Origin: Chryseobacterium indologenes
GTDB lineage: Bacteria > Bacteroidota > Bacteroidia > Flavobacteriales > Weeksellaceae
Length of the DNA stretch: 64,000 nucleotides
NCBI RefSeq assembly: GCF_018362995.1
Contig: NZ_CP074372.1
Span: forward strand, 2,294,001-2,358,000
Direction of reading: 5' to 3'
This document shows positions 1 to 64,000 of the stretch, one piece after another. The notes beneath the pieces were generated by a model. The model was not told where the DNA came from, ran no database searches, and saw nothing but the letters and a program-made list of their open reading frames with translations. Positions within the stretch are counted from its first letter, which is position 1; each line of letters opens with the position of its first letter. The position numbers and the translations under genes were made by a program.

Positions 1-295
1 TTGCATATACTGCATCGTAACCGTCTTTTCCTTTAGCATCTTTATCTTTCCCGGTTTCTCCTGCACCGTAGTACAGAACTTCAGGTTGTATAAAGAATTG
101 GTTTGCCTTCCCTACGGGGATCAAAGCCAAAGCTCCACCTTGGAAGGCGAATCTAGGGCCAGAGGGATTGTGGGCATTTGCTACTCTTGAGTAGTTTAAA
201 CCTGCTGTAAGACCGAATCTTGTATTATTCCATTGCACCTGTGCAAAAGATAATGCGGAAAGCGTCAAAGCTGAGGCTAATAAAAGTTTTTTCAT
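1..295 (-). CDS. Outer membrane beta-barrel protein (partial, N-terminal part)
   Basis: This is the N-terminal ~98 residues of a gene that runs off the left edge of the window. It starts with an ATG at 295 and a signal peptide (MKKLLLASALTLSALSFAQ) ending in the usual flavobacterial FAQ cleavage site. The mature part begins with alternating polar and hydrophobic residues (RFGLTAGLNYSRV), then GGALALIPV and FFIQPEVLYYGAG, typical first strands of a PorT-type/OMP_b-brl outer membrane barrel. It lies 16 bp downstream of sucD on the same strand and may be cotranscribed with it. The ligand or role cannot be told from the sequence. Confidence 0.75.
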   Translation of the reverse strand, partial: MKKLLLASALTLSALSFAQVQWNNTRFGLTAGLNYSRVANAHNPSGPRFAFQGGALALIPVGKANQFFIQPEVLYYGAGETGKDKDAKGKDGYDAVYA

Positions 296-311
296 ATGAT
301 GTGGTTTTATA

Positions 312-1184
312 TTATCCTAGAATTTTTGCTACAGTAGCACCAATGTCAGCAGGAGAATCTACAACGTTGATACCGTTTTCTCTCATGATTTCCATTTTTG
401 CCTGAGCTGTATCTTCAGCACCACCTACGATAGCACCTGCGTGACCCATTGTTCTTCCTTTTGGAGCAGTTTGTCCAGCGATGAATCCTACAACCGGTTT
501 AGTAGAACCGCTTGCTTTGTACCATCTTGCAGCTTCAGCTTCAAGACCTCCACCGATTTCACCGATCATTACAACAGCTTCAGTTTCAGGATCATTAATA
601 AATAATTCTAATGCTTCTCTTGTAGTTGTTCCAATGATTGGGTCACCACCAATACCGATTGCAGTAGAAATACCGTAACCTGCTCTTACAACCTGGTCAG
701 CAGCTTCGTAAGTAAGGGTACCTGATTTTGAAACGATACCTACTTTACCTTTTTTGAAAACGAAACCTGGCATAATACCAATTTTAGCTTCTTCAGAAGT
801 AATGATTCCAGGGCAGTTTGGTCCGATTAATCTGCAGTCTCTGTCAGCAATATAAGATTTTACTTTTACCATATCAGCTACAGGAATACCTTCAGTAATA
901 CATACGATTACTTTGATACCTGCTTCAGCAGCTTCCATGATAGCATCTGCTGCAAATGCCGGTGGTACGAAAATGATACTTACGTTTGCTCCTGCTTTTT
1001 CAACAGCGTCAGCCACTGTATTAAATACCGGTTTTCCTAAGTGCTCGCTACCTCCTTTTCCTGGAGTAACACCACCTACTACATTTGTTCCGTATTCAAT
1101 CATCTGACCAGCGTGGAAAGTTCCTTCGTTCCCTGTAAATCCTTGTACAATTACTTTAGAATCTTTGTTTACTAAAATTGACAT
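312..1184 (-). CDS. sucD: Succinyl-CoA ligase (ADP/GDP-forming) subunit alpha
   Basis: A 290-residue protein with the full length of the SucD family. It is the CoA-binding, phosphohistidine-bearing subunit of the TCA-cycle enzyme that turns succinyl-CoA into succinate with formation of a nucleoside triphosphate. Visible signs are the N-terminal Rossmann CoA-binding motif ([15 protein letters not shown]), the central IGPNCPGII stretch, [11 protein letters not shown], and the active-site histidine in [10 protein letters not shown] (about His248). The start [10 protein letters not shown] is standard. No sucC lies beside it, so the beta subunit must be encoded elsewhere. A -7 promoter element (TAAATTTG) lies 43 bp upstream, suggesting transcription separate from the LpxD-like gene before it. 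Confidence 0.97.
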
Positions 1185-1226
1185 TTTATTGTTGTTTTAA
1201 TTTATTTATTATTTTATTAATGCTCA

Positions 1227-1234
1227 CAAATTTA
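1227..1234 (-). promoter_or_regulatory. Putative -7 promoter element of sucD
   Basis: The minus strand reads TAAATTTG, matching the Bacteroidota -7 consensus TAnnTTTG, 43 bp before the sucD start codon. No TTG-type -33 element is seen at the usual distance, so support rests on the -7 element alone. Confidence 0.45.
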
Positions 1235-1274
1235 CTTAAATTTCTTTGATTTTGGATAAAACCTTTGGAATAGT

Positions 1275-2177
1275 TTATTTGAGATTTCTCAGCTTTACTT
1301 CTTTTTTCAGATAAGTCTTGAAATCTTCTGCAAACATCCCAATATAGGTACCTTTTTCAAGATCCCTGTTTACTCCTGTTTTCCCCAAAAGTACAGATCC
1401 TGACTCAATTTTGTTTCCGGAAGCAATTCCTACCTGTCCCCATAATGTTACCTCATCTCCGATGATGCAGCATCCTGCAATTCCTACCTGAGACGCAATA
1501 AGGCATTTTTTCCCGATAACAGTATCATGTCCTATCTGAATCTGATTATCCAAAACAGAACCTTCTCCAATGATGGTAGAATCCGTAACACCTCTGTCAA
1601 TGGTACACCCGTTTCCGATCTCTACATTGTTTTCAATGATCACATTTCCTACCGAAATCAGACGGTCAAAGTTTCCGTTTAATTTTCTGTAATAAAAAGC
1701 GTCACCTCCTAAAACAGTGTTAGACTGAATAACCACATTATCTCCGATTTCCGTGCGGTCACCGATCACTACATTTGGAAAAATAAGGGTATTTTTTCCG
1801 ATTTTCACATTGTTTCCGATTACTGCGGAAGAGTGAATTTTTGTACCCTCTCCTATTTCCACATCATGGAGTTCTTCTGTGAAATTATATATTCTGGTAA
1901 AATGAGTATTGATTTTATTAAAATCTCTGAAAGGATCATCAGAAACCAAAAGTGCTTTGCCTTCCGGGCACTCCACTTCTTTATCAATTAAAATAATAGT
2001 CGCTGCAGAGTTTAATGCTTTATCATAATATTTGGGGTGATTCACAAAAACGATATCACCAGGTTTTACCATGTGAATTTCATTGGTTCCCAATACTTCA
2101 AAGTCTTCCGGGCCAACAAATGCTGAGCCTATTAAATCTGCAATCGTTTTAAGCTTTTGCGGAGAATGGAATCTCAT
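1275..2177 (-). CDS. LpxD-like acyltransferase (second LpxD paralogue)
   Basis: A 300-residue left-handed beta-helix acyltransferase of the LpxD family (UDP-3-O-acylglucosamine N-acyltransferase). It has an N-terminal uridine-binding-like domain of ~100 residues and then many hexapeptide repeats ([20 protein letters not shown]). The probable catalytic histidine is kept in [11 protein letters not shown]. It is shorter than the canonical LpxD at 5347-6378 (343 residues), and where that protein has GGDGFGF this one has GGDAFYYR, so acyl chain or sugar substrate may differ. It lies 70 bp downstream of efp, in a lipid A operon. Family membership is clear; the exact substrate is not. Confidence 0.8.
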
Positions 2178-2247
2178 AACAATAGATTTTCTTATAAAAC
2201 AAAATTCGGAGTGCTAGTGCAAACCGAATTTATGTAAATTTTATTTA

Positions 2248-2811
2248 TTATTTCACTCTTTCTAAGTAGCTACCGTCTTCAGTGCTTACTTTAATTTTGT
2301 CTCCCGGCTCAATGAACAAAGGAACCATTACTCTTGCTCCTGTTTCAACGATTGCGTTTTTAAGAGCGTTAGTTGCAGTGTTTCCTTTTACACCCGGATC
2401 AGCTTCAATCACATCCAGGTATACTGACTGTGGAAGTTCAGCAGAAAGCGGAGTCTCATCAGCTTCTTTCAAAATGATTGTTACTTCTTCACCAGCTTTC
2501 ATAAACTGAGCGTTTTCAATCATTTCTTTATTGATATATAATTGAGAGAAGTCATCATTGTTCATGAAGTGGAATCCGTTCTCATCATCATACAGATACT
2601 GGAACTTTCTTGTGATTACTTTTACTTCATCAATTTTGTGTCCTGCAGAGAAAGTATTATCAATTACTTTACCGTTAGTCACTGACTTTAATTTTGTTCT
2701 TACGAAAGCAGGACCTTTTCCTGGTTTTACGTGAAGAAACTCAATTACTTTAAAAATATCATTGCTATATTCGATGCACAGCCCTTTTCTGATATCGTTA
2801 CTTGTTGCCAT
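2248..2811 (-). CDS. efp: Elongation factor P
   Basis: A 187-residue protein of standard EF-P length. It binds the ribosome between the P and E sites and relieves stalling at polyproline stretches. The N-terminal KOW-like domain carries the modification loop VKPGKGPAF, whose lysine (about Lys32) is the residue modified in many bacteria; here the loop is of the lysine type, but no modification gene such as epmA is in the window. The C-terminal OB domains end in GDKIKVSTEDGSYLERVK, the usual terminal motif. It sits 15 bp after a small secreted-protein gene in the lipid A operon, an arrangement common in this group. Confidence 0.97.
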   Translation of the reverse strand: MATSNDIRKGLCIEYSNDIFKVIEFLHVKPGKGPAFVRTKLKSVTNGKVIDNTFSAGHKIDEVKVITRKFQYLYDDENGFHFMNNDDFSQLYINKEMIENAQFMKAGEEVTIILKEADETPLSAELPQSVYLDVIEADPGVKGNTATNALKNAIVETGARVMVPLFIEPGDKIKVSTEDGSYLERVK

Positions 2812-2826
2812 TAATTATATAAATAT

Positions 2827-3138
2827 TTATTTTCTTTTTTTAATTTCAATACCTTGTCCTTGAGGCATCATTCTGTTAAATATATTATTATTGAATGTAT
2901 TTACATTGTTATTCAATCTGTGTACATTCATTTGAATATCAGATTTATACTGATCAGCTGTTCCTAAAATTGAGCTTCCGGTATTTTTCTGTTTCAGAAT
3001 ACCATTTAAGTTATTCTTGGCAATACTATCATTAGATACTTCAGAAATTTTTCTTTCAATCGTAAAAGGCTTTTCCTTTTGCTGTCCAAACAAAAAAGAT
3101 GTCGCTGAAAGTGCTGTAAGTATGATTAAATGTTTCAT
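2827..3138 (-). CDS. Small secreted protein of unknown function
   Basis: A 103-residue protein with a signal peptide (MKHLIILTALSATSFLFGQ) ending in an FGQ cleavage site. The mature part is polar and rich in Asn, Lys and Gln, with no cysteines and no recognisable domain; the tail is strongly basic (EIKKRK). It lies between lpxA (23 bp away) and efp (15 bp away) on the same strand, so it is probably cotranscribed with the lipid A genes. I do not recognise the family. The reading frame is supported by the tight operon spacing and the good signal peptide rather than by homology. Confidence 0.65.
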   Translation of the reverse strand: MKHLIILTALSATSFLFGQQKEKPFTIERKISEVSNDSIAKNNLNGILKQKNTGSSILGTADQYKSDIQMNVHRLNNNVNTFNNNIFNRMMPQGQGIEIKKRK

Positions 3139-3161
3139 AATCCGATAGTATTTATGATTAA

Positions 3162-3956
3162 TTATTCTCTATCTTTTCCGGTTCCGTATCCTTTTACGAT
3201 ACCTCTAGGAGAATTTTGAATAAACTGTAAAATTTCATCTCTTTCGGCCGTTGGCAGCATTTCTTTTTCAATATGTGAAATGGCCTGAGAAACGTTCATT
3301 TTCATTTGGAATATTGCTCTGTAGATTTTCTGGATTTCAAAGATTTTCTCATTGGTAAATCCTCTTCTTCTTAAACCGACAGAATTGATACCAGCATAAG
3401 ACATTGGCTCTCTTGCAACTTTTACGTAAGGCGGGATATCTTTTCTTACCAAAGTACCCCCGGAAATCATCACATGCTTTCCGATTTTACCAAATTGGTG
3501 CACAGCAGATAAACCTCCCATTACAGTGTAATCTCCTATTTCCACATGTCCTGCAATACCACAGCCGTTTACAATGATAACGTGATCTCCGATAACACAG
3601 TCATGAGCAATGTGTGAAGTGGCCATAATAAGACAGTTAGCACCTATCTTGGTAAATCCCAGAGCTTTTGTACCTCTGTTTACTGTAACACATTCTCTGA
3701 TTGTTGTATCATCACCAATTATTACCTGGGTATCTTCACCATCAAATTTAAGATCCTGAGGGATTGCAGAGATTACCGTTCCAGGAAAGATCCTGCAGTT
3801 TTTCCCTATCCTTGCTCCATCCATGATGGTTACATTAGGACCAATCCAGGTTCCTTCTCCAATTTCTACATCCCCTGCAATGGTAGTAAAAGGTTCTACG
3901 ATTACATTTTTGCTGATTTTCGCGCGTTTATCTACGGCTGCTAATTGATGAATCAT
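3162..3956 (-). CDS. lpxA: UDP-N-acetylglucosamine O-acyltransferase
   Basis: A 264-residue protein, the usual LpxA length. It transfers a 3-hydroxyacyl chain from acyl carrier protein to the 3-OH of UDP-GlcNAc, the first step of lipid A synthesis, in the cytosol. It shows continuous hexapeptide repeats (IGEGTWIGPNVTI) forming a left-handed beta-helix, the ECVTVNRGT segment, and the catalytic histidine in SHIAHDC (about His118). The C-terminal helical domain contains GLRRRGF, typical of LpxA. Its ATG directly follows the TAA of lpxC/fabZ (TAAATG), a sign of tight co-expression. Confidence 0.96.
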   Translation of the reverse strand: MIHQLAAVDKRAKISKNVIVEPFTTIAGDVEIGEGTWIGPNVTIMDGARIGKNCRIFPGTVISAIPQDLKFDGEDTQVIIGDDTTIRECVTVNRGTKALGFTKIGANCLIMATSHIAHDCVIGDHVIIVNGCGIAGHVEIGDYTVMGGLSAVHQFGKIGKHVMISGGTLVRKDIPPYVKVAREPMSYAGINSVGLRRRGFTNEKIFEIQKIYRAIFQMKMNVSQAISHIEKEMLPTAERDEILQFIQNSPRGIVKGYGTGKDRE

Positions 3957-5354
3957 TTAATCAACTTTATTTTTTGCAACTTGAGCCATAAGCTCTGCTT
4001 CTACTGCTACTGTATCTCCTACGTATCCATACCCCTGCATATGAACAATTCCTCTTCTGATAGGCTCTATCAATTCAATCTTGAAGATAAGTGTATCTCC
4101 AGGAATTACTTTTCTTTTAAATTTCACCTTATCTATTTTGATGAAATAAGTAGAATAGTTCTCAGGATCCGGAACGCTTGCCAGTACCAGAATACCTCCT
4201 GTCTGTGCTAATGCTTCTACCTGAAGTACTCCAGGCATTACAGGTTCTTTAGGGAAGTGCCCAACGAAGAATGGTTCGTTCATTGTCACATTTTTCAACC
4301 CTACCACGTGAGAGTCTGAAAGTTCAAGAACTTTGTCGATCAATAAGAACGGAGGTCTGTGAGGCATAAGCTTCATAATTCCGTTAATATCGAATACGGG
4401 TTCTTTTGTCAGGTCAAAATCCGGAACGTTTTTCTTTTTCTGCAATTTCCACTGGCGGTTCAGTTTTTTCGCAAACTGGGTATTCACATAGTGTCCCGGT
4501 TTGTTGGCAATAACTTTACCTTTTATTTTCACCCCTGCCAAAGCAAGATCACCAATTACATCTAATAATTTGTGTCTCGCCGCCTCGTTAGGATAGTTTA
4601 AATTAAGATTGTCAAGAATACCGTTTGGTCTGATAGATACATTATCTTTTCCAAAGGCTTTCTTTAGTTTTTCTGTAGTTTCAGGAGTAAGATCTTTATC
4701 TACATATACAATAGCATTGGAAATATCTCCACCTTTGATCAAACCGTGATCTAAAAGCATTTCCAATTCATGCAGGAAGCTGAATGTTCTTGCTGATGAG
4801 ATTTCGTCTTTAAATTCTGAAATATTTTTAAGAGTGGCGTTCTGAGTCCCTAATACTTTAGTTCCAAAATCTACCATTGTTGTTACTTCGTAAGTATCTG
4901 AAGGAATGATTGTGATTTCCGAACCGGTAGCCGGATCACTGTAGGTAAGAACTTCTTTTACAACCAGATATTCTCTTGCTACACCCTGTTCTGCAACACC
5001 AACGCTTTCAATAGCTTCAACAAAGAATTTTGAAGATCCGTCAAGAATAGGTGGTTCAGAGGCATCCATTTCTAAGATTGCGTTATCAATATCACAACCT
5101 ACAAGAGCTGCCAAAAGGTGTTCGCACGTGGTAATTTTTACCCCTAATTTTTCTAATGTAGTTCCTCTTTCTGTTGCTACAACATAATTTACATCTGCTT
5201 CTACCTGAGGATGTCCCTCTAAGTCGGTTCTTACAAATACAAAACCTGTATTTTCTTTAGCAGGTTTAATGGTAAGTTTTACTTCTCTACCCGTATGAAG
5301 ACCAATTCCAGAAAGAGTTATCTCTTGCTGAAGTGTTTTTTGCATATCACTCAT
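3957..5354 (-). CDS. lpxC/fabZ: Bifunctional LpxC deacetylase / FabZ dehydratase
   Basis: A fusion of two enzymes, normal for Bacteroidota. Residues 1-~310 are LpxC, the zinc-dependent UDP-3-O-acyl-GlcNAc deacetylase that commits to lipid A; ligands are His79 (TCEHLLAAL) and His261 and Asp265 (HKLLDVIGD). Residues ~320-465 are FabZ, the 3-hydroxyacyl-ACP dehydratase, with [22 protein letters not shown] (His366) and Glu380 (QVEALAQ). I chose the ATG at 5354 ([10 protein letters not shown]) over an upstream in-frame TTG at 5381, because it overlaps the lpxD stop by only 8 nt (ATGAGTGA). The fusion ties phospholipid and lipid A acyl supply to one transcript. Confidence 0.96.
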
Positions 5355-6378
5355 TAGTATTATCTTTTGAGTTATTCTCAAGATTATTTATTCTATTTAC
5401 TATTCCAGGAAGATTCCTGAAATGAACATAACTCCTCAAATAGTCATTATAACTGATGGCTGGTGAGCCATACAATGTTTCTCTGTCATTAACGCTGGAA
5501 TTCACACCACTCTGGGCCTGAATCTTCACCTGATTTCCTATTTTGATATGTCCTACGACACCTACCTGTCCCCCAATCTGGTTCCAGTCACCAATAGTAG
5601 TAGAACCTGCAATTCCTGCTTGTGCTGCAATCACATTATTCTGACCTATTTTCACATTGTGGGCAATCTGAATCAGGTTATCAATTTTGGTTCCTTTTCC
5701 TATAATGGTAGAGCCTATTGTTGCTCTGTCTATACTACAGTTTGAGCCGATCTCAACATCGTCTTCAATAATTACATTTCCAAGCTGTGGTATTTTTTTG
5801 AAACCTTCGGCAGTTGGCTGGAAACCAAAACCGTCACCTCCAATTACCGTATTGGAATGAATCACACAGTTATCCCCAATAATACAATAGTCGTAAATTC
5901 TGGCACCACTGTCTATCTTACAGTTTTTACCAATTTTCACTCCTTTTCCTATATATACATGCGGATAGATCTGTGCCCCCTCCCCGATTTTAGCTTTCTC
6001 GGAAACATAAGTAAATGCTCCGATATAGGCTTTATCTCCTATGACAGCCGTATCGTGAATGGAAGAACCATTTTCAATACCTTCTTTTCTTCCCTGCATT
6101 TCCTGGTATAAATTCATCAGGATCTGAAAAGAAAGATAAGCATCTTTTACAACGATTAAGGTAGGGTTATAACTATTTTTCTCCAGAAGTTTTTCCGAAA
6201 TGATGATAACAGAGCATCGTGAGGTATCCAAGAAATGAGAAAATCTATCTTGTGCTATAAAAGAAAGATGTCCTGATTCCCCATTTTCAATTGGTGAAAC
6301 ACCCGTAATAAGTGCATTCTCGTCACCTATTATTTTTCCGTCAATAAAACTTGCAATTTGCGAAGCTGTAAATTCCAT
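5347..6378 (-). CDS. lpxD: UDP-3-O-(3-hydroxyacyl)glucosamine N-acyltransferase
   Basis: A 343-residue LpxD of normal length. It adds the second 3-hydroxyacyl chain at N-2 of the deacetylated UDP-glucosamine. It has an N-terminal uridine-binding domain (~1-100), a hexapeptide-repeat beta-helix with the motif GGDGFGF, the catalytic histidine in QIAHNVKIG, and a C-terminal helix. I place the start at the ATG at 6378 ([10 protein letters not shown]). The in-frame TTG at 6387 overlaps a perfect -7 promoter element and is unlikely to be used. Four co-oriented lipid A genes follow. The transcript leader would be almost absent. Confidence 0.95.
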
Positions 6379-6384
6379 ATTCTG

Positions 6385-6413
6385 CAAAGATAAGAAATTC
6401 TAGAATTTGCAAA
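6385..6413 (-). promoter_or_regulatory. Promoter of the lpxD-lpxC/fabZ-lpxA operon
   Basis: The minus strand has TTTG (6410-6413), a 17-nt spacer, and TATCTTTG (6385-6392), a full match to the Bacteroidota TTTG/TAnnTTTG promoter. The element ends 6 nt before the ATG at 6378, so the mRNA would be leaderless or have a leader of only a few bases. Confidence 0.75.
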
Positions 6414-6449
6414 CATTTTTTGGTTTCAGATCGTAAATTTTAATATTAT

Positions 6450-7676
6450 TTAAGAGTCCAGCCCTGAGATATCTCTTGGAAACATAAGGATATAGCGGGT
6501 TGTCTTATTTACAATTAACTCTGATAAAAGCTGATCTTCCGACTCATGAAGCCTTGTTCTTTTACCATTTTTATGCAGTAAATAGATGGGCTGCTTCTCC
6601 GCATGATAGGGCAAAAGTTTTCTTTTTATTTCATGAACCAATTCTTTTCCATTATCAATTTTGAAAAATTCATTGGTATTTTTTATTTTTTCATCAATTA
6701 TTTCCTGGCTAAATGGATGTGATGAAATAATTGTTTTAGGTAAATTTCTCTGAATTACACATTTACACCAATAGGACAACACAAAATCATCCGCATTCTG
6801 CCATTCTTTCATTGCCTGGATCACATCATTATCATCAAGGCTGGTAAATCGTTCTATATCTTCATCCGTTGCAGCACTCTTTTCACGGTATAAAAAATAT
6901 TTCAGATTATCCGTCGCCGGAAGCTCTGTTCCCTGAGAAATAAGATATTTTGCTCTTTCAAGGATCTTAACTAAAAGAAATTCTGCTAAAGCTGACGTTT
7001 TATGATAATAGACCTGCCAGTACATGAACATTCTTGCCGTCAAAAAGTTTTCAATGGAATAAATTCCTTTTGCATCAATCACCAGTTCACCTTCTTCACA
7101 AACATTCATCATGGAAATAATTCTCTGGGTATTAATATTTCCTTCCGATACCCCGGTAAAAAAACTGTCTCTTTTCAGATAATCCAAACGGTCTACATCC
7201 AGCTGGGAAGAGATCAGTTGGTTAAAGAATTTCCTATGATATTTTCCCTGAAACATTTCGATAGCCATTGATAACTGACCATCAAACTTCTCATTCAGCT
7301 TATTCATCAGGAGTAAAGAAAGATTTTCATGATGCCAGTCGTCCATCAGCATACTTTCCAGCGCATGAGAAAACGGACCATGACCAATATCATGCATAAG
7401 AATAGCCAGCATCGCACCTTTTTCCTCTTCTTCAGAAATTTTCACCCCTTTTTGCTTCAATGTTTCCAAAGCAGTAAACATCAGGTGCATTGCTCCCAAA
7501 GCATGGTGAAATCTCGTATGAGTAGCGCCCGGAAATATCAGGTTCAAAAGTCCGGTCTGCCCGATTCTTCTTAACCTCTGAAAGTAAGGATGCTCGATGA
7601 TATCAAATAAAATTTCGTGAGGAATTTTGATAAATCCATGAACAGGATCGTTGATGATTTTTAGCTTATTCTGCAT
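6450..7676 (-). CDS. HD-domain phosphohydrolase (dGTPase/SAMHD1-like, COG1078 type)
   Basis: A protein of about 408 residues with an HD domain near the N-terminus: HTRFHHALG (His57/58), MHDIGHGPFSHALE (His95-Asp96, His99), and the downstream SSQLDVDRLDYLKRD stretch that supplies the last metal ligand. This is the pattern of the COG1078 family of metal-dependent phosphohydrolases, some of which act on nucleotides; the substrate here is unknown. The start is the ATG at 7676 (MQNKLKIIND), not the upstream in-frame TTG at 7700. It lies just upstream of lpxD with its own -7 element, a neighbourhood that is common in flavobacteria and argues for a housekeeping role. Confidence 0.85.
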   Translation of the reverse strand: MQNKLKIINDPVHGFIKIPHEILFDIIEHPYFQRLRRIGQTGLLNLIFPGATHTRFHHALGAMHLMFTALETLKQKGVKISEEEEKGAMLAILMHDIGHGPFSHALESMLMDDWHHENLSLLLMNKLNEKFDGQLSMAIEMFQGKYHRKFFNQLISSQLDVDRLDYLKRDSFFTGVSEGNINTQRIISMMNVCEEGELVIDAKGIYSIENFLTARMFMYWQVYYHKTSALAEFLLVKILERAKYLISQGTELPATDNLKYFLYREKSAATDEDIERFTSLDDNDVIQAMKEWQNADDFVLSYWCKCVIQRNLPKTIISSHPFSQEIIDEKIKNTNEFFKIDNGKELVHEIKRKLLPYHAEKQPIYLLHKNGKRTRLHESEDQLLSELIVNKTTRYILMFPRDISGLDS

Positions 7677-7697
7677 TGAAACGTCAATATTAGTAAA

Positions 7698-7705
7698 CAA
7701 AGTTA
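7698..7705 (-). promoter_or_regulatory. Putative -7 promoter element of the HD hydrolase gene
   Basis: The minus strand reads TAACTTTG (TAnnTTTG consensus), 21 bp before the ATG at 7676. No clear -33 TTG is present at the expected distance. Confidence 0.5.
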
Positions 7706-7861
7706 GGCATTTTAAAATTTAGGCTTTTATTAAATTACTATTAAAACATAAGGCTTAAAAACTGATATCATTCATATTTTTCACAAATAACACTTTCTTA
7801 ATATCATTGGAAAATCTCTCCGACTCATTTTTATTTTAAATTCATATTTTTTTGAAAACCT

Positions 7862-7893
7862 TTTGCCGTTGTTGTTACAAAGGACTACCTTTG
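7862..7893 (+). promoter_or_regulatory. Promoter of the S41 peptidase gene
   Basis: TTTG (7862-7865), a 20-nt spacer and TACCTTTG (7886-7893) match the Bacteroidota promoter consensus. The start codon follows at 7916, giving a leader of about 15-20 nt. Confidence 0.65.
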
Positions 7894-7915
7894 AGAGAAA
7901 ACACGATAACCCTTA

Positions 7916-9556
7916 ATGAGAAAGTATTCTCTTTTCCTTTTATTACTTTTAAGTTTAAATTTTTCCGCACAGATCATCACTGAGACACAAAAGCTGGAAT
8001 CCCTCTGCAGAATATGGGGATTTTTAAAATATTACCATCCTCATGTAGCAAAAGGAAATCTGAACTGGAATCAACAGCTTTTTCAGAAGATTGATGAGCT
8101 TGAATCTATCAATGACAAAGAGGCGTTGAATAATTTTTACACTGAATGGATCAAAAGTCTCGGAGAAGTTTCCCCTTGTAAAGAATGCTCGGCAAAGGAT
8201 AATAAAGTGTATTTTCTTAAAAATTTTGATCTGAGCTGGATCGACAACCGTCAAATTTTCTCCAGAGATCTTTCTCAAAAGCTTCGTTACATTGAAAACA
8301 ACCGGAATCTGGGAGATAATCATTATTTCGGGAAAGGCGGAAGGAAAATATATTTCAGAAATGAAAAGTCCTACGGTTCAAGATTCACTTCAAGAAACAT
8401 CAGTCTTCTGGAGTTATTCAGATATTGGAATTATGTAGAATATTTTTTTCCTTATAAGTATGAAACTGATCAGAACTGGAATGATGTCCTTACAGAAATG
8501 ATTCCCAAATTTCTTATGATTGATACTGATGAAAATTATCATTTAACATTGGCAGAGCTGGTTACCAAAACAGATGATTCCCATGCCTATCTTTCATCAA
8601 AGGAAATTCAGCTGCATCAATATGGAAACCGAAGAGTGCCAATAGAGTATTCTTATGCAGAAGGAAAACTTGTGATTACTAAGATCAATGCTACAAAATT
8701 CAGGGATAAAAGTCAGCTTCATACAGGAGATGTTATTTATGATGTTGAAGGTAAAACGATTCCGCAAATCGTCAACAGCTTTGGAAAATATATTCCAGCC
8801 TCTAATTCCTGGGGTAAATTCAACAAAGCAAAAAACAAACTTCTGTTCAGCAATAAGGATTCTATTTCTGTAAAAATTGAGAGAGAAGGACAAAACCTGG
8901 AAATCAAAACCAGAACGTATTTTGCCAAAGATATTATTCATGAAAAAAATAAAGCTCCCCGGAAGTGGAAATTCATGGATAAGGAAAAGAAAATCGGGTA
9001 TGTTGATATGGGGATGATAGAAAAAGATGATCTGAATGAAATGTATAACAGTTTAAAATCTTCAAAATCTATTATCTTTGATCTTAGAAATTATCCAAAG
9101 CAAACGATCATCCCTTTAAGCTATCTTTTGCTTCCTGTGCCGTCCGTTTATTATCAGTTTACTTTTCCTGATCCTTCTTATCCCGGTAAATTTTACAGCA
9201 GAAAAATTGTTACCGGCAGAAAAAATCCTGAATACTATAAAGGAAATGTAATCGTTTTAGTAGATGAGAATACGCAAAGCCAGGCAGAGACCACCACAAT
9301 GATGTTCAAGCAGCATCCGAAGGCTAAAATTATCGGAAGTAATACTTCAGGAGCCAACGGTGATGTGATTATGTTTAAAATTGCCGATCTTGATACCCGG
9401 TTTACAGGACTTGGTGCTTATTATCCCGATGGAAGGGAAACTCAGAGAATAGGCATTACTCCCGACATCCTTGTAAAACCGACTGTTGAGGGCCTCAAAA
9501 ACGGAAAAGATGAAATTCTGGAAAGGGCTTTGGTATATATAAAAAATACGGATTGA
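7916..9556 (+). CDS. S41 family peptidase (C-terminal-processing/tricorn type), secreted
   Basis: A 546-residue protein with a signal peptide (MRKYSLFLLLLLSLNFSAQ). An N-terminal helical region contains repeated YW/YHP-type segments (LKYYHPHV, RYWNYVEYFFPYKY) seen in Bacteroidota S41 proteins. Then come TKTDDSHAYL, a PDZ-like part (HTGDVIYDVEGKTIPQI, ~260-330), and the S41 core, with FDLRNYPK followed by VDENTQSQAETTTMMFK, which holds the likely nucleophile serine, and ITPDILVKPT near the end. It probably cleaves peptides in the periplasm or at the cell surface; the substrate is unknown. It has its own promoter and stands as a single gene before porX. Confidence 0.85.
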   Translation: MRKYSLFLLLLLSLNFSAQIITETQKLESLCRIWGFLKYYHPHVAKGNLNWNQQLFQKIDELESINDKEALNNFYTEWIKSLGEVSPCKECSAKDNKVYFLKNFDLSWIDNRQIFSRDLSQKLRYIENNRNLGDNHYFGKGGRKIYFRNEKSYGSRFTSRNISLLELFRYWNYVEYFFPYKYETDQNWNDVLTEMIPKFLMIDTDENYHLTLAELVTKTDDSHAYLSSKEIQLHQYGNRRVPIEYSYAEGKLVITKINATKFRDKSQLHTGDVIYDVEGKTIPQIVNSFGKYIPASNSWGKFNKAKNKLLFSNKDSISVKIEREGQNLEIKTRTYFAKDIIHEKNKAPRKWKFMDKEKKIGYVDMGMIEKDDLNEMYNSLKSSKSIIFDLRNYPKQTIIPLSYLLLPVPSVYYQFTFPDPSYPGKFYSRKIVTGRKNPEYYKGNVIVLVDENTQSQAETTTMMFKQHPKAKIIGSNTSGANGDVIMFKIADLDTRFTGLGAYYPDGRETQRIGITPDILVKPTVEGLKNGKDEILERALVYIKNTD

Positions 9557-9688
9557 ATGAAACAAAAAAGTGAAATATCAAACGGTATTTTCATTTAACT
9601 AATATTTAACTTTTAATCTTTCTATTTTGTGAGAATTTAGAAGGATTTGGTCAACATTTTGATAGAATAACCACGTAAAAAATAAATT

Positions 9689-11233
9689 ATGTCAGAAAAG
9701 ATATTATGGATCGATGATGAAATAGATTTACTTAAACCTCATATTGTATTTTTAGAAAAGAAGGGCTACCAGGTAACCCCCGTTAATAATGTGAATGAGG
9801 CTTTGGAACTTATGGATTCAGAGAAATTTGCTTTAACATTAATTGATGAAAATATGCCGGGTATCTCCGGGCTGGAAGCCATTCCTATGATCAAGGAAAA
9901 AGACAACTCCTTAAAGATTGTGATGGTTACCAAAAGCGAAGAAGAACACATTATGGAAGAGGCTATCGGATCTCAGATTGCCGATTATATACTGAAGCCT
10001 GTAAATCCTAACCAGATATTACTTTCCCTAAAGAAGAACCTTCAGGAAGATAATCTTGTTGAGCAAAAAACTATTTTGCAGTATCAGCAGGAATTCAGAA
10101 ATCTTTCTATGGAATTGTCATACCTGAGAACGTATCAGGAATGGGCAGAATATTATAAAAAGATCCTTAGCTGGGAAATCAAATTTGACAAGGTAGCAGA
10201 TAATGAATTTGCTGACCTTCTGCAGTCTCAGAAAGAAGAAGCCAATATTCAGTTTGCCAAGTTTATTGAAAAAAACTACACAGACTGGCTTGTTGATTCA
10301 GACAAACCTCTTATGAGCCACACCCTTTTCAAGGAGAAAGTAAAACCTGAGGTTGAAAAAGAAAAAGTTCTTTTGCTGATGGTAGACAACCTTCGTTATG
10401 ACCAGTGGAAAGTGATTGAACCTTTATTTACAAAATATTACAATAAGATTTCGGAAGATTATTACTACAGTATCCTTCCTACGGCGACACAATATGCAAG
10501 AAACTCTTTTTTTGCAGGATTGATGCCGTCTGAAATTGAAAAACGTTTCCCTGACAAATGGTTTAATGATAATGAAGAGGGAAACAAAAATGAATTTGAG
10601 CGTGACTTCCTGGAAGATCAAATGAAGAGAATAGGTTTGGGGTCAAAGTCTATGAAGTATCTGAAGGTACTGAATGCCGATTTTGAAAGAAAAATCTATG
10701 ATGATTTCAATCAGCATAAAAACAACGATCTGTTGGTCATTGTTTACAACTTTATTGATATTCTTTCCCACGCGAAAACAGACAACCATATCGTAGATCA
10801 GCTGATTCGTGATGATAAAACCTTCCGTTCTCTTACCTTCAACTGGTTTGAAAACTCTTCTTTGCTGAAGATTATAAAAGCAGCGGCAGAAAACGGCTAT
10901 AAACTGGTCATTACTACAGACCACGGAACGGTATATGTCAAAAAGCCAAGTAAAGTGGTAGGAGACAGAGAAACTTCTACTAATATCAGATATAAAACAG
11001 GTAAAAGTTTAACATATGACGACAGTGATGTATGGGCGATTACCAATCCTGAAAAACTTTTCCTTCCAAAAGGAAACTTAAGCTCGAAATATATTTTTGC
11101 TAAAAACAATACATTCCTGGCTTATCCTAAAAATTACAATCATTTCGTTAATTACTATAAAGAAACCTACCAGCATGGAGGAATTTCACTGGAAGAGTGT
11201 ATCATTCCTATCAGCATTTTAGAACCCAAGTAG
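9689..11233 (+). CDS. porX: PorX-type response regulator with PglZ phosphatase domain (T9SS regulator)
   Basis: A 514-residue protein with the PorX architecture. Residues 1-~120 form a receiver domain with the acidic pair Asp9/Asp10 (LWIDDE), phospho-acceptor Asp53 (TLIDENMPG) and Lys103 (ILKP). A helical linker (~121-220) follows, then a C-terminal PglZ/alkaline-phosphatase-like domain with MVDNLRYD (Asp233), LPTATQYARN, whose threonine (265 or 267) is the probable nucleophile, and TTDHGT metal ligands. In Porphyromonas and flavobacteria PorX works with PorY and a sigma factor to control type IX secretion genes. The partner kinase is not in the window. A strong terminator follows. Confidence 0.93.
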   Translation: MSEKILWIDDEIDLLKPHIVFLEKKGYQVTPVNNVNEALELMDSEKFALTLIDENMPGISGLEAIPMIKEKDNSLKIVMVTKSEEEHIMEEAIGSQIADYILKPVNPNQILLSLKKNLQEDNLVEQKTILQYQQEFRNLSMELSYLRTYQEWAEYYKKILSWEIKFDKVADNEFADLLQSQKEEANIQFAKFIEKNYTDWLVDSDKPLMSHTLFKEKVKPEVEKEKVLLLMVDNLRYDQWKVIEPLFTKYYNKISEDYYYSILPTATQYARNSFFAGLMPSEIEKRFPDKWFNDNEEGNKNEFERDFLEDQMKRIGLGSKSMKYLKVLNADFERKIYDDFNQHKNNDLLVIVYNFIDILSHAKTDNHIVDQLIRDDKTFRSLTFNWFENSSLLKIIKAAAENGYKLVITTDHGTVYVKKPSKVVGDRETSTNIRYKTGKSLTYDDSDVWAITNPEKLFLPKGNLSSKYIFAKNNTFLAYPKNYNHFVNYYKETYQHGGISLEECIIPISILEPK

Positions 11234-11267
11234 TTTTTTTCATAGTTTATTTAATTTTGGGTTTAAA

Positions 11268-11304
11268 GCGGAAAAAATCGAATGATTTTTTCCGCTTCTT
11301 TTTT
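11268..11304 (+). terminator. Rho-independent terminator after porX
   Basis: A perfect 12-bp inverted repeat, GCGGAAAAAATC (11268-11279) with GATTTTTTCCGC (11284-11295), closes a 4-nt loop and is followed by a T-rich run. Confidence 0.85.
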
Positions 11305-11333
11305 ATAGTTCATATCTTCGTAAAAAATAAATC

Positions 11334-11624
11334 ATGTTTATTATTTCGCTTACCTACAAGAGTTCTATTGAAAATGTAGAACGCCTTATTCCACAGCACA
11401 ATATTTTCCTTAATAAGCATTATGAATCCGGACGGTTTATTGTTTCGGGTAGAAAAGAACCCAGAACGGGAGGGATCATCATAGCCAATGCAGAATCTAA
11501 AAATGAAGTTGAGCAGATTATTTCTGAAGATCCTTTTTATATTCATCAGGTAGCTGATTATGATATCACGGAATTTATCCCTTCAAAATACAATGAAAAT
11601 TTTAAACTTTTTATAGAAGACTAA
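11334..11624 (+). CDS. YciI-like protein
   Basis: A 96-residue protein with the small alpha/beta ferredoxin-like fold pattern of the YCII family: an N-terminal strand (MFIISLTYK), a helix with ERLIPQHNIFLNKHYESGRFIVSGRKEPRTGGIII, and a second half ending in DITEFIPSKYN. The conserved histidine after the first helix (PQHNIFL) and the SGR..P..GG turn are typical. Members are thought to act as small enzymes or binding subunits, but no reaction is established. The TAA stop shares one base with the ATG of the exonuclease III gene, so the two are cotranscribed and possibly translationally coupled. Confidence 0.8.
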   Translation: MFIISLTYKSSIENVERLIPQHNIFLNKHYESGRFIVSGRKEPRTGGIIIANAESKNEVEQIISEDPFYIHQVADYDITEFIPSKYNENFKLFIED

Positions 11625-12388
11625 TGAGATTAATTACATACAACGTCAATGGAATCAGAGCCGCTTTTACGAAAGATTTCCTGGGCTGGCTAAAGACTGC
11701 TGATCCGGATATCATCTGCATTCAGGAGAGCAAGGCCGGAAACGATCAGATAGACATCGAAAGTCTTGAAAAATTAGGTTATAACAGTTATTGGCACTCA
11801 GCAGTAAGAAAAGGCTATAGCGGGGTCGGAATTGCCTCAAAAATCAAACCCAGTCATGTAGAGTATGGCTGCGGTATCGAAAGCTATGATAATGAAGGGA
11901 GAATCATCCGTGCAGATTTTGACGGATATTCAGCTATTTCGGTGTATGTTCCTTCTGCGTCTAATATTGAGAGACTGGATTTTAAAATGCAGTTCTGCCA
12001 TGACTTCCTGGAATATATCAAAAATTTAAAGAAAGAAATTCCCAACCTGATTATATCCGGTGATTTTAATATTTGTCATGAGGCGATCGATATTCACAAT
12101 CCAATCGGGTTAAAAAATGTTTCAGGTTTCCTTCCAATGGAAAGAGAGTGGATGACGAATTTCATTAATGAATGTGAACTGATAGACAGTTTCAGGTTTT
12201 TTAACAGTGATCCGGACAATTATACATGGTGGAGCTACAGACAAAATTCAAGAGCCAGAAACAAAGGCTGGAGACTGGATTACAACTTCACCTCTTACAG
12301 TTTAAAGGATAAGCTCTCAAGAGCTGTTATTTTAAAAGAAGCCGTACATTCTGACCATTGTCCTGCTTTATTGGAATTGGATGTATAA
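11624..12388 (+). CDS. xth: Exodeoxyribonuclease III / AP endonuclease
   Basis: A 254-residue member of the ExoIII/APE endonuclease-exonuclease-phosphatase family, of normal length. It cuts DNA at abasic sites in base excision repair and degrades 3' ends. Active-site residues are visible in order: Asn7 (YNVNGIR), Glu35 (CIQESKA), the ISGDFNICH motif (Asp and Asn), NKGWRLDYNF, and HSDHCPALLEL at the C-terminus with the catalytic His. The gene overlaps the YciI-like gene by one base and is followed by a hairpin that can serve both this gene and the convergent rlpA-like gene. Confidence 0.95.
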   Translation: MRLITYNVNGIRAAFTKDFLGWLKTADPDIICIQESKAGNDQIDIESLEKLGYNSYWHSAVRKGYSGVGIASKIKPSHVEYGCGIESYDNEGRIIRADFDGYSAISVYVPSASNIERLDFKMQFCHDFLEYIKNLKKEIPNLIISGDFNICHEAIDIHNPIGLKNVSGFLPMEREWMTNFINECELIDSFRFFNSDPDNYTWWSYRQNSRARNKGWRLDYNFTSYSLKDKLSRAVILKEAVHSDHCPALLELDV

Positions 12389-12411
12389 TTAATGGGAATA
12401 TTACCGCATAC

Positions 12412-12443
12412 AAAAAGCCAGCTGAATTAGCTGGCTTTTTTTT
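12412..12443. terminator. Bidirectional terminator between xth and the RlpA-like gene
   Basis: AAAAAGCCAGCT (12412-12423) and AGCTGGCTTTTT (12429-12440) form a perfect stem with a 5-nt loop, flanked by A and T runs on both sides. It can stop transcription from either strand. Confidence 0.85.
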
Positions 12444-12459
12444 AATTTAAATCATAAAA

Positions 12460-12831
12460 TTAATCGACAATTTCATATTCGACCGGAATTGTACCATGAC
12501 TGATATCTCCAATCTCATCGAACGCAGCTTTAGACATATCTAAAGATCTTGATGAATGGTAAGGTCCTCTATCATTAATTCTCACTATTACCTCTTTACC
12601 ATTTTTAAGGTTAGTCACCTTAACGTTTGTTCCAAATGGAAGCGTTCTGTTTGCTGCAGTAAACTTTGAATTATCAAAGACTTCTCCGCTAGCAGTTTTT
12701 CTACCGTTAAATTTATCGTGGTAGTACGATGCATAACTTGTTTTTTTCGCATCTGAGGCATTATTCGTAAAAGAATAAACACCTAAGGTTGAAATCATCA
12801 TTATGATTACGAGAATGAATCTTTTCATCAT
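12460..12831 (-). CDS. RlpA-like secreted protein (double-psi beta-barrel)
   Basis: A 123-residue protein with an N-terminal signal/membrane segment (MMKRFILVIIMMISTLGVYSF) and then one RlpA/DPBB domain filling the rest. The typical sequence SYYHDKFNGRKTASGE begins the domain, followed by FTAANRTLPFGT, VKVTNLKNGK and VRINDRGPYH with the conserved catalytic-type aspartate, then SLDMSKAAFDEIG. Members are lytic transglycosylases acting on denuded peptidoglycan; this one has no SPOR domain, so septal targeting cannot be assumed. It is a single gene with its own -7 element and a shared terminator. Confidence 0.88.
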   Translation of the reverse strand: MMKRFILVIIMMISTLGVYSFTNNASDAKKTSYASYYHDKFNGRKTASGEVFDNSKFTAANRTLPFGTNVKVTNLKNGKEVIVRINDRGPYHSSRSLDMSKAAFDEIGDISHGTIPVEYEIVD

Positions 12832-12858
12832 CTTGAACTTTTATTGGTTTTGACGGAG

Positions 12859-12866
12859 CAAAAGTA
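12859..12866 (-). promoter_or_regulatory. Putative -7 promoter element of the RlpA-like gene
   Basis: The minus strand reads TACTTTTG (TAnnTTTG), 27 bp before the start codon. A -33 TTG is not found at the normal spacing. Confidence 0.45.
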
Positions 12867-13340
12867 TCAGGAATCTTTAGAAAACCCTATTCAACATGTT
12901 AAAAACTGTTAATAAAAGATTAATCAAATGTTAAATACCGCTGTAACCTCCTATGAACAGGGGTTTTAGGGTACAGCGTTAAAAAGTGTTAAAAAAACAC
13001 GCAAAAAGTTAACATAATTAACTAATTTGTGCATAATTTAAATCTTACACTTTTAAAACAAATTGAAAATCAGTAAATTACAAAATTTATAAAGTTAAAA
13101 TAAAATCAGAAAATCAATCTCAAAAAATTTAAAGTCTTAAGAACCGAACTCCGGAAAAACTTTCTGACAGACGACATCTGCTTATATAAAGCGAGACAGC
13201 AGAATTATTTTTTAACACCTTTTTATTTTGTTAAAATCTACAGAGTGGTCCGTTGTTCAACAAATATCCGCTTTAACCATTCAAAAAAATGAATACGTGA
13301 TGATTTATAACCCGAAAAAATAAATGAACGTAAATCTCTC

Positions 13341-13375
13341 AAAAGCAAAAAAACCAATGATTTCTCATTGGTTTT
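13341..13375 (-). terminator. Terminator after the secreted-protein gene 13396-14130
   Basis: AAAACCAATGA (13350-13360) and TCATTGGTTTT (13365-13375) form a perfect 11-bp stem with a 4-nt loop. On the minus strand it is followed by TTTTTGCTTTT. Confidence 0.8.
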
Positions 13376-13395
13376 ATATGTAATTAAATAATGTC

Positions 13396-14130
13396 TTATT
13401 TTAAATATTCTAATACATAATCGTATGTACCGTTAGGATACACTACAGACATACTAGGAGATCCTGTAATAGCATTTCCTGGAGTCGTAACCGGATTATA
13501 AGAATATAAACTTCTATCATAAACAGTGTTTGTACCTGCTTTATAGATTGTAATACCATACATTGTAGTCATTCCTGCAGGAGCTGGGATATTAACTGCT
13601 GTAGAAGTACCACTTGCAGTGAAAGATCCTTTGATGGCATAGAGCTGCTTATCTACTCCCGGACTTACATTGATAATAGTATTTGTAGTTGTTTCTGCTG
13701 TTCCAACAGTTACTTTAGGTGAAGTTGAAAGTGAAACCCATCTACCAGTAGAAGTTGCAAAACCATTTGCTGATCCACCAGTTGGATTAGAGAAATAATA
13801 ATATCCCGGAGTTACACTTGTAGCAATACCAGAAACAGTAGTTCCTGAAGCGCTATTAAACACAATCATACCATCATATGCAGTTGGAAAGTTATCTTCG
13901 TCAGTAACAGGGGTTGCAAATGTAAAGGTAGTTAAGTCTGTTCTTGGGAAAACAAGTCCTTTTCCATTGTTTACACTATCGGTGAAACCACCTGTACTAC
14001 CAGAAGCATCTAAGAAAACTCCTTGTCCTTGTATATTTCCGCTGGCGAAACCATTTGTTCTAACCTGCGCGTTTGTATATTGAAGCATTGCCACTACAGA
14101 GGCAAAAGCTAATAAAACTTTTTTATTCAT
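13396..14130 (-). CDS. Secreted protein of unknown function (Thr/Gly/Ser-rich)
   Basis: A 244-residue protein with a signal peptide (MNKKVLLAFASVVAMLQYTNAQ). The mature part is low in charge and rich in Thr, Gly, Ser, Ala and Val. It has no cysteines, and it contains FLDASGS, GLVFPRTDLTTF and YDGMIVFNSASGT segments. Such 'vFPRtdL...tF...YDGMivFNs' stretches recur in flavobacterial surface proteins, where they precede an adhesin-like beta domain; the assignment is by pattern only. It lies 24 bp downstream of another secreted protein of similar style (14155-14790) and ends in its own terminator, so the two form a likely bicistronic unit. Function is unknown. Confidence 0.7.
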   Translation of the reverse strand: MNKKVLLAFASVVAMLQYTNAQVRTNGFASGNIQGQGVFLDASGSTGGFTDSVNNGKGLVFPRTDLTTFTFATPVTDEDNFPTAYDGMIVFNSASGTTVSGIATSVTPGYYYFSNPTGGSANGFATSTGRWVSLSTSPKVTVGTAETTTNTIINVSPGVDKQLYAIKGSFTASGTSTAVNIPAPAGMTTMYGITIYKAGTNTVYDRSLYSYNPVTTPGNAITGSPSMSVVYPNGTYDYVLEYLK

Positions 14131-14154
14131 AACTAAATGTGTGTAAATTTAAGA

Positions 14155-14790
14155 TTAGTTTACAGAGTAAGACTGCCATGCAGTACCATCATAAACAAAA
14201 GCAATACCTCTACCTTGAACAGTAATAGAGTTAACAGAACTTGCATTCATTCCCGTTATACTAACATTGGTAGTTCCTATTCTTACAATAGTAACCGTTT
14301 TACCTTTAGTAGCAGCACTTACAGGAATAGTTGCCAAATTTACTGAACCTGCTGTATCAATAAATACATAACCATTTAGGTCTGCTGCAGATAAATCTGA
14401 TCCAGTTGTAGAGATTCTTACAGAAGGAGCTGCTACAGCACCACCGCCACCACCTACAGCAATCCAAGTATTTGTAGTCTGGCCATCATAGTAGTAAAAA
14501 CCTACTGCTGTAACGTTTGTAGTTTTAGGAGTTGCTGTACCGTCAATTGTTGTAACGAAAGCAAGCGCTCCATTTTGAGCTGCAGTATAAGCCGCATCTT
14601 TAGCTAATAATTGAGCTCTTGTCATACGAGGGACTAATAAGGCATCAGGTCTAGCGTTGTCAGCAGTATTTGCTACTACATCTAGCGTTGCGGCAGGTGT
14701 GGTTGTGTTAATCCCCACTCGCCCCTGCTGAGCCTTAGAAAGGGCCGAAAGGCCAACAAGCATAATTGCTGTTAATAAAAATTTTTTCAT
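14155..14790 (-). CDS. Secreted protein with 'VGINTTTP' N-terminal motif, unknown function
   Basis: A 211-residue protein with a signal peptide (MKKFLLTAIMLVGLSALSKAQ), followed at once by GRVGINTTTPAATLDV, a motif frequent at the mature N-terminus of Bacteroidota surface proteins. Then come DALLVPRMTRAQL, GALAFVTT, VGFYYYDGQTTNTWI, a glycine run (GGGGG) and a beta-rich C-terminal part (GKTVTIVRIGTTNVSI, ending GTAWQSYSVN). The layout resembles surface or adhesin-like proteins, but no catalytic motif is seen. It is the first gene of a two-gene unit with the protein at 13396-14130. A phage-tail-fibre-like origin is possible but not supported by any neighbouring phage gene. Confidence 0.72.
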   Translation of the reverse strand: MKKFLLTAIMLVGLSALSKAQQGRVGINTTTPAATLDVVANTADNARPDALLVPRMTRAQLLAKDAAYTAAQNGALAFVTTIDGTATPKTTNVTAVGFYYYDGQTTNTWIAVGGGGGAVAAPSVRISTTGSDLSAADLNGYVFIDTAGSVNLATIPVSAATKGKTVTIVRIGTTNVSITGMNASSVNSITVQGRGIAFVYDGTAWQSYSVN

Positions 14791-15159
14791 AAGTTTTTAA
14801 AGATTTTTAATTACATTTTTTTTCATCAATATTTCCAAAATGGAAGATGCATCCCAACTTGTGAATATCATATTGAAACTGCCATATTAAAATACTATTT
14901 TAATTAATTTCAGCTTCATTTTAATGATTAACTTATTGAAAGCATATTATTTAAAAATATTGCTTATTGCGCAAATTTAAGACATAATTTTTGAATTTAT
15001 ATACTTTATAAAAGAAATTTGAAAAATCTTAATTACGCAAAACATTAACAAATTGATTATCAATAAAATAAAAACAAGCTACCGAGAAAATTCTATGTTA
15101 ATTTTCGTTAATAACTCAGTTTCACAAATCTTATTTTAAACTGATTAATAAGCATTTAG
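14791..15159. other. 369-bp intergenic region with promoter signal
   Basis: Very AT-rich and without a credible gene. It contains a minus-strand -7 element (TAAATTTG, 14972-14979) about 180 bp before the secreted-protein gene, which would give an unusually long leader. No clear terminator for rimO was found at its right end. Confidence 0.4.
14972..14979 (-). promoter_or_regulatory. Possible -7 element of the two secreted-protein genes
   Basis: The minus strand reads TAAATTTG, matching TAnnTTTG, 182 bp upstream of the ATG at 14790. It has no good -33 partner, so it is tentative. Confidence 0.3.
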
Positions 15160-16461
15160 CTAGACTAATTCTCCGTATAAGTCAAACTCTTCGGCTGAAG
15201 TAATTTTAACCTCTGCAAATTCACCTATAGAGATATAAGTATCTTCAGCAGAAACTAAAACTGTATTGTCCACATCTGGTGAATCATACTCCGTTCTTCC
15301 GATAAAATAGTTCCCTTCTTTACGATCAAAAATACATCTGAATATTTTACCTACTTTTTCCTGGTTCTTTTCCCACGAAATCTGAGACTGCAGTTCCATG
15401 ATTTCCTCTACTCTTGCCTCTTTTACTTCCTGTGGAATATCATCTTCTAGTACGTAAGCCGTAGTATTCTCTTCATGAGAATAAGTAAAGCATCCCAGTC
15501 TGTCAAATTTCTGCTCCCTTACCCAGTCTTTAAGTTCCTGGAATCTTTCTTCTGTTTCCCCAGGATATCCAACGATAAGCGTTGTTCTGATCGCCATATC
15601 CGGAACTTTTTCTCTGAACTTTCCTAAAAGAGCATCTGTTTTCTCATGAGTTGTTCCTCTCTTCATTGATTTCAACAAATCGGAATTGATATGCTGAAGA
15701 GGAATATCTATATAATTACAAACTTTAGGTTCTTCACGGATAATATCAAGAACATCTTCAGGGAAACCGCTTGGGAAAGCATAATGAAGACGGATCCATT
15801 CTACTCCTTCTACTTTCACCAATTCTTTTAAAAGATCTCCTAATGCTCTTTTCTTATAAAGATCAAGACCATAGTAAGTAAGATCCTGTGCGATAAGGAT
15901 CAATTCTTTTGTTCCTTTTTTTGCCAGTTTCTGAGCTTCTAAAACCAGTTTTTCGATAGGGGTTGACATATGCCCTCCTCTCATCAATGGGATCGCACAG
16001 AAAGAACATGGTCTGTCACAACCTTCTGAAATTTTAAGGTAAGCATAATGCTTTGGAGTTGTTGTAAGCCTTTCTCCTACCAGTTCGTGTTTATAATCTG
16101 CTCCAAGATGTTTAAGAAGCATCGGAAGGTCTCTTGTTCCGAAATACTGGTCTACATCCGGAATCTCTTTTACCAGATCCGGCTTGTATCTTTCTGATAA
16201 ACATCCTGTAACGAATACTTTTTCAACTTCTCCTCTATTTTTAGCCTCAACATAATCAAGGATGGTGTTAATAGATTCTTCTTTAGCGTTATCAATAAAT
16301 CCGCAGGTATTGATGACAACAATGTCACCACGGTCTTCATGAACCACTTCTTTGCCATTAGCTTTCAGCTGGCTCATTAATACTTCAGAATCATATACAT
16401 TCTTGGAACACCCAAGAGTGACTACATTGATTTTCTTCTTCCCTACAGATTTTGTACGCAT
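15160..16461 (-). CDS. rimO: Ribosomal protein S12 methylthiotransferase RimO
   Basis: A 433-residue radical-SAM enzyme that adds a methylthio group to the conserved aspartate of ribosomal protein S12. The N-terminal UPF0004 domain carries the second iron-sulfur cluster cysteines Cys18 (TLGCSKN), Cys53 (NTCGFI) and Cys87 (TGCLSER). The radical-SAM cluster is Cys148, Cys152 and Cys155 (SEGCDRPCSFCAIP), and a TRAM domain ends the protein. SEGCDRPCSFCAIP and the TLGCSKN start favour RimO over MiaB. I start at the ATG at 16461 (MRTKSVGKKK); the upstream TTG at 16491 lies beyond the -7 element. Confidence 0.95.
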   Translation of the reverse strand: MRTKSVGKKKINVVTLGCSKNVYDSEVLMSQLKANGKEVVHEDRGDIVVINTCGFIDNAKEESINTILDYVEAKNRGEVEKVFVTGCLSERYKPDLVKEIPDVDQYFGTRDLPMLLKHLGADYKHELVGERLTTTPKHYAYLKISEGCDRPCSFCAIPLMRGGHMSTPIEKLVLEAQKLAKKGTKELILIAQDLTYYGLDLYKKRALGDLLKELVKVEGVEWIRLHYAFPSGFPEDVLDIIREEPKVCNYIDIPLQHINSDLLKSMKRGTTHEKTDALLGKFREKVPDMAIRTTLIVGYPGETEERFQELKDWVREQKFDRLGCFTYSHEENTTAYVLEDDIPQEVKEARVEEIMELQSQISWEKNQEKVGKIFRCIFDRKEGNYFIGRTEYDSPDVDNTVLVSAEDTYISIGEFAEVKITSAEEFDLYGELV

Positions 16462-16480
16462 CGTTTTGATTTTGAGTCTG

Positions 16481-16488
16481 CAAAGATA
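16481..16488 (-). promoter_or_regulatory. Putative -7 promoter element of rimO
   Basis: The minus strand reads TATCTTTG, a perfect TAnnTTTG, 19 bp before the ATG at 16461. This implies a short leader and rules out the upstream TTG start. Confidence 0.6.
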
Positions 16489-16511
16489 CAAAATATTGAA
16501 GAGTTAAGAAT

Positions 16512-16545
16512 TAAAAAATAAAAACCACTTTATAAAAGTGGTTTT
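16512..16545 (-). terminator. Terminator of the polysaccharide locus
   Basis: AAAACCACTTT (16521-16531) and AAAGTGGTTTT (16535-16545) form a perfect 11-bp stem with a 3-nt loop. On the minus strand a TTTTATTTTTTAA run follows. It lies just after rfbC, the last gene of the locus. Confidence 0.85.
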
Positions 16546-16557
16546 CAGGGATATATT

Positions 16558-17103
16558 TTAAAAGTTTTTGTCTTTAAATCCAGGAGCGTTCTGATCTTTT
16601 TCAGAAAGTATAGCATCTTTTTCATCCACTTTCCAATCGATATCAAGATCCGGATCATTAAACTTTACACTGCCTTCTGATTCTTTGTTATAAAAGTTAT
16701 CGCATTTATAGGAAAATACAGCGTGAGTACTTAATACGGCAAATCCATGTCCAAAACCTCTCGGTACATAAAGCTGTAGTTTGTTTTCTGCGGTAAGCTC
16801 TATTCCGAACCATTTCCCAAAGGTAGGAGAATCTTCTCTAAGATCTACGGCAACATCCCACACACTGCCTTCCAGGCATGATACCAGTTTTGCCTGTGCA
16901 TGCTCTCCTTTCTGAAGATGCAGTCCTCGCAATACTCCATAAGATGATCTGGAAATATTATCCTGTACAAAGTGGCCGTTCATTCCTGTGAGTTCTTCGA
17001 ATTTTTTTTCGTTGAACTTTTCAAAGAAGTAGCCTCTTTCATCTTCAAATATGGTAGGCTCTATGATATAGCAATCTTTAAGCGGGGTTTCTTTAATTTT
17101 CAT
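16558..17103 (-). CDS. rfbC: dTDP-4-dehydrorhamnose 3,5-epimerase
   Basis: A 181-residue cupin enzyme of normal RmlC length. It epimerises dTDP-4-keto-6-deoxyglucose at C3 and C5 on the way to dTDP-L-rhamnose. Visible motifs are the start KETPLKDCYIIEPTIFEDERGYF, FVQDNISRSSYGVLRGLHLQ with the catalytic-base histidine, EGSVWDVAVDLR, the active-site tyrosine region (KLQLYVPRGFGHGFAVLS) and YKCDNFYNKESEG. It is the last gene of the polysaccharide locus. The other rhamnose genes (rfbA, rfbB, rfbD) are not in this window, so they are elsewhere or the product is a different dTDP-sugar. Confidence 0.93.
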   Translation of the reverse strand: MKIKETPLKDCYIIEPTIFEDERGYFFEKFNEKKFEELTGMNGHFVQDNISRSSYGVLRGLHLQKGEHAQAKLVSCLEGSVWDVAVDLREDSPTFGKWFGIELTAENKLQLYVPRGFGHGFAVLSTHAVFSYKCDNFYNKESEGSVKFNDPDLDIDWKVDEKDAILSEKDQNAPGFKDKNF

Positions 17104-17118
17104 AATAGTAAAAAAACT

Positions 17119-17688
17119 CTATTTCAATATGGTTATTATTGTTTTAAATAAAATCTTTGTATCATTTTTGAAAGACATATTTTCATAATAATCAAGATTC
17201 ATTTTTACTTTGTTCGGAAATAATATTTCATCATTATACTCCAACGGATTCTCCTGGCTGTTCAGAAGATTTTCTTCGTCTCTGTATTTAATGCTTGCTT
17301 CACAGGTTAATCCTGGTTTTAATTCCAGAACTTTTCTATCTGCTCCGGCAAGTTTATCGTAATACCCTTCGATATCTGGTCTGGGTCCCACAAAACTCAT
17401 ATCACCTTTTAAAATATTAAACAACTGGGGAAATTCATCAAATTTAAATTTCCTGAGGGTCTGTCCTATTTTGGAGCATACTCTTTTGTTATCATGAATT
17501 GTTTTAAATTTATATATGGTAAATGGCTTTCCATACTGTCCTATCCGGGTCTGAAAAAAAATACCACTTGATGATGTATCGAGACTTGCAACCACAAATA
17601 AAATAATCAGTACCGGCATAAGAAAGAGGGTCAATATTACCGCTAAGATAAAATCAAAAACCACTTTCCAATATTTGTACTGATTCAT
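17119..17688 (-). CDS. Initiating sugar transferase (monotopic phosphoglycosyl transferase) 1
   Basis: A 189-residue protein of the bacterial sugar transferase family (PF02397). It would transfer a sugar-1-phosphate from a nucleotide sugar to undecaprenyl phosphate on the inner membrane. It has a hydrophobic re-entrant N-terminal helix (FDFILAVILTLFLMPVLIILF), then QTRIGQYGKPFTIYKFKT, the catalytic acidic pair in FKFDEFPQLFNILKGDMSFVGPRPD, and the LKPGLTCEASIKYRDEE end, which differs from the [12 protein letters not shown] of its neighbour at 19463. The start is the ATG at 17688, not the TTG at 17697. The locus therefore has two such enzymes. Confidence 0.87.
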   Translation of the reverse strand: MNQYKYWKVVFDFILAVILTLFLMPVLIILFVVASLDTSSSGIFFQTRIGQYGKPFTIYKFKTIHDNKRVCSKIGQTLRKFKFDEFPQLFNILKGDMSFVGPRPDIEGYYDKLAGADRKVLELKPGLTCEASIKYRDEENLLNSQENPLEYNDEILFPNKVKMNLDYYENMSFKNDTKILFKTIITILK

Positions 17689-17702
17689 TAAATGCAATGA
17701 TA

Positions 17703-18839
17703 TTAAACTCCGAAGTAGTTACGGATGACGGTTGCTATTCTTTCTCTGTCATCATCTGACAAGTTAGACCCTGACGGAAGACATAATCCGTTATCAAAAA
17801 GATTTTCGGAAATTTTGCCTCCGTAATAAGGAGAAGATTCAAAAACCGGCTGTAAATGCATAGGCTTCCAAAGCGGTCTTGATTCTATATTATCTTCTAA
17901 AAACGCAAGTCTTAAGCCTTCTCTGTCTTTTCCTGTAACCTGCGGATCAACAATAATGGCAGATAACCAGTGATTTGAATAAAAATCATTTCCAGGCTCT
18001 GAGAATACGGTCACTCCTTCAATATTTTTGAAGATATCAAAATAGAAATCGTGCATTGCTCTACGCGCTTCCACTCTATCTTTAAGCACTTCCATCTGTC
18101 CTCTTCCTATTCCTGCAACAATATTGCTCATTCTGTAGTTGAAACCAATATGTGAATGCTGATAGTGAGGTGCATTATCTCTTGCCTGGGTAGAAAGGAA
18201 AACCGTTTTATCTTTATCTTCCTGAGTATGGCAAACCAAAGCTCCTCCTCCTGAGGTGGTAATAATTTTGTTCCCGTTAAAACTTAATATTCCAAAACGT
18301 CCGAATGTTCCACAAGCCTGCCCTTTGTAAGTAGAACCAAGAGCTTCTGCAGCATCTTCTATAACAGGAATCTGGAATTCCTGAGCAATGGCTATAATTT
18401 CGTCCATTTTTGCAGGCATACCATACAGATGAACTACAATGATAGCTTTGGGTTTTGTTCCTTTTTGAATTCTGTCTTCAACGGCTTCTCTTAAAGCTTT
18501 TGGACACATATTCCAGGTATCAGGTTCACTGTCTACAAAAACAGGAGTTCCCCCACAGTAAGCAATAGGATTGGCTGATGCTGAGAAAGTCATTGACTGG
18601 CAGATGACCTCATCACCATGCTCTACTCCACATTCAATAAGCGCAAGGTGCAATGCTGCGGTACCTGCAGAAAGAACGGCAACTTTTGCACTTCCACCCA
18701 AGAACTGCTCCAGATCCTTTTCAAGTCCGTCAACATTAGGTCCCAATGGTGCTACCCAGTTTTCTTCAAATGCTTCGTTGATATATTTTTGTTCGTTACC
18801 TCCCATATGGGGTGAGGACAACCAGATTTTAGTATTCAT
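17703..18839 (-). CDS. PLP-dependent sugar aminotransferase (PglE-like, DegT/DnrJ/EryC1/StrS)
   Basis: A 378-residue aminotransferase of the DegT family. It is most like PglE, which converts UDP-4-keto-6-deoxy-GlcNAc to the 4-amino sugar using glutamate. Residues visible: LSAGTAALHLAL for phosphate binding, IEDAAEALG (Asp162), and the Schiff-base lysine Lys191 in SFNGNKIITTSGGG. The start IWLSSPHMGGNEQKYI is typical of this subgroup. It lies directly between a PglD-like acetyltransferase (18860) and a sugar transferase, and with the PglF/WbpM-like dehydratase at 40994 completes a likely route to UDP-di-N-acetylbacillosamine. Substrate is inferred from context. Confidence 0.88.
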   Translation of the reverse strand: MNTKIWLSSPHMGGNEQKYINEAFEENWVAPLGPNVDGLEKDLEQFLGGSAKVAVLSAGTAALHLALIECGVEHGDEVICQSMTFSASANPIAYCGGTPVFVDSEPDTWNMCPKALREAVEDRIQKGTKPKAIIVVHLYGMPAKMDEIIAIAQEFQIPVIEDAAEALGSTYKGQACGTFGRFGILSFNGNKIITTSGGGALVCHTQEDKDKTVFLSTQARDNAPHYQHSHIGFNYRMSNIVAGIGRGQMEVLKDRVEARRAMHDFYFDIFKNIEGVTVFSEPGNDFYSNHWLSAIIVDPQVTGKDREGLRLAFLEDNIESRPLWKPMHLQPVFESSPYYGGKISENLFDNGLCLPSGSNLSDDDRERIATVIRNYFGV

Positions 18840-18859
18840 ATTTTTGATTAGTAATTTGT

Positions 18860-19453
18860 TTATATAATATTTTTCTTAATAATTCTACCGGGATTCCCCA
18901 CTACAACTGAATAATCAGGGATGTCATTAATAATTACCGATCCGGCACCTATTACACACCATTTTCCTACTTTAATTCCTTGTATTACCGAAGCACCGAT
19001 TCCGATCTGAGAGCCTTCTCCAATTTCCACTCCCCCTGCCAGTGCCGAATTAGGTGAAATATGAACAAAGTCTTCAATCACACAGTCATGATCTACAGAG
19101 GCATTGGTATTGATGATACAGTGTTTGCCAATGACAGTATCTGCATTAATTACCACACCTCCCATAACTACTGTTCCCTCTTCTATTTTCACAGAACCTG
19201 AAATGATTGACTTTGGGTGTATTAACGTGCCAATCTCTTGATTAATTTGTTCTGCAATTTTCTTACGAGTCAGATTATTTCCAATTGAAATAATAAGTTT
19301 TTCTTTATCTTCAGGTAAATTATTTAATACAGGAAAGCCATAGCATTCATTTTTAGTGATATCCTGATCTATGAATGCCTTAATCTTTATCTCATTAGCC
19401 ATTGCAATATCTGCAATTACTTTTCCGTGTCCACTTGCTCCAAATAAATACAT
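18860..19453 (-). CDS. Sugar O/N-acetyltransferase, PglD/NeuD family
   Basis: A 197-residue protein with an N-terminal Rossmann-like part (YLFGASGHGKVIADIA) and a left-handed beta-helix of hexapeptide repeats. It has the PglD-type active site histidine in NASVDHDCVIEDFVHISPNSALAGGV, and ends with DYSVVVGNPGRIIKKN. PglD acetylates the 4-amino group of UDP-4-amino-6-deoxy-GlcNAc. The start is the ATG at 19453; the TTG at 19462 would overlap the preceding gene. It sits between the PglC-like and PglE-like genes, which makes the bacillosamine reading likely, though NeuD-type sialic acid O-acetyltransferases share the fold. Confidence 0.87.
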   Translation of the reverse strand: MYLFGASGHGKVIADIAMANEIKIKAFIDQDITKNECYGFPVLNNLPEDKEKLIISIGNNLTRKKIAEQINQEIGTLIHPKSIISGSVKIEEGTVVMGGVVINADTVIGKHCIINTNASVDHDCVIEDFVHISPNSALAGGVEIGEGSQIGIGASVIQGIKVGKWCVIGAGSVIINDIPDYSVVVGNPGRIIKKNII

Positions 19454-19462
19454 AACGATCAA

Positions 19463-20065
19463 TTAATTTCCCTGAAAGGGTTCTATGGTTACATGTCCAT
19501 CAGCAGAAACTCCTTCTCTTATAAAAACTTTTTTAGCCGTTAAAAAGAAGATTTTCACATCTAACATCAATGATATATTTTCTACATACCATACGTCGTA
19601 ATCAAACTTTTGATTCCACGATATTGCATTTCTACCATTTACCTGCGCCCAACCTGTAATTCCTGGTCTCACGTCATGTCTTCTGGCCTGATGTTGATTA
19701 TATAAAGGTAAATACTGAACCAAAAGAGGTCTTGGTCCAATAAGTGACATATCTCCCTTCAAAACATTGATTAATTGTGGAATTTCATCCAAAGATGTTT
19801 TACGGACGAAAGATCCAATTGCTGTTAGTCTTTCTGCATCTGATAAAAGGGTTCCGTTAGAATCCTTTTTATCATTCATTGTTTTAAACTTTATAATTTT
19901 AAAGATCTTACCGTTTCTACCAGGTCTCTGTTGAAAGAAAAAGGGTTTACCATTGTTAGAAATAAACAATCCAATCATTACGATAAGAAAAATTGGAAGC
20001 AGAAATGTAATTCCTATGAGAGAAACTACAAAGTCGAAAATCCTCTTTAAATAATTTTTGTACAT
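19463..20065 (-). CDS. PglC-like initiating phosphoglycosyl transferase 2
   Basis: A 200-residue monotopic phosphoglycosyl transferase. It has an N-terminal re-entrant helix ([22 protein letters not shown]), the [20 protein letters not shown] segment, the acidic catalytic pair in [28 protein letters not shown], and [22 protein letters not shown], all hallmarks of PglC/WecP-type enzymes. PglC puts di-N-acetylbacillosamine-phosphate on undecaprenyl phosphate. The direct neighbours are PglD- and PglE-like genes, supporting that substrate. Its start follows the polymerase-like gene at 20116 by 50 bp. Confidence 0.9.
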
Positions 20066-20115
20066 TTTTAGAAATTAAGTGTATCAATCATCATATACTT
20101 TTTATAAATATCTTT

Positions 20116-21294
20116 TTAAATTTCCTGTGTTTTTACTGTATAACCAATACCTATAATTATTGAGCTAAAGTACAAAAATTCCGGTATATTGAAAAGATTA
20201 CAGGAAGTCTGTACCAAGGTAAAGTATTGCAAAAATAACGCAAAAATCAGTTTATAGTATATATTTCCCTTTTGAATTTTCCAAAATAAAGCAGCATTTT
20301 TTAAAACAGGTAAAAACTTTAGGAAATAAATAATTAACCCTAAAATACCCGTAGCCATTAAAAGTTCTAAAAAGATGTTATGCGGATGAACACCGTCCTC
20401 ATATAAAATTCTTCCACCTAAAAAACGATTTGAATTAAAGATTTCAATAGCTCTGTTGTATAAAGGTCCTCTTCCCGATGTATCACCATTTGCAACCCAT
20501 TTATACATTCTGTTAAAGCTTGTTATTTGCTCATTTCCATAATGTTCATGTAAAATGACCAAACCTATAAATAACAAAACCAATGTAATTATAGATAACA
20601 GATATTTTTTATTTCCTTTTAAAAGAACCATGTAAAAAGAACATACAAAAACAGCTAATAACGGACTTCTCGCCATAGACTGAATCACATTAAAAAGACC
20701 TAAAAAAAGACAGAAGAATAGAAAAAATGAGTTATAATCTTTTTTACAAAACAGAAGCAAAAATAATGATATGATAAACAATGAGGCTCCTATATGCCCA
20801 TACATAATATAGTATGTACTAAAAATATGATCTAATGTTATAAAACCATATATATAGTTTACAACGAGAAGACCACATAAAATAGTGATACAATAATTTG
20901 TTATGCTCTTGAAATCTACTTTATTGTAATTAATACATAATAATGCAAAACTTGGTAAAAGTGCCATAAATAAAATTCTGAAAATATCTTCATTCTCTGA
21001 TAATAATACATCCTGATTAAAAGGATAATTATTAAACGAATAGATAAGCTTGATGATATAAAAAATCCAGAATCCAACAAGGCTTATTATTGAAACATTT
21101 TTAAGATTAATATTTCTTCTTTCTCTATAGATGATCAATAAAGAAAATAGAATGATTAATATTCTATAAGGGACAGAAAAATTCCTGGGGTCCATTCCCA
21201 AAGGTTTTGCAAAAGAAATGGCGATAGTATTTCCCACCATAACAGACAACAGGAATAGTTTATCAATGAAATTATTATTAATAGTAATTTTCAA
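20116..21294 (-). CDS. O-antigen polymerase/ligase-like membrane protein (Wzy_C type)
   Basis: A polytopic membrane protein of up to 392 residues with about ten hydrophobic segments. The signature of the Wzy/WaaL superfamily is present late in the protein: HPHNIFLELLMATGILGLIIYF, preceded by a large loop with an Arg-rich stretch (TSGRGPLYNRAIEIF). It could polymerise repeat units in the periplasm or ligate the finished chain to lipid A core. The frame opens with a TTG at 21294; the first ATG is at 21240, so the true start is uncertain. A -7-like TAGCTTTG lies about 30 bp upstream. A second polymerase-like protein is at 26838. Confidence 0.82.
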   Translation of the reverse strand: MKITINNNFIDKLFLLSVMVGNTIAISFAKPLGMDPRNFSVPYRILIILFSLLIIYRERRNINLKNVSIISLVGFWIFYIIKLIYSFNNYPFNQDVLLSENEDIFRILFMALLPSFALLCINYNKVDFKSITNYCITILCGLLVVNYIYGFITLDHIFSTYYIMYGHIGASLFIISLFLLLFCKKDYNSFFLFFCLFLGLFNVIQSMARSPLLAVFVCSFYMVLLKGNKKYLLSIITLVLLFIGLVILHEHYGNEQITSFNRMYKWVANGDTSGRGPLYNRAIEIFNSNRFLGGRILYEDGVHPHNIFLELLMATGILGLIIYFLKFLPVLKNAALFWKIQKGNIYYKLIFALFLQYFTLVQTSCNLFNIPEFLYFSSIIIGIGYTVKTQEI

Positions 21295-21322
21295 AATTGC
21301 CTATTTTTTATTTCAGCCAGTG

Positions 21323-21330
21323 CAAAGCTA
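21323..21330 (-). promoter_or_regulatory. Possible internal promoter element
   Basis: The minus strand reads TAGCTTTG (TAnnTTTG), overlapping the stop codon of the glycosyltransferase gene and about 30 bp before the TTG start of the polymerase-like gene. No -33 element is seen. Confidence 0.25.
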
Positions 21331-22560
21331 CTTCTTTTGCTTTAGGGAATGAAATAAAATAGCATCCATATATTTTTTTCCCAATACCGGATACGTTCTG
21401 TTTTCAAAAATCCATTTTCTGCCTTTATCACCTATTGCAAATCTTTCTTCTGAGCTCATATTGGCATAATATAAAATTGCATTTTTGATATCTTCTGCAG
21501 AGGTACTGTTGATAAATTTACCACAATCCGCTTCATTAATCATCGAAGGATATCCGGTGTAAGAAGCAATAATCGGTTTTGCAGCCAACATGTATTCAAC
21601 TACTTTATTCATGGATTGTCCGTAATCCCACACTTTTGAATCTTTAGTTGATAGGTACAGAATATCGCAGGCTTCAAGAAAATATTTAACTTCGCTTTGC
21701 TGGATTCTTTGTAAAAACGTAACATTAGAACAATCTTTTAACTGTTCTTCGTAAGATTCTCTGAGATCACCACTTCCAACAAGTACAAAATGGATATTAC
21801 GATTTTCCTTCATCATCTGTATGGTTTCAATAAAAGGTTCCAACGCATTGGTAACTCCCATACTTCCGGCATAGCCAATGATTACTTTGTCTGATGGCAC
21901 TATCTCCGAAAACGGATTTTTTTCTTTCAGGAATTCTTCAGAATAATTTTCAGGATCAAATCCTAATGGTGAACAATGGAAAGGTTTTTTATATCCGAGT
22001 AATTCTTCTACATGTAAATCCAGCCTTGGCATTGTACCCGCAACCAGATCAGCCTTTTTGTATCCAAACTTTTCTATAAATCCTATCAGTAAAACAAGGG
22101 GATGTGATTTAGAAAAACCGGCCTCTTCTGTCATCGTTAAAGGCCAGATATCACGGATTTCAAAAACCAAAAAACTACCAAATTTCTTTTTCAGATAATA
22201 ACCATAAATAATAGTAAAAATAGAAAGTGATGAAACAATAACCACATCAGGTTTCAGCATCCCGGAAAGTTTCATAGAAAACAGCTTTCTTTCAAAATCA
22301 AACCACGATAAAATCCTGTCTATAGATGCTGTTTTAGTATATTTTTTTGTTTTAATCCATCTTATTGACACCCCATCCTGTTCTTCATCATTATAGATCT
22401 TGTCAGTTTCAGGACAATGGGTAAAATGATTAGAATCTGAAGTTATCATAAGGGTATTATTTCCCTGTCTTTTAAATTCTCTTGCCAAATAAAACAAACG
22501 TGATGGAACTTTTGCGTATTGTGGTGGTGAGGCATATTTGGAAATCAGCCAGATATTCAT
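21328..22560 (-). CDS. Glycosyltransferase family 4 (WbuB-like)
   Basis: A 410-residue GT-B glycosyltransferase. The N-terminal domain shows PQYAKVPSRLFYLAREFKRQGN and DVVIVSSLSIFTIIYGYYLKKKF with FEIRDIWPLTMTEEAGFSKSHP, a pattern typical of WbuB-type GT4 enzymes. The C-terminal domain has KVIIGYAGSMGVTNALEPF, HFVLVGSGDLRES and the acceptor/donor-site segment YMLAAKPIIASYTGYPSMI. It would add a sugar, probably an N-acetylated one, to a lipid-linked intermediate on the cytosolic face. It is one of only two canonical GTs in the locus. Donor and linkage cannot be read from sequence. Confidence 0.88.
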   Translation of the reverse strand: MNIWLISKYASPPQYAKVPSRLFYLAREFKRQGNNTLMITSDSNHFTHCPETDKIYNDEEQDGVSIRWIKTKKYTKTASIDRILSWFDFERKLFSMKLSGMLKPDVVIVSSLSIFTIIYGYYLKKKFGSFLVFEIRDIWPLTMTEEAGFSKSHPLVLLIGFIEKFGYKKADLVAGTMPRLDLHVEELLGYKKPFHCSPLGFDPENYSEEFLKEKNPFSEIVPSDKVIIGYAGSMGVTNALEPFIETIQMMKENRNIHFVLVGSGDLRESYEEQLKDCSNVTFLQRIQQSEVKYFLEACDILYLSTKDSKVWDYGQSMNKVVEYMLAAKPIIASYTGYPSMINEADCGKFINSTSAEDIKNAILYYANMSSEERFAIGDKGRKWIFENRTYPVLGKKYMDAILFHSLKQKK

Positions 22561-22574
22561 CAGTAAGTATGTGT

Positions 22575-23819
22575 TTATTTTAAATTTACAATTTCTTGAA
22601 AATATCCTTTATTATCATTGATGTAAGGATTTTGATTGGAATAATATGAATATTTAAGTGAAATTTTATCATACATCATATTTACTTCATTCGTATTCAA
22701 CATCTTCCACCATCCATAAAAAATATGGGTATAATCTTCAGAAGGTGATAATCCCTTATCTCCTTTTTTAAGATTACTTCTAAAATTGCTATTATTCCCA
22801 TCGACAAAATTATTAAAGGTGTAAATCCCATTTTTGGGGTCATACATTGCAATATTGTTCAGTAATTGTTTTGAAAGCAGCGTATTAAGTTTCTCTAAAT
22901 ATTGAAATTTTGTAGTATCAGACAGAAATGCTAATTTCAGAATATGGAGATAAGCCGGCATTCTCGAAAAATGAGATGCATCCCAATTAACATTCTGATT
23001 CTTTTTTAAGACCACATCCTGAAAATTAGGGTGATCTTTCCAGACATTGGGCTGCAGATACCATACATTATCCTGAAATACTACTTTTTTCTGCATTACC
23101 TTATAAAAAGAGTTTCTAATGTTTATCAGATCCCTCGTAGCAGTAAGTGAGGCATCTTTTTCTATAAGTGACAGGCTTACTCCTGTTCCCATAATATAAA
23201 GCTCAAGATCGGTAAATGCACTATAATAGCTCATATCTCCATTATACTCACCTGTCAGCAAAAACTCGACTCTCTGTTTTACTCCATAGAATTTCCTGGA
23301 TTCTGCTTCCCAAATATTTGCATAGACATTGTTCCAATAGTTTAATATCTCTTTTTTGATGAAATTAAACATTTTGGTCTTTTCGGCATCGCCACGTATT
23401 CCACTTTTTCTAAGATATTCGGAAACTGTAAAATAGAAAGTTCTTTTACTTAAATCATCTATATCTGCTCTATTCTTTATGGTAAGCAGTCTTTCATAAG
23501 TAAAAAGCACCTGCAGTCTTTTTATAATTTCCTGATTTTTCGTATCATAACCATATTGTATAGGAATATATAAAAAAGCGGCACAATCATAAGCTGCATT
23601 GGGCCAATTTGCCATTTTTGTTTCGGAAGTAAAAATATCATTGTAATGGTTGATCAGATTAACTATTTCTGTCGTTTTCAGATTTTGCTGTCTGAATACG
23701 GGCTCAACCGATATTAATGAAGTTTTATTTACAGATGCTTGTACCACCGGACAAATGCTGATGGTACAAAACAAATAAATAAAAATAAACCTCAGTTTAT
23801 AAATTAATAAATTTTTCAT
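22575..23819 (-). CDS. Secreted or periplasmic protein of unknown function in polysaccharide locus
   Basis: A 414-residue protein with a hydrophobic N-terminus (LRFIFIYLFCTISICPVVQAS) that looks like a signal peptide. The mature part is rich in Tyr, Trp and Asn and mostly helical. It includes WPNAAYDCAAFLYIPI, FDLEL-like segments (YYSAFTDLELYIMG), WDASHFSRMPAYLHIL, and NNIAMYDPKNGIYTFNNFVDGNN followed by SPSEDYTHIFYGWWKML. The paired 'NWDASHFSRMP' and 'SEDYTHIFYGWW' blocks look like aromatic sugar-binding and acid/base sites of an (alpha/alpha) toroid lyase or hydrolase, but I do not recognise the family. Its place between a GT and the amidotransferase suggests it acts on the exported glycan. 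Confidence 0.65.
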   Translation of the reverse strand: MKNLLIYKLRFIFIYLFCTISICPVVQASVNKTSLISVEPVFRQQNLKTTEIVNLINHYNDIFTSETKMANWPNAAYDCAAFLYIPIQYGYDTKNQEIIKRLQVLFTYERLLTIKNRADIDDLSKRTFYFTVSEYLRKSGIRGDAEKTKMFNFIKKEILNYWNNVYANIWEAESRKFYGVKQRVEFLLTGEYNGDMSYYSAFTDLELYIMGTGVSLSLIEKDASLTATRDLINIRNSFYKVMQKKVVFQDNVWYLQPNVWKDHPNFQDVVLKKNQNVNWDASHFSRMPAYLHILKLAFLSDTTKFQYLEKLNTLLSKQLLNNIAMYDPKNGIYTFNNFVDGNNSNFRSNLKKGDKGLSPSEDYTHIFYGWWKMLNTNEVNMMYDKISLKYSYYSNQNPYINDNKGYFQEIVNLK

Positions 23820-23850
23820 CTATAAATAGGCATTTAATAATTAGTATCAA

Positions 23851-25680
23851 TTATTGCTTATACAATTTTGGAATATTGTTAACGATTTTTATCACACGTT
23901 CAAAATCCAGTCCTAAAGTATCAAGATACCATCTGATGTTCTGATAACGTGGAGCGTTCTCTATTTCGACAAGTTCTAAAGCTCTTTCTCTTGTCATTTG
24001 TCCTTCTCTGATCTGATTACTTCTGAATGTATCATGTTCTGTAAAGCCAGCTACAGTATAATATACATAATTATAAAAAGCTGCTGTACCATCTCCAATT
24101 CTCCAGGTAGTAGTGGTGTCTATTGCTTTTTCCCAATCATAATGATTTAAAAGAGTATCATCTACCTGCTCTTCATCCCATCTCCAATAATCAAAAATAT
24201 GGTAATAATCCTGCTTATCAGTAAAGCTACGGTAATATTCTCCTGAAAGAGTATCCCAAAGTGAGCTGTTGAAATATCCCGGACTCTGCATCATCGCTCT
24301 GAATCTTTTAGAGTGGTATCTCAACTGTTTCATAGCACCATGGCTGTATACTCTTTTTTCTTCAAAATCAGGTTCAATATCTAAAAATCCTGTTTTAAAG
24401 TGGGTTACTTCCAATGGATTCACCCCCCAAAGATTTAGGTTGATTCCTGTTTGTTTCTTGATATCTTCTACATATCTGAAGAAATGTTTATCTCCTGCTG
24501 TAAGCATTGCCATCATCCCTAAATGCGGAGCTTTAAGCCATGCTTCAAGGTTCATTCTGATATTCTTTCTTTTGAGTGAGATATCGGCAGCTACAATAAT
24601 GTTTTCTACCCCAAGATCTGCACACATACGACTGATATTTCTTCGGCCAAGATCTGTTACCATTCCCCAATCATAGGTATATGTAACAGGTTTCATTTCC
24701 AGCTCTTTTACAATAAGATGTAATCCATAGCAGCTATCTCTACCTCCAGAGAAAGGAACGATACAGTCTAATTCTTTACCTTTTCTTCTGTATGGCTCAA
24801 CCAGTTTAAATAATTCTTCCTTCGGCTTTGGATTATTTCTTGGTTTATAATTTTTACAGTAATTGCATACTCCTGCTTCATCAAATTTTATAAAAGGCAT
24901 TGTTTCCGGAAGTATACATTTTGTACATCTCTTGATGTTTATCTTTTTGTATTCCAGTAAGCCTTCTTCAATTGTATTAAATTTAAATTCAGGAATCAAA
25001 TTTTCTACTCTGCTTTTCTCATCTACAATATTCAGTTTTTCTCCTGAAACAGGGATGTCAAGAATCATAGCTTCGTCTTTTATCTGACTGATATTCTCAC
25101 AGCCAATAATTTTAAGCCCATAATTTTCTGAAGCAAAATAAGTTTTATCTTCATTATACCCCACGTATAAACTTCCGTTATTGGAGAAAAGAAGCAACTT
25201 TCCTATTTCCGGCAATACAAGAGCACATGCAATAACCCCTCTACATAAGGAAAGTATTTCTTTGGGGAGATCTTCAATTTTGTTCTCCTTATTATTAAGA
25301 AATTCTTCTGCAATGGCTACAATAGCCTCGGAATCAATCTTCAGTTGTCTGCTTACCGATAATTTACTCCAAACTTCATCCTCATTTACAATGATACCGT
25401 TGTGTATAGCACATATATTTCCTCTCACCACAGGCTGGTTATCCCCCAGACCATTGGTAATTAACCTACTATGTCCCAGTACAATATTATTATTATACGG
25501 CTGTACTTTGTTCAGTAATTTTTCAATACTATAATCTGCTCTGTTTACCTTATAGTGATTATTTTGATAATAGATCAAACCACTGGAGTCCACTCCTCTT
25601 TGTTCAGAATGTTTTACCAGAGTTTGAAACTTCTGTTTGTTGATATGAGTCTTTGATACGACTCCAAAAATTCCACACAT
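23851..25680 (-). CDS. N-acetyl sugar amidotransferase (WbpG-like) fused to class II glutaminase
   Basis: A 609-residue two-domain protein. Residues 1-~225 are a class II (Ntn) glutamine amidotransferase: Cys2 becomes the N-terminal nucleophile (MCGIFGVVS), with HSRLITNG (Arg72), GDNQP and AIHNGI. Residues ~250-609 are a WbpG/LegG-type PP-loop enzyme with four zinc-type cysteines (Cys252, 255, 272, 275) and the PP-loop VPFSGGRDS (311-316). WbpG-type enzymes turn an N-acetyl group into an acetamidino group using ammonia, normally made by separate HisH/HisF-like partners. Here the ammonia source is fused in cis. The likely substrate is the di-acetamido uronic acid made by the WbpB/D/E genes in this locus. 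Confidence 0.88.
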   Translation of the reverse strand: MCGIFGVVSKTHINKQKFQTLVKHSEQRGVDSSGLIYYQNNHYKVNRADYSIEKLLNKVQPYNNNIVLGHSRLITNGLGDNQPVVRGNICAIHNGIIVNEDEVWSKLSVSRQLKIDSEAIVAIAEEFLNNKENKIEDLPKEILSLCRGVIACALVLPEIGKLLLFSNNGSLYVGYNEDKTYFASENYGLKIIGCENISQIKDEAMILDIPVSGEKLNIVDEKSRVENLIPEFKFNTIEEGLLEYKKINIKRCTKCILPETMPFIKFDEAGVCNYCKNYKPRNNPKPKEELFKLVEPYRRKGKELDCIVPFSGGRDSCYGLHLIVKELEMKPVTYTYDWGMVTDLGRRNISRMCADLGVENIIVAADISLKRKNIRMNLEAWLKAPHLGMMAMLTAGDKHFFRYVEDIKKQTGINLNLWGVNPLEVTHFKTGFLDIEPDFEEKRVYSHGAMKQLRYHSKRFRAMMQSPGYFNSSLWDTLSGEYYRSFTDKQDYYHIFDYWRWDEEQVDDTLLNHYDWEKAIDTTTTWRIGDGTAAFYNYVYYTVAGFTEHDTFRSNQIREGQMTRERALELVEIENAPRYQNIRWYLDTLGLDFERVIKIVNNIPKLYKQ

Positions 25681-25693
25681 TTGTCTTTATTTT

Positions 25694-26845
25694 TTATTCT
25701 TTATTTTTTAAAATATTATTATACATTTTTAGCAGCTCACTTTCCTGAAAGTTCCAGCTAAGAGGATAAAGGTCTTTTTTCACTCTATTATTCAAATCTA
25801 GATGCTCAACATCTTTTACAATTTCAAATAAATTTTCAGCGTCCAAGCTACTACATTTTCCTAAATTATATTCAGCAACAATTTTTTTGATATCAGGAAA
25901 ATCTGATGCTAAAATATATAATTCTGAAAAGGCATATTCAAATAATTTATTCGGTAAGCAATAATAGTCACTTAAAGAGACTGCTTCCACCAGACAAAGC
26001 CCTACATCTGCGGATGTAGACATCTCTACTACCTGATGATGCGGAACCGCCGGATGGTAATGAATATTATCATTATTGAGTGCTATTTTTTTAATTTCAT
26101 CAACATATTCACCATAACCAATAAAAACAATATGGGAATCTACTTCTTTTCTTTGGAAAACATCAAGATACAAATTTACACCTCTTCCTACTTCACTTAT
26201 TATTCCCAGATATAAAAATATTTTTTTCCCTTCAGGAATATTAAATTTTTCTCTGAGATAATTATTTTTAATATTTTCTTTCTGAGAAGGATCAAGCAAA
26301 GGAGAATTTAATATTAATACACTTTCCTTTTTCCCAAGATGCTCATCATACCAATCAATAATTGAAGGGCTCACACTAATCAGGATATCAATATCTTTCC
26401 ATAACATTTTTTCAATGAAAAGAGTATATTTTGAAAGTATTTTTGATTGGCCTGCCTTATCTGATTCAAGTTCATGGGCATCATAGATCAGTTTTGATCC
26501 ACAAAATAATTTAATCATTTTAGCAATGGGCAAATACAGGGTATCATGACAATGAATGATATCCGGTTTATATTTGATCCCAGGAAAAACCATTCTAATA
26601 AATGCCTCTATAAGATTAAGAAAATATCTGACAGGTCTTGGTAAAAATTTCAGATTTTTTGTAGCGATATTGAACACCTTAATAAAAGGCATATGTTCTG
26701 TTTCGTATTTATGTCCTTCGGAATCATTAATACCATAAGCAACCAAGGTGGTATTTTCAATTTTCCGGACAGCCTTCAGCTCTTTTAATATCCTACTGTC
26801 ATATCGGATATCTGTAGGTGAAATATGAAGTATTTTTTTATTCAT
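25694..26845 (-). CDS. Glycosyltransferase (GT4-like, GT-B fold)
   Basis: A 383-residue protein beginning NKKILHISPTDIRYDSRILKELKA, a typical GT-B first strand and helix. The N-terminal half has KPDIIHCHDTLYLPIAKMIK and KLIYDAHELESDKAG, a common pattern of flavobacterial GT4 enzymes. The C-terminal half has GKKIFLYLGIISEVGRGV, DSHIVFIGYGEYVDEI, HYHPAVPHHQVVEMSTSADVGLCLVE and NKLFEYAFSELYILASDFPDI. It would act on the cytosolic face of the inner membrane. It overlaps the preceding polymerase-like gene by 8 nt (ATGAATAA), so the two are coupled. Donor sugar unknown. Confidence 0.85.
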   Translation of the reverse strand: MNKKILHISPTDIRYDSRILKELKAVRKIENTTLVAYGINDSEGHKYETEHMPFIKVFNIATKNLKFLPRPVRYFLNLIEAFIRMVFPGIKYKPDIIHCHDTLYLPIAKMIKLFCGSKLIYDAHELESDKAGQSKILSKYTLFIEKMLWKDIDILISVSPSIIDWYDEHLGKKESVLILNSPLLDPSQKENIKNNYLREKFNIPEGKKIFLYLGIISEVGRGVNLYLDVFQRKEVDSHIVFIGYGEYVDEIKKIALNNDNIHYHPAVPHHQVVEMSTSADVGLCLVEAVSLSDYYCLPNKLFEYAFSELYILASDFPDIKKIVAEYNLGKCSSLDAENLFEIVKDVEHLDLNNRVKKDLYPLSWNFQESELLKMYNNILKNKE

Positions 26846-28097
26846 TTTTTTTATATCTAGGCATTAAATAAAGTAAAAAGCAAACGGCTAAAAACCCACC
26901 TGAAATAAGTGCTGTAAAAAAAGCTCCATTGATAAACAGGGCTCCGAAAGAAAAACTAGAAATCAAATATATTCTTGCATCTAATTTAAAACTTGACATA
27001 TCAAAAACTCTAAAGAAAAAAGCTCTCAAAAGTGGAAATACCAGTAGAGAAACCCATCCAAATTGTGCGTAATCACTTCCAATCAAACCTGTATTGGAAG
27101 ACATATCCGGGTCATTAAAATAGGTTGCTGCTATTATATAAGGAGAATTATTCTTATGATTTACAGTGGTTTCAAACCAATGCCCGAAATGCTCTCTGAG
27201 ATAAAGTAATTCATGAGTAGAAAAGTAATCATAATGAAAATAGGCTAATAGCGTAGGCGTAAAATAGGTTCTTGAATAAAGACCGGCAATACTGATCTGA
27301 ACACTCTCACTTCCAAATTCTACAAAAAATATCAAAATAAGATTGAAGCCGATAAATGCATGCAGGAGATACTTATTATATTCTTTCTTATAAAAAAAGT
27401 AAATAAGTATGGTCAATATTAACAATACAAAATCTGTCTTATGTGCACCAAAGGAATACATCATTAAGCCAAAAAAGAAAAATACACAGCTCAGAAAAAC
27501 ATTTTTTTGTATCAGATAATACATAAAAGAAATGGTAATAAACATACTTGCTATCGGGCGGAGATAATTGATAAACGACGGCATATTTAATTCACTGACT
27601 TTTGCCCGTATTTCATATACTTCTTCGAAATCAAACTTAATATTAAAACCATTATATATAACGGAGAAAACGATCATCATCAGCACCACCGTGTATAGCA
27701 AAATTTTAAACAAAATCATCGATTGAGAATTGTCGAAAATTTTATAATATTTCACTTTTCCATATCTTATATAAAACAGAAAGAGCATGGCACAGTATAT
27801 AACACTATACAAAAAGAACTCAAAATTATTGGTATAAACGCAAAAAGTTAAATTCGGTAAAAAGTATAAGAGATATATCACCATAAGAATTAAACTTGCA
27901 GGAGTATCTTTCTCTAAAATCTTTTTAAAAAAATAAGTATAAAATAATATAGCAACGTAAGAAAGATTATTAATTGTATGACTAAATTCTCTTACATAAC
28001 CAAGATATCCGTAATGTACAGATATTGAATTAACATAGAGATAATCTAAAGATAATTTATATATAATAAAAAATATTAGTAATGTAAAATACTTCAT
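26838..28097 (-). CDS. Oligosaccharide repeat-unit polymerase-like membrane protein (Wzy-like)
   Basis: A 419-residue protein with around ten to twelve membrane segments and little else conserved, as is normal for Wzy polymerases. A large periplasmic loop late in the protein carries TYFNDPDMSSNTGLIGSDYAQFGW, which fits the PDMSSNTG...D-x-x-G-x-x-G type motif of O-antigen polymerases from this phylum. The start is the ATG at 28097 (MKYFTLLIFF), as the upstream in-frame codon at 28109 is a TTG. It lies between the flippase and a GT. With the Wzy_C-type protein at 20116, one is probably the polymerase and the other the ligase or a polymerase for a second glycan. Confidence 0.75.
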   Translation of the reverse strand: MKYFTLLIFFIIYKLSLDYLYVNSISVHYGYLGYVREFSHTINNLSYVAILFYTYFFKKILEKDTPASLILMVIYLLYFLPNLTFCVYTNNFEFFLYSVIYCAMLFLFYIRYGKVKYYKIFDNSQSMILFKILLYTVVLMMIVFSVIYNGFNIKFDFEEVYEIRAKVSELNMPSFINYLRPIASMFITISFMYYLIQKNVFLSCVFFFFGLMMYSFGAHKTDFVLLILTILIYFFYKKEYNKYLLHAFIGFNLILIFFVEFGSESVQISIAGLYSRTYFTPTLLAYFHYDYFSTHELLYLREHFGHWFETTVNHKNNSPYIIAATYFNDPDMSSNTGLIGSDYAQFGWVSLLVFPLLRAFFFRVFDMSSFKLDARIYLISSFSFGALFINGAFFTALISGGFLAVCFLLYLMPRYKKNE

Positions 28098-28110
28098 AGC
28101 AACAAACAAA

Positions 28111-29292
28111 TCAAGACTTATTAAACAGTAAAGAAAGTAATAAATATCTAAATAGAATTACTCCCACATAAATCCATATAAATAAATCTATTGTAGAACT
28201 CTTTCCTAAAAAAAATGAAATAAGCAAAACCAAAGTAGTAATTACCTCCCAAACGAGAAAAATTTTATTTTTCCGCTTAACCAATACTCCGCTTGAGTAA
28301 TGAGAAAATGATGCAGAAATAATAGTGGTGAAAATTATTATTTTACTCATATCGAAGGCTTTTCTCCATTTATTAATATCAAAAAATAAAGAGAAAAAAT
28401 ATTCACCAAAAATTAAATATACTATAGCAAATAACAAGGAAACTAAAAATAATAATCCAACATATGTATTCATTTTCTTATTAAGTTTAGCTTTATTGGT
28501 TTCTGACAAATCCTTGTAAATTAACCCATTTAAGCTTTCAGATATTAAACTTAATGGTTTATTCACAATTTTAGAAGCCATAAAATAATTTCCCAGAATA
28601 GCTTCTCCAAAATAATGTTTTATAAAGAAACTAGGCAACTCTGCATTAAAAGTATTAATAAAATAAGCAGGCATCTGATGCAATGGAAAGGATTTATATT
28701 TTATTATAATGTTATAAAACTCTCTGTAAACAAAATTTCTTCTTTGTATTTTGATATAAAATAATATAAATATAGTCGCTAAAAAATTAGGTATGACATA
28801 AGATAATATCAAAACCCAGTATGATAGTTTTATATAATAACCAGAAAGTATAATGATAACTGCAAACACAGAGTTTAGTATCATTGATTTACTGACAATA
28901 TTCAACAAACCTTTTTTTATAAGAATATCTTTTGATGCACTATATAAAGATTGACTAAATGCAACCAATGGTACAATTAAAAAATAGGAATCTATATCAA
29001 AAAACAACATTGAAATAAGTATAACAAAAAAGGAAATTAATGAGATGGTTATACTTAGAAAAATGGAAACAGCATACAGCATACTATATTCTTCGCTCTT
29101 TGCTGGTAACATAATTGCTTTGTTGTAGGACAAAGTATAAAAGTACGCTAATGGGGCTGAAATTGATAAGATAAAGGAAAGTACTCCAATTTCGTAATCA
29201 GAATAAATTCTTCCTGTTAAGGGAACTGCAATCAGTAATATTAATTGAGATAATATATTGCTACCTAAAAAAGATATTATTTTTCTTTTCAT
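28111..29292 (-). CDS. Polysaccharide flippase (Wzx-like, MOP superfamily)
   Basis: A 393-residue membrane protein with about twelve hydrophobic helices. The start MKRKIISFLGSNILSQLILLIAVPLTGRIYSDYEIGVLSFILSI matches the beginning of Wzx/RfbX flippases (repeat-rich helix 1, then '..P..gR.ys..E.G...').  A central FYNIIIKYKSFPLHQMPAYFINTFNAELPSFFIKHYFG segment, conserved in lipopolysaccharide flippases, is clear. It would move undecaprenyl-linked repeat units across the inner membrane. At 393 residues it is somewhat shorter than most (about 420-480), but the ends look intact. Its ATG overlaps the stop of the PHP-domain gene (ATGA). Confidence 0.85.
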   Translation of the reverse strand: MKRKIISFLGSNILSQLILLIAVPLTGRIYSDYEIGVLSFILSISAPLAYFYTLSYNKAIMLPAKSEEYSMLYAVSIFLSITISLISFFVILISMLFFDIDSYFLIVPLVAFSQSLYSASKDILIKKGLLNIVSKSMILNSVFAVIIILSGYYIKLSYWVLILSYVIPNFLATIFILFYIKIQRRNFVYREFYNIIIKYKSFPLHQMPAYFINTFNAELPSFFIKHYFGEAILGNYFMASKIVNKPLSLISESLNGLIYKDLSETNKAKLNKKMNTYVGLLFLVSLLFAIVYLIFGEYFFSLFFDINKWRKAFDMSKIIIFTTIISASFSHYSSGVLVKRKNKIFLVWEVITTLVLLISFFLGKSSTIDLFIWIYVGVILFRYLLLSLLFNKS

Positions 29293-29996
29293 AAATTTAA
29301 ATAATCTTCTTTAGTTCTCTTAAAAAGAGTTTTATATACAATATATATAAACAATTTAAAATTTTTGTTCACATACGCTTTTTTAAGTTGTGATAAAAAA
29401 ATATCTGATACTGAACTTTTTTTAAGAAATAATGGTGCAATTTCGCCATTCGTTAATGCTTCATGAAATTTCAAATCTTTTTTTTCATATCCTACCACTA
29501 CATTTAAGAGAGTTTGAGGAATATGAGAGTCAGAGCTCCAGATTACAGGTTTCTTATATTTTAGAGCCAACAGATAAGACTTGTAGTTATTAATAACTGA
29601 TGATCTGGCGTTAAATACTTCTATAACATCAACAGCTTGTGCCAGTTCTTCTATTTGGGTGTGCCCGTCATATGGATGAGGTAAAATCAGTATTGCATTT
29701 TGTTCTTTTGCATTTTTATAAAACTCTTCCCATTTCATATCTGTAATTTCATTCTTTACATTTAATGCAATTACATCTCCCCGATCCGTTTTATATTCCG
29801 CAGCAGTAGGTATCTCTACAGTCAGATTTTGTTCTTTTATTTTTCTTTGAAGTTCCAAACTCCCTTTTATGGTCTCATGATCAGTTAAAACAACAAAATC
29901 AAGTTTTTTATCTCTTATTATTTTAACTATTTTTTCAATCGTATTTATTCCATCATAGGAATAGGTACTGTGAAAATGAAAAATTCCCTTTTTCAT
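29289..29996 (-). CDS. PHP-domain metal-dependent hydrolase
   Basis: A protein of 235 residues starting at the ATG at 29996 (MKKGIFHFHSTYSYDG). An alternative ATG at 30032 would overlap the previous gene by 31 nt. PHP-domain metal ligands are seen in order: HFHSTYSYDG, LTDHETIKG, the Glu of TAAEYKTDRGD, LPHPYDGH and SSDSHIP. PHP enzymes are mostly phosphoesterases of the DNA polymerase or histidinol-phosphatase type. No polymerase or histidine gene is near, so the substrate here may be a sugar phosphate or nucleotide made by the locus. It is co-translated with the flippase (ATGA) and follows the ATP-grasp gene. Confidence 0.82.
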   Translation of the reverse strand: MKKGIFHFHSTYSYDGINTIEKIVKIIRDKKLDFVVLTDHETIKGSLELQRKIKEQNLTVEIPTAAEYKTDRGDVIALNVKNEITDMKWEEFYKNAKEQNAILILPHPYDGHTQIEELAQAVDVIEVFNARSSVINNYKSYLLALKYKKPVIWSSDSHIPQTLLNVVVGYEKKDLKFHEALTNGEIAPLFLKKSSVSDIFLSQLKKAYVNKNFKLFIYIVYKTLFKRTKEDYLNL

Positions 29997-30001
29997 TTTA
30001 T

Positions 30002-31069
30002 TTACTTTGAGAAAATTTTCTTTATGGTCCATATTAATTTGATTGAATCAACGAAAAAGTTTTCAAACAAGTTCGTATAAGAGTCTTTATAAAAATATTC
30101 TTTTATTTTATGTAGTTTTCCTGTTTTAAGCAAAACCAAAAGATCTCCATCTAAAACCCAGAAGAACTTTTTTCCCACTTCATATTTTTTCTCAATTTGT
30201 TCTTCCACCTTATTTGAATAAGCTTCAATCAAGGTTTTGCCAAAATTGAGTCCTACTGCATAAGATAAATCTAATGAACCCCAAAATTTGGGATTTAACT
30301 CTATTAAATAATATTGCTGTTTTGTTTCATCATATTTATATTCAATCATTAATGGGCCAGACCAATTTAAATATTCTATAATTTGTTTAGATATATTAAA
30401 CATTTTTTCACAAAAAATAGACTTGGCAGCTGTACTAGATCCCCCGGTAATTGGTATTTCTCTAATACGTTGGTGCATATAATAGCTAATGATTTTACCT
30501 TCTTTAGCAATACAAAAAAAACCTCTACCTACCCCTGATACCTGCTCCTGCATTAATAGTTTTACTCCCCCTGACAAGTATTTATCTATTTTTTCAAATT
30601 CGGATTCAGAACCTAATTTTACATATAGCGGATCAAATTTGGCTAAGCTTTCATTGCTTGATTTAACAACACAATTCTTATCTCTACTGTATAGCCTTAA
30701 TTCCTCCAGATTTGAAAATAATTTACATTCAGGATAATTTACATCGCTAAGAGAATTCAAAATTAGCATTTTATCTTTATTTAATGCTATTTCAAGACTC
30801 TCTTTTGTAGGTATTAAACATAATTCCCTATATTTTTCAGAGCATATCTTTACAGCTTCGCTCCCTACAGGAATTATAAATTCGGGGTTAATCTGTTTGA
30901 CTGATTCCTCCAAATCCCCCACAATATAATCTTTGCAATATCCCAATCTTTTAGTAAAAAAAACGGCTTCTTTATCTGTAGCAAAAACCTCGTGCATATT
31001 ATCTTTATACAATTCCCGCTGTATTGCTATAGAGTTTTTGTAATTTGCATCCGTTATCAAAATTCTCAT
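30002..31069 (-). CDS. ATP-grasp ligase (carbamoyl-phosphate-synthase-like fold)
   Basis: A 355-residue protein of the ATP-grasp superfamily. The N-terminal pre-grasp part is MRILITDANYKNSIAIQREL. ATP-grasp motifs are NKDKMLILNSL, CVVKSSNESLAKFDPLYVKL for the nucleotide lysines, LLMQEQVSGVGRGFFCIAKEG, and the metal-binding Glu/Asn in GPLMIEYKYDETKQQYYLIELNPKFWGSL. Such enzymes join a carboxylate to an amine or another nucleophile through an acyl phosphate. In a glycan locus this suggests adding an amino acid or forming an amide on a uronic acid. It overlaps the deacetylase gene (ATGA) and lies just before the PHP gene. Confidence 0.83.
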   Translation of the reverse strand: MRILITDANYKNSIAIQRELYKDNMHEVFATDKEAVFFTKRLGYCKDYIVGDLEESVKQINPEFIIPVGSEAVKICSEKYRELCLIPTKESLEIALNKDKMLILNSLSDVNYPECKLFSNLEELRLYSRDKNCVVKSSNESLAKFDPLYVKLGSESEFEKIDKYLSGGVKLLMQEQVSGVGRGFFCIAKEGKIISYYMHQRIREIPITGGSSTAAKSIFCEKMFNISKQIIEYLNWSGPLMIEYKYDETKQQYYLIELNPKFWGSLDLSYAVGLNFGKTLIEAYSNKVEEQIEKKYEVGKKFFWVLDGDLLVLLKTGKLHKIKEYFYKDSYTNLFENFFVDSIKLIWTIKKIFSK

Positions 31070-32445
31070 ACTTGCTTTGTATTATTCAGGGTTGAACAAA
31101 ATTCGAGGATCTGACAGTATAGTTCTTTCTTTTTTTCATTCTCAAATTCATCATTGTGCCAAAGTAATGAAAATCTCCCTCCCACTTTATAACACTGAAG
31201 AACTATTTTTTTGACGTAATTAAGAGCTTTATCATCATCTATTCTTATTTTAGAATAATCCAAGACACTTCCTTCCATTATAATCAGAGGTCTTATTTCT
31301 ACATTTAGAATTGATTTGTTATAGATATCAAATGGTTTATAGGGGAAACATGTTCCGCATCTGAAACCACCTGTTTCATAAAAGGTTAGGGTATTATCAT
31401 ACTTCTGCCCAACTGTAGAAATTTGTCTTAGTGTTTTGAGAAAATTAATTCTTAAATAATGCATTCTACCTCCCATTTCTGTAGAAATGTTCAATTCAGA
31501 CAAAATTTTTCGGAGCTTCATCCACTCTGTCTTAATATTAAATTTTGATGATGCATTGTAACTATAATGAATACCTACTTCATGGCCTCTATCGTTAATT
31601 TTCTTTATAAGACGTTTTACAAAACTGGTATAGTTGTATCTAAAATCAAATTTGAAAGAGGTATTGGCTGGAATAAAATAAAATTTACTGATTATACCGT
31701 GTTTCTCTGAAACATCCATAAGCCAATCAAATGTATTTGAAGCCTCTTTATCAAAAAAAGATGCTCTATTCATCAGATAAGAAATAGCCAATTTTGGTCT
31801 TTTTACAGAATCTATAAGAAAAAGGGCAATAAATTTAATTTTCGGAACACTAATATATCTTGATATTTTATCTACATCGTGGCTTACTTCATAAGAAAAC
31901 GTATTTTGCTTACAATCAATTTCAGAGGCTAAAAGTATACTTCCAATAAAATAGACCCACTCATCAACTACTGGCCTCAGGTATAATTCATCCTTAAATA
32001 AATGCGAGTTTTTCAGCTCAAATCTGGAATGTTTATCTTCAGAATTCACTCCATATTCCTCTAATCTATTGAGAGACCATATCATGTATGATATGAAGTC
32101 ATAATTTATTGTAAAAACATTATTTTCTTTCCTGATAAACCAATCTATTTCCGAAACTCCAAATAAAACTAAATTTTCATTTGGAATTTCCAGCCCTGCT
32201 GTTTTTGAAATAGATTCTCCGGACACATAACTGAAGACTTTTTCTTTATTGAAAAATGCTTGTCTACCATTATTTGTAAAGTTAATCGTTACAAAATGGC
32301 TGTTTTTAGAAAAAGTCAGACAAAAGCAGTCCTCAGAGAACTTAACCTGGACATTTACATCAAATCTCTCTCTAAAAATATTACCCACCCAATCTTGCAG
32401 CCGATTATCGGAAAGTATTTCTGAGAAATAATTACTTGTTACCAA
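31066..32445 (-). CDS. Polysaccharide deacetylase family protein (CE4-like)
   Basis: A 459-residue protein. Residues ~1-150 are a beta-rich N-terminal domain of unknown role. Residues ~170-440 form a CE4-like NodB fold: SYEVSHDVDKISRY (first Asp/His set), FYFIPANTSFKFDFRYNYTSF, DRGHEVGIHYSYNAS (metal histidines), GGRMHYLRINFLKTLRQI and the terminal SLLWHNDEF. It has no signal peptide, so it probably works in the cytosol on a nucleotide sugar or lipid-linked glycan. The frame opens with a TTG at 32445 and has no ATG close by, so a TTG start is likely. Its stop overlaps the ATP-grasp start (ATGA). Confidence 0.8.
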   Translation of the reverse strand: MVTSNYFSEILSDNRLQDWVGNIFRERFDVNVQVKFSEDCFCLTFSKNSHFVTINFTNNGRQAFFNKEKVFSYVSGESISKTAGLEIPNENLVLFGVSEIDWFIRKENNVFTINYDFISYMIWSLNRLEEYGVNSEDKHSRFELKNSHLFKDELYLRPVVDEWVYFIGSILLASEIDCKQNTFSYEVSHDVDKISRYISVPKIKFIALFLIDSVKRPKLAISYLMNRASFFDKEASNTFDWLMDVSEKHGIISKFYFIPANTSFKFDFRYNYTSFVKRLIKKINDRGHEVGIHYSYNASSKFNIKTEWMKLRKILSELNISTEMGGRMHYLRINFLKTLRQISTVGQKYDNTLTFYETGGFRCGTCFPYKPFDIYNKSILNVEIRPLIIMEGSVLDYSKIRIDDDKALNYVKKIVLQCYKVGGRFSLLWHNDEFENEKKKELYCQILEFCSTLNNTKQV

Positions 32446-32469
32446 AATTTAAGCTATTATGAAAATTGT

Positions 32470-33480
32470 CTACTTTTTATCATATATTCTCTCAATAATA
32501 TCCACCACTTTCAATCCTTCCAGAGCATTGGTTGTAATGGTATTTCTTCCTTTCAGTACATCTACAACATTTTCAATGATATAGTGGTGATTGGCAGCAG
32601 ATCCTTTGTAAGCACCATAATCATTTCCAGGATTCGTTGGAGCTAATTCCGGCATTACATAGTCTTTTATATTACAAACTTCTACTTTATCCATGTATTG
32701 TCCTCCGATTTTCACTGCTCCATGCTCTGCAATGATTGTCATAGAACTTTCAAGATTCTGATTCCATACCGAAGTAGAATAGTTTAATGATCCCATTCCT
32801 CCGTCTACAAAATCAAAGCTAACAAAACCTGAGTCTTCAAAATCAGTAAGAGTCTCATGATTAAAGTCTGCAAATTTTGCCTGAATATTGGTAATATCAC
32901 CGAATAACCAGTACATAATATCTATAAAATGAGAAAACTGTGTAAATAAAGTTCCTCCATCCAGATCTTTCTTTCCATGCCATGATTCCGGTTTATAATA
33001 TCGGTCATCGCGGTTCCAGTAGCAATTAAGCTGAACCATATATATTTTCCCAAGTTTTCCGCTCTCTACCATTTCTTTTACCCATGCAGAAGGTGGAGAG
33101 TATCTGTTTTGCATCACTGCAAACACCTGCTTATGCTTATGTAAAGCCTGAAAAATAAGTTTTTCAGCATGTTGTTTTTTCAGAGCCATTGGCTTTTCTA
33201 CCACAACGTGCTTTCCAGCATCAATCACTTTATAAGACTGTTCAAAATGGAATCCGTTTGGGGATGCAATATTAATAACATCCACTTCAATTCCGGAAGC
33301 TAAGAATTCATCCAGTGATGCAAAAAAGGGAACTTCATAATTTTCAATGCCCAGTAAAGATTTATCTTTAACATCGATCAATCCAACCAATTCACATTCC
33401 TCATTTCTTAAGATCATTTCGGCATGTCTTTTTCCGATATGCCCGCAGCCAACGACTGCAAACTTTATTTTCTCACTCAT
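32470..33480 (-). CDS. UDP-sugar 3-dehydrogenase, WbpB/WlbA-like (Gfo/Idh/MocA family)
   Basis: A 336-residue oxidoreductase with an N-terminal Rossmann domain (KFAVVGCGHIGKRHAEMI) and the catalytic EKPMALKK motif (Lys96), then the C-terminal beta-sheet domain with HFIDIMYWLFGDITNI. WbpB/WlbA oxidises UDP-N-acetyl-glucosaminuronic acid at C3 to the 3-keto form using bound NAD; in characterised cases 2-oxoglutarate can re-oxidise the cofactor. It lies next to WbpD- and WbpE-like genes with 10 bp spacing, which fixes the pathway assignment. Confidence 0.9.
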   Translation of the reverse strand: MSEKIKFAVVGCGHIGKRHAEMILRNEECELVGLIDVKDKSLLGIENYEVPFFASLDEFLASGIEVDVINIASPNGFHFEQSYKVIDAGKHVVVEKPMALKKQHAEKLIFQALHKHKQVFAVMQNRYSPPSAWVKEMVESGKLGKIYMVQLNCYWNRDDRYYKPESWHGKKDLDGGTLFTQFSHFIDIMYWLFGDITNIQAKFADFNHETLTDFEDSGFVSFDFVDGGMGSLNYSTSVWNQNLESSMTIIAEHGAVKIGGQYMDKVEVCNIKDYVMPELAPTNPGNDYGAYKGSAANHHYIIENVVDVLKGRNTITTNALEGLKVVDIIERIYDKK

Positions 33481-33490
33481 TTGTATGTTT

Positions 33491-34063
33491 TTAAATTTTT
33501 GAAACTTTATTGTTTTCTAATTTGTATTTTTCTCCACTTTCTTCACAAACGGCAATATTTTCTGCATCAAATTGAAGTCTTTGCCCAAATTCGCTCATCC
33601 ACCCCATTTGTCTGGCAGGATTTCCTACTACCAATGCATAATCCGGCACTTCTTTTGTAACTACTGCTCCTGCTCCAATGAAGGCATACTGACCTATATT
33701 GTGTCCACAGACAATAGTTGCATTAGCTCCTATAGATGCACCTTTTCCCACATGTGTTTTCAGATATTCATTCTTTCTGTTTACGGCACTTCTTGGATTT
33801 ATCACGTTGGTAAAAACCATTGAAGGACCTAAAAAGACATCATCGTCACATGTTACTCCTTCATAAATAGAAACATTATTCTGAACTTTTACATTCTTTC
33901 CTAAAATTACTTTTGGAGAAATAACAACGTTTTGTCCTATATTACATTTTTCTCCCAAAACGCAGCCGGTCATAAGGTGTGAAAAATGCCAAATTTTGGT
34001 TCCGGTCCCTATCTGGCAACCTTCATCAATAACAGCTGTTTCGTGTGCAAAAAAATCTGACAT
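33491..34063 (-). CDS. UDP-3-amino-sugar acetyltransferase, WbpD/WlbB-like
   Basis: A 190-residue left-handed beta-helix acetyltransferase. The sequence KIWHFSHLMTGCVLGEKCNIGQNVVISPKVILGKNVKVQNNVSIYEGV is almost diagnostic of the WbpD/WlbB group, followed by GPSMVFTNVINPRSAVNRKNEY and DYALVVGNPARQMGWMSEFGQRL. It acetylates the 3-amino group of UDP-GlcNAc(3NH2)A to give UDP-2,3-diacetamido-2,3-dideoxy-glucuronic acid. It lies between the WbpB- and WbpE-like genes. Confidence 0.93.
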   Translation of the reverse strand: MSDFFAHETAVIDEGCQIGTGTKIWHFSHLMTGCVLGEKCNIGQNVVISPKVILGKNVKVQNNVSIYEGVTCDDDVFLGPSMVFTNVINPRSAVNRKNEYLKTHVGKGASIGANATIVCGHNIGQYAFIGAGAVVTKEVPDYALVVGNPARQMGWMSEFGQRLQFDAENIAVCEESGEKYKLENNKVSKI

Positions 34064-34075
34064 ATCTGCTTTATA

Positions 34076-35200
34076 TTAATTAAAATAATTCTTAATTTCT
34101 GTAACAATAACATCCAATACTTCCTGATCAAATTCTGTATGTATAGGAAGGGAAATCACTTCGGTGCAAAGCTGCTCCGTAACAGGAAGACTAAAACCTT
34201 CTTCCACGTATTGAAGAAAAGCTTCTTGTTTGTAAAGGGGTAAAGGATAATAAATCATACTTGGAATATTCTTTTCTGCCAAATATTTTTGTAGGTCATC
34301 TCTTTTCCCATTTTTCACTCTAAGGGTATACTGATGGAATACGTGGGTAGAGTTTTCAGCTCTTTTGGGTATTTGAATTTCGGCAATACCAGCAAGATTT
34401 TTATCATAATAATCAGCCATCCTGTTTCTGGCAGCAGAATATTCATCTAAATGTTTTAGCTTAACTTTTAAAACGGCTGCCTGAATTGTATCTAATCTGG
34501 AATTGCAACCTAAAACTTTATGATAGTATTTCTTTTCCTGACCATGGTTGGCAATCATTCTGATTTTTAAAGCCAGATCATCATCATTCGTCATTAACGC
34601 ACCTCCATCACCATAGCAACCCAGGTTTTTTGACGGAAAAAATGAGGTACACCCGATATGGCCAATAGCTCCCGTTTTTTTGACGGTTCCGTCAGAAAAA
34701 GTATAATCGGAACCCATTGCCTGAGCATTATCTTCTATAACAAAAAGATTGTGCCTTTCTGCAAATTCAAGAATCTTTTCCATATTGGCACTTTGCCCAT
34801 ATAAATGAACAGGAACAATTGCTTTGGTATTAGGTGTCAGATATTTTTGTAAATCCTCAAGTTCAATATCAAAAGTATCTCCGTTTACATCTACCATTAC
34901 GGGTTTTAATCCTAAAAGACCAATAACTTCAGCAGTAGCTACGTAAGTGAAAGCCGGGCAGATAATTTCGTCACCAGGCTGCAGATCAAGTGCCATCATG
35001 GCAATTTGAAGGGCATCAGTTCCGTTAGCACAAGGGATAACATGTTTTACACCTAAATATTTTTCGAAATCCTGTTGAAATTCTTTTACAGCAGGACCAT
35101 TAATAAATGCTGTATTGTCTATACATTCCTGGATACCGGCATCTATGTCTTCTTTTATTTTCAGGTATTGACCTTTAAGGTCAACCATTTGAATTTTCAT
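34076..35200 (-). CDS. UDP-3-keto-sugar aminotransferase, WbpE/WlbC-like
   Basis: A DegT/DnrJ/EryC1/StrS aminotransferase of 374 residues from the ATG at 35200 (MKIQMVDLKGQYLKIK). An in-frame ATG at 35233 would add 11 residues and is less likely. The PLP lysine is Lys191 in SFFPSKNLGCYGDGG, with VIEDNAQAMG (Asp157) and CANGTDALQIAM for cofactor binding, close to the WbpE pattern. It converts the 3-keto UDP-GlcNAcA from WbpB to the 3-amino sugar using L-glutamate, releasing 2-oxoglutarate. It directly follows the lhgO gene and precedes wbpD. Confidence 0.92.
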   Translation of the reverse strand: MKIQMVDLKGQYLKIKEDIDAGIQECIDNTAFINGPAVKEFQQDFEKYLGVKHVIPCANGTDALQIAMMALDLQPGDEIICPAFTYVATAEVIGLLGLKPVMVDVNGDTFDIELEDLQKYLTPNTKAIVPVHLYGQSANMEKILEFAERHNLFVIEDNAQAMGSDYTFSDGTVKKTGAIGHIGCTSFFPSKNLGCYGDGGALMTNDDDLALKIRMIANHGQEKKYYHKVLGCNSRLDTIQAAVLKVKLKHLDEYSAARNRMADYYDKNLAGIAEIQIPKRAENSTHVFHQYTLRVKNGKRDDLQKYLAEKNIPSMIYYPLPLYKQEAFLQYVEEGFSLPVTEQLCTEVISLPIHTEFDQEVLDVIVTEIKNYFN

Positions 35201-35234
35201 ATCTTTAGTTTTTGAGTGCACGTAGAGGTGCATT

Positions 35235-36425
35235 TTAATTCACAATAAGCTCACTGATCTTATTTCCTATAGAAAGACAGGAAGTGGCTGCCGGAGAGGG
35301 TGCATTTCTTACGTGAATAATGTTTCCGTTTTTCACGATATCAAAATCATCAATTAATCCTCCATTTCTGTCACAAGCCTGAGCTCTTACACCTGAGCCT
35401 CCTGCTACGAGGTCATTTTCCTGTATTTCCGGTAAAAGTTTCTGTAAAGCTTTTGTAAACGCGGATTTGGAAAGTGAACGGTGCATTTCTCCCATTCCTG
35501 TTTTTCCGTATTTCGCTACAATTTTCCTAAATCCAGGCCATAGCATAGTCTGCATCGTTTCGTTGAAATTGAAATCGAAAAAATGGTATCCTTCCTTCTT
35601 GAAAGCCAAAACAGCATTAGGACCAGCTTCGATATTACCATCAATCATTCTGGTAAAGTGTACTCCAAGGAACGGAAAGCTAGGGTCAGGAACCGGATAA
35701 ATAAGATGTTTTACCAAATATTTTTTTTCATCCTTAATCTTATAATATTCTCCTCTGAACGGAATAATGACCACATCGTTTTTTTCGTTGGTCATTTTGG
35801 TGATCTTATCAGAATAAAGTCCTGCGCAGGAAATCAGCTTTTTGGTTTTAAATTCGGAAACGTTGGTGTTTACAATAATTTCAGATCCTTTATCAATGAT
35901 GTTTTTTACTTCATTGTTGAATCTCACTTCTCCTCCTAATTCTTCAAAAAGTTCTTTTATTTTTTTTGCTATTCCCGGATAATCAATAATTCCGGTTTGT
36001 GGCACTTTTATTGCTCTTATACCTTCGCAGTGAGGTTCAATTTCACGGAATTCTTCTCTTGAAAGATATTTTAAGTTTTGCAGACCGTTTTCAATACCTC
36101 TTTTATAAATATTATCTAAAAGGGGTAATTCTTCCTGTGAGGTAGCTACGATTATTTTGCCGCAAAGGTCGTATCTTATTCCGTATTTCTCGGCAAAATT
36201 AATGACTGAATTATATCCTTCGATACAGTTTTTTGCTTTAAGGCTGCCTGGTTTATAATAAATCCCACTATGGATTACGCCGCTGTTGTGTCCCGATTGG
36301 TGCAATGCAACATCGTTTTCTTTTTCTAAAATTAAAATCTTAGAATCAGGATTTTTCAGCTTAGTTTGATAGGCCGTAGCCAATCCTACCAAACCTGCAC
36401 CAATGATTATAATATCATAGCTCAT
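35235..36425 (-). CDS. lhgO: L-2-hydroxyglutarate oxidase (FAD-dependent)
   Basis: A 396-residue FAD oxidoreductase of the DAO family. N-terminal FAD site: YDIIIIGAGLVGLATAYQ with LILEKENDVALHQSGHNSGVIHSGIYYKPGS, the signature of LhgO/L2HGDH. C-terminal pieces are LKSAGGSGVRAQAC-like (VAGGSGVRAQACDRNG) and HVRNAPSPAATSCLSIG. It oxidises L-2-hydroxyglutarate to 2-oxoglutarate, passing electrons to quinones. Its place between the WbpA-like gene (7 bp away) and the WbpE gene is striking, because this pathway forms 2-hydroxyglutarate when WbpB's NADH is re-oxidised by 2-oxoglutarate. The functional link is an inference. Confidence 0.92.
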   Translation of the reverse strand: MSYDIIIIGAGLVGLATAYQTKLKNPDSKILILEKENDVALHQSGHNSGVIHSGIYYKPGSLKAKNCIEGYNSVINFAEKYGIRYDLCGKIIVATSQEELPLLDNIYKRGIENGLQNLKYLSREEFREIEPHCEGIRAIKVPQTGIIDYPGIAKKIKELFEELGGEVRFNNEVKNIIDKGSEIIVNTNVSEFKTKKLISCAGLYSDKITKMTNEKNDVVIIPFRGEYYKIKDEKKYLVKHLIYPVPDPSFPFLGVHFTRMIDGNIEAGPNAVLAFKKEGYHFFDFNFNETMQTMLWPGFRKIVAKYGKTGMGEMHRSLSKSAFTKALQKLLPEIQENDLVAGGSGVRAQACDRNGGLIDDFDIVKNGNIIHVRNAPSPAATSCLSIGNKISELIVN

Positions 36426-36431
36426 TATCTG

Positions 36432-37727
36432 TTACAGTCTTGCATCCACCAGATTTCTGTCTAAACATGCCTTGGTATCAAAAACCACAGCATTTTCTTT
36501 TTTAAGCTGATCCATATCCATTTCCAGAAACTCATTATGAGATACTGCAATAACTAAAGAATCATACTTTTTCCCTTCCTGCAGAGTATCCAGAATATCA
36601 ATTCCATATTCATGTTTTACTTCCTCTTTGCTCGCCCACGGATCATAAATATCTACATTCACTCCGTAATCAGCAAGTTCTCTGTAAATATCAACAACTT
36701 TAGTATTTCTGACATCCGGGCAGTTTTCCTTGAACGTAACTCCTAAAATCAAGGCATTTGAATTCTTGATCACTCCACCTTTTGCAATAAGAAGCTTTAC
36801 TACTTTAGCTGCAACAAACTTAGCAATAGAATCGTTTACACGTCTTCCTGATAAAATAACATCCGGGTGGTATCCTAACTGCTCTGCCTTGTGTGCAAGG
36901 TAATAAGGATCTACGGAGATACAATGTCCTCCTACTAATCCCGGTTTATATTTAAGGAAATTATATTTTGTTCCAGCAGCTTCCAATACATCATTGGTAT
37001 CAATTCCTACTCTATCAAAAATTAAAGCTAATTCGTTCACAAAGGAAATATTAACATCTCTTTGTGCGTTTTCAATAGCTTTAGAAGCTTCTGCAACTTT
37101 AATGCTGGGTGCCTTGTGCGTTCCAGCTGTAATGATTTTCTTATATAGATTATCCACTTCTTCGGCAATCTTTTCCGTAGAACCTGAAGTTACTTTCTTA
37201 ACACTGGTAAGCGTATTCACTTTATCTCCCGGATTAATTCTCTCTGGAGAATATCCTACAAAAAAGTCTTCGTTAAACTGAAGTCCTGAATATTTTTCAA
37301 GAACCGGTACACATTCTTCTTCGGTACATCCTGGAAAAACTGTAGATTCATAGATAACAATATCTCCTTTTTTGATAATTTCGCCCAACATTTTTGAGGC
37401 AGAAATCAGTGGATTCAGATCCGGAGCATTGTATTTATCAATAGGGGTAGGAACTGTTACAATGAATACATTAGCTTCAGAAATATCAGACAACAGGCTT
37501 GTTGCCTTGTAGCCTAAAGAACCATTAGATTCATTATATTTTTTCAGCCCGTTATTTAATTTATCAACATCTGCTTCAAGCGTTATATCCTTTCCCTCAT
37601 TAAGCTGATCAACACGCTGTGTATTGATATCAAATCCAAAGACAGGATAATGATCTGCAAATTCAAGAGATAAAGGAAGACCTACATAACCCTGGCCTAT
37701 AACCGCTATTTTATATGTTGTTATCAT
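36432..37727 (-). CDS. UDP-N-acetylglucosamine 6-dehydrogenase (WbpA/TviB-like)
   Basis: A 431-residue nucleotide-sugar dehydrogenase. The N-terminal NAD domain is KIAVIGQGYVGLPLSLEF, with TVPTPIDKYNAPDL and the YESTVFPGCTEEECVPVLE segment shared with TviB and WbpO. The catalytic nucleophile is Cys269 in GLVGGHCISVDPYYLAHKAEQLGYHP; Lys216 (EASKAIENAQRD) assists. It oxidises C6 twice to make UDP-N-acetyl-glucosaminuronic acid, feeding the WbpB/E/D genes downstream. Choice of GlcNAc over GalNAc is inferred from that context. Its ATG shares one base with the wzc stop codon (TAATG). Confidence 0.92.
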   Translation of the reverse strand: MITTYKIAVIGQGYVGLPLSLEFADHYPVFGFDINTQRVDQLNEGKDITLEADVDKLNNGLKKYNESNGSLGYKATSLLSDISEANVFIVTVPTPIDKYNAPDLNPLISASKMLGEIIKKGDIVIYESTVFPGCTEEECVPVLEKYSGLQFNEDFFVGYSPERINPGDKVNTLTSVKKVTSGSTEKIAEEVDNLYKKIITAGTHKAPSIKVAEASKAIENAQRDVNISFVNELALIFDRVGIDTNDVLEAAGTKYNFLKYKPGLVGGHCISVDPYYLAHKAEQLGYHPDVILSGRRVNDSIAKFVAAKVVKLLIAKGGVIKNSNALILGVTFKENCPDVRNTKVVDIYRELADYGVNVDIYDPWASKEEVKHEYGIDILDTLQEGKKYDSLVIAVSHNEFLEMDMDQLKKENAVVFDTKACLDRNLVDARL

Positions 37728-40123
37728 TAACTAAGTTTATTTTTTATTTTTTGAAACCAAGATTGTTCTGCATGCTGGTTATATCCATAACCGTATTTGT
37801 TACTATATCCTAAATCTTCTCTATTTACATCGTTCAGTACAAATCCAACATTTTTAATTTTTTTCTGATCAATATTGCTATTTGCAAATTCTAATAATGC
37901 CTTTTCTGTATACTTAGATCTGGATACATAAATAGTAATATCCGAAAGTTCAGCAATAAGGAATGTATCTGTAACAAGAAGCAATGGTGCTGTATCTAAG
38001 ATAATATACTCATATTTATCTTTCAATTCACTTAAAAGGATTTCATAACGACCGTTGGATAATAATTCTGTTGGGTTCGGAGGAATCATTCCTGAATAAA
38101 TTACATCCAGATAAGGATTAAAAGATGATACATGAACAATATCTTCAAGTTTAGTATTGTCATCATAAAGATACTCTGTAAGTCCGGTAAGTCCTTTTCT
38201 TGCAGGATTATATCTTTGAAGCTGAGGATTTCTGATATCAGATCCTATGATAATTGCTTTTTTCTTAGGATTAGCCAATGTCAAAGCTAAATTGACAGAA
38301 GTAAACGTTTTTCCTTCTCCTTTTACTGTAGAAGTAACAAATACAACTTTTCCTTTTCCATCTTTTGAAAGCATGAAATTCATATTGGTAATAAGAATTC
38401 TAAATGCTTCCGCCATCGGAGTAATATCATTCGTTTTTACGATCTCAGAATCTCCTTTTTCAAGACTTGGTAATTCAGCAATAATAGGTGCATGTACAAG
38501 CTTTTCAAGGTCATGTTTTGTAACAATTTTATTATTGAAAAGTAATGTTAAATAAATAATAATAAAAGGAATTAATAAACCTGCTACTAAATAAACCGTC
38601 AAAATAACATTGGTCTTTGGAGAAATCGCTGCTGGTGAAGCATAGGCAGCATCCAGGACTTTTGCTTTTGGAGCTAAAATAGATTGTGCAATAGCAGTCT
38701 CTTCTCTTTTTTGAAGTAAAAGCAAGTAAAGATTCTCTTTAATCTGCTGCTGTCTTTCTATACTTCTGAACATTTTTTCGATAGAAGGAAGTTTGGATAT
38801 TTTCCCGGAAACTTTATTTTGTTCTCCTAAATATTCATTTTTTGCCAGTTCCAGCCCCACTCTATTTCTTTGGAGAGTCTGCATAATAGAACTACGCATT
38901 GCGTTAATTTGTTTTGTAACATCTACTACAGTAGGGTTTTCCGGTGTAGCAGATTCAAGTAATCTGTTTCTCTGTAAAACAAGTTGGTTATATGCAGATA
39001 TCCCTGATATTGCTTCGGGATTATTCAGTCCTACATTTGCGGGCAGAACCTGATACTGTCCTTGTTTAGAAACATAACCTATAAGAGCTGTTGTAAGTTC
39101 CAGTTGAGCATCTACATCCAGTTGCTTAGCTCTGGCTGCTGCAGAACTTTCTAAATTAATTTTAGCTTCCGTTTCTAAATCAGTAAGGTTATTTTTCGAT
39201 TTAAAACTTTCTTTCTGATTTTCAACTTCCCCCAGCTCTCCTGATAATTTTTTAATTCTATCTTCAATAAAATCTAAAGTCTTTTTTGATTCTGAATTTT
39301 TATCTACAATAGCATCATTGTTATAAGCTATTACCAGGCTATTGATAATATCTTTTGCTTTTGCTATCTGAGGATATTGATATGCAAGTTTTAGAACAGT
39401 AGTTTCTCTATTGACAAGATCAACATTAAGCGGCCCTTGAAGGCTATTTACAGCAGCTTCCAGAGAAGATATCTGAAGCACCAGATTGTTTATGTTTATG
39501 CCCTTAACTTCTGCAGAGTTAAATTTGGGATTTTTTGTTATTATAATGTTTGCAAACGGTAAACTTATTGTCTTACCATAAGTTGTTACAATATCTTTTT
39601 TAAGGCTTTCACCAGTCAAAGTTAACTTCTCTCCATTGATTGCAAGTAGAATTGTATTTATAGCACCTTTATCTTTCTTTTCGCCAATTACTCTCACTTC
39701 TACAGGGGAAGTTTCTTTATATAACTCTAGGGTTCTGATCTTTCCTTTTGCTGTAATATTAGTTTGAAGATTTAAACTGCTGATAACTTCACTCATCATT
39801 TTTTTTGACTTCAAAACTTCTATTTCATTGGCTATACTATTGGTTTTAAGACCTCCAATTCCTGATAAATCAGGTAAGACTCCCAAATCGTTTGCCATTA
39901 CTGATGAAGAAGAATTTTTAGCATCTTTGATAAGAATTGTAGACTGTACACCATATACAGGAACCATAAATTTCAATGAAATATAGCCTATTACGAGAGC
40001 AATAAATGCGCTTATAATAAACCAAGGCCATCTTCGGATATATGGTTTTAAAATTTCACTAACATTAATTCTCTTTGTGTCGTTTTCGTCTTCTGAAAAT
40101 TGTGAAGTTCGCTGGTTATCCAT
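37727..40123 (-). CDS. wzc: Polysaccharide co-polymerase / BY-kinase (Wzc-like)
   Basis: A 798-residue inner-membrane protein. It has an N-terminal Wzz domain flanked by membrane helices ([19 protein letters not shown] near 35; [20 protein letters not shown] near 510), a long coiled-coil periplasmic stretch, and a cytosolic bacterial tyrosine kinase domain. That domain shows the Walker A motif [18 protein letters not shown], Walker A' [12 protein letters not shown] and [16 protein letters not shown]-terminal tyrosine cluster ([10 protein letters not shown]) is the likely autophosphorylation tail. It controls chain length and couples assembly to Wza export. The start is the ATG at 40123; the base triplet at 40126 is a TTG. 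Confidence 0.93.
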
Positions 40124-40129
40124 CAATTT

Positions 40130-40954
40130 TTATTTCTTATTAAATAAACTTACCACTACTGCTATGGCTGTAATACCGATAGAAATTGCTGTCAGGTAAA
40201 GACCTGTATTTGGGTTTTGTTTTGCCATAACATCTTTTGTATTGTTTGAGGAAACAATAATGGCATCCCCTTGTTTCAGGTTATAATATGGAGAATTAAT
40301 TAAATTAGCATCATGAAGATTAATGCGGCCGTGAGAAACAACCCCGTTTTCTGTTCTTACCACCAATATATCATTTCTTTTTCCATATTGAGTCAAATCG
40401 CCAGCCATCCCTAATGCATTCCAGATCGTTGCCTGCCCGTTTGCAATAGTATAGTCACCCTGTCTATTTACTTCTCCTAATACAGTCACTTTAAAATTCG
40501 ACAGTCTCATATTAACTGTTGGGTTAATGACATATTTCGTCATTTTTTCCCTTAGTTCATCTTTAAATGTTGTCAAAGTTTTATCTAAAGTATTCAGTTT
40601 TCCCAATATTGGAAAGTCAATATCGCCATTGGCATCTACAATATATGTTGGACCTGATAGTATTGTCGCACCCTGATTAGGAGTATTTCCTCCTGCTGCA
40701 GCATTGGTTTGAACAAGTTCTGATGAAGAATAGTTTTGATTAAAAGGTTTTACAACATCCATATCCTTTGCTGTGATCAGAATAACCAGCTGATCCCCTG
40801 CTTGAATTGTATTTGCAGAATTTTTAGCAGAAGCATTGATTGCAACCTGTTCTATATTCTGCATATAATTTAAATCATTCTTTGCATTGGGATTAACTTT
40901 ACAGGAAATCACTAAAGAGGACACCAAGATTACTGCTAATATTTTTCCTTTCAT
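40130..40954 (-). CDS. wza: Polysaccharide export outer-membrane lipoprotein (Wza-like)
   Basis: A 274-residue lipoprotein with a lipobox at LVISC (Cys18), then Poly_export and SLBB domains (about 50-240): NTIQAGDQLVILITAKD, VDANGDIDFPILGKLNTLDKTL, MTKYVINPTVNMRLSNFKVTVLGEVNRQG and NDILVVRTENGVVSHGRINL. Unusually the C-terminus is a hydrophobic helix (LYLTAISIGITAIAVVVSLF) with a basic tail, seen in Bacteroidota Wza proteins. It forms the export channel and partners wzc, which starts 7 bp after its stop. A -7 element just upstream drives expression. Confidence 0.92.
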   Translation of the reverse strand: MKGKILAVILVSSLVISCKVNPNAKNDLNYMQNIEQVAINASAKNSANTIQAGDQLVILITAKDMDVVKPFNQNYSSSELVQTNAAAGGNTPNQGATILSGPTYIVDANGDIDFPILGKLNTLDKTLTTFKDELREKMTKYVINPTVNMRLSNFKVTVLGEVNRQGDYTIANGQATIWNALGMAGDLTQYGKRNDILVVRTENGVVSHGRINLHDANLINSPYYNLKQGDAIIVSSNNTKDVMAKQNPNTGLYLTAISIGITAIAVVVSLFNKK

Positions 40955-40971
40955 TATATTGTTAAATTGTA

Positions 40972-40979
40972 CAAATATA
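40972..40979 (-). promoter_or_regulatory. Possible internal promoter of wza-wzc
   Basis: The minus strand reads TATATTTG (TAnnTTTG), 18 bp before the wza start, in the 39-bp gap after the dehydratase gene. No clean -33 element. It may add transcription within the operon. Confidence 0.4.
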
Positions 40980-40993
40980 CATTTATATTTTAT

Positions 40994-42922
40994 CTATTTA
41001 TCCAGGGCCTCATAGATTGAATTATTGCTTCGGAATTCCGGCACTATTGTCTTAAGAATCCTTACTACCTCTACTTTATCTCTTCTAAGGGAAGCTTTTG
41101 TAATTTGTGTGGTAAGCAACTCTATTTCTTCAAATCCTATAGAAGGGTCTTTAGAAATCATAATTTTTTCATTGTGCGTAGGAAGAGTTTTCGCATCATC
41201 ACTTAAAAGTTCTTCATAAAGCTTTTCTCCAGGTCTTAATCCTGTATAAATGATCTTAATGTCAATATTAGGTTCGAATCCTGATAATTTGATCATCCTT
41301 TTCGCAAGATCAAGAATTTTAACAGGTTCCCCCATATCAAAGACAAAAATTTCACCTCCTTCTCCCATTGTTCCGGCCTGAAGTACAAGTTCACAAGCCT
41401 CCGGAATAGTCATGAAATATCTTACAATTTCCGGGTGAGTGATGGTTACCGGACCTCCGGCTTCAATCTGTTTTTTAAAGTGAGGAATTACGGAACCGTT
41501 AGAACCTAATACGTTTCCAAATCTTGTTGTAATAAATTTGGTAACATTACCTTCTACATTTTGAAGCGACTGTACAAAAAGTTCTGCAGCTCGTTTTGAA
41601 GCACCCATAACGTTGGTAGGATTTACAGCTTTATCTGTAGATACCATTACAAACCTGTTTACTTTATACTTGCTGGATAGTTTTGCAACAATCTTTGAAC
41701 CTAATATATTAACAAAAATTGCTTCGTGTGGATTTTCTTCTACCAAAGGCACATGCTTATAAGCAGCAGCATGGTATACCATCGAGAATTTATAGGTCTG
41801 GAATAAAGATTCCATTCTGTGATGATTAGAAACATCTCCTAAAACAAATTTGAAAGCAATATGAGGAAACTTTTCTCTCATTTCGAGTTCAATTTCATAA
41901 AGAGGAGTTTCTGCCTGATCCAGAACGACAATTAGAGAAGGATTAAAGTTAGCAACCTGTCTTACAATTTCACTTCCAATGGATCCTGCTCCACCAGTTA
42001 CTAATACGGTTTTATCATAATGTCTGCTCTTGACTTTTTCGTTTTGAATTTTGATAGGCTTTCTATTCAGCAAGTCTTCAATTTGAAGGTTTCTGATAGA
42101 CCCACCCAGATCGCTGTCTCTCAGCTTTTGTACTGATGGTGCCTTAAAGACGTTAAGATCTTTCTCTAAAAATAAATTCACCCACGTATTCATCTCATCT
42201 CTGGCCATCATCTCTTTAACAATGAGAATTCCATCAATAATAAGATCTTCTTTGGTGTTTTCTTCTATTTTTTGTTTTCCGTAGATCGGTTTTCCTAGCA
42301 GAGATGCTCTTTTAGAATCTGTTCTTTGTGTTAAAAAACCTACTACCTGATAAGGCAGGCTCGGATTATCAAGAATAGCACGTGCAATTGCAATTGATTG
42401 TTCATCAATCCCTAATACCAGAATTCTTTTTTTCAGTGCACTTCTTCTGTATTCCCTTACAATATGGAAAAATTCTTTCACATATAATCTGAAAAGGAAT
42501 AATCCCATAAATGAAATTACAAAATAAAGAATCAGATAAGGAGTAAGTATAAACTTGGCTCCTGTGGTCCAGAAATAAAGAATATTGATCGTTCCGATAG
42601 TCAGCATTGTGCAAAAGCATGATATCAGAAGCTTAAATAAGTCTATAAATGTTGAATGGCGGATAATTCCGGCATACGTCTTGAAGAGATACATAAAAAC
42701 AGTATTCGCCAAAATAATAAAAGCAAAAATTAAGCTTTTATCTTCATGGTAAATAAATTCCTGTTTAGTAATTTTTTCGATAATGTAAGTAGAAAGAAAT
42801 AGAGATATAACCAGAATAATAATGTCTATTACAAGAATTATCCATCTAGGAAGATATCTTACGTCTGAGAGATTGACAACATTATCCCCTCCAAATATTG
42901 TTTTTCTAAGAGAATCGTACAT
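40994..42922 (-). CDS. UDP-GlcNAc 4,6-dehydratase (PglF/WbpM/CapD-like)
   Basis: A 642-residue protein with four N-terminal membrane helices (~20-130), a Rossmann CoA-binding-like middle domain (ILVLGIDEQSIAIARAIL), and a C-terminal SDR domain. That domain has the NAD motif TGGAGSIGSEIVRQV, KFVLGDVSNHHRM, and TDKAVNPTNVMGASKRAAELF, in which Met replaces the usual catalytic Tyr, as in WbpM and PglF. It turns UDP-GlcNAc into UDP-4-keto-6-deoxy-GlcNAc at the membrane, feeding the PglE/PglD-like genes at 17703-19453. It is the first gene of the polysaccharide locus. Confidence 0.93.
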   Translation of the reverse strand: MYDSLRKTIFGGDNVVNLSDVRYLPRWIILVIDIIILVISLFLSTYIIEKITKQEFIYHEDKSLIFAFIILANTVFMYLFKTYAGIIRHSTFIDLFKLLISCFCTMLTIGTINILYFWTTGAKFILTPYLILYFVISFMGLFLFRLYVKEFFHIVREYRRSALKKRILVLGIDEQSIAIARAILDNPSLPYQVVGFLTQRTDSKRASLLGKPIYGKQKIEENTKEDLIIDGILIVKEMMARDEMNTWVNLFLEKDLNVFKAPSVQKLRDSDLGGSIRNLQIEDLLNRKPIKIQNEKVKSRHYDKTVLVTGGAGSIGSEIVRQVANFNPSLIVVLDQAETPLYEIELEMREKFPHIAFKFVLGDVSNHHRMESLFQTYKFSMVYHAAAYKHVPLVEENPHEAIFVNILGSKIVAKLSSKYKVNRFVMVSTDKAVNPTNVMGASKRAAELFVQSLQNVEGNVTKFITTRFGNVLGSNGSVIPHFKKQIEAGGPVTITHPEIVRYFMTIPEACELVLQAGTMGEGGEIFVFDMGEPVKILDLAKRMIKLSGFEPNIDIKIIYTGLRPGEKLYEELLSDDAKTLPTHNEKIMISKDPSIGFEEIELLTTQITKASLRRDKVEVVRILKTIVPEFRSNNSIYEALDK

Positions 42923-43280
42923 TGTCTATATTGGTGTTCATATTTAATTAATGTGTAATATCTGATCTTGTGATCAAAGATAATTCCGATACAATCATGC
43001 AAAAATAAAATAAATTTATTTCAATATGTTGAAATCAAAAATAAATTTGATGTTATATTTATGAAATCTCGCAATTTCATTATGATACAGCTAAATCTCA
43101 CAGACAAAAATCATACCATATAAAGTCTTATAAAGGCGATATTTATCTATAAAAATTCTTTATTTCAGCTGTTTTATCTTTAAAATAATTATTAAATATT
43201 TATGTATCAACCTCTTTCAATGAACTGATTGTTTTTTTGTTAAAAGTCATATGTCAAGTTTTTTGGAATTCATTAATATA
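42923..43280. other. 358-bp intergenic region upstream of the polysaccharide locus
   Basis: No gene is seen. The left end carries the locus promoter. At about 43060-43080 a short inverted repeat ATGAAAT / ATTTCAT with a 6-nt loop could be an operator. The rest is plain AT-rich sequence, and no clear terminator for recX was recognised. Confidence 0.45.
42975..43003 (-). promoter_or_regulatory. Main promoter of the polysaccharide locus
   Basis: The minus strand has TTTG (43000-43003), a 17-nt spacer and TATCTTTG (42975-42982), a full match to the Bacteroidota promoter, 52 bp before the dehydratase start codon. No other comparably complete promoter was noticed down to the terminator at 16.5 kb. 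Confidence 0.75.
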
Positions 43281-43739
43281 TTATTCAAAAATATCAATTA
43301 TTTTTTCATATTCAAAACCTTTACTCATCAAATATTTTATAGTCTTGGTTTTTTTTTGATATTCTTTCAAACCAGTTTGTTTAGAATAATACCCTTCAAA
43401 AATTTTCCTGATAGTCTTCTCATAATCAGAATCATCTATTTCATCAAAGCACGAACTGATCAACCTTTCTGAAATCTGTTTTTGCTTCAGATTCATTTTA
43501 ATTTTGGTCTTCCCCCAGTGTTTGATGTAAAATTTGCCTCTGATATAGCTTCGTGTAAACCTCTCTTCGTTCAGATAGTTTTCTTTCAGGAGATATAAAA
43601 TGATTTCTTCTTTAGCTTCATCAATAAGCAGAAATTCTCTCATCTTCTGTTCCACTTCTGCATGGCAGCGGTCCTGGTAAACACAGTAGTTCACCAGTTT
43701 CTGCTTGATTTCCTCGAAGGTATAAGATTTCTTTTCCAT
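43281..43739 (-). CDS. recX: Regulatory protein RecX
   Basis: A 152-residue all-helical protein made of repeated three-helix RecX units: YTFEEIKQKLVNYCVYQDRCHAEVEQKMRE, then the diagnostic LKENYLNEERFTRSYIRGKFYIKHWGKTKIKMNLKQKQI. RecX binds RecA filaments and tempers their activity in recombination and SOS. No recA is adjacent, unlike in many genera, but this is common in flavobacteria. It lies downstream of glyA with a terminator between them, so it is probably expressed from its own weak promoter or by read-through. Confidence 0.9.
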   Translation of the reverse strand: MEKKSYTFEEIKQKLVNYCVYQDRCHAEVEQKMREFLLIDEAKEEIILYLLKENYLNEERFTRSYIRGKFYIKHWGKTKIKMNLKQKQISERLISSCFDEIDDSDYEKTIRKIFEGYYSKQTGLKEYQKKTKTIKYLMSKGFEYEKIIDIFE

Positions 43740-43742
43740 TGA

Positions 43743-43775
43743 ATAAAAAAAGAATGAGCAGTTTGCCCATTCTTT
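43743..43775 (-). terminator. Terminator after glyA
   Basis: AAAGAATGAGC (43749-43759) and GCCCATTCTTT (43765-43775) pair over 11 positions with one G-T pair, with a 5-nt loop. On the minus strand a TTTTTTTA run follows. It sits in the glyA-recX gap. Confidence 0.75.
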
Positions 43776-43795
43776 ATATGATATCGGAATGTCTG

Positions 43796-45061
43796 TTAGT
43801 AATTGAACAGAGCTTTTCCTTCCATTAATTCGTTAACTTTCTTTCTTACGGATGTAAGAACTTCTTCATTTTTGATATTGTCTACCACTTCAGAAATCAA
43901 TCCTGCAATCGTATCCATATCATTTTCTTTCAATCCTCTTGTTGTAATTGCTGCCGTTCCTAATCTGATACCAGATGTTGTGAATGGTGACTTATCATCA
44001 AAAGGAACCATGTTTTTGTTACAAGTAATATCAGCAAGCACTAATGCTTTTTCTGTTTCTTTACCGTTTACTCCTTTATTTCTAAGGTCTACCAGCATCA
44101 AGTGATTGTCTGTGCCTCCGCTTACGATATCAAATCCTCTGTCGATCATCGCTTTTGATAACGCTTGAGCATTGGATTTAACTTGTTTTGCATATGTTTC
44201 AAACTGTCCGTCCAAAGCTTCACCGAAAGCTACTGCTTTACCAGCGATTACATGCTCAAGCGGTCCTCCCTGAATACCTGGGAATACAGCTCCGTCCAAT
44301 ACCTGGCTCATCATTTTGATTTCTCCTTTTGGAGTTTTGTGGCCATATGTATTTTCAAAATCTTTCCCCATCATAATCATACCTCCTCTTGGACCTCTTA
44401 GGGTTTTGTGAGTAGTGGTAGTTACTACATGACAATGTTCGAATGGTGAGTTTAATAATCCTTTTGCTACTAAACCAGCCGGGTGAGCGATGTCTGCCCA
44501 AAGCGTAGCTCCCACTTCGTCTGCTACTTCTCTGAATTTAGCATAATCCAAATCTCTTGAATACGCTGAGAAACCAGCAATAAGCATTTTTGGTTTTTCT
44601 CTTAGAGCAACCTCTCTCATTTGGTCATAGTCAATAAGACCTGTTTCCTGCTGTACTCCGTAAGAAACCACATTATATTGAATACCAGAAAAATTCACTG
44701 CAGAACCGTGAGTAAGGTGTCCTCCCATTGAAAGGTCCATCCCCATGATTTTATCGCCAGGTTTCAAAACTGCAAGATAAATGGCTGCATTTGCCTGAGA
44801 ACCGGAATGTGGCTGAACATTCACATAATCTACTCCGAAAAGTTCTTTTGCTCTGTTGATAGCCAATGTTTCAACCTCATCTACAACTTCACATCCTCCG
44901 TAATATCTTTTACCGGGATATCCTTCAGCATATTTATTTGTAAGTACACTTCCCATTGCTTTCATCACGTTTTCAGAAACAAAGTTTTCTGATGCGATAA
45001 GCTCTAATCCGTGAGTTTGTCTTTGTCTTTCCTTTTCAATCAGGTCGAAAATAATATCCAT
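43796..45061 (-). CDS. glyA: Serine hydroxymethyltransferase
   Basis: A 421-residue PLP enzyme of normal length that interconverts serine and glycine with tetrahydrofolate, the main source of one-carbon units. Visible are [32 protein letters not shown], the [11 protein letters not shown] segment, and the PLP lysine Lys219 in [16 protein letters not shown], an almost invariant family motif. The start is the ATG at 45061 ([15 protein letters not shown]); an in-frame GTG at 45088 adds residues not conserved in the family. A -7 promoter element lies 29 bp upstream and a terminator follows. Confidence 0.97.
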
Positions 45062-45090
45062 TTTACTTTTAGTTTTTGAAATTTCCACCC

Positions 45091-45098
45091 CAAATGTA
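45091..45098 (-). promoter_or_regulatory. Putative -7 promoter element of glyA
   Basis: The minus strand reads TACATTTG (TAnnTTTG), 29 bp before the glyA ATG at 45061. No TTG at the standard -33 distance. Confidence 0.5.
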
Positions 45099-45210
45099 CG
45101 GATTTTTCATCGAGATTTCTCTATTGAAAAAATGATTTTAAACACTAAAAAATGAAAAACCTTATCAATAAATCAAATATTATGATCGTTTTAATTTGAT
45201 GGAAAAACCT

Positions 45211-46116
45211 TTAAAATTCTTCGTCTGCCAATTCCTTATTGACCACTGCACCTGCAAAATTCCCTTGTGCAACAGCATTAGCCACGGAGCGCATCATAGT
45301 CACACTGTCTCCACAGGCAAAAACTCCGGGAACATTTGTTTTCTGCATCATATCCACTTTAATAAATCCCTGTTCTGTAAGTTCGCATCCCAAGTCATCG
45401 GATACATTAAGGTTTTGTTCAAAAGGAATTTTAGCATATAAAGCCTGTAAAGCAACTTCTTTTCCGTTTTTGAAAACTATTTTCTGAATGGAACCATTTG
45501 TATGCTCAATGCTTTTAATTTCATCTTCGTTAAGAATGATTTTATTCTGCTTCAGTTTTTCGAGTTGTTCATCAGTAAGAACAGCTTTCCCGTTTGTAAA
45601 CAGGGTAAGATTTTTAGTCAGATTAAAAATCAGTTTTGAAAATTCGTAAGCCATATCCCCATTGGAAAGAATTCCGGTAACCTCGTTTTTCACTTCATAG
45701 CCATGACAGTAGGGACAATGTATAACAGAAATCCCCCAGCATTCTGCAAATCCGGGAATATGAGGCATTTTATCTTTCACTCCGGAAGCCAAAATAAGTT
45801 TTTTAGCCTGGAATTTTTCGCCGGATGAAGTTTCAATCCCGAAACCATCAGTTATTTTTACTGTTTTTACAACTGTTTCATTATAAAAATGAACTGTATT
45901 GTATTTTTGGACATCTTTTTTGGCAAGTTGAGCAATTTCTGACGGTGTTTTTCCATCATGAGTAACAAAATTGTGAGAATGAGGAGTCTGTCTGTTACAA
46001 GGTTTTCCGTTGTCAATAATCAGGACATTTCTTAAAGATCTTCCTAATGACATACCTGCAGATAATCCTGAATAGCTTCCTCCTATTATGATGACATCAA
46101 AGTTTTTGTTTTCCAT
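45211..46116 (-). CDS. Thioredoxin-reductase-like flavoprotein (NAD(P)/FAD oxidoreductase)
   Basis: A 301-residue flavoprotein. The N-terminal FAD motif is IIGGSYSGLSAGMSLG, with VLIIDNGKPCNR. The redox-active pair Cys134/Cys137 in VIHCPYCHGYE sits where thioredoxin reductase has its CxxC, though the surrounding HCPYCHGYE is that of the TrxR-like group found also in fungal dithiol oxidases. The C-terminal VFACGDSVTMMRSVANAVAQG completes the FAD site. The NADPH GxGxxA motif is degenerate (TGILSNGDMAYEFSK), so the electron donor is uncertain. It is a single gene with a good promoter and heptamer repeats in its leader. Confidence 0.87.
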   Translation of the reverse strand: MENKNFDVIIIGGSYSGLSAGMSLGRSLRNVLIIDNGKPCNRQTPHSHNFVTHDGKTPSEIAQLAKKDVQKYNTVHFYNETVVKTVKITDGFGIETSSGEKFQAKKLILASGVKDKMPHIPGFAECWGISVIHCPYCHGYEVKNEVTGILSNGDMAYEFSKLIFNLTKNLTLFTNGKAVLTDEQLEKLKQNKIILNEDEIKSIEHTNGSIQKIVFKNGKEVALQALYAKIPFEQNLNVSDDLGCELTEQGFIKVDMMQKTNVPGVFACGDSVTMMRSVANAVAQGNFAGAVVNKELADEEF

Positions 46117-46123
46117 AGTTCAG

Positions 46124-46151
46124 TTGATAGTTGATAATTGATAATTGATAA
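46124..46151. repeat. Four tandem 7-bp repeats in a 5' leader
   Basis: TTGATAG is followed by three copies of TTGATAA, head to tail (46124-46151). They lie between the -7 element (46154-46161) and the start codon (46116) of the flavoprotein gene, so they are in its mRNA leader, read there as repeats of TTATCAA. Confidence 0.8.
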
Positions 46152-46153
46152 TG

Positions 46154-46182
46154 CAAAGTTAACCTAAAATCAATTAACGCAA
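46154..46182 (-). promoter_or_regulatory. Promoter of the thioredoxin-reductase-like gene
   Basis: The minus strand has TTG (46180-46182), an 18-nt spacer and TAACTTTG (46154-46161). The transcript leader would be about 35 nt and consist mainly of the heptamer repeats. Confidence 0.65.
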
Positions 46183-46253
46183 TAAAGTTGCAATAATATT
46201 TATCTATTAATTTTATCCTGTCTGCAAATCATTATTTTATTCTTATTGAAAAA

Positions 46254-47780
46254 CTATTTCCATTCATTTTTGACTTCAGTAATTTCGTCCTGAATTCTTT
46301 TACTGATATCTATTTTTGCTCCCTGTAAACTGAAAATTGCCGTTCCTCTTTCTCTTGCATACGGATTGGTAATGGAATCATATAATTTTGCAACTTCAAA
46401 AAAAGAGCCTGATTCTTTAAGTTCCTTTCCTGCTTCAGGGGCATCTTTAACCCTGATAACATTTTTATATTTTTTGCTTAAATCTATCCAGTTGATATAA
46501 TCTGCATGAAATGACATAGCTACAACGCCTGTCTTTGAATAATAATTAATAGCACCAGTCTGCCCGTAGTTATCACACAACACCATCGTATTTCCGGATT
46601 TTGACAGTCGGGAATATTCTTTATCTACTTTTTGAGCCAATTCTTTCCAGCCTTGCATATCGGCAAAGTCCTGAGGCAACGGATGATCTTTTCCGTCTTC
46701 CCAGCGAAGCAATCCGAATTTTTTGTACTGATCCTGATGAGACTCTATATATTCAGGACTTTTATTGGGAAAGGCTACATTATATAAAGGAAGAAATAAA
46801 AGTACGGGAATAAGAATACTGATTGGTTTCAAAAATCTCTTCCAGCCTTTTTCAAATAAATGACCAATAAAAACGGAGCCAAAAGCAATATACACCGGAT
46901 AAAGTCCTATCGCATAGTAATCTTTTGCTTTAAAAAACAAAAACAGAGTGATTGTGATGATATAACTCCAAAAGAAAAATCTGAATTTCTCAAAAGGCTT
47001 GTACAACAGCAATGCTCCCCAGCCTGCTATAATAACAAAAATAACTCCTATGAAAAAGAGAATCTGAGATTTCATAAACCCCATTCTATCCACATGCACA
47101 AGCTGTTTTTCAGAAAGTTCCTTCATATGATGGATCACTGGAAAATGATTCTGATACTGCCAGAGAAGATTGGGAAAAATAATAATCAAAGCCAAAAGAG
47201 CAGCCCAATATACATGAGACTGCATAAAAATTTTTCTTTGCTCTGTGAGCAATAATGCAGGAATAAGCCCCAATAATGAAAAAGCAATATTGTATTTATT
47301 TAATATTCCTATTCCAAAAATGACAGCTCCAATGTATATCCATTTTACTTTTTCTGAATTAAAATATTTAATCAAAGCATAATAAAGGAACAACCACAGA
47401 AAAATTTCTAAAGAGTTAGGCTGAAACAGCATATTTATCCGGAGGAGTACTGAGAACAGAATCCCTAAAGAAGCAAGTATTTTGGCAAAGAGGCTTCCAT
47501 TAAGTTCTTCAACACTTTTCCACACCAGCACTATCGTCAGTGCTCCGAACAACGCAGGGAAAAATTTAACCCAAAATATAGAATTTCCTAACATTTTAAT
47601 CATCAAGGCAATCCATGAATTGACGGGAGGAACAGAAAGATATCCCCAAGCCAGATGATTGGCCTGGTCGAGATGCAGATATTCATCCCGATGAAGTTCA
47701 TACTCAGGGCTTATCAGTGAATATTGAAGAGCAAATTTCGCAATGATAAAAAAAAGCAGAATCCAATAGTCTTTTTTCAT
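46254..47780 (-). CDS. ArnT/GT39-like membrane glycosyltransferase
   Basis: A 508-residue polytopic membrane protein of the GT-C type (dolichyl-phosphate-mannose mannosyltransferase-like, PMT_2). The first loop has SPEYELHRDEYLHLDQANHLAWGY with the acidic pair used in catalysis, then PPVNSWIALM, about ten membrane helices, and a C-terminal periplasmic domain (EDGKDHPLPQDFADMQGWKELAQKV). Such proteins use polyprenyl-phosphate sugars as donors to glycosylate lipid A, proteins or glycans on the outer face of the inner membrane. The acceptor is unknown. It stands alone, 138 bp upstream of the flavoprotein gene. Confidence 0.85.
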   Translation of the reverse strand: MKKDYWILLFFIIAKFALQYSLISPEYELHRDEYLHLDQANHLAWGYLSVPPVNSWIALMIKMLGNSIFWVKFFPALFGALTIVLVWKSVEELNGSLFAKILASLGILFSVLLRINMLFQPNSLEIFLWLFLYYALIKYFNSEKVKWIYIGAVIFGIGILNKYNIAFSLLGLIPALLLTEQRKIFMQSHVYWAALLALIIIFPNLLWQYQNHFPVIHHMKELSEKQLVHVDRMGFMKSQILFFIGVIFVIIAGWGALLLYKPFEKFRFFFWSYIITITLFLFFKAKDYYAIGLYPVYIAFGSVFIGHLFEKGWKRFLKPISILIPVLLFLPLYNVAFPNKSPEYIESHQDQYKKFGLLRWEDGKDHPLPQDFADMQGWKELAQKVDKEYSRLSKSGNTMVLCDNYGQTGAINYYSKTGVVAMSFHADYINWIDLSKKYKNVIRVKDAPEAGKELKESGSFFEVAKLYDSITNPYARERGTAIFSLQGAKIDISKRIQDEITEVKNEWK

Positions 47781-47830
47781 GGAGGTATAGTTTGGAATTT
47801 AAAGGTAAGACAGTATAACTCTTTCTTTTG

Positions 47831-48397
47831 TTACATGATTTCAAACTTATTATCTATGATTTCAGCTTTTATCTTCTGAATATTGCCGGACCAATACTTA
47901 ATTTCTTCAGTCTTCTCAGGACATTCTTGTAAGGGAGCATTCTGACAGGCAGCCAGATATTCCTGATACGTTTTCAATATAGTATTCAGGTATACTTCAT
48001 AATCTTTGGGATTTTTGGGAATATATCCTATTCCATCACAACCGCAGGAATGAAAACATTTTCCTGTTTTAAAAAGACTTTCTACAATCCTCCATTCTTT
48101 GACTGCCGTTTTTTTTGGCGCTTTGAAATCTTTTCCCAGATCAGCCATCACACTGGCGCATTCCGGGCATTTTATAGTCCTGTTTTCAAGGTTTGAAACA
48201 ATTTTCTCCAGTTCTTTTATCTCATCTTTTGTGAAAATATATCCTACTTTGCGAAATATTTTCCCACCAGGTTCATAGTATACTTTTTCTTTTTCGATCC
48301 TTCTTATAATGTCATAAGTATCCGGTTGCTTAAATGATTTCCGGCATTTAAAGCAGACATAATGTGATTTATAAGTTTTCCGAGCGTATCGACACAT
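47831..48397 (-). CDS. Zinc-ribbon-like protein of unknown function
   Basis: A 188-residue protein with three cysteine groups: YVCFKCRKSF (Cys15/Cys18), IKCPECASVM (about residues 76-79) and GKCFHSCGCDG (about 113-119), and two more cysteines near CQNAPLQEC. The first two are CxxC pairs typical of a split zinc ribbon. Between them is a lysine/glutamate-rich helical part (FTKDEIKELEKIVSNLE). No known catalytic motif is seen. It may bind nucleic acid or a protein partner. It has its own -7 element and is not in an obvious operon. Confidence 0.65.
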   Translation of the reverse strand: MCRYARKTYKSHYVCFKCRKSFKQPDTYDIIRRIEKEKVYYEPGGKIFRKVGYIFTKDEIKELEKIVSNLENRTIKCPECASVMADLGKDFKAPKKTAVKEWRIVESLFKTGKCFHSCGCDGIGYIPKNPKDYEVYLNTILKTYQEYLAACQNAPLQECPEKTEEIKYWSGNIQKIKAEIIDNKFEIM

Positions 48398-48418
48398 TTT
48401 TCATGGATTTATCTAATT

Positions 48419-48426
48419 CAAATATA
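48419..48426 (-). promoter_or_regulatory. Putative -7 promoter element of the zinc-ribbon-like gene
   Basis: The minus strand reads TATATTTG (TAnnTTTG), 21 bp before the start codon. No -33 TTG at the usual distance. Confidence 0.5.
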
Positions 48427-48454
48427 GGAATTTACTCTTGTAAAGATTTTATAT

Positions 48455-48491
48455 AAAAAAATCCCGGAGAAAAAAAATTCCTCCAGGATTA
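48455..48491 (-). terminator. Terminator of the ABC efflux operon
   Basis: AATCCCGGAG (48461-48470) and CTCCAGGATT (48482-48491) form a 10-bp stem with one mismatch and an 11-nt loop. On the minus strand it is followed by TTTTTTATAT. Confidence 0.75.
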
Positions 48492-48518
48492 CAGTTTAAA
48501 AGTGTATAGTGTAGTTTA

Positions 48519-49730
48519 TTATTTTTTGCTGGATTTTTCTTTCAGCTCTTCTTTGTCTTTATCAGAAGGATTCCAAACTTTAATCTCAGTATCTTTTGTA
48601 ATCTCTGATCCCGGAAGAACCTGAACGTTGATACCGTCACTAGCTCCCAGTTTCAAATATACTTTTTTGAATTTCCCGTCTTTTTGTTTCGCTTCTACAA
48701 AAGGAACATCCTTTCCTTGTTTCTTTTCATACTGAACTAAAGACTCATCCAATAATAATGCATTTTTCTGAGAACTCAAAACAATTTCACCATTTGCAGA
48801 AAAACCTGCTCTAATATACTCATTATTAGGATTACTTACATTACCTTCTACCGGAAATTTAATAGTTCCTGCATTATCTTTTCCTTTAGGTGCGATCATC
48901 GTTAGTTTTCCAGGGAAAGTTTTGTTTTGTAATGCACCGATTACGATATTCATATCCATACCTTCACTCAGTTTTCCAGCTTGAGCTTCGTCAATTTCAC
49001 CTTTAAAAATCAGGACATTCAAATCTGCCACTGAACAGATTGTAGTTCCGGCGTTAAAGTTATTGGCTTCAATCACCTGGCTTCCTGCTTTTACAGGCAC
49101 CTCAAGTACGGTTCCTGAAGCTTTTGAACGAATCTCGGTAGTAGCTAAACCTTGTCCTTTCAACTCAGGCGTTGCTCCTGTCTTAGCAATCTGTAATCTT
49201 TTTTGAGCGGTATTTAATTGCTGTTGAGCATTTTTCAACGTCTGCTGCTGAGAGAATAATTGCTGTTGAGAATTCAGATATTCCTGTTTAGAAGCTACTC
49301 CCTGCTTGTACAGTTTATCCTGCATTTCAAATTGCTTCTGCATATTTCCTACATTCATCTGCGCATTACTGATCTGAATCTGTGCATTCTGAACTTCCTG
49401 CTGGGCAGCATTTACCTCAGAAATACTGGGAACAATCTTCACGGTAGCAATCAGCTGTCCTACTTCTACCTTATCTCCTTCTTTTACTAAGATTTTATCT
49501 ATGATCCCTGCAATATTGGGTTTAATTTCAATTTCTTCCTTGGGAACAATTTTTCCTGTTGCCATTACCTTATCATCCATATTCTGAACGGTAGGCTTAC
49601 GGGTAAGGAAAGCTTCTCCTTCTTTAGAATTAGATTTGATAAGATAGCCAATCCCTGAGAACAATGCCACTGCAAATAAAAGCCCCAACACTATATAAAT
49701 GGCTTTTTTCCAAGTGAATTTCTTTTTCAT
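48519..49730 (-). CDS. Efflux periplasmic adaptor (MacA-like, HlyD/RND-MFP family)
   Basis: A 403-residue membrane-fusion protein with one N-terminal membrane helix (IYIVLGLLFAVALFSGIGYL). It has the split biotinyl-lipoyl domain (EIEIKPNIAGIIDKILVKEGDKVEVGQLIATVKI and RSKASGTVLEVPVKAGSQV), a long Gln-rich coiled-coil hairpin (~105-185: EVQNAQIQISNAQMNVGNMQKQFEMQ) and a beta-barrel domain. It would bridge the inner-membrane ABC transporter encoded upstream to a TolC-like outer-membrane channel, which is not in the window. It is the last gene of the ABC operon and is followed by a terminator. Confidence 0.9.
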   Translation of the reverse strand: MKKKFTWKKAIYIVLGLLFAVALFSGIGYLIKSNSKEGEAFLTRKPTVQNMDDKVMATGKIVPKEEIEIKPNIAGIIDKILVKEGDKVEVGQLIATVKIVPSISEVNAAQQEVQNAQIQISNAQMNVGNMQKQFEMQDKLYKQGVASKQEYLNSQQQLFSQQQTLKNAQQQLNTAQKRLQIAKTGATPELKGQGLATTEIRSKASGTVLEVPVKAGSQVIEANNFNAGTTICSVADLNVLIFKGEIDEAQAGKLSEGMDMNIVIGALQNKTFPGKLTMIAPKGKDNAGTIKFPVEGNVSNPNNEYIRAGFSANGEIVLSSQKNALLLDESLVQYEKKQGKDVPFVEAKQKDGKFKKVYLKLGASDGINVQVLPGSEITKDTEIKVWNPSDKDKEELKEKSSKK

Positions 49731-49761
49731 ATGTATAGTTTATTTTTTATTAAATAGATTG

Positions 49762-49814
49762 AAAGATTTAAAATTAAAGATTGATTCTCTATATTTCTTT
49801 TACTTTTAAATCTT
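49762..49814. repeat. AT-rich inverted repeat in the ABC operon (adaptor/permease gap)
   Basis: AAGATTTAAAA (49763-49773) and TTTTAAATCTT (49804-49814) are exact inverse complements 30 bp apart in the 108-bp gap between the permease and adaptor genes. Confidence 0.5.
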
Positions 49815-49838
49815 AAAATGGTTTCATTTTCAAATTAA

Positions 49839-51110
49839 TTACTCTGTTCTTAAGGCTTCAATAGGCCTGATCTTTACTGCTCTTTGCGCGGGAATCATTC
49901 CGATGATCAATCCTAAAATTACCATGACAGCCATGGCTGCAAAGACGTTTCCATAATTAACCGTTGGATTATAGAACGGAAATGAATCCTGCCCCTGGGT
50001 AACGGCATTCAGAATCATCAACACAAAAATCCCAAACATAAAGCCTAATAACCCTGAGGAGAGTGTTATCACCACACTTTCCAGCAAAATCTGATTTCTT
50101 ACTTCTGCCGGTTTCGCTCCCAATGCTCTTCTGATCCCGATTTCTTTGGTTCTTTCTTTTACTGTAATCAAAAGGATATTCGAGATTGCAATAACTCCGG
50201 CAAGGATTGTCAGTGTACCTACAATGATAGTTAACAGCTGCATTCCCGTAAGAAAACCAGTCAGCTTTTTAAATTCTTTTCCAAGGTTGAAACTTCCGAA
50301 AGCATTGGTATCTTCAGGGGATACTTTATTTTTTGACTTTAAAACCTGCTTTACATCTTCTTCTACCGAGTTCACATTGGCATTAGGTTTACTTACAATC
50401 GCAAACATGTCAATCTGATCTCCGGCATTATACATTTTTGTATAGGTAGAAAGCGGGATGAAAGCTGTTTGGTCATTTTCAAATCCTCCTCCTTTTTTCA
50501 CACGGAAAACTCCGATTACATTAAAGAATAGTCCTTTAATATTGATTGATTTCCCAATTGGGTTTTCTTTTTTCTTGGCATCAAAGAAGTTTTTATAAAT
50601 CTCTTCTCCAATAACTACTACATTTTTATTTCCTGAAACATCGGCATCATTGATGTAACGTCCGAAGATCAGCTTCTTTTCTGAAATTTTATTTCCTACA
50701 GAGTAATCTCCCGTAAGCGAATAAGTACCATTTTTTCCGTTTCTTGACATGGCCTCTCCGGGTGTTCCGGTAAAGCTTCCTCTTGCATTTTGCGGCGAAA
50801 TATAATCTATGGCAGTTACTTTTCTTTTGAGCATTTCCATATCATTTAAGTTCAGATGAACTTCTCTTCCTTTAGGAAATCCTTCATAGGGAATAGAGGT
50901 TTTCTGTGCCCACAGGAAGATTGAATTGGTAGCAAAACCGGAAAACAATTTATCAAAACCATTCTCCATTCCTTTTGCTGCTCCAAGAAGGCTCACATAC
51001 AAAAACATCCCCCATCCTACGCCGATCATGGTAAGAAATGTTCGGAGTTTATTATTCCTCAATGAGTAATAAATCTCCTGCCAAGTATCTTTTTTAAATA
51101 TGATATTCAC
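49839..51110 (-). CDS. ABC transporter permease (MacB/FtsX-type) 1
   Basis: A 423-residue permease with the MacB fold: one N-terminal membrane helix (LRTFLTMIGVGWGMFLYV), a large periplasmic MacB_PCD domain (~50-280) and three C-terminal helices in the FtsX domain, including VKERTKEIGIRRALGAKPAEVRNQILLESVVI and the end GMIPAQRAVKIRPIEALRTE. It lacks its own ATPase domain; that is encoded at 52499. The frame opens with a GTG at 51110 (codon 1) and no ATG is available before residue 28, so a GTG start is probable. It is paralogous to the next permease, with the same last residues. Confidence 0.9.
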   Translation of the reverse strand: MNIIFKKDTWQEIYYSLRNNKLRTFLTMIGVGWGMFLYVSLLGAAKGMENGFDKLFSGFATNSIFLWAQKTSIPYEGFPKGREVHLNLNDMEMLKRKVTAIDYISPQNARGSFTGTPGEAMSRNGKNGTYSLTGDYSVGNKISEKKLIFGRYINDADVSGNKNVVVIGEEIYKNFFDAKKKENPIGKSINIKGLFFNVIGVFRVKKGGGFENDQTAFIPLSTYTKMYNAGDQIDMFAIVSKPNANVNSVEEDVKQVLKSKNKVSPEDTNAFGSFNLGKEFKKLTGFLTGMQLLTIIVGTLTILAGVIAISNILLITVKERTKEIGIRRALGAKPAEVRNQILLESVVITLSSGLLGFMFGIFVLMILNAVTQGQDSFPFYNPTVNYGNVFAAMAVMVILGLIIGMIPAQRAVKIRPIEALRTE

Positions 51111-51121
51111 CTTGTTGAATT

Positions 51122-51149
51122 ATAAGTTATAAATTATGAGTTATGAATT
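51122..51149. repeat. Tandem 14-bp repeat in the ABC operon (permease/permease gap)
   Basis: ATAAGTTATAAATT (51122-51135) is followed directly by ATGAGTTATGAATT (51136-51149), differing at two positions. Confidence 0.6.
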
Positions 51150-51177
51150 TCATTAATCCGTTTATCTTTTTCACAAA

Positions 51178-52407
51178 TTACTCTGTTCTCAAAGCTTCGA
51201 TCGGTTTAATTCTTGAAGCTCTGTATGCCGGTACAAATCCTGCGATCAATCCTGAGAAAATCAAAGCGATAAATGCCATGATGATAGCGCCCCATCCTAC
51301 ACTCGGGCTTTTAATAAAGAACTCTTCAAGGCTGTTTCCGATAAGACTTAAAGTCAAAACGCCTACTCCTACTCCAACAAGTCCGGAAACCACAGTAATC
51401 ACAACACTTTCCTGAACGATCAGTCCTACAATTCCGCTTGGCTTTGCACCAATAGCTTTCCGTACTCCAATTTCCTTGGTTCTTTCTTTTACGATATACA
51501 CCATAATATTACTGATCCCGATAATTCCCGCCAGCAATGTACCCATACCAATAAATCCTACAATCGCTGTAAGAACTGCCATAAACGCAAATGTATCATT
51601 CATGTTTTTCGCATTGTTCCAGACACGTATTCCCTTTTCATCATCAGGAGAAACACTTTTTCTTGCTTTTAATTTATCTTTAAGCTCATCACCATACTTA
51701 ATGGCCTGATCCGGAGTCAGTTTATCATTGTACGTAATATAAGCTATATTTACGGTATCAGATCCTTTCTTCATCTGCTGTAAAGTCGTAATCGGAACGG
51801 TAATATGTCTTTCATCTCTATCTCCTCCGTCATCTGAAAAAACTCCAATGACCTTATACATTGTTCCATTAATATCGAGTTCTTTTCCTATTGGACTCCC
51901 GTTTTTGATTAAATCCCGCTGAACCATTCTCCCAATGACCGCAACATTTAATTTCCTTTCCAAATCCATCGCTGTCACATACCTCCCATCAATAATTTTT
52001 CTATTTTCAATGACCTGTTCCCCGGGTTGAGCTCCATTGATCTGATAAAGGCCACTTTCCTTTCCATATTTCACCATTAAATTGGCAGTATATCTTGGAC
52101 TGGAAGGCCCAGCTTTTTCCTTATCTGCATTAATTAAAAAGTCATAGTCTGAGTTATTCAGGGTTATATTCCGATCAGACTGAAGGCCTTTATAAGCTAA
52201 AGAGGCTTTTCCTGTAGAAAAAATAATAAGATTTTTAGCATCTCCCGCAAATCCTTCCGAGAATGCATTCTGAAGCCCTTTTCCAATTCCAAAAAGCACA
52301 ATGAAAATAAACAGTCCCAAAGCTACCGTAAACCCTGAAAGCACCGTCCGAAGTACATTACTCCGGATAGAACTGAATATTTCCTGCCAACGATCTAGGT
52401 CAAACAT
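51178..52407 (-). CDS. ABC transporter permease (MacB/FtsX-type) 2
   Basis: A 409-residue MacB-type permease with an N-terminal helix (VLRTVLSGFTVALGLFIFIVLFGIG), a periplasmic MacB_PCD domain (~45-270) and three C-terminal helices with IVKERTKEIGVRKAIGAKPSGIVGLIVQESVVI and GFVPAYRASRIKPIEALRTE. With permease 1 it probably forms a heterodimer served by the ATPase at 52499. The start MFDLDRWQEIFSSIRSN is typical. MacB-type systems do not pump across the inner membrane but drive periplasmic substrates (lipids, peptides, drugs) through a MacA-TolC path. Confidence 0.91.
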   Translation of the reverse strand: MFDLDRWQEIFSSIRSNVLRTVLSGFTVALGLFIFIVLFGIGKGLQNAFSEGFAGDAKNLIIFSTGKASLAYKGLQSDRNITLNNSDYDFLINADKEKAGPSSPRYTANLMVKYGKESGLYQINGAQPGEQVIENRKIIDGRYVTAMDLERKLNVAVIGRMVQRDLIKNGSPIGKELDINGTMYKVIGVFSDDGGDRDERHITVPITTLQQMKKGSDTVNIAYITYNDKLTPDQAIKYGDELKDKLKARKSVSPDDEKGIRVWNNAKNMNDTFAFMAVLTAIVGFIGMGTLLAGIIGISNIMVYIVKERTKEIGVRKAIGAKPSGIVGLIVQESVVITVVSGLVGVGVGVLTLSLIGNSLEEFFIKSPSVGWGAIIMAFIALIFSGLIAGFVPAYRASRIKPIEALRTE

Positions 52408-52427
52408 TTTTTATTGGTATTAAAAGA

Positions 52428-52492
52428 TTGAAAATTTAAAGATTAAAAAATTGAATCGTTAAATTTTCAAATTATCTCATTTTCAAATTATC
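52428..52492. repeat. AT-rich inverted and direct repeats in the ABC operon (ATPase/permease gap)
   Basis: TTGAAAATTTAA (52428-52439) and TTAAATTTTCAA (52459-52470) are perfect inverse complements. ATTTTCAAATTATC occurs twice (52463-52476 and 52479-52492). All lie in the 91-bp gap before permease 2. Confidence 0.6.
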
Positions 52493-52498
52493 AAATTC

Positions 52499-53188
52499 CT
52501 AAAGCACAATCTGCTTAATAAACTCATCACTTTCAATAACCCCATCCTTCAGCACTACGTTTCTTTTGGTCTGTGCAGCTACGTCCGGTTCGTGGGTTAC
52601 AACGATGATTGTTTTTCCTTCATTATTGATATCCTGAAGAAGTTTCATAATATCATGAGTAGTTTTGGAGTCCAATGCTCCGGTAGGCTCATCTGCCAAT
52701 ACCACTTTTGGATTTGTGATCAATGCTCTTGCAATAGCCACTCTCTGTTTCTGTCCTCCGGAAAGTTCACTGGGAAGGTGATTTGCCCATTGTGCAAGAC
52801 CTACTTTTTCAAGATATTCCATAGCTTTCTGATTACGTTCTCTTCTCGGTACATTCTGATAGTACAGAGGAAGTGCTACGTTTTCCAAAGCTGTTTTATA
52901 ATTGATAAGATTGAAAGACTGAAAAATAAATCCCAAAAACTTACTTCTGTATTCTGCAGCTTTTACTTCTGATAAATGCTCGATAGGAACTCCATCCAGT
53001 TCATAGGTCCCTGAATCTTTTTCATCCAGAATCCCAATAATATTAAGAAGTGTAGATTTTCCGGAACCGGAACTTCCCATAATAGAAACAAACTCGCCCT
53101 CAGAAATATTCAGATTAATTCCTTTGAGAACATGAAGTTTGCTTTTTCCTGTATCGTATGACTTATTTAAATCCTGAATTACTAACAT
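52499..53188 (-). CDS. ABC transporter ATP-binding protein (MacB/LolD type)
   Basis: A 229-residue ATPase with all ABC motifs: Walker A GSSGSGKST (38-46), the Q-loop FIFQSFNLI, signature LSGGQKQRVAIARAL, Walker B KVVLADEPTGALD and the H-loop VVTHEPDVA. The EPTGALDSKT and FIFQSFNLINYKTALENVALPL segments place it with MacB/LolD-type ATPases. It is the first gene of the operon and would power both permeases. No clear promoter was identified in the 424 bp upstream, which is shared with nrdB. Confidence 0.93.
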   Translation of the reverse strand: MLVIQDLNKSYDTGKSKLHVLKGINLNISEGEFVSIMGSSGSGKSTLLNIIGILDEKDSGTYELDGVPIEHLSEVKAAEYRSKFLGFIFQSFNLINYKTALENVALPLYYQNVPRRERNQKAMEYLEKVGLAQWANHLPSELSGGQKQRVAIARALITNPKVVLADEPTGALDSKTTHDIMKLLQDINNEGKTIIVVTHEPDVAAQTKRNVVLKDGVIESDEFIKQIVL

Positions 53189-53612
53189 TAAGTGATGTAT
53201 GTTTTATACCCAATAAGTAGATGATATTTTCAAATTGTTACAAGAATAAAAATTTATTCAAATATTTTTTTGTTTAATGCTTTAAACCTTTATTAATAAT
53301 ACTTTATAAATTTATGTTTAACTGTAACTCCAGATTTCTATGTATTTATCCTCAATATAGTGGTCTAGCCTATTATCCTAGCCTGTTTCATGTAAATGTG
53401 GAAAACTTTTCAGGCTAAAAGTCAGCCGATTAGTATTTACCCCTTTCAAAATCAGTTCTTTTTTTCGAACTTTGCTATTAGTTCTTTACAAGAAATATGG
53501 TTTTGCAAAAGTGAATAACTTTATTTTACAACATGCAGACAAACAAAAAGTTAAGTATTTCCGGAACGTTATCCACAAGGATCTAAATTATTTAATTATA
53601 AAGATATTTAAT
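53189..53612. other. 424-bp divergent intergenic region with DnaA-box-like sites
   Basis: This lies between the ABC operon (minus) and nrdB (plus). It holds a perfect DnaA box TTATCCACA (53569-53577), a variant TGTGGAAAA (53397-53405, the complement of TTTTCCACA), and weaker TTATCCTCA (53346-53354) and TTATCCTAG (53373-53381). CTAGCC is repeated at 53365 and 53378. A GAACTTTG (53467-53474), one base off the -7 consensus, could serve nrdB. An open frame runs upstream of nrdB from 53472 but is not credible as coding. Confidence 0.5.
53569..53577 (+). promoter_or_regulatory. DnaA box upstream of nrdB
   Basis: TTATCCACA, the exact consensus DnaA-binding 9-mer, lies 36 bp before the nrdB start. 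In E. coli, nrdAB is DnaA-controlled; whether that holds here is not known. Confidence 0.5.
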
Positions 53613-54587
53613 ATGGGAATTTTTGATAAAAGAGTAAGCTATAAGCCATTTGAATACCCGGAGGTTCTTCAATTTGTAGAAGCAATCAACAAATCGTTCT
53701 GGGTGCATTCGGAAGTGGACTTTACTGCAGATGTTCAGGATTTTCATTCGCAGTTGGAACCACATGAAAAGCACGCTGTGAAAAATGCGCTGTTAGCCAT
53801 TGCACAGATCGAGGTGTCTGTAAAGACATTCTGGGGAAATTTATACAACCACCTACCAAAGCCGGAATTCAATGGATTAGGATCTACTTTTGCAGAATGC
53901 GAGTTTCGTCATTCTGAAGCATATTCCCGTTTATTAGAGGTATTAGGATATAATGATGAATTCCTTAACGTAATTGAAATTCCTGCTGTAAAAGGAAGAA
54001 TCGAGTTTTTAGGAAACGCTTTAAAGCATGCTAATTCTGCAACTCCGAAAGAATATGTTTCCGCTTTACTATTATTCAGTATTTTAGTGGAAAACGTTTC
54101 TCTTTTCTCACAGTTTGCCATCATCCTTTCTTTCACAAGATTTAAAGGATTCATGAAAAATGTTTCCAATATCATCGCATGGACTTCAGTAGATGAGCAG
54201 ATTCACGCTAATGCAGGAATCTACCTGATCAACAAAATCCGTGAGGAACAACCTGACTTATTAACAGACAGCGATATCGAAGACATCTATACTTTAGTAG
54301 ACGAATCTATTGCAAGAGAAGGTGATATCCTTAGCTGGATCTTTGAATTGGGAGAAATCGACAATGTTTCTAAAGAAGATCTATTAAACTTCATGAAATA
54401 CCGTGTGGATGACAGCTTGAAGAAAATCAATATGAAAACAAGATACAACATCACTCCGGAACAATACAAACCAATGGTATGGTTCGAAGAGGAAGTTTTT
54501 GCCAATTCATTAGATGATTTCTTTGCAAAAAGACCTGTAGACTATACCAAGCACGATAAGAGTATTACTGCAAACGATTTGTTTTAA
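53613..54587 (+). CDS. nrdB: Ribonucleoside-diphosphate reductase, beta subunit (class I)
   Basis: A 324-residue R2 subunit that houses the radical-generating metal site for deoxynucleotide synthesis. Metal ligands and radical tyrosine are clear: Glu67 (IAQIEVSV), Glu97 and His100 and Tyr104 in ECEFRHSEAYSR (E-x2-H-x3-Y), and later LVENVSLFS and SVDEQIHANAG. The start is the ATG at 53613 (MGIFDKRVSY). The in-frame stretch back to 53472 has unlike composition and is not an ATP-cone. NrdB here therefore has no N-terminal cone, unlike some Bacteroidota R2 proteins. nrdA follows after one small gene. Confidence 0.95.
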   Translation: MGIFDKRVSYKPFEYPEVLQFVEAINKSFWVHSEVDFTADVQDFHSQLEPHEKHAVKNALLAIAQIEVSVKTFWGNLYNHLPKPEFNGLGSTFAECEFRHSEAYSRLLEVLGYNDEFLNVIEIPAVKGRIEFLGNALKHANSATPKEYVSALLLFSILVENVSLFSQFAIILSFTRFKGFMKNVSNIIAWTSVDEQIHANAGIYLINKIREEQPDLLTDSDIEDIYTLVDESIAREGDILSWIFELGEIDNVSKEDLLNFMKYRVDDSLKKINMKTRYNITPEQYKPMVWFEEEVFANSLDDFFAKRPVDYTKHDKSITANDLF

Positions 54588-54591
54588 TATT

Positions 54592-54613
54592 GGGGCGCGA
54601 GCGAAGCGAGCGT
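54592..54613. repeat. GC-rich GCGAGC repeat patch
   Basis: GGGGCGCGAGCGAAGCGAGC (54592-54611) and CG form a GC-rich island between nrdB and the small gene, in which GCGAGCG occurs twice as a direct repeat. It does not form a hairpin. Confidence 0.4.
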
Positions 54614-54695
54614 CAAAGCAGTCAGTATCAGGATGTATTCCTTTCTGATCAATTAACGGAAATCAGTTCATTTATAAAGCACAAATACAGAAGAG

Positions 54696-54986
54696 ATGAT
54701 CAATGTAATAGTAAGCTATACGGTAAACCCGGAATTTGTTCCAAACAACAAAACCAATATCCAAAAGTTTCTGGAAGATTTCAAGAATTTAGATTCTTCC
54801 ACCTTTGAATATAAAGTCTATGTAAAGGAAGACGGTGTTACTTTTGTACATTATTCAAACTACATCAATGAAGAAGTTCAGCATGAAGTTTTGAATGTTC
54901 CGTCTTTTAAAGAATTTCAGAGATTAAGAGACGAAAGCGGGCTGAACGATTCCCACAAAGTAGAAATTTTACAATCAATACTATAA
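54696..54986 (+). CDS. Small ABM-like protein between nrdB and nrdA
   Basis: A 96-residue protein: INVIVSYTVNPEFVPNNKTNIQKFLEDFKNLDSSTFEYKVYVKEDGVTFVHYSNYINEEVQHEVLNVPSFKEFQRL. The order of a strand, a helix, a strand with SSTFEYKVYVKEDG, and FVHYSNYINEE..HEVLNVPSFKEFQ is that of the ferredoxin-like antibiotic-biosynthesis monooxygenase (ABM) family of small dimeric proteins. No catalytic residue can be named. It is translated from an ATG at 54696 with AGAAGAG just before it and lies in the nrd operon, 108 bp after nrdB and 55 bp before nrdA, so a role in nucleotide or redox metabolism is possible but unproven. Confidence 0.65.
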   Translation: MINVIVSYTVNPEFVPNNKTNIQKFLEDFKNLDSSTFEYKVYVKEDGVTFVHYSNYINEEVQHEVLNVPSFKEFQRLRDESGLNDSHKVEILQSIL

Positions 54987-55041
54987 AAAAACAAAATTCC
55001 GGAGTGATTCTCTCATTCCGGAATTCGAAAATATAACATCT

Positions 55042-56700
55042 ATGGAAGAGCAAAATTCAAATATATGGTGGCTCAATGAAGAGTCTGAGCAAATGCTGAA
55101 CAGAGGATATCTGTTGAAAGGTGAAACGGTAGACGGAGCTATCGACAGAATTACCACTGCTGCTGCAAAAAGGTTATACAAACCTGAACTTCAACCGGCA
55201 TTCAAAGAAATGATCACAAAAGGATGGATCAGTTTTTCTTCTCCTGTATGGGCAAATATGGGAACAGAAAGAGGTCTTCCTATCTCATGTTTCAACGCTC
55301 ATATTCCGGACAGTATTGAAGGGATTACTCACAAAATGGGTGAAGTAATCATGCAGACTAAAATCGGAGGAGGAACTTCAGGATATTTCGGAGAATTAAG
55401 AAACAGAGGAACAGCTGTAACGGACAACGGAAAGTCTTCAGGAGCAGTTTCATTCATGAAGCTTTTTGATACGGCTATGGATGTGGTTTCTCAGGGAGGG
55501 GTAAGAAGAGGTGCTTTTGCTGCTTACTTAGATATTGACCACGGAGATATTGAAGAATTTTTATCCATTAAAGATATTGGTAGCCCGATTCAGAACCTGT
55601 TTACCGGAGTATGTGTACCAGATTACTGGATGCAGGACATGATAGACGGTGATATGGAAAAACGTAAAGTTTGGGCAAGAGTACTGGAAAGCCGTCAGCA
55701 AAAAGGTCTTCCGTATATTTTCTTCACGGACAACGTGAACAGAAATAAACCTCAGGTTTATAAAGATTTGGGAATGACGGTGAACGCAAGTAACCTTTGT
55801 TCTGAAATCATGCTTCCATCTACTATGGAAGAGTCTTTCATCTGCTGTTTATCTTCCATGAACCTTGAACTGTATGATGAGTGGAAAGATACCGATGCTG
55901 TAAAATTAGCAGTATACTTCCTTGATGCTGTATTATCTGAGTTTATTGACAAAACTGAAGGTAACTATTACTTACAGGGTGCAAGAAACTTTGCGATGCG
56001 TCACAGAGCTCTTGGATTAGGAGTTTTAGGATACCATTCTTACTTACAGAAAAATATGATTCCGTTTGAAAGTTTTGAGGCGACTCAGTTCAACGCAAGA
56101 GCATTCAGACATATCAAAGAGCAGGCTGAGCAGGCTTCAAGAGAACTTGCCAACATCTATGGAGAACCAGAAGTGTTGAAAGGATATGGATTAAGAAATA
56201 CCACCACAATGGCTATTGCTCCTACGACTTCAAGTTCTGCAATTTTAGGACAGACTTCTCCGGGAATCGAGCCTTTCTCCTCCAACTACTATAAGGCAGG
56301 TCTTGCTAAAGGAAACTTTATGCGTAAGAACAAATACCTTGCAAAACTATTGAAAGAAAAAGGATTGGATAACGAAGAAACATGGAGAACAATCATGCTT
56401 AACCATGGATCTGTACAGCACCTGAATGAGCTTACTCCTGAAGAAAAGGCAGTATTCAAAACATTCAAAGAAATCTCTCCAATGGAGATTATTTCTCAGG
56501 CGGCACAGAGACAGCAATACATTGACCAGGCACAGTCACTGAATCTTCAGATTCCTTCTACAATGCCTGTAAAAGATGTTAACTACCTTTATATTGAAGC
56601 TTGGAAAAAAGGAGTGAAAACACTTTATTACCAAAGAAGTTCATCTGTTTCAAAAGAAATGATGGTTAACTTCGTGTCATGTTCAAGCTGCGAGGCATAG
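55042..56700 (+). CDS. nrdA: Ribonucleoside-diphosphate reductase, alpha subunit (class I, no ATP-cone)
   Basis: A 552-residue catalytic R1 subunit that reduces ribonucleotides. Key residues line up with E. coli R1: Cys83 (LPISCFNA) and Cys268/269 (FICCLSSMNL) as the redox pair, Cys253 in NLCSEI as the thiyl radical, Tyr529/Tyr530 (TLYYQRSSS) for radical transfer, and a C-terminal CSSC (Cys547/Cys550) that reduces the active site. E. coli R1 is about 760 residues. The ~95-residue N-terminal ATP-cone is absent: the protein begins directly with ~10 residues before the R1 core. A strong terminator follows the stop. Confidence 0.95.
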   Translation: MEEQNSNIWWLNEESEQMLNRGYLLKGETVDGAIDRITTAAAKRLYKPELQPAFKEMITKGWISFSSPVWANMGTERGLPISCFNAHIPDSIEGITHKMGEVIMQTKIGGGTSGYFGELRNRGTAVTDNGKSSGAVSFMKLFDTAMDVVSQGGVRRGAFAAYLDIDHGDIEEFLSIKDIGSPIQNLFTGVCVPDYWMQDMIDGDMEKRKVWARVLESRQQKGLPYIFFTDNVNRNKPQVYKDLGMTVNASNLCSEIMLPSTMEESFICCLSSMNLELYDEWKDTDAVKLAVYFLDAVLSEFIDKTEGNYYLQGARNFAMRHRALGLGVLGYHSYLQKNMIPFESFEATQFNARAFRHIKEQAEQASRELANIYGEPEVLKGYGLRNTTTMAIAPTTSSSAILGQTSPGIEPFSSNYYKAGLAKGNFMRKNKYLAKLLKEKGLDNEETWRTIMLNHGSVQHLNELTPEEKAVFKTFKEISPMEIISQAAQRQQYIDQAQSLNLQIPSTMPVKDVNYLYIEAWKKGVKTLYYQRSSSVSKEMMVNFVSCSSCEA

Positions 56701-56727
56701 GATCAAGTAATAAACACGCTATATTTA

Positions 56728-56765
56728 CAAAAGCATACCGAAAGGTGTGCTTTTGTCGTTTTTCA
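56728..56765 (+). terminator. Terminator after nrdA
   Basis: CAAAAGCATACC (56728-56739) and GGTGTGCTTTTG (56744-56755) pair over 12 positions (one G-T) with a GAAA tetraloop, then TCGTTTTTC. Confidence 0.85.
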
Positions 56766-56933
56766 ATATAATAATAGGTTTTGACTTCAATTGATTGATC
56801 ATTTATTTTCCCGCGGATTACACCGATTTTCACAGATGATTCTTATAGTATTAATAAGTTTTGGCTAAAGCCAATGGATGGATAAACATATCCTAATTTA
56901 TATCAAGAATCATCATTTATCTCCTATCATTAA

Positions 56934-56966
56934 TAAAAAAGGTCCGGAAAGAAAATCCGAACCTTT
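56934..56966 (-). terminator. Terminator after the Oar-like receptor gene
   Basis: AAAGGTCCGGA (56938-56948) and TCCGAACCTTT (56956-56966) form a stem with one mismatch and a 7-nt loop. On the minus strand a TTTTTT run follows. Confidence 0.75.
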
Positions 56967-57000
56967 GAAAAGAATTATGAAGTAAAATGTAAAAGCGTAC

Positions 57001-60000
57001 TTAAAAATTGTATCGAACTCCCAGCTGAGCTTGGAATCTTGATGCAAACTGATCAATAGTATAAGGTAGCCCCGGAGTTTTGAAGTTATATGCAGGGTCT
57101 CCGGCAGAAGGTTGTCCTGTTGCTACATTTCCAACCTTTGTCAAACCGACACTTGCTGTAGAATTGAAAGTATTAGGAACAAAATATACTTTCCCCCAAT
57201 CTTTGTTCAGCAAATTGGTAAAATTGATGATGCTCAATGAGATTTGTATATTATTCTTAGATTTCTTACTCAGTTTGATCTCATCCATGATTCTGATATC
57301 CGCCTGAATATTCCACGGAGTAACATCACCATTTCTTTCAGTGAATTTTCCTCTTCTGGACTTCAGATAGTCATTATTGTTGACAAAATTTTCATAATCT
57401 GCAATCTGTTGCTGAGCAGTTACCACTACATTTCCTGCAGCATCTTTTATAGGAACTATATATTTGGAAGCTTCTGCAGCATCTTTAAAGATATAAGCAA
57501 GTCCTGCTGCCTGCCCCGTATTGGCAATCGTGCTGTTCACAAATCCCCATGAAAAAGGATTTCCGGATTGTGCATTGAAATATACATTGGTGTATAATCT
57601 GTTGGTCTCAGAAATATTAAAGGCATATCCAAGATTCGCAACGACTCTGTTTTTGATAGCAAAGTTAGATGTTGTCAGTTTCGGGTCATTTGGTGTCAGA
57701 GACTGATTCATCTGCCAGTTACTTTCCATAGAGTTTCTGATACCGTTGGTAATATCCTTAGCGTCTCCATAAGTATAAGCCACAAATAAATTAAAACCGA
57801 AGTCGTATGATTTTGAAAGCTGTGCAGTCAGGTTGTAACGGTATCCTTCTTTAGTATTGGATAAAAGGTAGGCATTAGAGAAATTACTGTTGATATTTGT
57901 TGTATAGATTGGCATCTCATGATTTGTATCATAACTGTAATACGTTACGTTATCCGTTTTATTCACCTGCTGGAATTTCAGATCATAAAGCACTTTTGTA
58001 TAGATCCCTTCTAAAGTCAATTTATATCCTGCAAGGGTATAATCGAATGCTAAGGAGCTTCTCCAAACTCTTGGCATTTTAAAGTTGTTGTCAATAAGGT
58101 CTACCTGTACTTTTGAAGAGTTCTGCCATTTCGGGAAATTGGCACTGTTCAGTGGATCTCCATTGGCAGCAAGCTGTGCCGCTGTTGGTCCATTATAATC
58201 ATAGCTTCCAAAACCTACTCCATCATTATAATAAGCATATCCTAACCATGCAAAAGGAATTCTTCCTACAAAGATTCCTGATCCACCTCTTAGTACCATA
58301 GATCTATTCTCTGTAAGATCAATCGTAAACCCAAGTCTTGGAGATAATGTAGGTTTATTCAGGTAATTGTTGGTAAGCTGGCTCAATGGAGTGTAACTGT
58401 AGGTATTTCCCGAGTTCGGATCCTGAGGTGAGTTGCTAACCAATGGACTTAATTGTGGTTTATTCGGTAGGTCTGTATAGTCTACTCTTACCCCCGGTGA
58501 AAGTCTCACTCTTCCCCAGTTAATTTCATCCTGAAGGTACAGGGAAAGCAAATTCACTTTGTATTGAGCATAAGGATTATCAAAAATTGTTTGTCTGCTG
58601 TCTCCGTTGAAAGGGTAAGTTCCTCTTATCCTTGCAGGAGTACCGTTAAAAAAATCATTCAGGCTTTTATAGGAAATTCTTCCGTTCAATGCATTTACAA
58701 AACCATAGTCAATATTGTATAACTCATTGTGCGTTCCTAATAAGAAGGTATGATTTCCTTTTTTATAAGTAAGATTATCGGTAATTTCAAAAGTCTTCTG
58801 CTTCATATTGAAAACAGTAGCCTCTCTGTCATTTCCCAAAAGTATCGTTCCTCCGTTGTAAGCAATTTCTACCTGTGGAAACATCGCATTACCGGAAGTA
58901 GGATCCCTGTAATCATGAATGGAAGAATATCCTACTACTAAATTATTGCTCCATTTATCATTAAAACGGCTTTTTAATTCAAGTGTAGTGGTAGATGCTG
59001 TATTTTTCTGAACAAAATCCATACTGGAAAATCTGAAATTCGCGCCATCTCTCTCCAGGTTGGATGCCTGTGAAAATACTGTATTATTTTTAATGGATAA
59101 GGAGTGCTTATCATTAATTTTCCAATCTAACTTGTTGAAAAGTTTAGAACTTTCAGAAAAGTTATTGTATTGGTTAAAGCTACCAACATTGAAACCATAT
59201 TTATTTCGTACAAAATCAGAAATCTGCTGGGCAACCTGCTCATTTACGAGTGCTCCCGGATCATTGGCATTATAGAATACAGGATCTGTTCTTTTGGTGT
59301 ATTCTAAATTGGTAAATAAGAATACTTTATCCCGCACAATTGGCAAACCTACTCTTCCTCCATAGATAAAGTCTTCAAAATCACTCGGCATTTTGGAGTT
59401 GTCCCCTACTCTGTTTCTACCGGTAATTGCCGCATTTCTTCCGTATGCATAGATTGATCCTGTAACATCGTTACTTCCACTTCGTGTTACCGCATTAATA
59501 CTTCCTCCAAGGAAATTTCCGAGCTTCACATCATAAGGAGCAATATACACCTGCACATCCTGAATAGCATCCAGACTTATAGAATTGGAACGGGTACTGC
59601 TTCCGGGCATTCCCGAAGTACCTGTCTGCCCTCCTAACGAAGGACTGAATCCAATTGCATCATTATTGATAGATCCATCAATCGTCACGTTATTATAACG
59701 GAAATTGGTCCCATTGAAAGAGTTGTTAGCACTTTGGGGAACCAGTTTGGTAACATCCTGAATTCCTCTGTTAATATTCGGCAGACCTGAAATCTGTGCC
59801 TGGCTGATTCCTACCCCATATTTTGCGGTGGTCTTTTTAGAAGTAATTTTCACCTCATCAATTGTCTTTTCTTTACTTCCCACTTCTACTACAGGTAAGT
59901 CGTTATTCCCTAAAGAAAGCTGCAGATTCGGGTTTTCATAAATAACCTGTGATCCATCAGATATTTCAATTTTATAAGGTCCTCCCGGCTGAAGATTATC

Positions 60001-60186
60001 TAAACTGAACTGTCCTTTGCTGTTACTTTTCGTTTCAAAGGTACTATTGGTAGGAAGATGAACTACCTTTACGGTAACTTCGGAAGAAATTCCCTTTAAT
60101 CTTCCAAAAATTTTAGAACTGGTTTCCTGTGAAAATGCAAACCCAAACGATAACAGAGCAAAAGCACAGATGATTTTTTTCTTCAT
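57001..60186 (-). CDS. Oar-like TonB-dependent outer-membrane protein
   Basis: A 1061-residue outer-membrane protein with a signal peptide (MKKKIICAFALLSFGFAFSQ). An N-terminal carboxypeptidase-regulatory-like beta-sandwich domain (~21-110: SSKIFGRLKGISSEVTVKVV) is followed by a TonB plug domain (VEVGSKEKTIDEVKITSK, KLVPQSANNSFNGTNFRYNNVTIDG) with IYAPYDVKLGNFLGGSINAVTRSGSN-type segments, as in Oar of Myxococcus. A large 22-strand-type barrel with many aromatic-ended strands ends in GVRYNF, the C-terminal Phe of outer-membrane barrels. It probably imports or exports a substrate or acts as a large adhesin; the ligand is unknown. A single gene with its own terminator. Confidence 0.9.
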   Translation of the reverse strand: MKKKIICAFALLSFGFAFSQETSSKIFGRLKGISSEVTVKVVHLPTNSTFETKSNSKGQFSLDNLQPGGPYKIEISDGSQVIYENPNLQLSLGNNDLPVVEVGSKEKTIDEVKITSKKTTAKYGVGISQAQISGLPNINRGIQDVTKLVPQSANNSFNGTNFRYNNVTIDGSINNDAIGFSPSLGGQTGTSGMPGSSTRSNSISLDAIQDVQVYIAPYDVKLGNFLGGSINAVTRSGSNDVTGSIYAYGRNAAITGRNRVGDNSKMPSDFEDFIYGGRVGLPIVRDKVFLFTNLEYTKRTDPVFYNANDPGALVNEQVAQQISDFVRNKYGFNVGSFNQYNNFSESSKLFNKLDWKINDKHSLSIKNNTVFSQASNLERDGANFRFSSMDFVQKNTASTTTLELKSRFNDKWSNNLVVGYSSIHDYRDPTSGNAMFPQVEIAYNGGTILLGNDREATVFNMKQKTFEITDNLTYKKGNHTFLLGTHNELYNIDYGFVNALNGRISYKSLNDFFNGTPARIRGTYPFNGDSRQTIFDNPYAQYKVNLLSLYLQDEINWGRVRLSPGVRVDYTDLPNKPQLSPLVSNSPQDPNSGNTYSYTPLSQLTNNYLNKPTLSPRLGFTIDLTENRSMVLRGGSGIFVGRIPFAWLGYAYYNDGVGFGSYDYNGPTAAQLAANGDPLNSANFPKWQNSSKVQVDLIDNNFKMPRVWRSSLAFDYTLAGYKLTLEGIYTKVLYDLKFQQVNKTDNVTYYSYDTNHEMPIYTTNINSNFSNAYLLSNTKEGYRYNLTAQLSKSYDFGFNLFVAYTYGDAKDITNGIRNSMESNWQMNQSLTPNDPKLTTSNFAIKNRVVANLGYAFNISETNRLYTNVYFNAQSGNPFSWGFVNSTIANTGQAAGLAYIFKDAAEASKYIVPIKDAAGNVVVTAQQQIADYENFVNNNDYLKSRRGKFTERNGDVTPWNIQADIRIMDEIKLSKKSKNNIQISLSIINFTNLLNKDWGKVYFVPNTFNSTASVGLTKVGNVATGQPSAGDPAYNFKTPGLPYTIDQFASRFQAQLGVRYNF

Positions 60187-60501
60187 ATTTTATTCGCTAT
60201 AAACTTGGTGTAAAATTATATCTAGTAAAAATGAAGTATGGTAACATAGAATTAACATTACGTAACAGAATGTTTAATATTTCCTTAAAAAAAACTTAAT
60301 AGAAACATCATGAAAGTCTTAAAAAAAATTCTAGAGAAAAGGTGAAAATCATCTATATTTCAAGCTTTCAAAAGTTTTTAATTTCTTAAAATTTTACTAT
60401 TAACAATTATTTTCTGTTGAGCTACTTTCCATGCGAATCATAGAAGCTCTGAATTTTTTGATTTATATTTGTGTTTATTGTTTAATACCAAAACTACAGA
60501 T
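60187..60501. other. 315-bp divergent intergenic region
   Basis: It is between the Oar-like gene and the DUF72 gene. AT-rich, without a gene. AACATT / AATGTT (near 60256-60276) is a small inverted repeat. The DUF72 promoter -7 element is at the right end. No TAnnTTTG was found for the Oar-like gene. Confidence 0.4.
60464..60471 (+). promoter_or_regulatory. Putative -7 promoter element of the DUF72 gene
   Basis: TATATTTG (TAnnTTTG), 30 bp before the ATG at 60502. No -33 TTG at the standard spacing. Confidence 0.5.
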
Positions 60502-61392
60502 ATGAAATTCGGACAAGTAGAAGACCCGTCAAAAATAGATTTCACATTACCAAAAGATCATCCTAAAACCAAAGAAATGCTGGCTCTTAACAAAAAAGGA
60601 CTGGAAAATATTTCTATCGGATGTGCGAAATGGAATAAAACGGATCTTAAGGGATTTTATCCTAAAGGAACTAAAGATGAACTGACCTATTATGCGACTC
60701 AGTTTAATTCCATTGAACTGAATGCTACTTTCTACGGAATGCCAACTCCTGACCAGGTAAAAACATGGAAAGAAAAAACTCCTGAAAATTTTAAATTCTT
60801 CCCTAAGATCACCAATACGGTTTCTCATTTCAGAAGACTGATTGATGTGACTGATCCGGTGACTCATTTTGCTTCGGCAGTGATGAATTTTGATGAAAAA
60901 CTGGGAATGGCTTTTCTTCAGCTTCATGATAATTTTAAGCCTAAAGATTATGACAGGCTGGAAAAATTTGTAAAAGAATGGCCTAAAGAAGTTCCTTTAG
61001 CCATAGAACTCAGAAATACGGAATGGTTTACTGATGAGGAAATCCTTAATACAACCTGCGAGCTCTTTGAAGCTCATAAAATCACCAACATCATCGTAGA
61101 TACTGCCGGAAGAAGAGATATGCTTCATATGCGCCTTACTACGCCTAATGCATTTATCCGTTACGTAGGAGCCAATGCCGAAAGTGACTATGAAAGATTG
61201 GATGACTGGTTGAAACATCTTACTAAATGGAAGAAAGAAGGTCTGCAGAATCTCTACTTTTTCGTCCACCAGAATATTGAAAAAGCATCACCTCTATTAT
61301 CCGCATATTTTATCAAGAAGCTGAATGAAGAATGGAAAACTGATATTCATATTCCACAAATGGCCACGGAAAGCACAGGTACATTATTTTAG
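60502..61392 (+). CDS. DUF72 domain-containing protein (YecE-like)
   Basis: A 296-residue TIM-barrel-like protein of the DUF72/YecE family. Family pattern: ISIGCAKWNKTDLKGFYPKGT near the start, YATQFNSIELNATFYGMPTPDQVKTW, KFFPKITNTVSHFRRL, and FDEKLGMAFLQLHDNFKPKD with AIELRNTEWF. No reaction is known for the family. The start is the ATG at 60502 (MKFGQVEDPS); the in-frame TTG at 60469 overlaps the promoter element. It is a single gene followed by a region with a palindrome and a small gene. Confidence 0.85.
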   Translation: MKFGQVEDPSKIDFTLPKDHPKTKEMLALNKKGLENISIGCAKWNKTDLKGFYPKGTKDELTYYATQFNSIELNATFYGMPTPDQVKTWKEKTPENFKFFPKITNTVSHFRRLIDVTDPVTHFASAVMNFDEKLGMAFLQLHDNFKPKDYDRLEKFVKEWPKEVPLAIELRNTEWFTDEEILNTTCELFEAHKITNIIVDTAGRRDMLHMRLTTPNAFIRYVGANAESDYERLDDWLKHLTKWKKEGLQNLYFFVHQNIEKASPLLSAYFIKKLNEEWKTDIHIPQMATESTGTLF

Positions 61393-61465
61393 ATAATATA
61401 AATCGGGTACAGGATAAAGATAGATACAAACTTCTTTTTCATAACGAATAAATTCTTAAATTAGA

Positions 61466-61493
61466 GTGTAATGTATTTCACGATACATTATAC
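61466..61493. promoter_or_regulatory. Operator-like palindrome upstream of the small gene 61510-61740
   Basis: GTGTAATGTAT (61466-61476) and ATACATTATAC (61483-61493) are inverse complements with one mismatch, separated by 6 bp, ending 16 bp before the ATG at 61510. No terminator-like T run follows, so a protein-binding site is more likely than a terminator. Confidence 0.45.
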
Positions 61494-61509
61494 TTTAAAA
61501 ACATAAATC

Positions 61510-61740
61510 ATGGAAAAAGAAATTTGCAAAATCAGTATTGCCAATAACTGGCTTGGTGATGAGTATATTTTTTATGAAAACAATACCATAAAAAGAGTAT
61601 ATGATCATCACAGCTTGAGTTCCAATAAAACGGAATGGGTTACTCCCAAAGAAATCAGTAAACAAAGCAAAGACAAACTTGTCAAATCCTGTCCTGAAGA
61701 ATTCAAGGAACAAATTATGCAAATCCTGGATTATCCCTAA
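61510..61740 (+). CDS. Small cytosolic protein of unknown function
   Basis: A 76-residue protein, MEKEICKISIANNWLGDEYIF, with a beta-strand-rich N-terminal half (DEYIFYENNTIKRVYDHHS) and a charged helical C-terminus (SKDKLVKSCPEEFKEQIMQIL). It has no signal peptide and two cysteines. I do not recognise the family. A palindrome upstream and a strong terminator downstream support it as a real single gene. The pattern 'ENNTIKRVYDHHSLSSNKTEWVTPKEIS' recurs in small flavobacterial proteins, in my recollection only. Confidence 0.6.
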   Translation: MEKEICKISIANNWLGDEYIFYENNTIKRVYDHHSLSSNKTEWVTPKEISKQSKDKLVKSCPEEFKEQIMQILDYP

Positions 61741-61741
61741 C

Positions 61742-61780
61742 AAAAAAGGTAATGAGTCTTTTATACTCATTACCTTTTTT
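61742..61780. terminator. Bidirectional terminator between 61510-61740 and 61779-62372
   Basis: AAAAAAGGTAATGAGT (61742-61757) and ACTCATTACCTTTTTT (61765-61780) are perfect 16-bp inverse complements with a 7-nt loop and A/T runs on both sides. Its right arm touches the stop codon of the minus-strand gene. Confidence 0.88.
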
Positions 61781-62372
61781 ATTTATTTTTTCTAAGAAGC
61801 AATACGAGATTAAGAAACAGCAGCAGGAAATCCAGTGTAATCCAGATGCCGAGTTTTGTGTTCTCATAATTGTAAGCATCTACCTGTTTTTTTGCTGATT
61901 CAGAAAGTTTCATACTTTGATTGATGTAATTCTGTACCTCTACAATCTGATCTATATTTTTATTCGGCACGGAATGTTGTGAAAAGTATACGAGGTTTTT
62001 CTTTCCGAGATATCCTACAATCCAGTATTCATCAGACTTGTCCATTTTTAGGTATTCTATTCTGTAATATTCCGGGCGTATTTTTCCGATATGCTTAGGC
62101 GCAAGAGTTGTGTTTTGATCGGTTTTATTTACATTGATCAGATAAAAATCCAATGCCTGAGGAAGTTTATTAATAACCTGCAGTCCCACAGAATTATCCA
62201 CAAACGCTACCGCACTTTTCTTAATAAACCAATACGTAAAAACAGAAATTGAAAAAACTACTGTTACTATACGGAACAGCTTTGTCCACTTCACCATACC
62301 TCCCGATTTCACTTTAAATAAAACCAGAGAAAGAACAGATGCCAGAAATATTATAAAAATAATGAGTGTCAT
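61779..62372 (-). CDS. Membrane protein of unknown function
   Basis: A 197-residue protein with three membrane segments: MTLIIFIIFLASVLSLVLFK, FRIVTVVFSISVFTYWFI (about residues 33-50) and a C-terminal ITLDFLLLFLNLVLLL. The middle ~100 residues (about 55-170) form one soluble, probably periplasmic domain. It contains VGLQVINKLPQALDFYLIN, IGKIRPEYYRIEYLKMDKSDEYWIVGYLGKKNLVYFSQH and a Lys-rich end. I do not recognise a family. The start ATG at 62372 lies only 6 nt from a -7 element, so the transcript may be leaderless. Confidence 0.65.
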   Translation of the reverse strand: MTLIIFIIFLASVLSLVLFKVKSGGMVKWTKLFRIVTVVFSISVFTYWFIKKSAVAFVDNSVGLQVINKLPQALDFYLINVNKTDQNTTLAPKHIGKIRPEYYRIEYLKMDKSDEYWIVGYLGKKNLVYFSQHSVPNKNIDQIVEVQNYINQSMKLSESAKKQVDAYNYENTKLGIWITLDFLLLFLNLVLLLRKNK

Positions 62373-62378
62373 ATTCTA

Positions 62379-62386
62379 CAAAGATA
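62379..62386 (-). promoter_or_regulatory. Putative -7 promoter element at the start of the membrane-protein gene
   Basis: The minus strand reads TATCTTTG, a perfect TAnnTTTG, 6 bp before the ATG at 62372. The same spacing is seen at lpxD. Confidence 0.5.
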
Positions 62387-62406
62387 CTTCTTCTCTCTAT
62401 TTTATC

Positions 62407-62414
62407 TATATTTG
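62407..62414 (+). promoter_or_regulatory. Putative -7 promoter element of the 62441 gene
   Basis: TATATTTG (TAnnTTTG), 26 bp before the ATG at 62441. It is divergent from the -7 element at 62379-62386 only 20 bp away. Confidence 0.5.
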
Positions 62415-62440
62415 CGCGCATATTTTAATCTTAACTAACC

Positions 62441-63688
62441 ATGAAAAAAATACTTTCAGCGCTCGCTTTCTTTAGTATAGCTTCATTTTACGCTCAAGTC
62501 AAATTCGAAAAAGGATATATTATAAACCAAAATAACGTAAAAAAAGAGGTTCTTATTAAAAATAAAGGCTGGGTAAGCAATCCTGATAACTTTGTTTTTA
62601 AAACAGATGAAAACTCAGTTGAAGATAAGGGAATACCATCTACCATTAAAGAATTCGGAATATACAATGATGCCAAATACGTTAGTTATACTGGTGATAT
62701 CGACTACTCATCAGATGATATTTCCAGTTTTTCCCATACCAATGAGCCTAAGTTTGTAAAAAGTTCATTATTCCTGAAGGAGCTTGTTGGCGGAAATAAA
62801 AAACTATATACTTATAAAGGCCATATTACAAGGTACTTTTATTCTGAATCAGATTCTGTCATTCATCCATTAATTTATAAAAAATATTTTTTTAATGGGA
62901 ATAGTTCACAGGTTGCTACCAATGATCAATATCTTGATCAGTTAAAAGCTATTTTTTCTGATAACAGTGATATCCAGACATTAGTAAACAGAACACAATA
63001 TACAGCCACCAGCTTAACAAAAATATTCAAGGCTTATAATAGTAAAAATTCTGATGGTTCAACTACTAATCAAACCAATGATCAGAATTTTACAGAAAAT
63101 AAAAAACAGGTAAAATTCAACCTTAATATCAGGCCAGGAATTAATTTTTATGCACCGCTAAAATTAGAAGAATCTTACCCTAACCCTGGCTTTTCTTCAA
63201 AATCAAATTTCAGAATAGGCCTAGAAGCTGAATTGATATTACCATTTAATAAAAATAAATGGTCTATCATTCTTGAGCCTACATACTCACAGTATACCAA
63301 TAAAAGAACAACTATTTCAACAGATGACAATCTGTATAATATTACAATGGATAGCTATTCTTCTATTAATATTCCAGTAGGGATAAGATATTCTATGTTT
63401 TTGAATGATAAGTCAAAAATCTTTGTTAATGCCACGATCAATGTTTTCAACATAAGAGCAAGCTCACCATCTTCAATAGATGTTGATTATGATGGAGCTG
63501 TATTTGATAAGATAGCTCTTGCTTCTAGTCAAAGTTTCAGGGGTTCCTCTCTTGGTGCAGGATTTAATTACAATAATAAATTTAGTATAGAAGCAAGATT
63601 TAATAATCGTACCAACATTATGTATAAGGATCTTCCTCATGCGGATCTTAAATCTTTTTCTTTAATCCTAGGATATAATATTTTCTAA
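62441..63688 (+). CDS. Outer-membrane beta-barrel protein of unknown function
   Basis: A 415-residue protein with a signal peptide ([19 protein letters not shown]). An N-terminal beta-rich domain of ~190 residues ([53 protein letters not shown]) precedes a linker rich in Asn, Ser and Thr, then a C-terminal barrel of ~200 residues starting at [19 protein letters not shown], with alternating strands and the ending SLILGYNIF (terminal Phe). It resembles a porin-type OMP_b-brl with an extra N-terminal domain. The stop codon overlaps the stop of the next gene on the other strand. Role unknown. Confidence 0.75.
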
Positions 63689-64000
63689 TCTACATTCCAT
63701 TCTTTATAAAACTGGTCGAGGAAATTCAGCATGTAATCGTGTCTTTCTTCGGCCATTTTTTTTCCTTTTTCGGTGTTCATCATATCTTTCAGAAGCAATA
63801 ATTTTTCGTAGAAATGATTGATGGTTGTGCCATCAGACTTTTTATATTCTTCTTTTGACATTCCCAATTTAGGCTTCATATCTGGATGATACATCAGGTT
63901 ATTCTTAAAGCCTCCGAAGTTAAACGTTCTGGCAATTCCAATTGCTCCAATTGCATCAATACGATCGGCATCCTGCACAATTTTAAGTTCAACAGGTGGA
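63685..64000 (-). CDS. HD-domain phosphohydrolase (partial, C-terminal part)
   Basis: The right edge of the window cuts this gene. What is seen is its last ~105 residues: [30 protein letters not shown] near the edge, the last HD-domain metal aspartate and following helix of the YedJ/YpgQ-like group, then [18 protein letters not shown] at the end. Such enzymes hydrolyse nucleotides or related phosphates; the substrate is unknown. It ends tail to tail with the outer-membrane protein gene, sharing stop-codon bases. Confidence 0.75.

Follow-up and report, generated by a model that had tools for sequence, protein, structure and literature searches.

One of the closest described counterparts of the locus reported here belongs to lipopolysaccharide synthesis in Pseudomonas aeruginosa PAO1 (WbpB-D2HGDH, PA0317), where a flavin-dependent 2-hydroxyglutarate (2-HG) dehydrogenase yields 2-oxoglutarate in the same kind of sugar pathway (PMC8651671). 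In P. aeruginosa the metabolite is D-2-HG, the dehydrogenase is D-specific and WbpB is a ping-pong enzyme of another family, whereas here a gene for LhgO, an L-2-hydroxyglutarate oxidase/dehydrogenase, lies in the cassette itself and WbpB is predicted to be of WlbA type. An enzyme of the same LhgO family (44% identity) is encoded in the CsiD/GlaH-LhgO glutarate operon of Escherichia coli, where its partner, according to the accessible part of the source, is the glutarate hydroxylase, for which the window has no match (GlaH; PMC6265302). The Wbp/Vim pathway of Porphyromonas gingivalis shares WbpA, WbpB, WbpE and WbpD and a VimE-like deacetylase with the window, in which no WbpI was found; the accessible parts of the same sources mention no lhgO within the cassette for either P. 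aeruginosa Wbp or P. gingivalis Wbp/Vim (PMC4031482, PMC7468200). Among the literature matches listed, with the subscription literature mostly outside, none connected lhgO to wbp or O-antigen loci. Two of these papers, as far as their text was accessible, had a locus of csiD type in one case and an entry in a table in the other.

The window, meaning the whole 64,000-nucleotide stretch of Chryseobacterium indologenes DNA that was analysed, sits in a 5.0-Mb single-contig genome. Its wbp genes are ordered wbpA, lhgO, wbpE, wbpD and wbpB, all on the minus strand:

36432-37727, minus strand: wbpA, nucleotide sugar dehydrogenase of the UDP-GlcNAc 6-dehydrogenase type (TIGR03026, 397 bits; cut-off 190)
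35235-36425, minus strand: lhgO, L-2-hydroxyglutarate oxidase/dehydrogenase (NF008726, 541 bits; cut-off 299)
36255-36296, minus strand: SGHNSGVIHSGIYY, LhgO residues 44-57, including S48 and the predicted catalytic H52
34076-35233 (likely start 35200), minus strand: wbpE, DegT/DnrJ/EryC1 sugar aminotransferase (PF01041, 382 bits)
33491-34063, minus strand: wbpD, hexapeptide N-acetyltransferase (PF00132)
32470-33480, minus strand: wbpB, Gfo/Idh/MocA UDP-GlcNAcA 3-dehydrogenase, predicted WlbA type
31066-32445, minus strand: VimE-like deacetylase (PF23019; NF053580, 117 bits, below the cut-off of 440)

Coordinates and family matches bear out the originally predicted gene order on one strand, and the LhgO signature named in that prediction was located at residues 44-57. 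The predicted spacing of 7-34 bp stood only in part: adjacent genes are 6 bp (wbpA/lhgO), 1 bp (lhgO/wbpE), 12 bp (wbpE/wbpD) and 10 bp (wbpD/wbpB) apart, and the 34 bp is recovered between lhgO and wbpE only with the ATG at 35200 taken as the start of wbpE, by analogy to its relative in locus L019; otherwise the gaps span 1-12 bp. A chain-length kinase gene precedes wbpA with a one-base overlap, and the VimE-like deacetylase gene follows 24 bp after wbpB. Homologues of WbpA, WbpB, WbpE and WbpD, by which the UDP-GlcNAc3NAcA (Wbp) pathway is recognised, are all present; the wbpA product scored 520 bits against the TviB model, under its cut-off of 592. The deacetylase is best described by its score (117 against 440 bits) as a probable relative of VimE rather than VimE proper, and likely acts at a later step on the same sugar as the wbp cassette. 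Since a WbpI-like epimerase (L111 protein as query) gave no hit at E 1e-6 within the window, and P. gingivalis uses WbpA, WbpB, WbpE and WbpD with VimE and VimA for the linking sugar of its type IX secretion system (T9SS), as given in the accessible parts of PMC7468200 and PMC4031482, the cassette probably makes UDP-GlcNAc3NAcA or a derivative of it processed by VimE.

LhgO and WbpB of the cassette

The match of LhgO to the curated family model NF008726 spans profile positions 1-388 of 389 and passes the curated cut-off, and the protein aligns with Drosophila L2HGDH (8w75) over residues 2-395 (E 1.6e-106, 360 bits). In the structure of the Drosophila enzyme (dmL2HGDH) with 2-oxoglutarate, the accessible part of the source gives contacts to Ser88, His92, Tyr289, Leu299, His302 and Arg393, with His92 as the likely base and Arg393 and Leu299 holding the C5 carboxylate (PMC10726252). 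By alignment to these published positions, the six substrate residues correspond to S48, H52, Y243, L253, H256 and R347 of LhgO, of which S48 and H52 (Ser88 and His92) fall in the signature, and all six are kept in 72 of 72 aligned LhgO rows. The gene is single-copy at such similarity, with 895 bits against itself and 40 bits for the next match in the genome. Median dN/dS of lhgO was 0.029 (116 pairs; 30 loci, L009-L038, only pairs with dS of 0.1-1.5), the lowest among the six genes compared (wbpA 0.042, wbpE 0.056, wbpD 0.039, wbpB 0.035 and wzc 0.108); lhgO is under strong purifying selection, and a functionless gene is ruled out by this value. A role in glutarate/lysine catabolism was set aside, as a search of the window for GlaH, GabD and GabT at E 1e-6 gave no hits. 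E. coli LhgO is described, in the accessible part of the source, as membrane-bound and linked to ubiquinone (PMC6265302), and by analogy we infer that the LhgO of the window may be so too. For a D-2-HG dehydrogenase, as used in the recycling of P. aeruginosa, E. coli YdiJ served as the query and gave no hit at 1e-30 among 59 Chryseobacterium genomes, that of the window included, in a search with no positive control.

WbpB, likewise single-copy at such similarity (775 bits against itself, 51 bits for the next match in the genome), scored 257 and 245 bits with the WlbA type and 76 and 63 bits with the P. aeruginosa and Thermus thermophilus WbpB (3oa2, 3o9z). Its nearest relatives by sequence and predicted fold are of the WlbA type (3q2k/3q2i, Bordetella pertussis and Chromobacterium violaceum); the P. 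aeruginosa WbpB structure was not among the best 50 fold matches listed, an absence that is uninformative. For the WlbA type of Bordetella and Chromobacterium a sequential mechanism has been reported. Sequence and predicted fold thus place the WbpB of the window in the WlbA type rather than the P. aeruginosa ping-pong type, which would make it the wrong type for a likely direct source of L-2-HG.

Linkage of lhgO and wbp genes across genomes

A search of named genomes for lhgO returned 37 loci, 31 of them from Chryseobacterium, and in all 31 the gene lies between wbpA and wbpE; the other six comprised five from Sulfurimonas, matching at 25-26%, and a Polaribacter locus with a partial match. Of 148 Chryseobacterium genomes sampled, 49 had WbpB (counting G382, where two frames share it) and 47 had LhgO, and in each of the 47 wbpB is on the same contig, at most about 4.3 kb away. 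LhgO is present in 47/49 wbpB genomes versus 0/99 remaining ones; 101 of the 148 genomes are without lhgO, and none has it away from the cassette. The recurrent lhgO/wbpE/wbpB neighbourhood that the original prediction had proposed to look for thus exists in the genus (31/31 loci; 47/47 lhgO genomes near wbpB), and lhgO is a regular cassette member there. This linkage may reflect a functional link or co-inheritance by one mobile cassette, both of which fit. The position of lhgO is stable while wbpD and the downstream genes vary: in L019 wbpD is missing, two other large proteins are encoded in its place and lhgO is retained, and in L030 the spacing is the same as in L019, with wbpD again missing and lhgO retained. 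The wbpB genomes without lhgO are G336 and G353. In the 20 kb fetched around their wbpB loci, no wbpE was found in L132, and the sole WbpE match in L133 (30%) falls on a LegC-like gene; the adjacent wbpE and lhgO could have been lost by a single deletion. Broken lhgO frames occur in 2 of the 47 genomes, G417 and G354, the latter a 75% complete assembly. L039 has disrupted frames not just in lhgO but also in wbpA and wbpE and so says little about lhgO, and a supposed interruption in L032 (G367:C44) was rejected, the in-frame stop lying at residue 395 of 396.

Outside Chryseobacterium, WbpB-LhgO linkage is the exception. A phylum sample of 296 genomes contained WbpB in 43, LhgO in 114 and both in 31; the two were less than 10 kb apart in five (four Chryseobacterium and G026) and 20-22 kb apart in G038 and G100, distances applying to pairs on the same contig. 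Of 395 genomes sampled in the class, 289 had WbpB and 241 had LhgO at the threshold used (both in 201, WbpB alone in 88, LhgO alone in 40, neither in 66); as at most four candidates per genome were scored for LhgO, its absences are upper bounds. Ninety-nine class WbpB loci (19 + 80, from 98 genomes, in listed order among the matches listed) were fetched with about 8-10 kb to either side, less at contig ends, leaving out the Chryseobacterium rows and G041 and G126, both fetched earlier and without LhgO. LhgO was found in 3 of the 99: as the next gene in L147, and about 7 kb away in L146 and L148, which are of the same genus. None of 14 further WbpB loci of the phylum sample (L117-L130) contained it. 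The idea of lhgO as a universal WbpB partner is rejected (3/99 and 0/14 loci linked). Odds ratios for co-occurrence of WbpB and LhgO were 3.8 (395 class genomes) and 5.3 (296 phylum genomes), values that are not kinship-corrected and carry little weight. Plasmid WbpB matches comprised 19 records, and the one region viewed had no lhgO.

In L147 (G581) the order is wbpA-wbpD-wbpB-lhgO, the last two genes being 32 bp apart, and genes for a GNAT acetyltransferase and then a DegT aminotransferase come next; in L111 (G026) one gene separates lhgO from wbpE-wbpD-wbpB. The LhgOs of these two loci, from two families, share a clade of their own apart from the housekeeping LhgOs, alongside public genome and metagenome homologues (7987 scored for L147, best 120 listed, 8 used in the tree, none with genomic context), and those of Chryseobacterium fall within the Bacteroidota housekeeping group. 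A tree constrained to keep every wbp-linked LhgO in a single clade was worse by 254.5 lnL units (AU p 2e-104, quick tree; the clade was defined by gene context, yet after a first tree had been seen, and L146 and L148 were not treated as linked). The trees thus argue that wbp-lhgO linkage arose at least twice, with a single origin rejected, and the genus data, together with the second and independent clade, rule out chance adjacency of lhgO and wbp genes. The linked WbpB of L147 is about 70% identical to that of the window, no closer than unlinked class WbpBs, and that of L111 is 45% identical to it, so that no special LhgO-linked WbpB type is apparent.

LhgO-family genes also lie in loci of nonulosonate type, near LegC/LegI/LegG-like genes in L112 and L114 and near LegC alone in L116 (the Leg names interpret the L112 proteins and are no family assignment). 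Among plasmids, 11 regions were viewed out of 287 LhgO records, hand-chosen and not random: in 4 of 4 Deinococcus plasmids lhgO is inside an operon of CDP-sugar type annotated rfbF-lhgO-SDR-rfbC-oxidoreductase, and the seven other records, from six genera (Bernardetia, Niallia, Parageobacillus, Rhizobium, Agrobacterium and, twice, Phaeobacter), had no sugar operon around it. Viral contigs held no relative of the L147-type LhgO. Because sugar loci without WbpB (L112, L114, L116 and the Deinococcus plasmids) carry LhgO-like genes, the partner of LhgO may not be WbpB or WbpE.

Possible roles of the cassette LhgO

According to the original prediction, WbpB would re-oxidise its bound NADH by reducing 2-oxoglutarate to L-2-HG, which LhgO would return to 2-oxoglutarate. 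This loop is supported only in part. In its favour are the restriction of lhgO to wbpB genomes within the genus, the placement of lhgO directly after wbpB in L147, and P. aeruginosa, where WbpB reduces 2-oxoglutarate and O-antigen is supported by the 2-HG dehydrogenase (PMC8651671). What P. aeruginosa forms is, however, the D form (PMC8651671), the WbpB of the window groups with the sequential WlbA type, and the linked WbpBs form no special type, and we consider the loop unlikely. A similarly small chance is given to lhgO being a general metabolite-repair gene that rides on a mobile sugar locus and is kept for its own sake. A single introduction would account for the linkage in the genus, and LhgO adjoins a YdiJ-type D-2-HG dehydrogenase, the setting expected of a repair gene, at 8 of the 20 other LhgO loci fetched, all from a single family. 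Useful cargo does not sit well with lhgO having entered wbp cassettes independently at least twice, with the 101 of 148 genus genomes that do without lhgO while none holds it off-cassette, or with a place that is kept while wbpD and downstream genes change. LhgO-family genes occur in further sugar loci (wbp cassettes, loci of nonulosonate type and operons of CDP-sugar type), which might instead mean that the enzyme oxidises something other than L-2-HG, for example a hydroxy-uronic intermediate in making the sugar. This is very improbable given that the six L2HGDH substrate residues, with both carboxylate sites, are invariant in the 72 rows and that five other sugar-locus LhgOs (L147, L111, L112, L116 and L262) pass the equivalog cut-off (403-578 versus 299 bits).

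The explanation preferred here, held tentatively and at somewhat less than an even chance, is that the cassette LhgO converts L-2-HG, arising as a side product of the pathway's own 2-oxoglutarate and NADH, back to 2-oxoglutarate, with electrons passing to the quinone pool. Such a side reduction is favoured over an obligatory WbpB-LhgO loop because P. aeruginosa WbpB makes D-2-HG and the WbpB of the window appears to be of WlbA type. WbpE-type enzymes form 2-oxoglutarate from glutamate, and WbpA and WbpB of relatives are NAD-dependent. Under cassette flux, NADH from WbpA and WbpB and 2-oxoglutarate from WbpE would rise together, and an NADH-dependent enzyme, for which a malate-dehydrogenase-type host enzyme or WbpA or WbpB acting off-path are candidates, would reduce some of the 2-oxoglutarate to L-2-HG. 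Its recovery by the cassette-encoded LhgO would relieve inhibition and return carbon, and LhgO would exert an irreversible respiratory pull on the reversible 3-oxidation and transamination steps. P. aeruginosa WbpB is inhibited by D-2-HG (PMC8651671). A wider reading, which we regard as doubtful, is that nucleotide-sugar operons repeatedly recruited LhgO as a redox partner, with NAD-dependent sugar enzymes, WlbA-type WbpB included, passing reducing power to 2-oxoglutarate to make L-2-HG and LhgO feeding quinones; such a system would be the mirror image of the D-2-HG system of P. aeruginosa, a reversible NAD step becoming respiration-driven.

If L-2-HG recycling supports 2,3-diamino uronic acid synthesis, it would constitute a new metabolic control point for the surface glycans of Bacteroidota. 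The stereochemistry of any 2-HG formed by a WlbA-type WbpB becomes a direct question, and the cassette would, if this holds true, represent a physiological bacterial source of L-2-HG beyond lysine/glutarate breakdown.

Genes downstream of wbpB

A pair of genes lies downstream of wbpB in the window:
30002-32445, VimE-like deacetylase and ATP-grasp protein
Their products could act jointly, by deacetylating the sugar and attaching an amino acid, on the model of VimE and VimA of P. gingivalis, for which deacetylation and amino acid addition have been proposed. Among the fetched Chryseobacterium loci, both genes were found downstream of wbpB in L009, L015 and L034, while the ATP-grasp gene was present without an adjoining VimE-like gene in L012 and L016. 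Another part of the window, 17712-19258, contains genes for a hexapeptide transferase and for an aminotransferase resembling LegC (37% identity).

Variant wbp gene sets

In Chryseobacterium locus L019 (12355-15427), the position of wbpD between wbpE and wbpB was taken by genes for proteins of 643 and 384 aa, the former of which, judged by eye, resembles a dehydrogenase E1; this replacement perhaps places another acyl group on the 3-amino position. A wbpE-wbpD-wbpB-like set was present twice in L111 (3485-19257), a locus outside Chryseobacterium with a short WbpD (151 aa), and lhgO adjoined only one of the two sets.

LhgO in other genomic settings

LhgO genes of a third clade were found near LegC-type aminotransferases (Leg names reflect our reading of the L112 proteins):
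L112:5503-6747
L114:5457-6701
L116:9476-10675
LegI- and LegG-like genes were also nearby in L112 and L114, and no WbpB was found within the stretch fetched around LhgO in any of these three nonulosonic-acid-type loci. On four Deinococcus plasmids (L262, L263, L265 and L266), lhgO was located within an operon annotated rfbF-lhgO-SDR-rfbC-oxidoreductase, with gene junctions overlapping or separated by few bases and, in L262, a DRL catalytic domain in the oxidoreductase. This operon appears to encode a CDP-sugar-type pathway with LhgO and without an aminotransferase. An LhgO-like gene with 52% identity to Deinococcus LhgO was also observed in a cyanophage record, Aphanizomenon phage Yong-DA (ON073792.1:23461-24627).

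Housekeeping LhgO was directly adjoined by a YdiJ-type D-2-hydroxyglutarate dehydrogenase (approximately 29% identity to E. coli YdiJ) in eight loci (L162, L164, L166, L168, L169, L170, L171 and L174), and the two predicted enzymes would form a pair covering both hands of 2-hydroxyglutarate.
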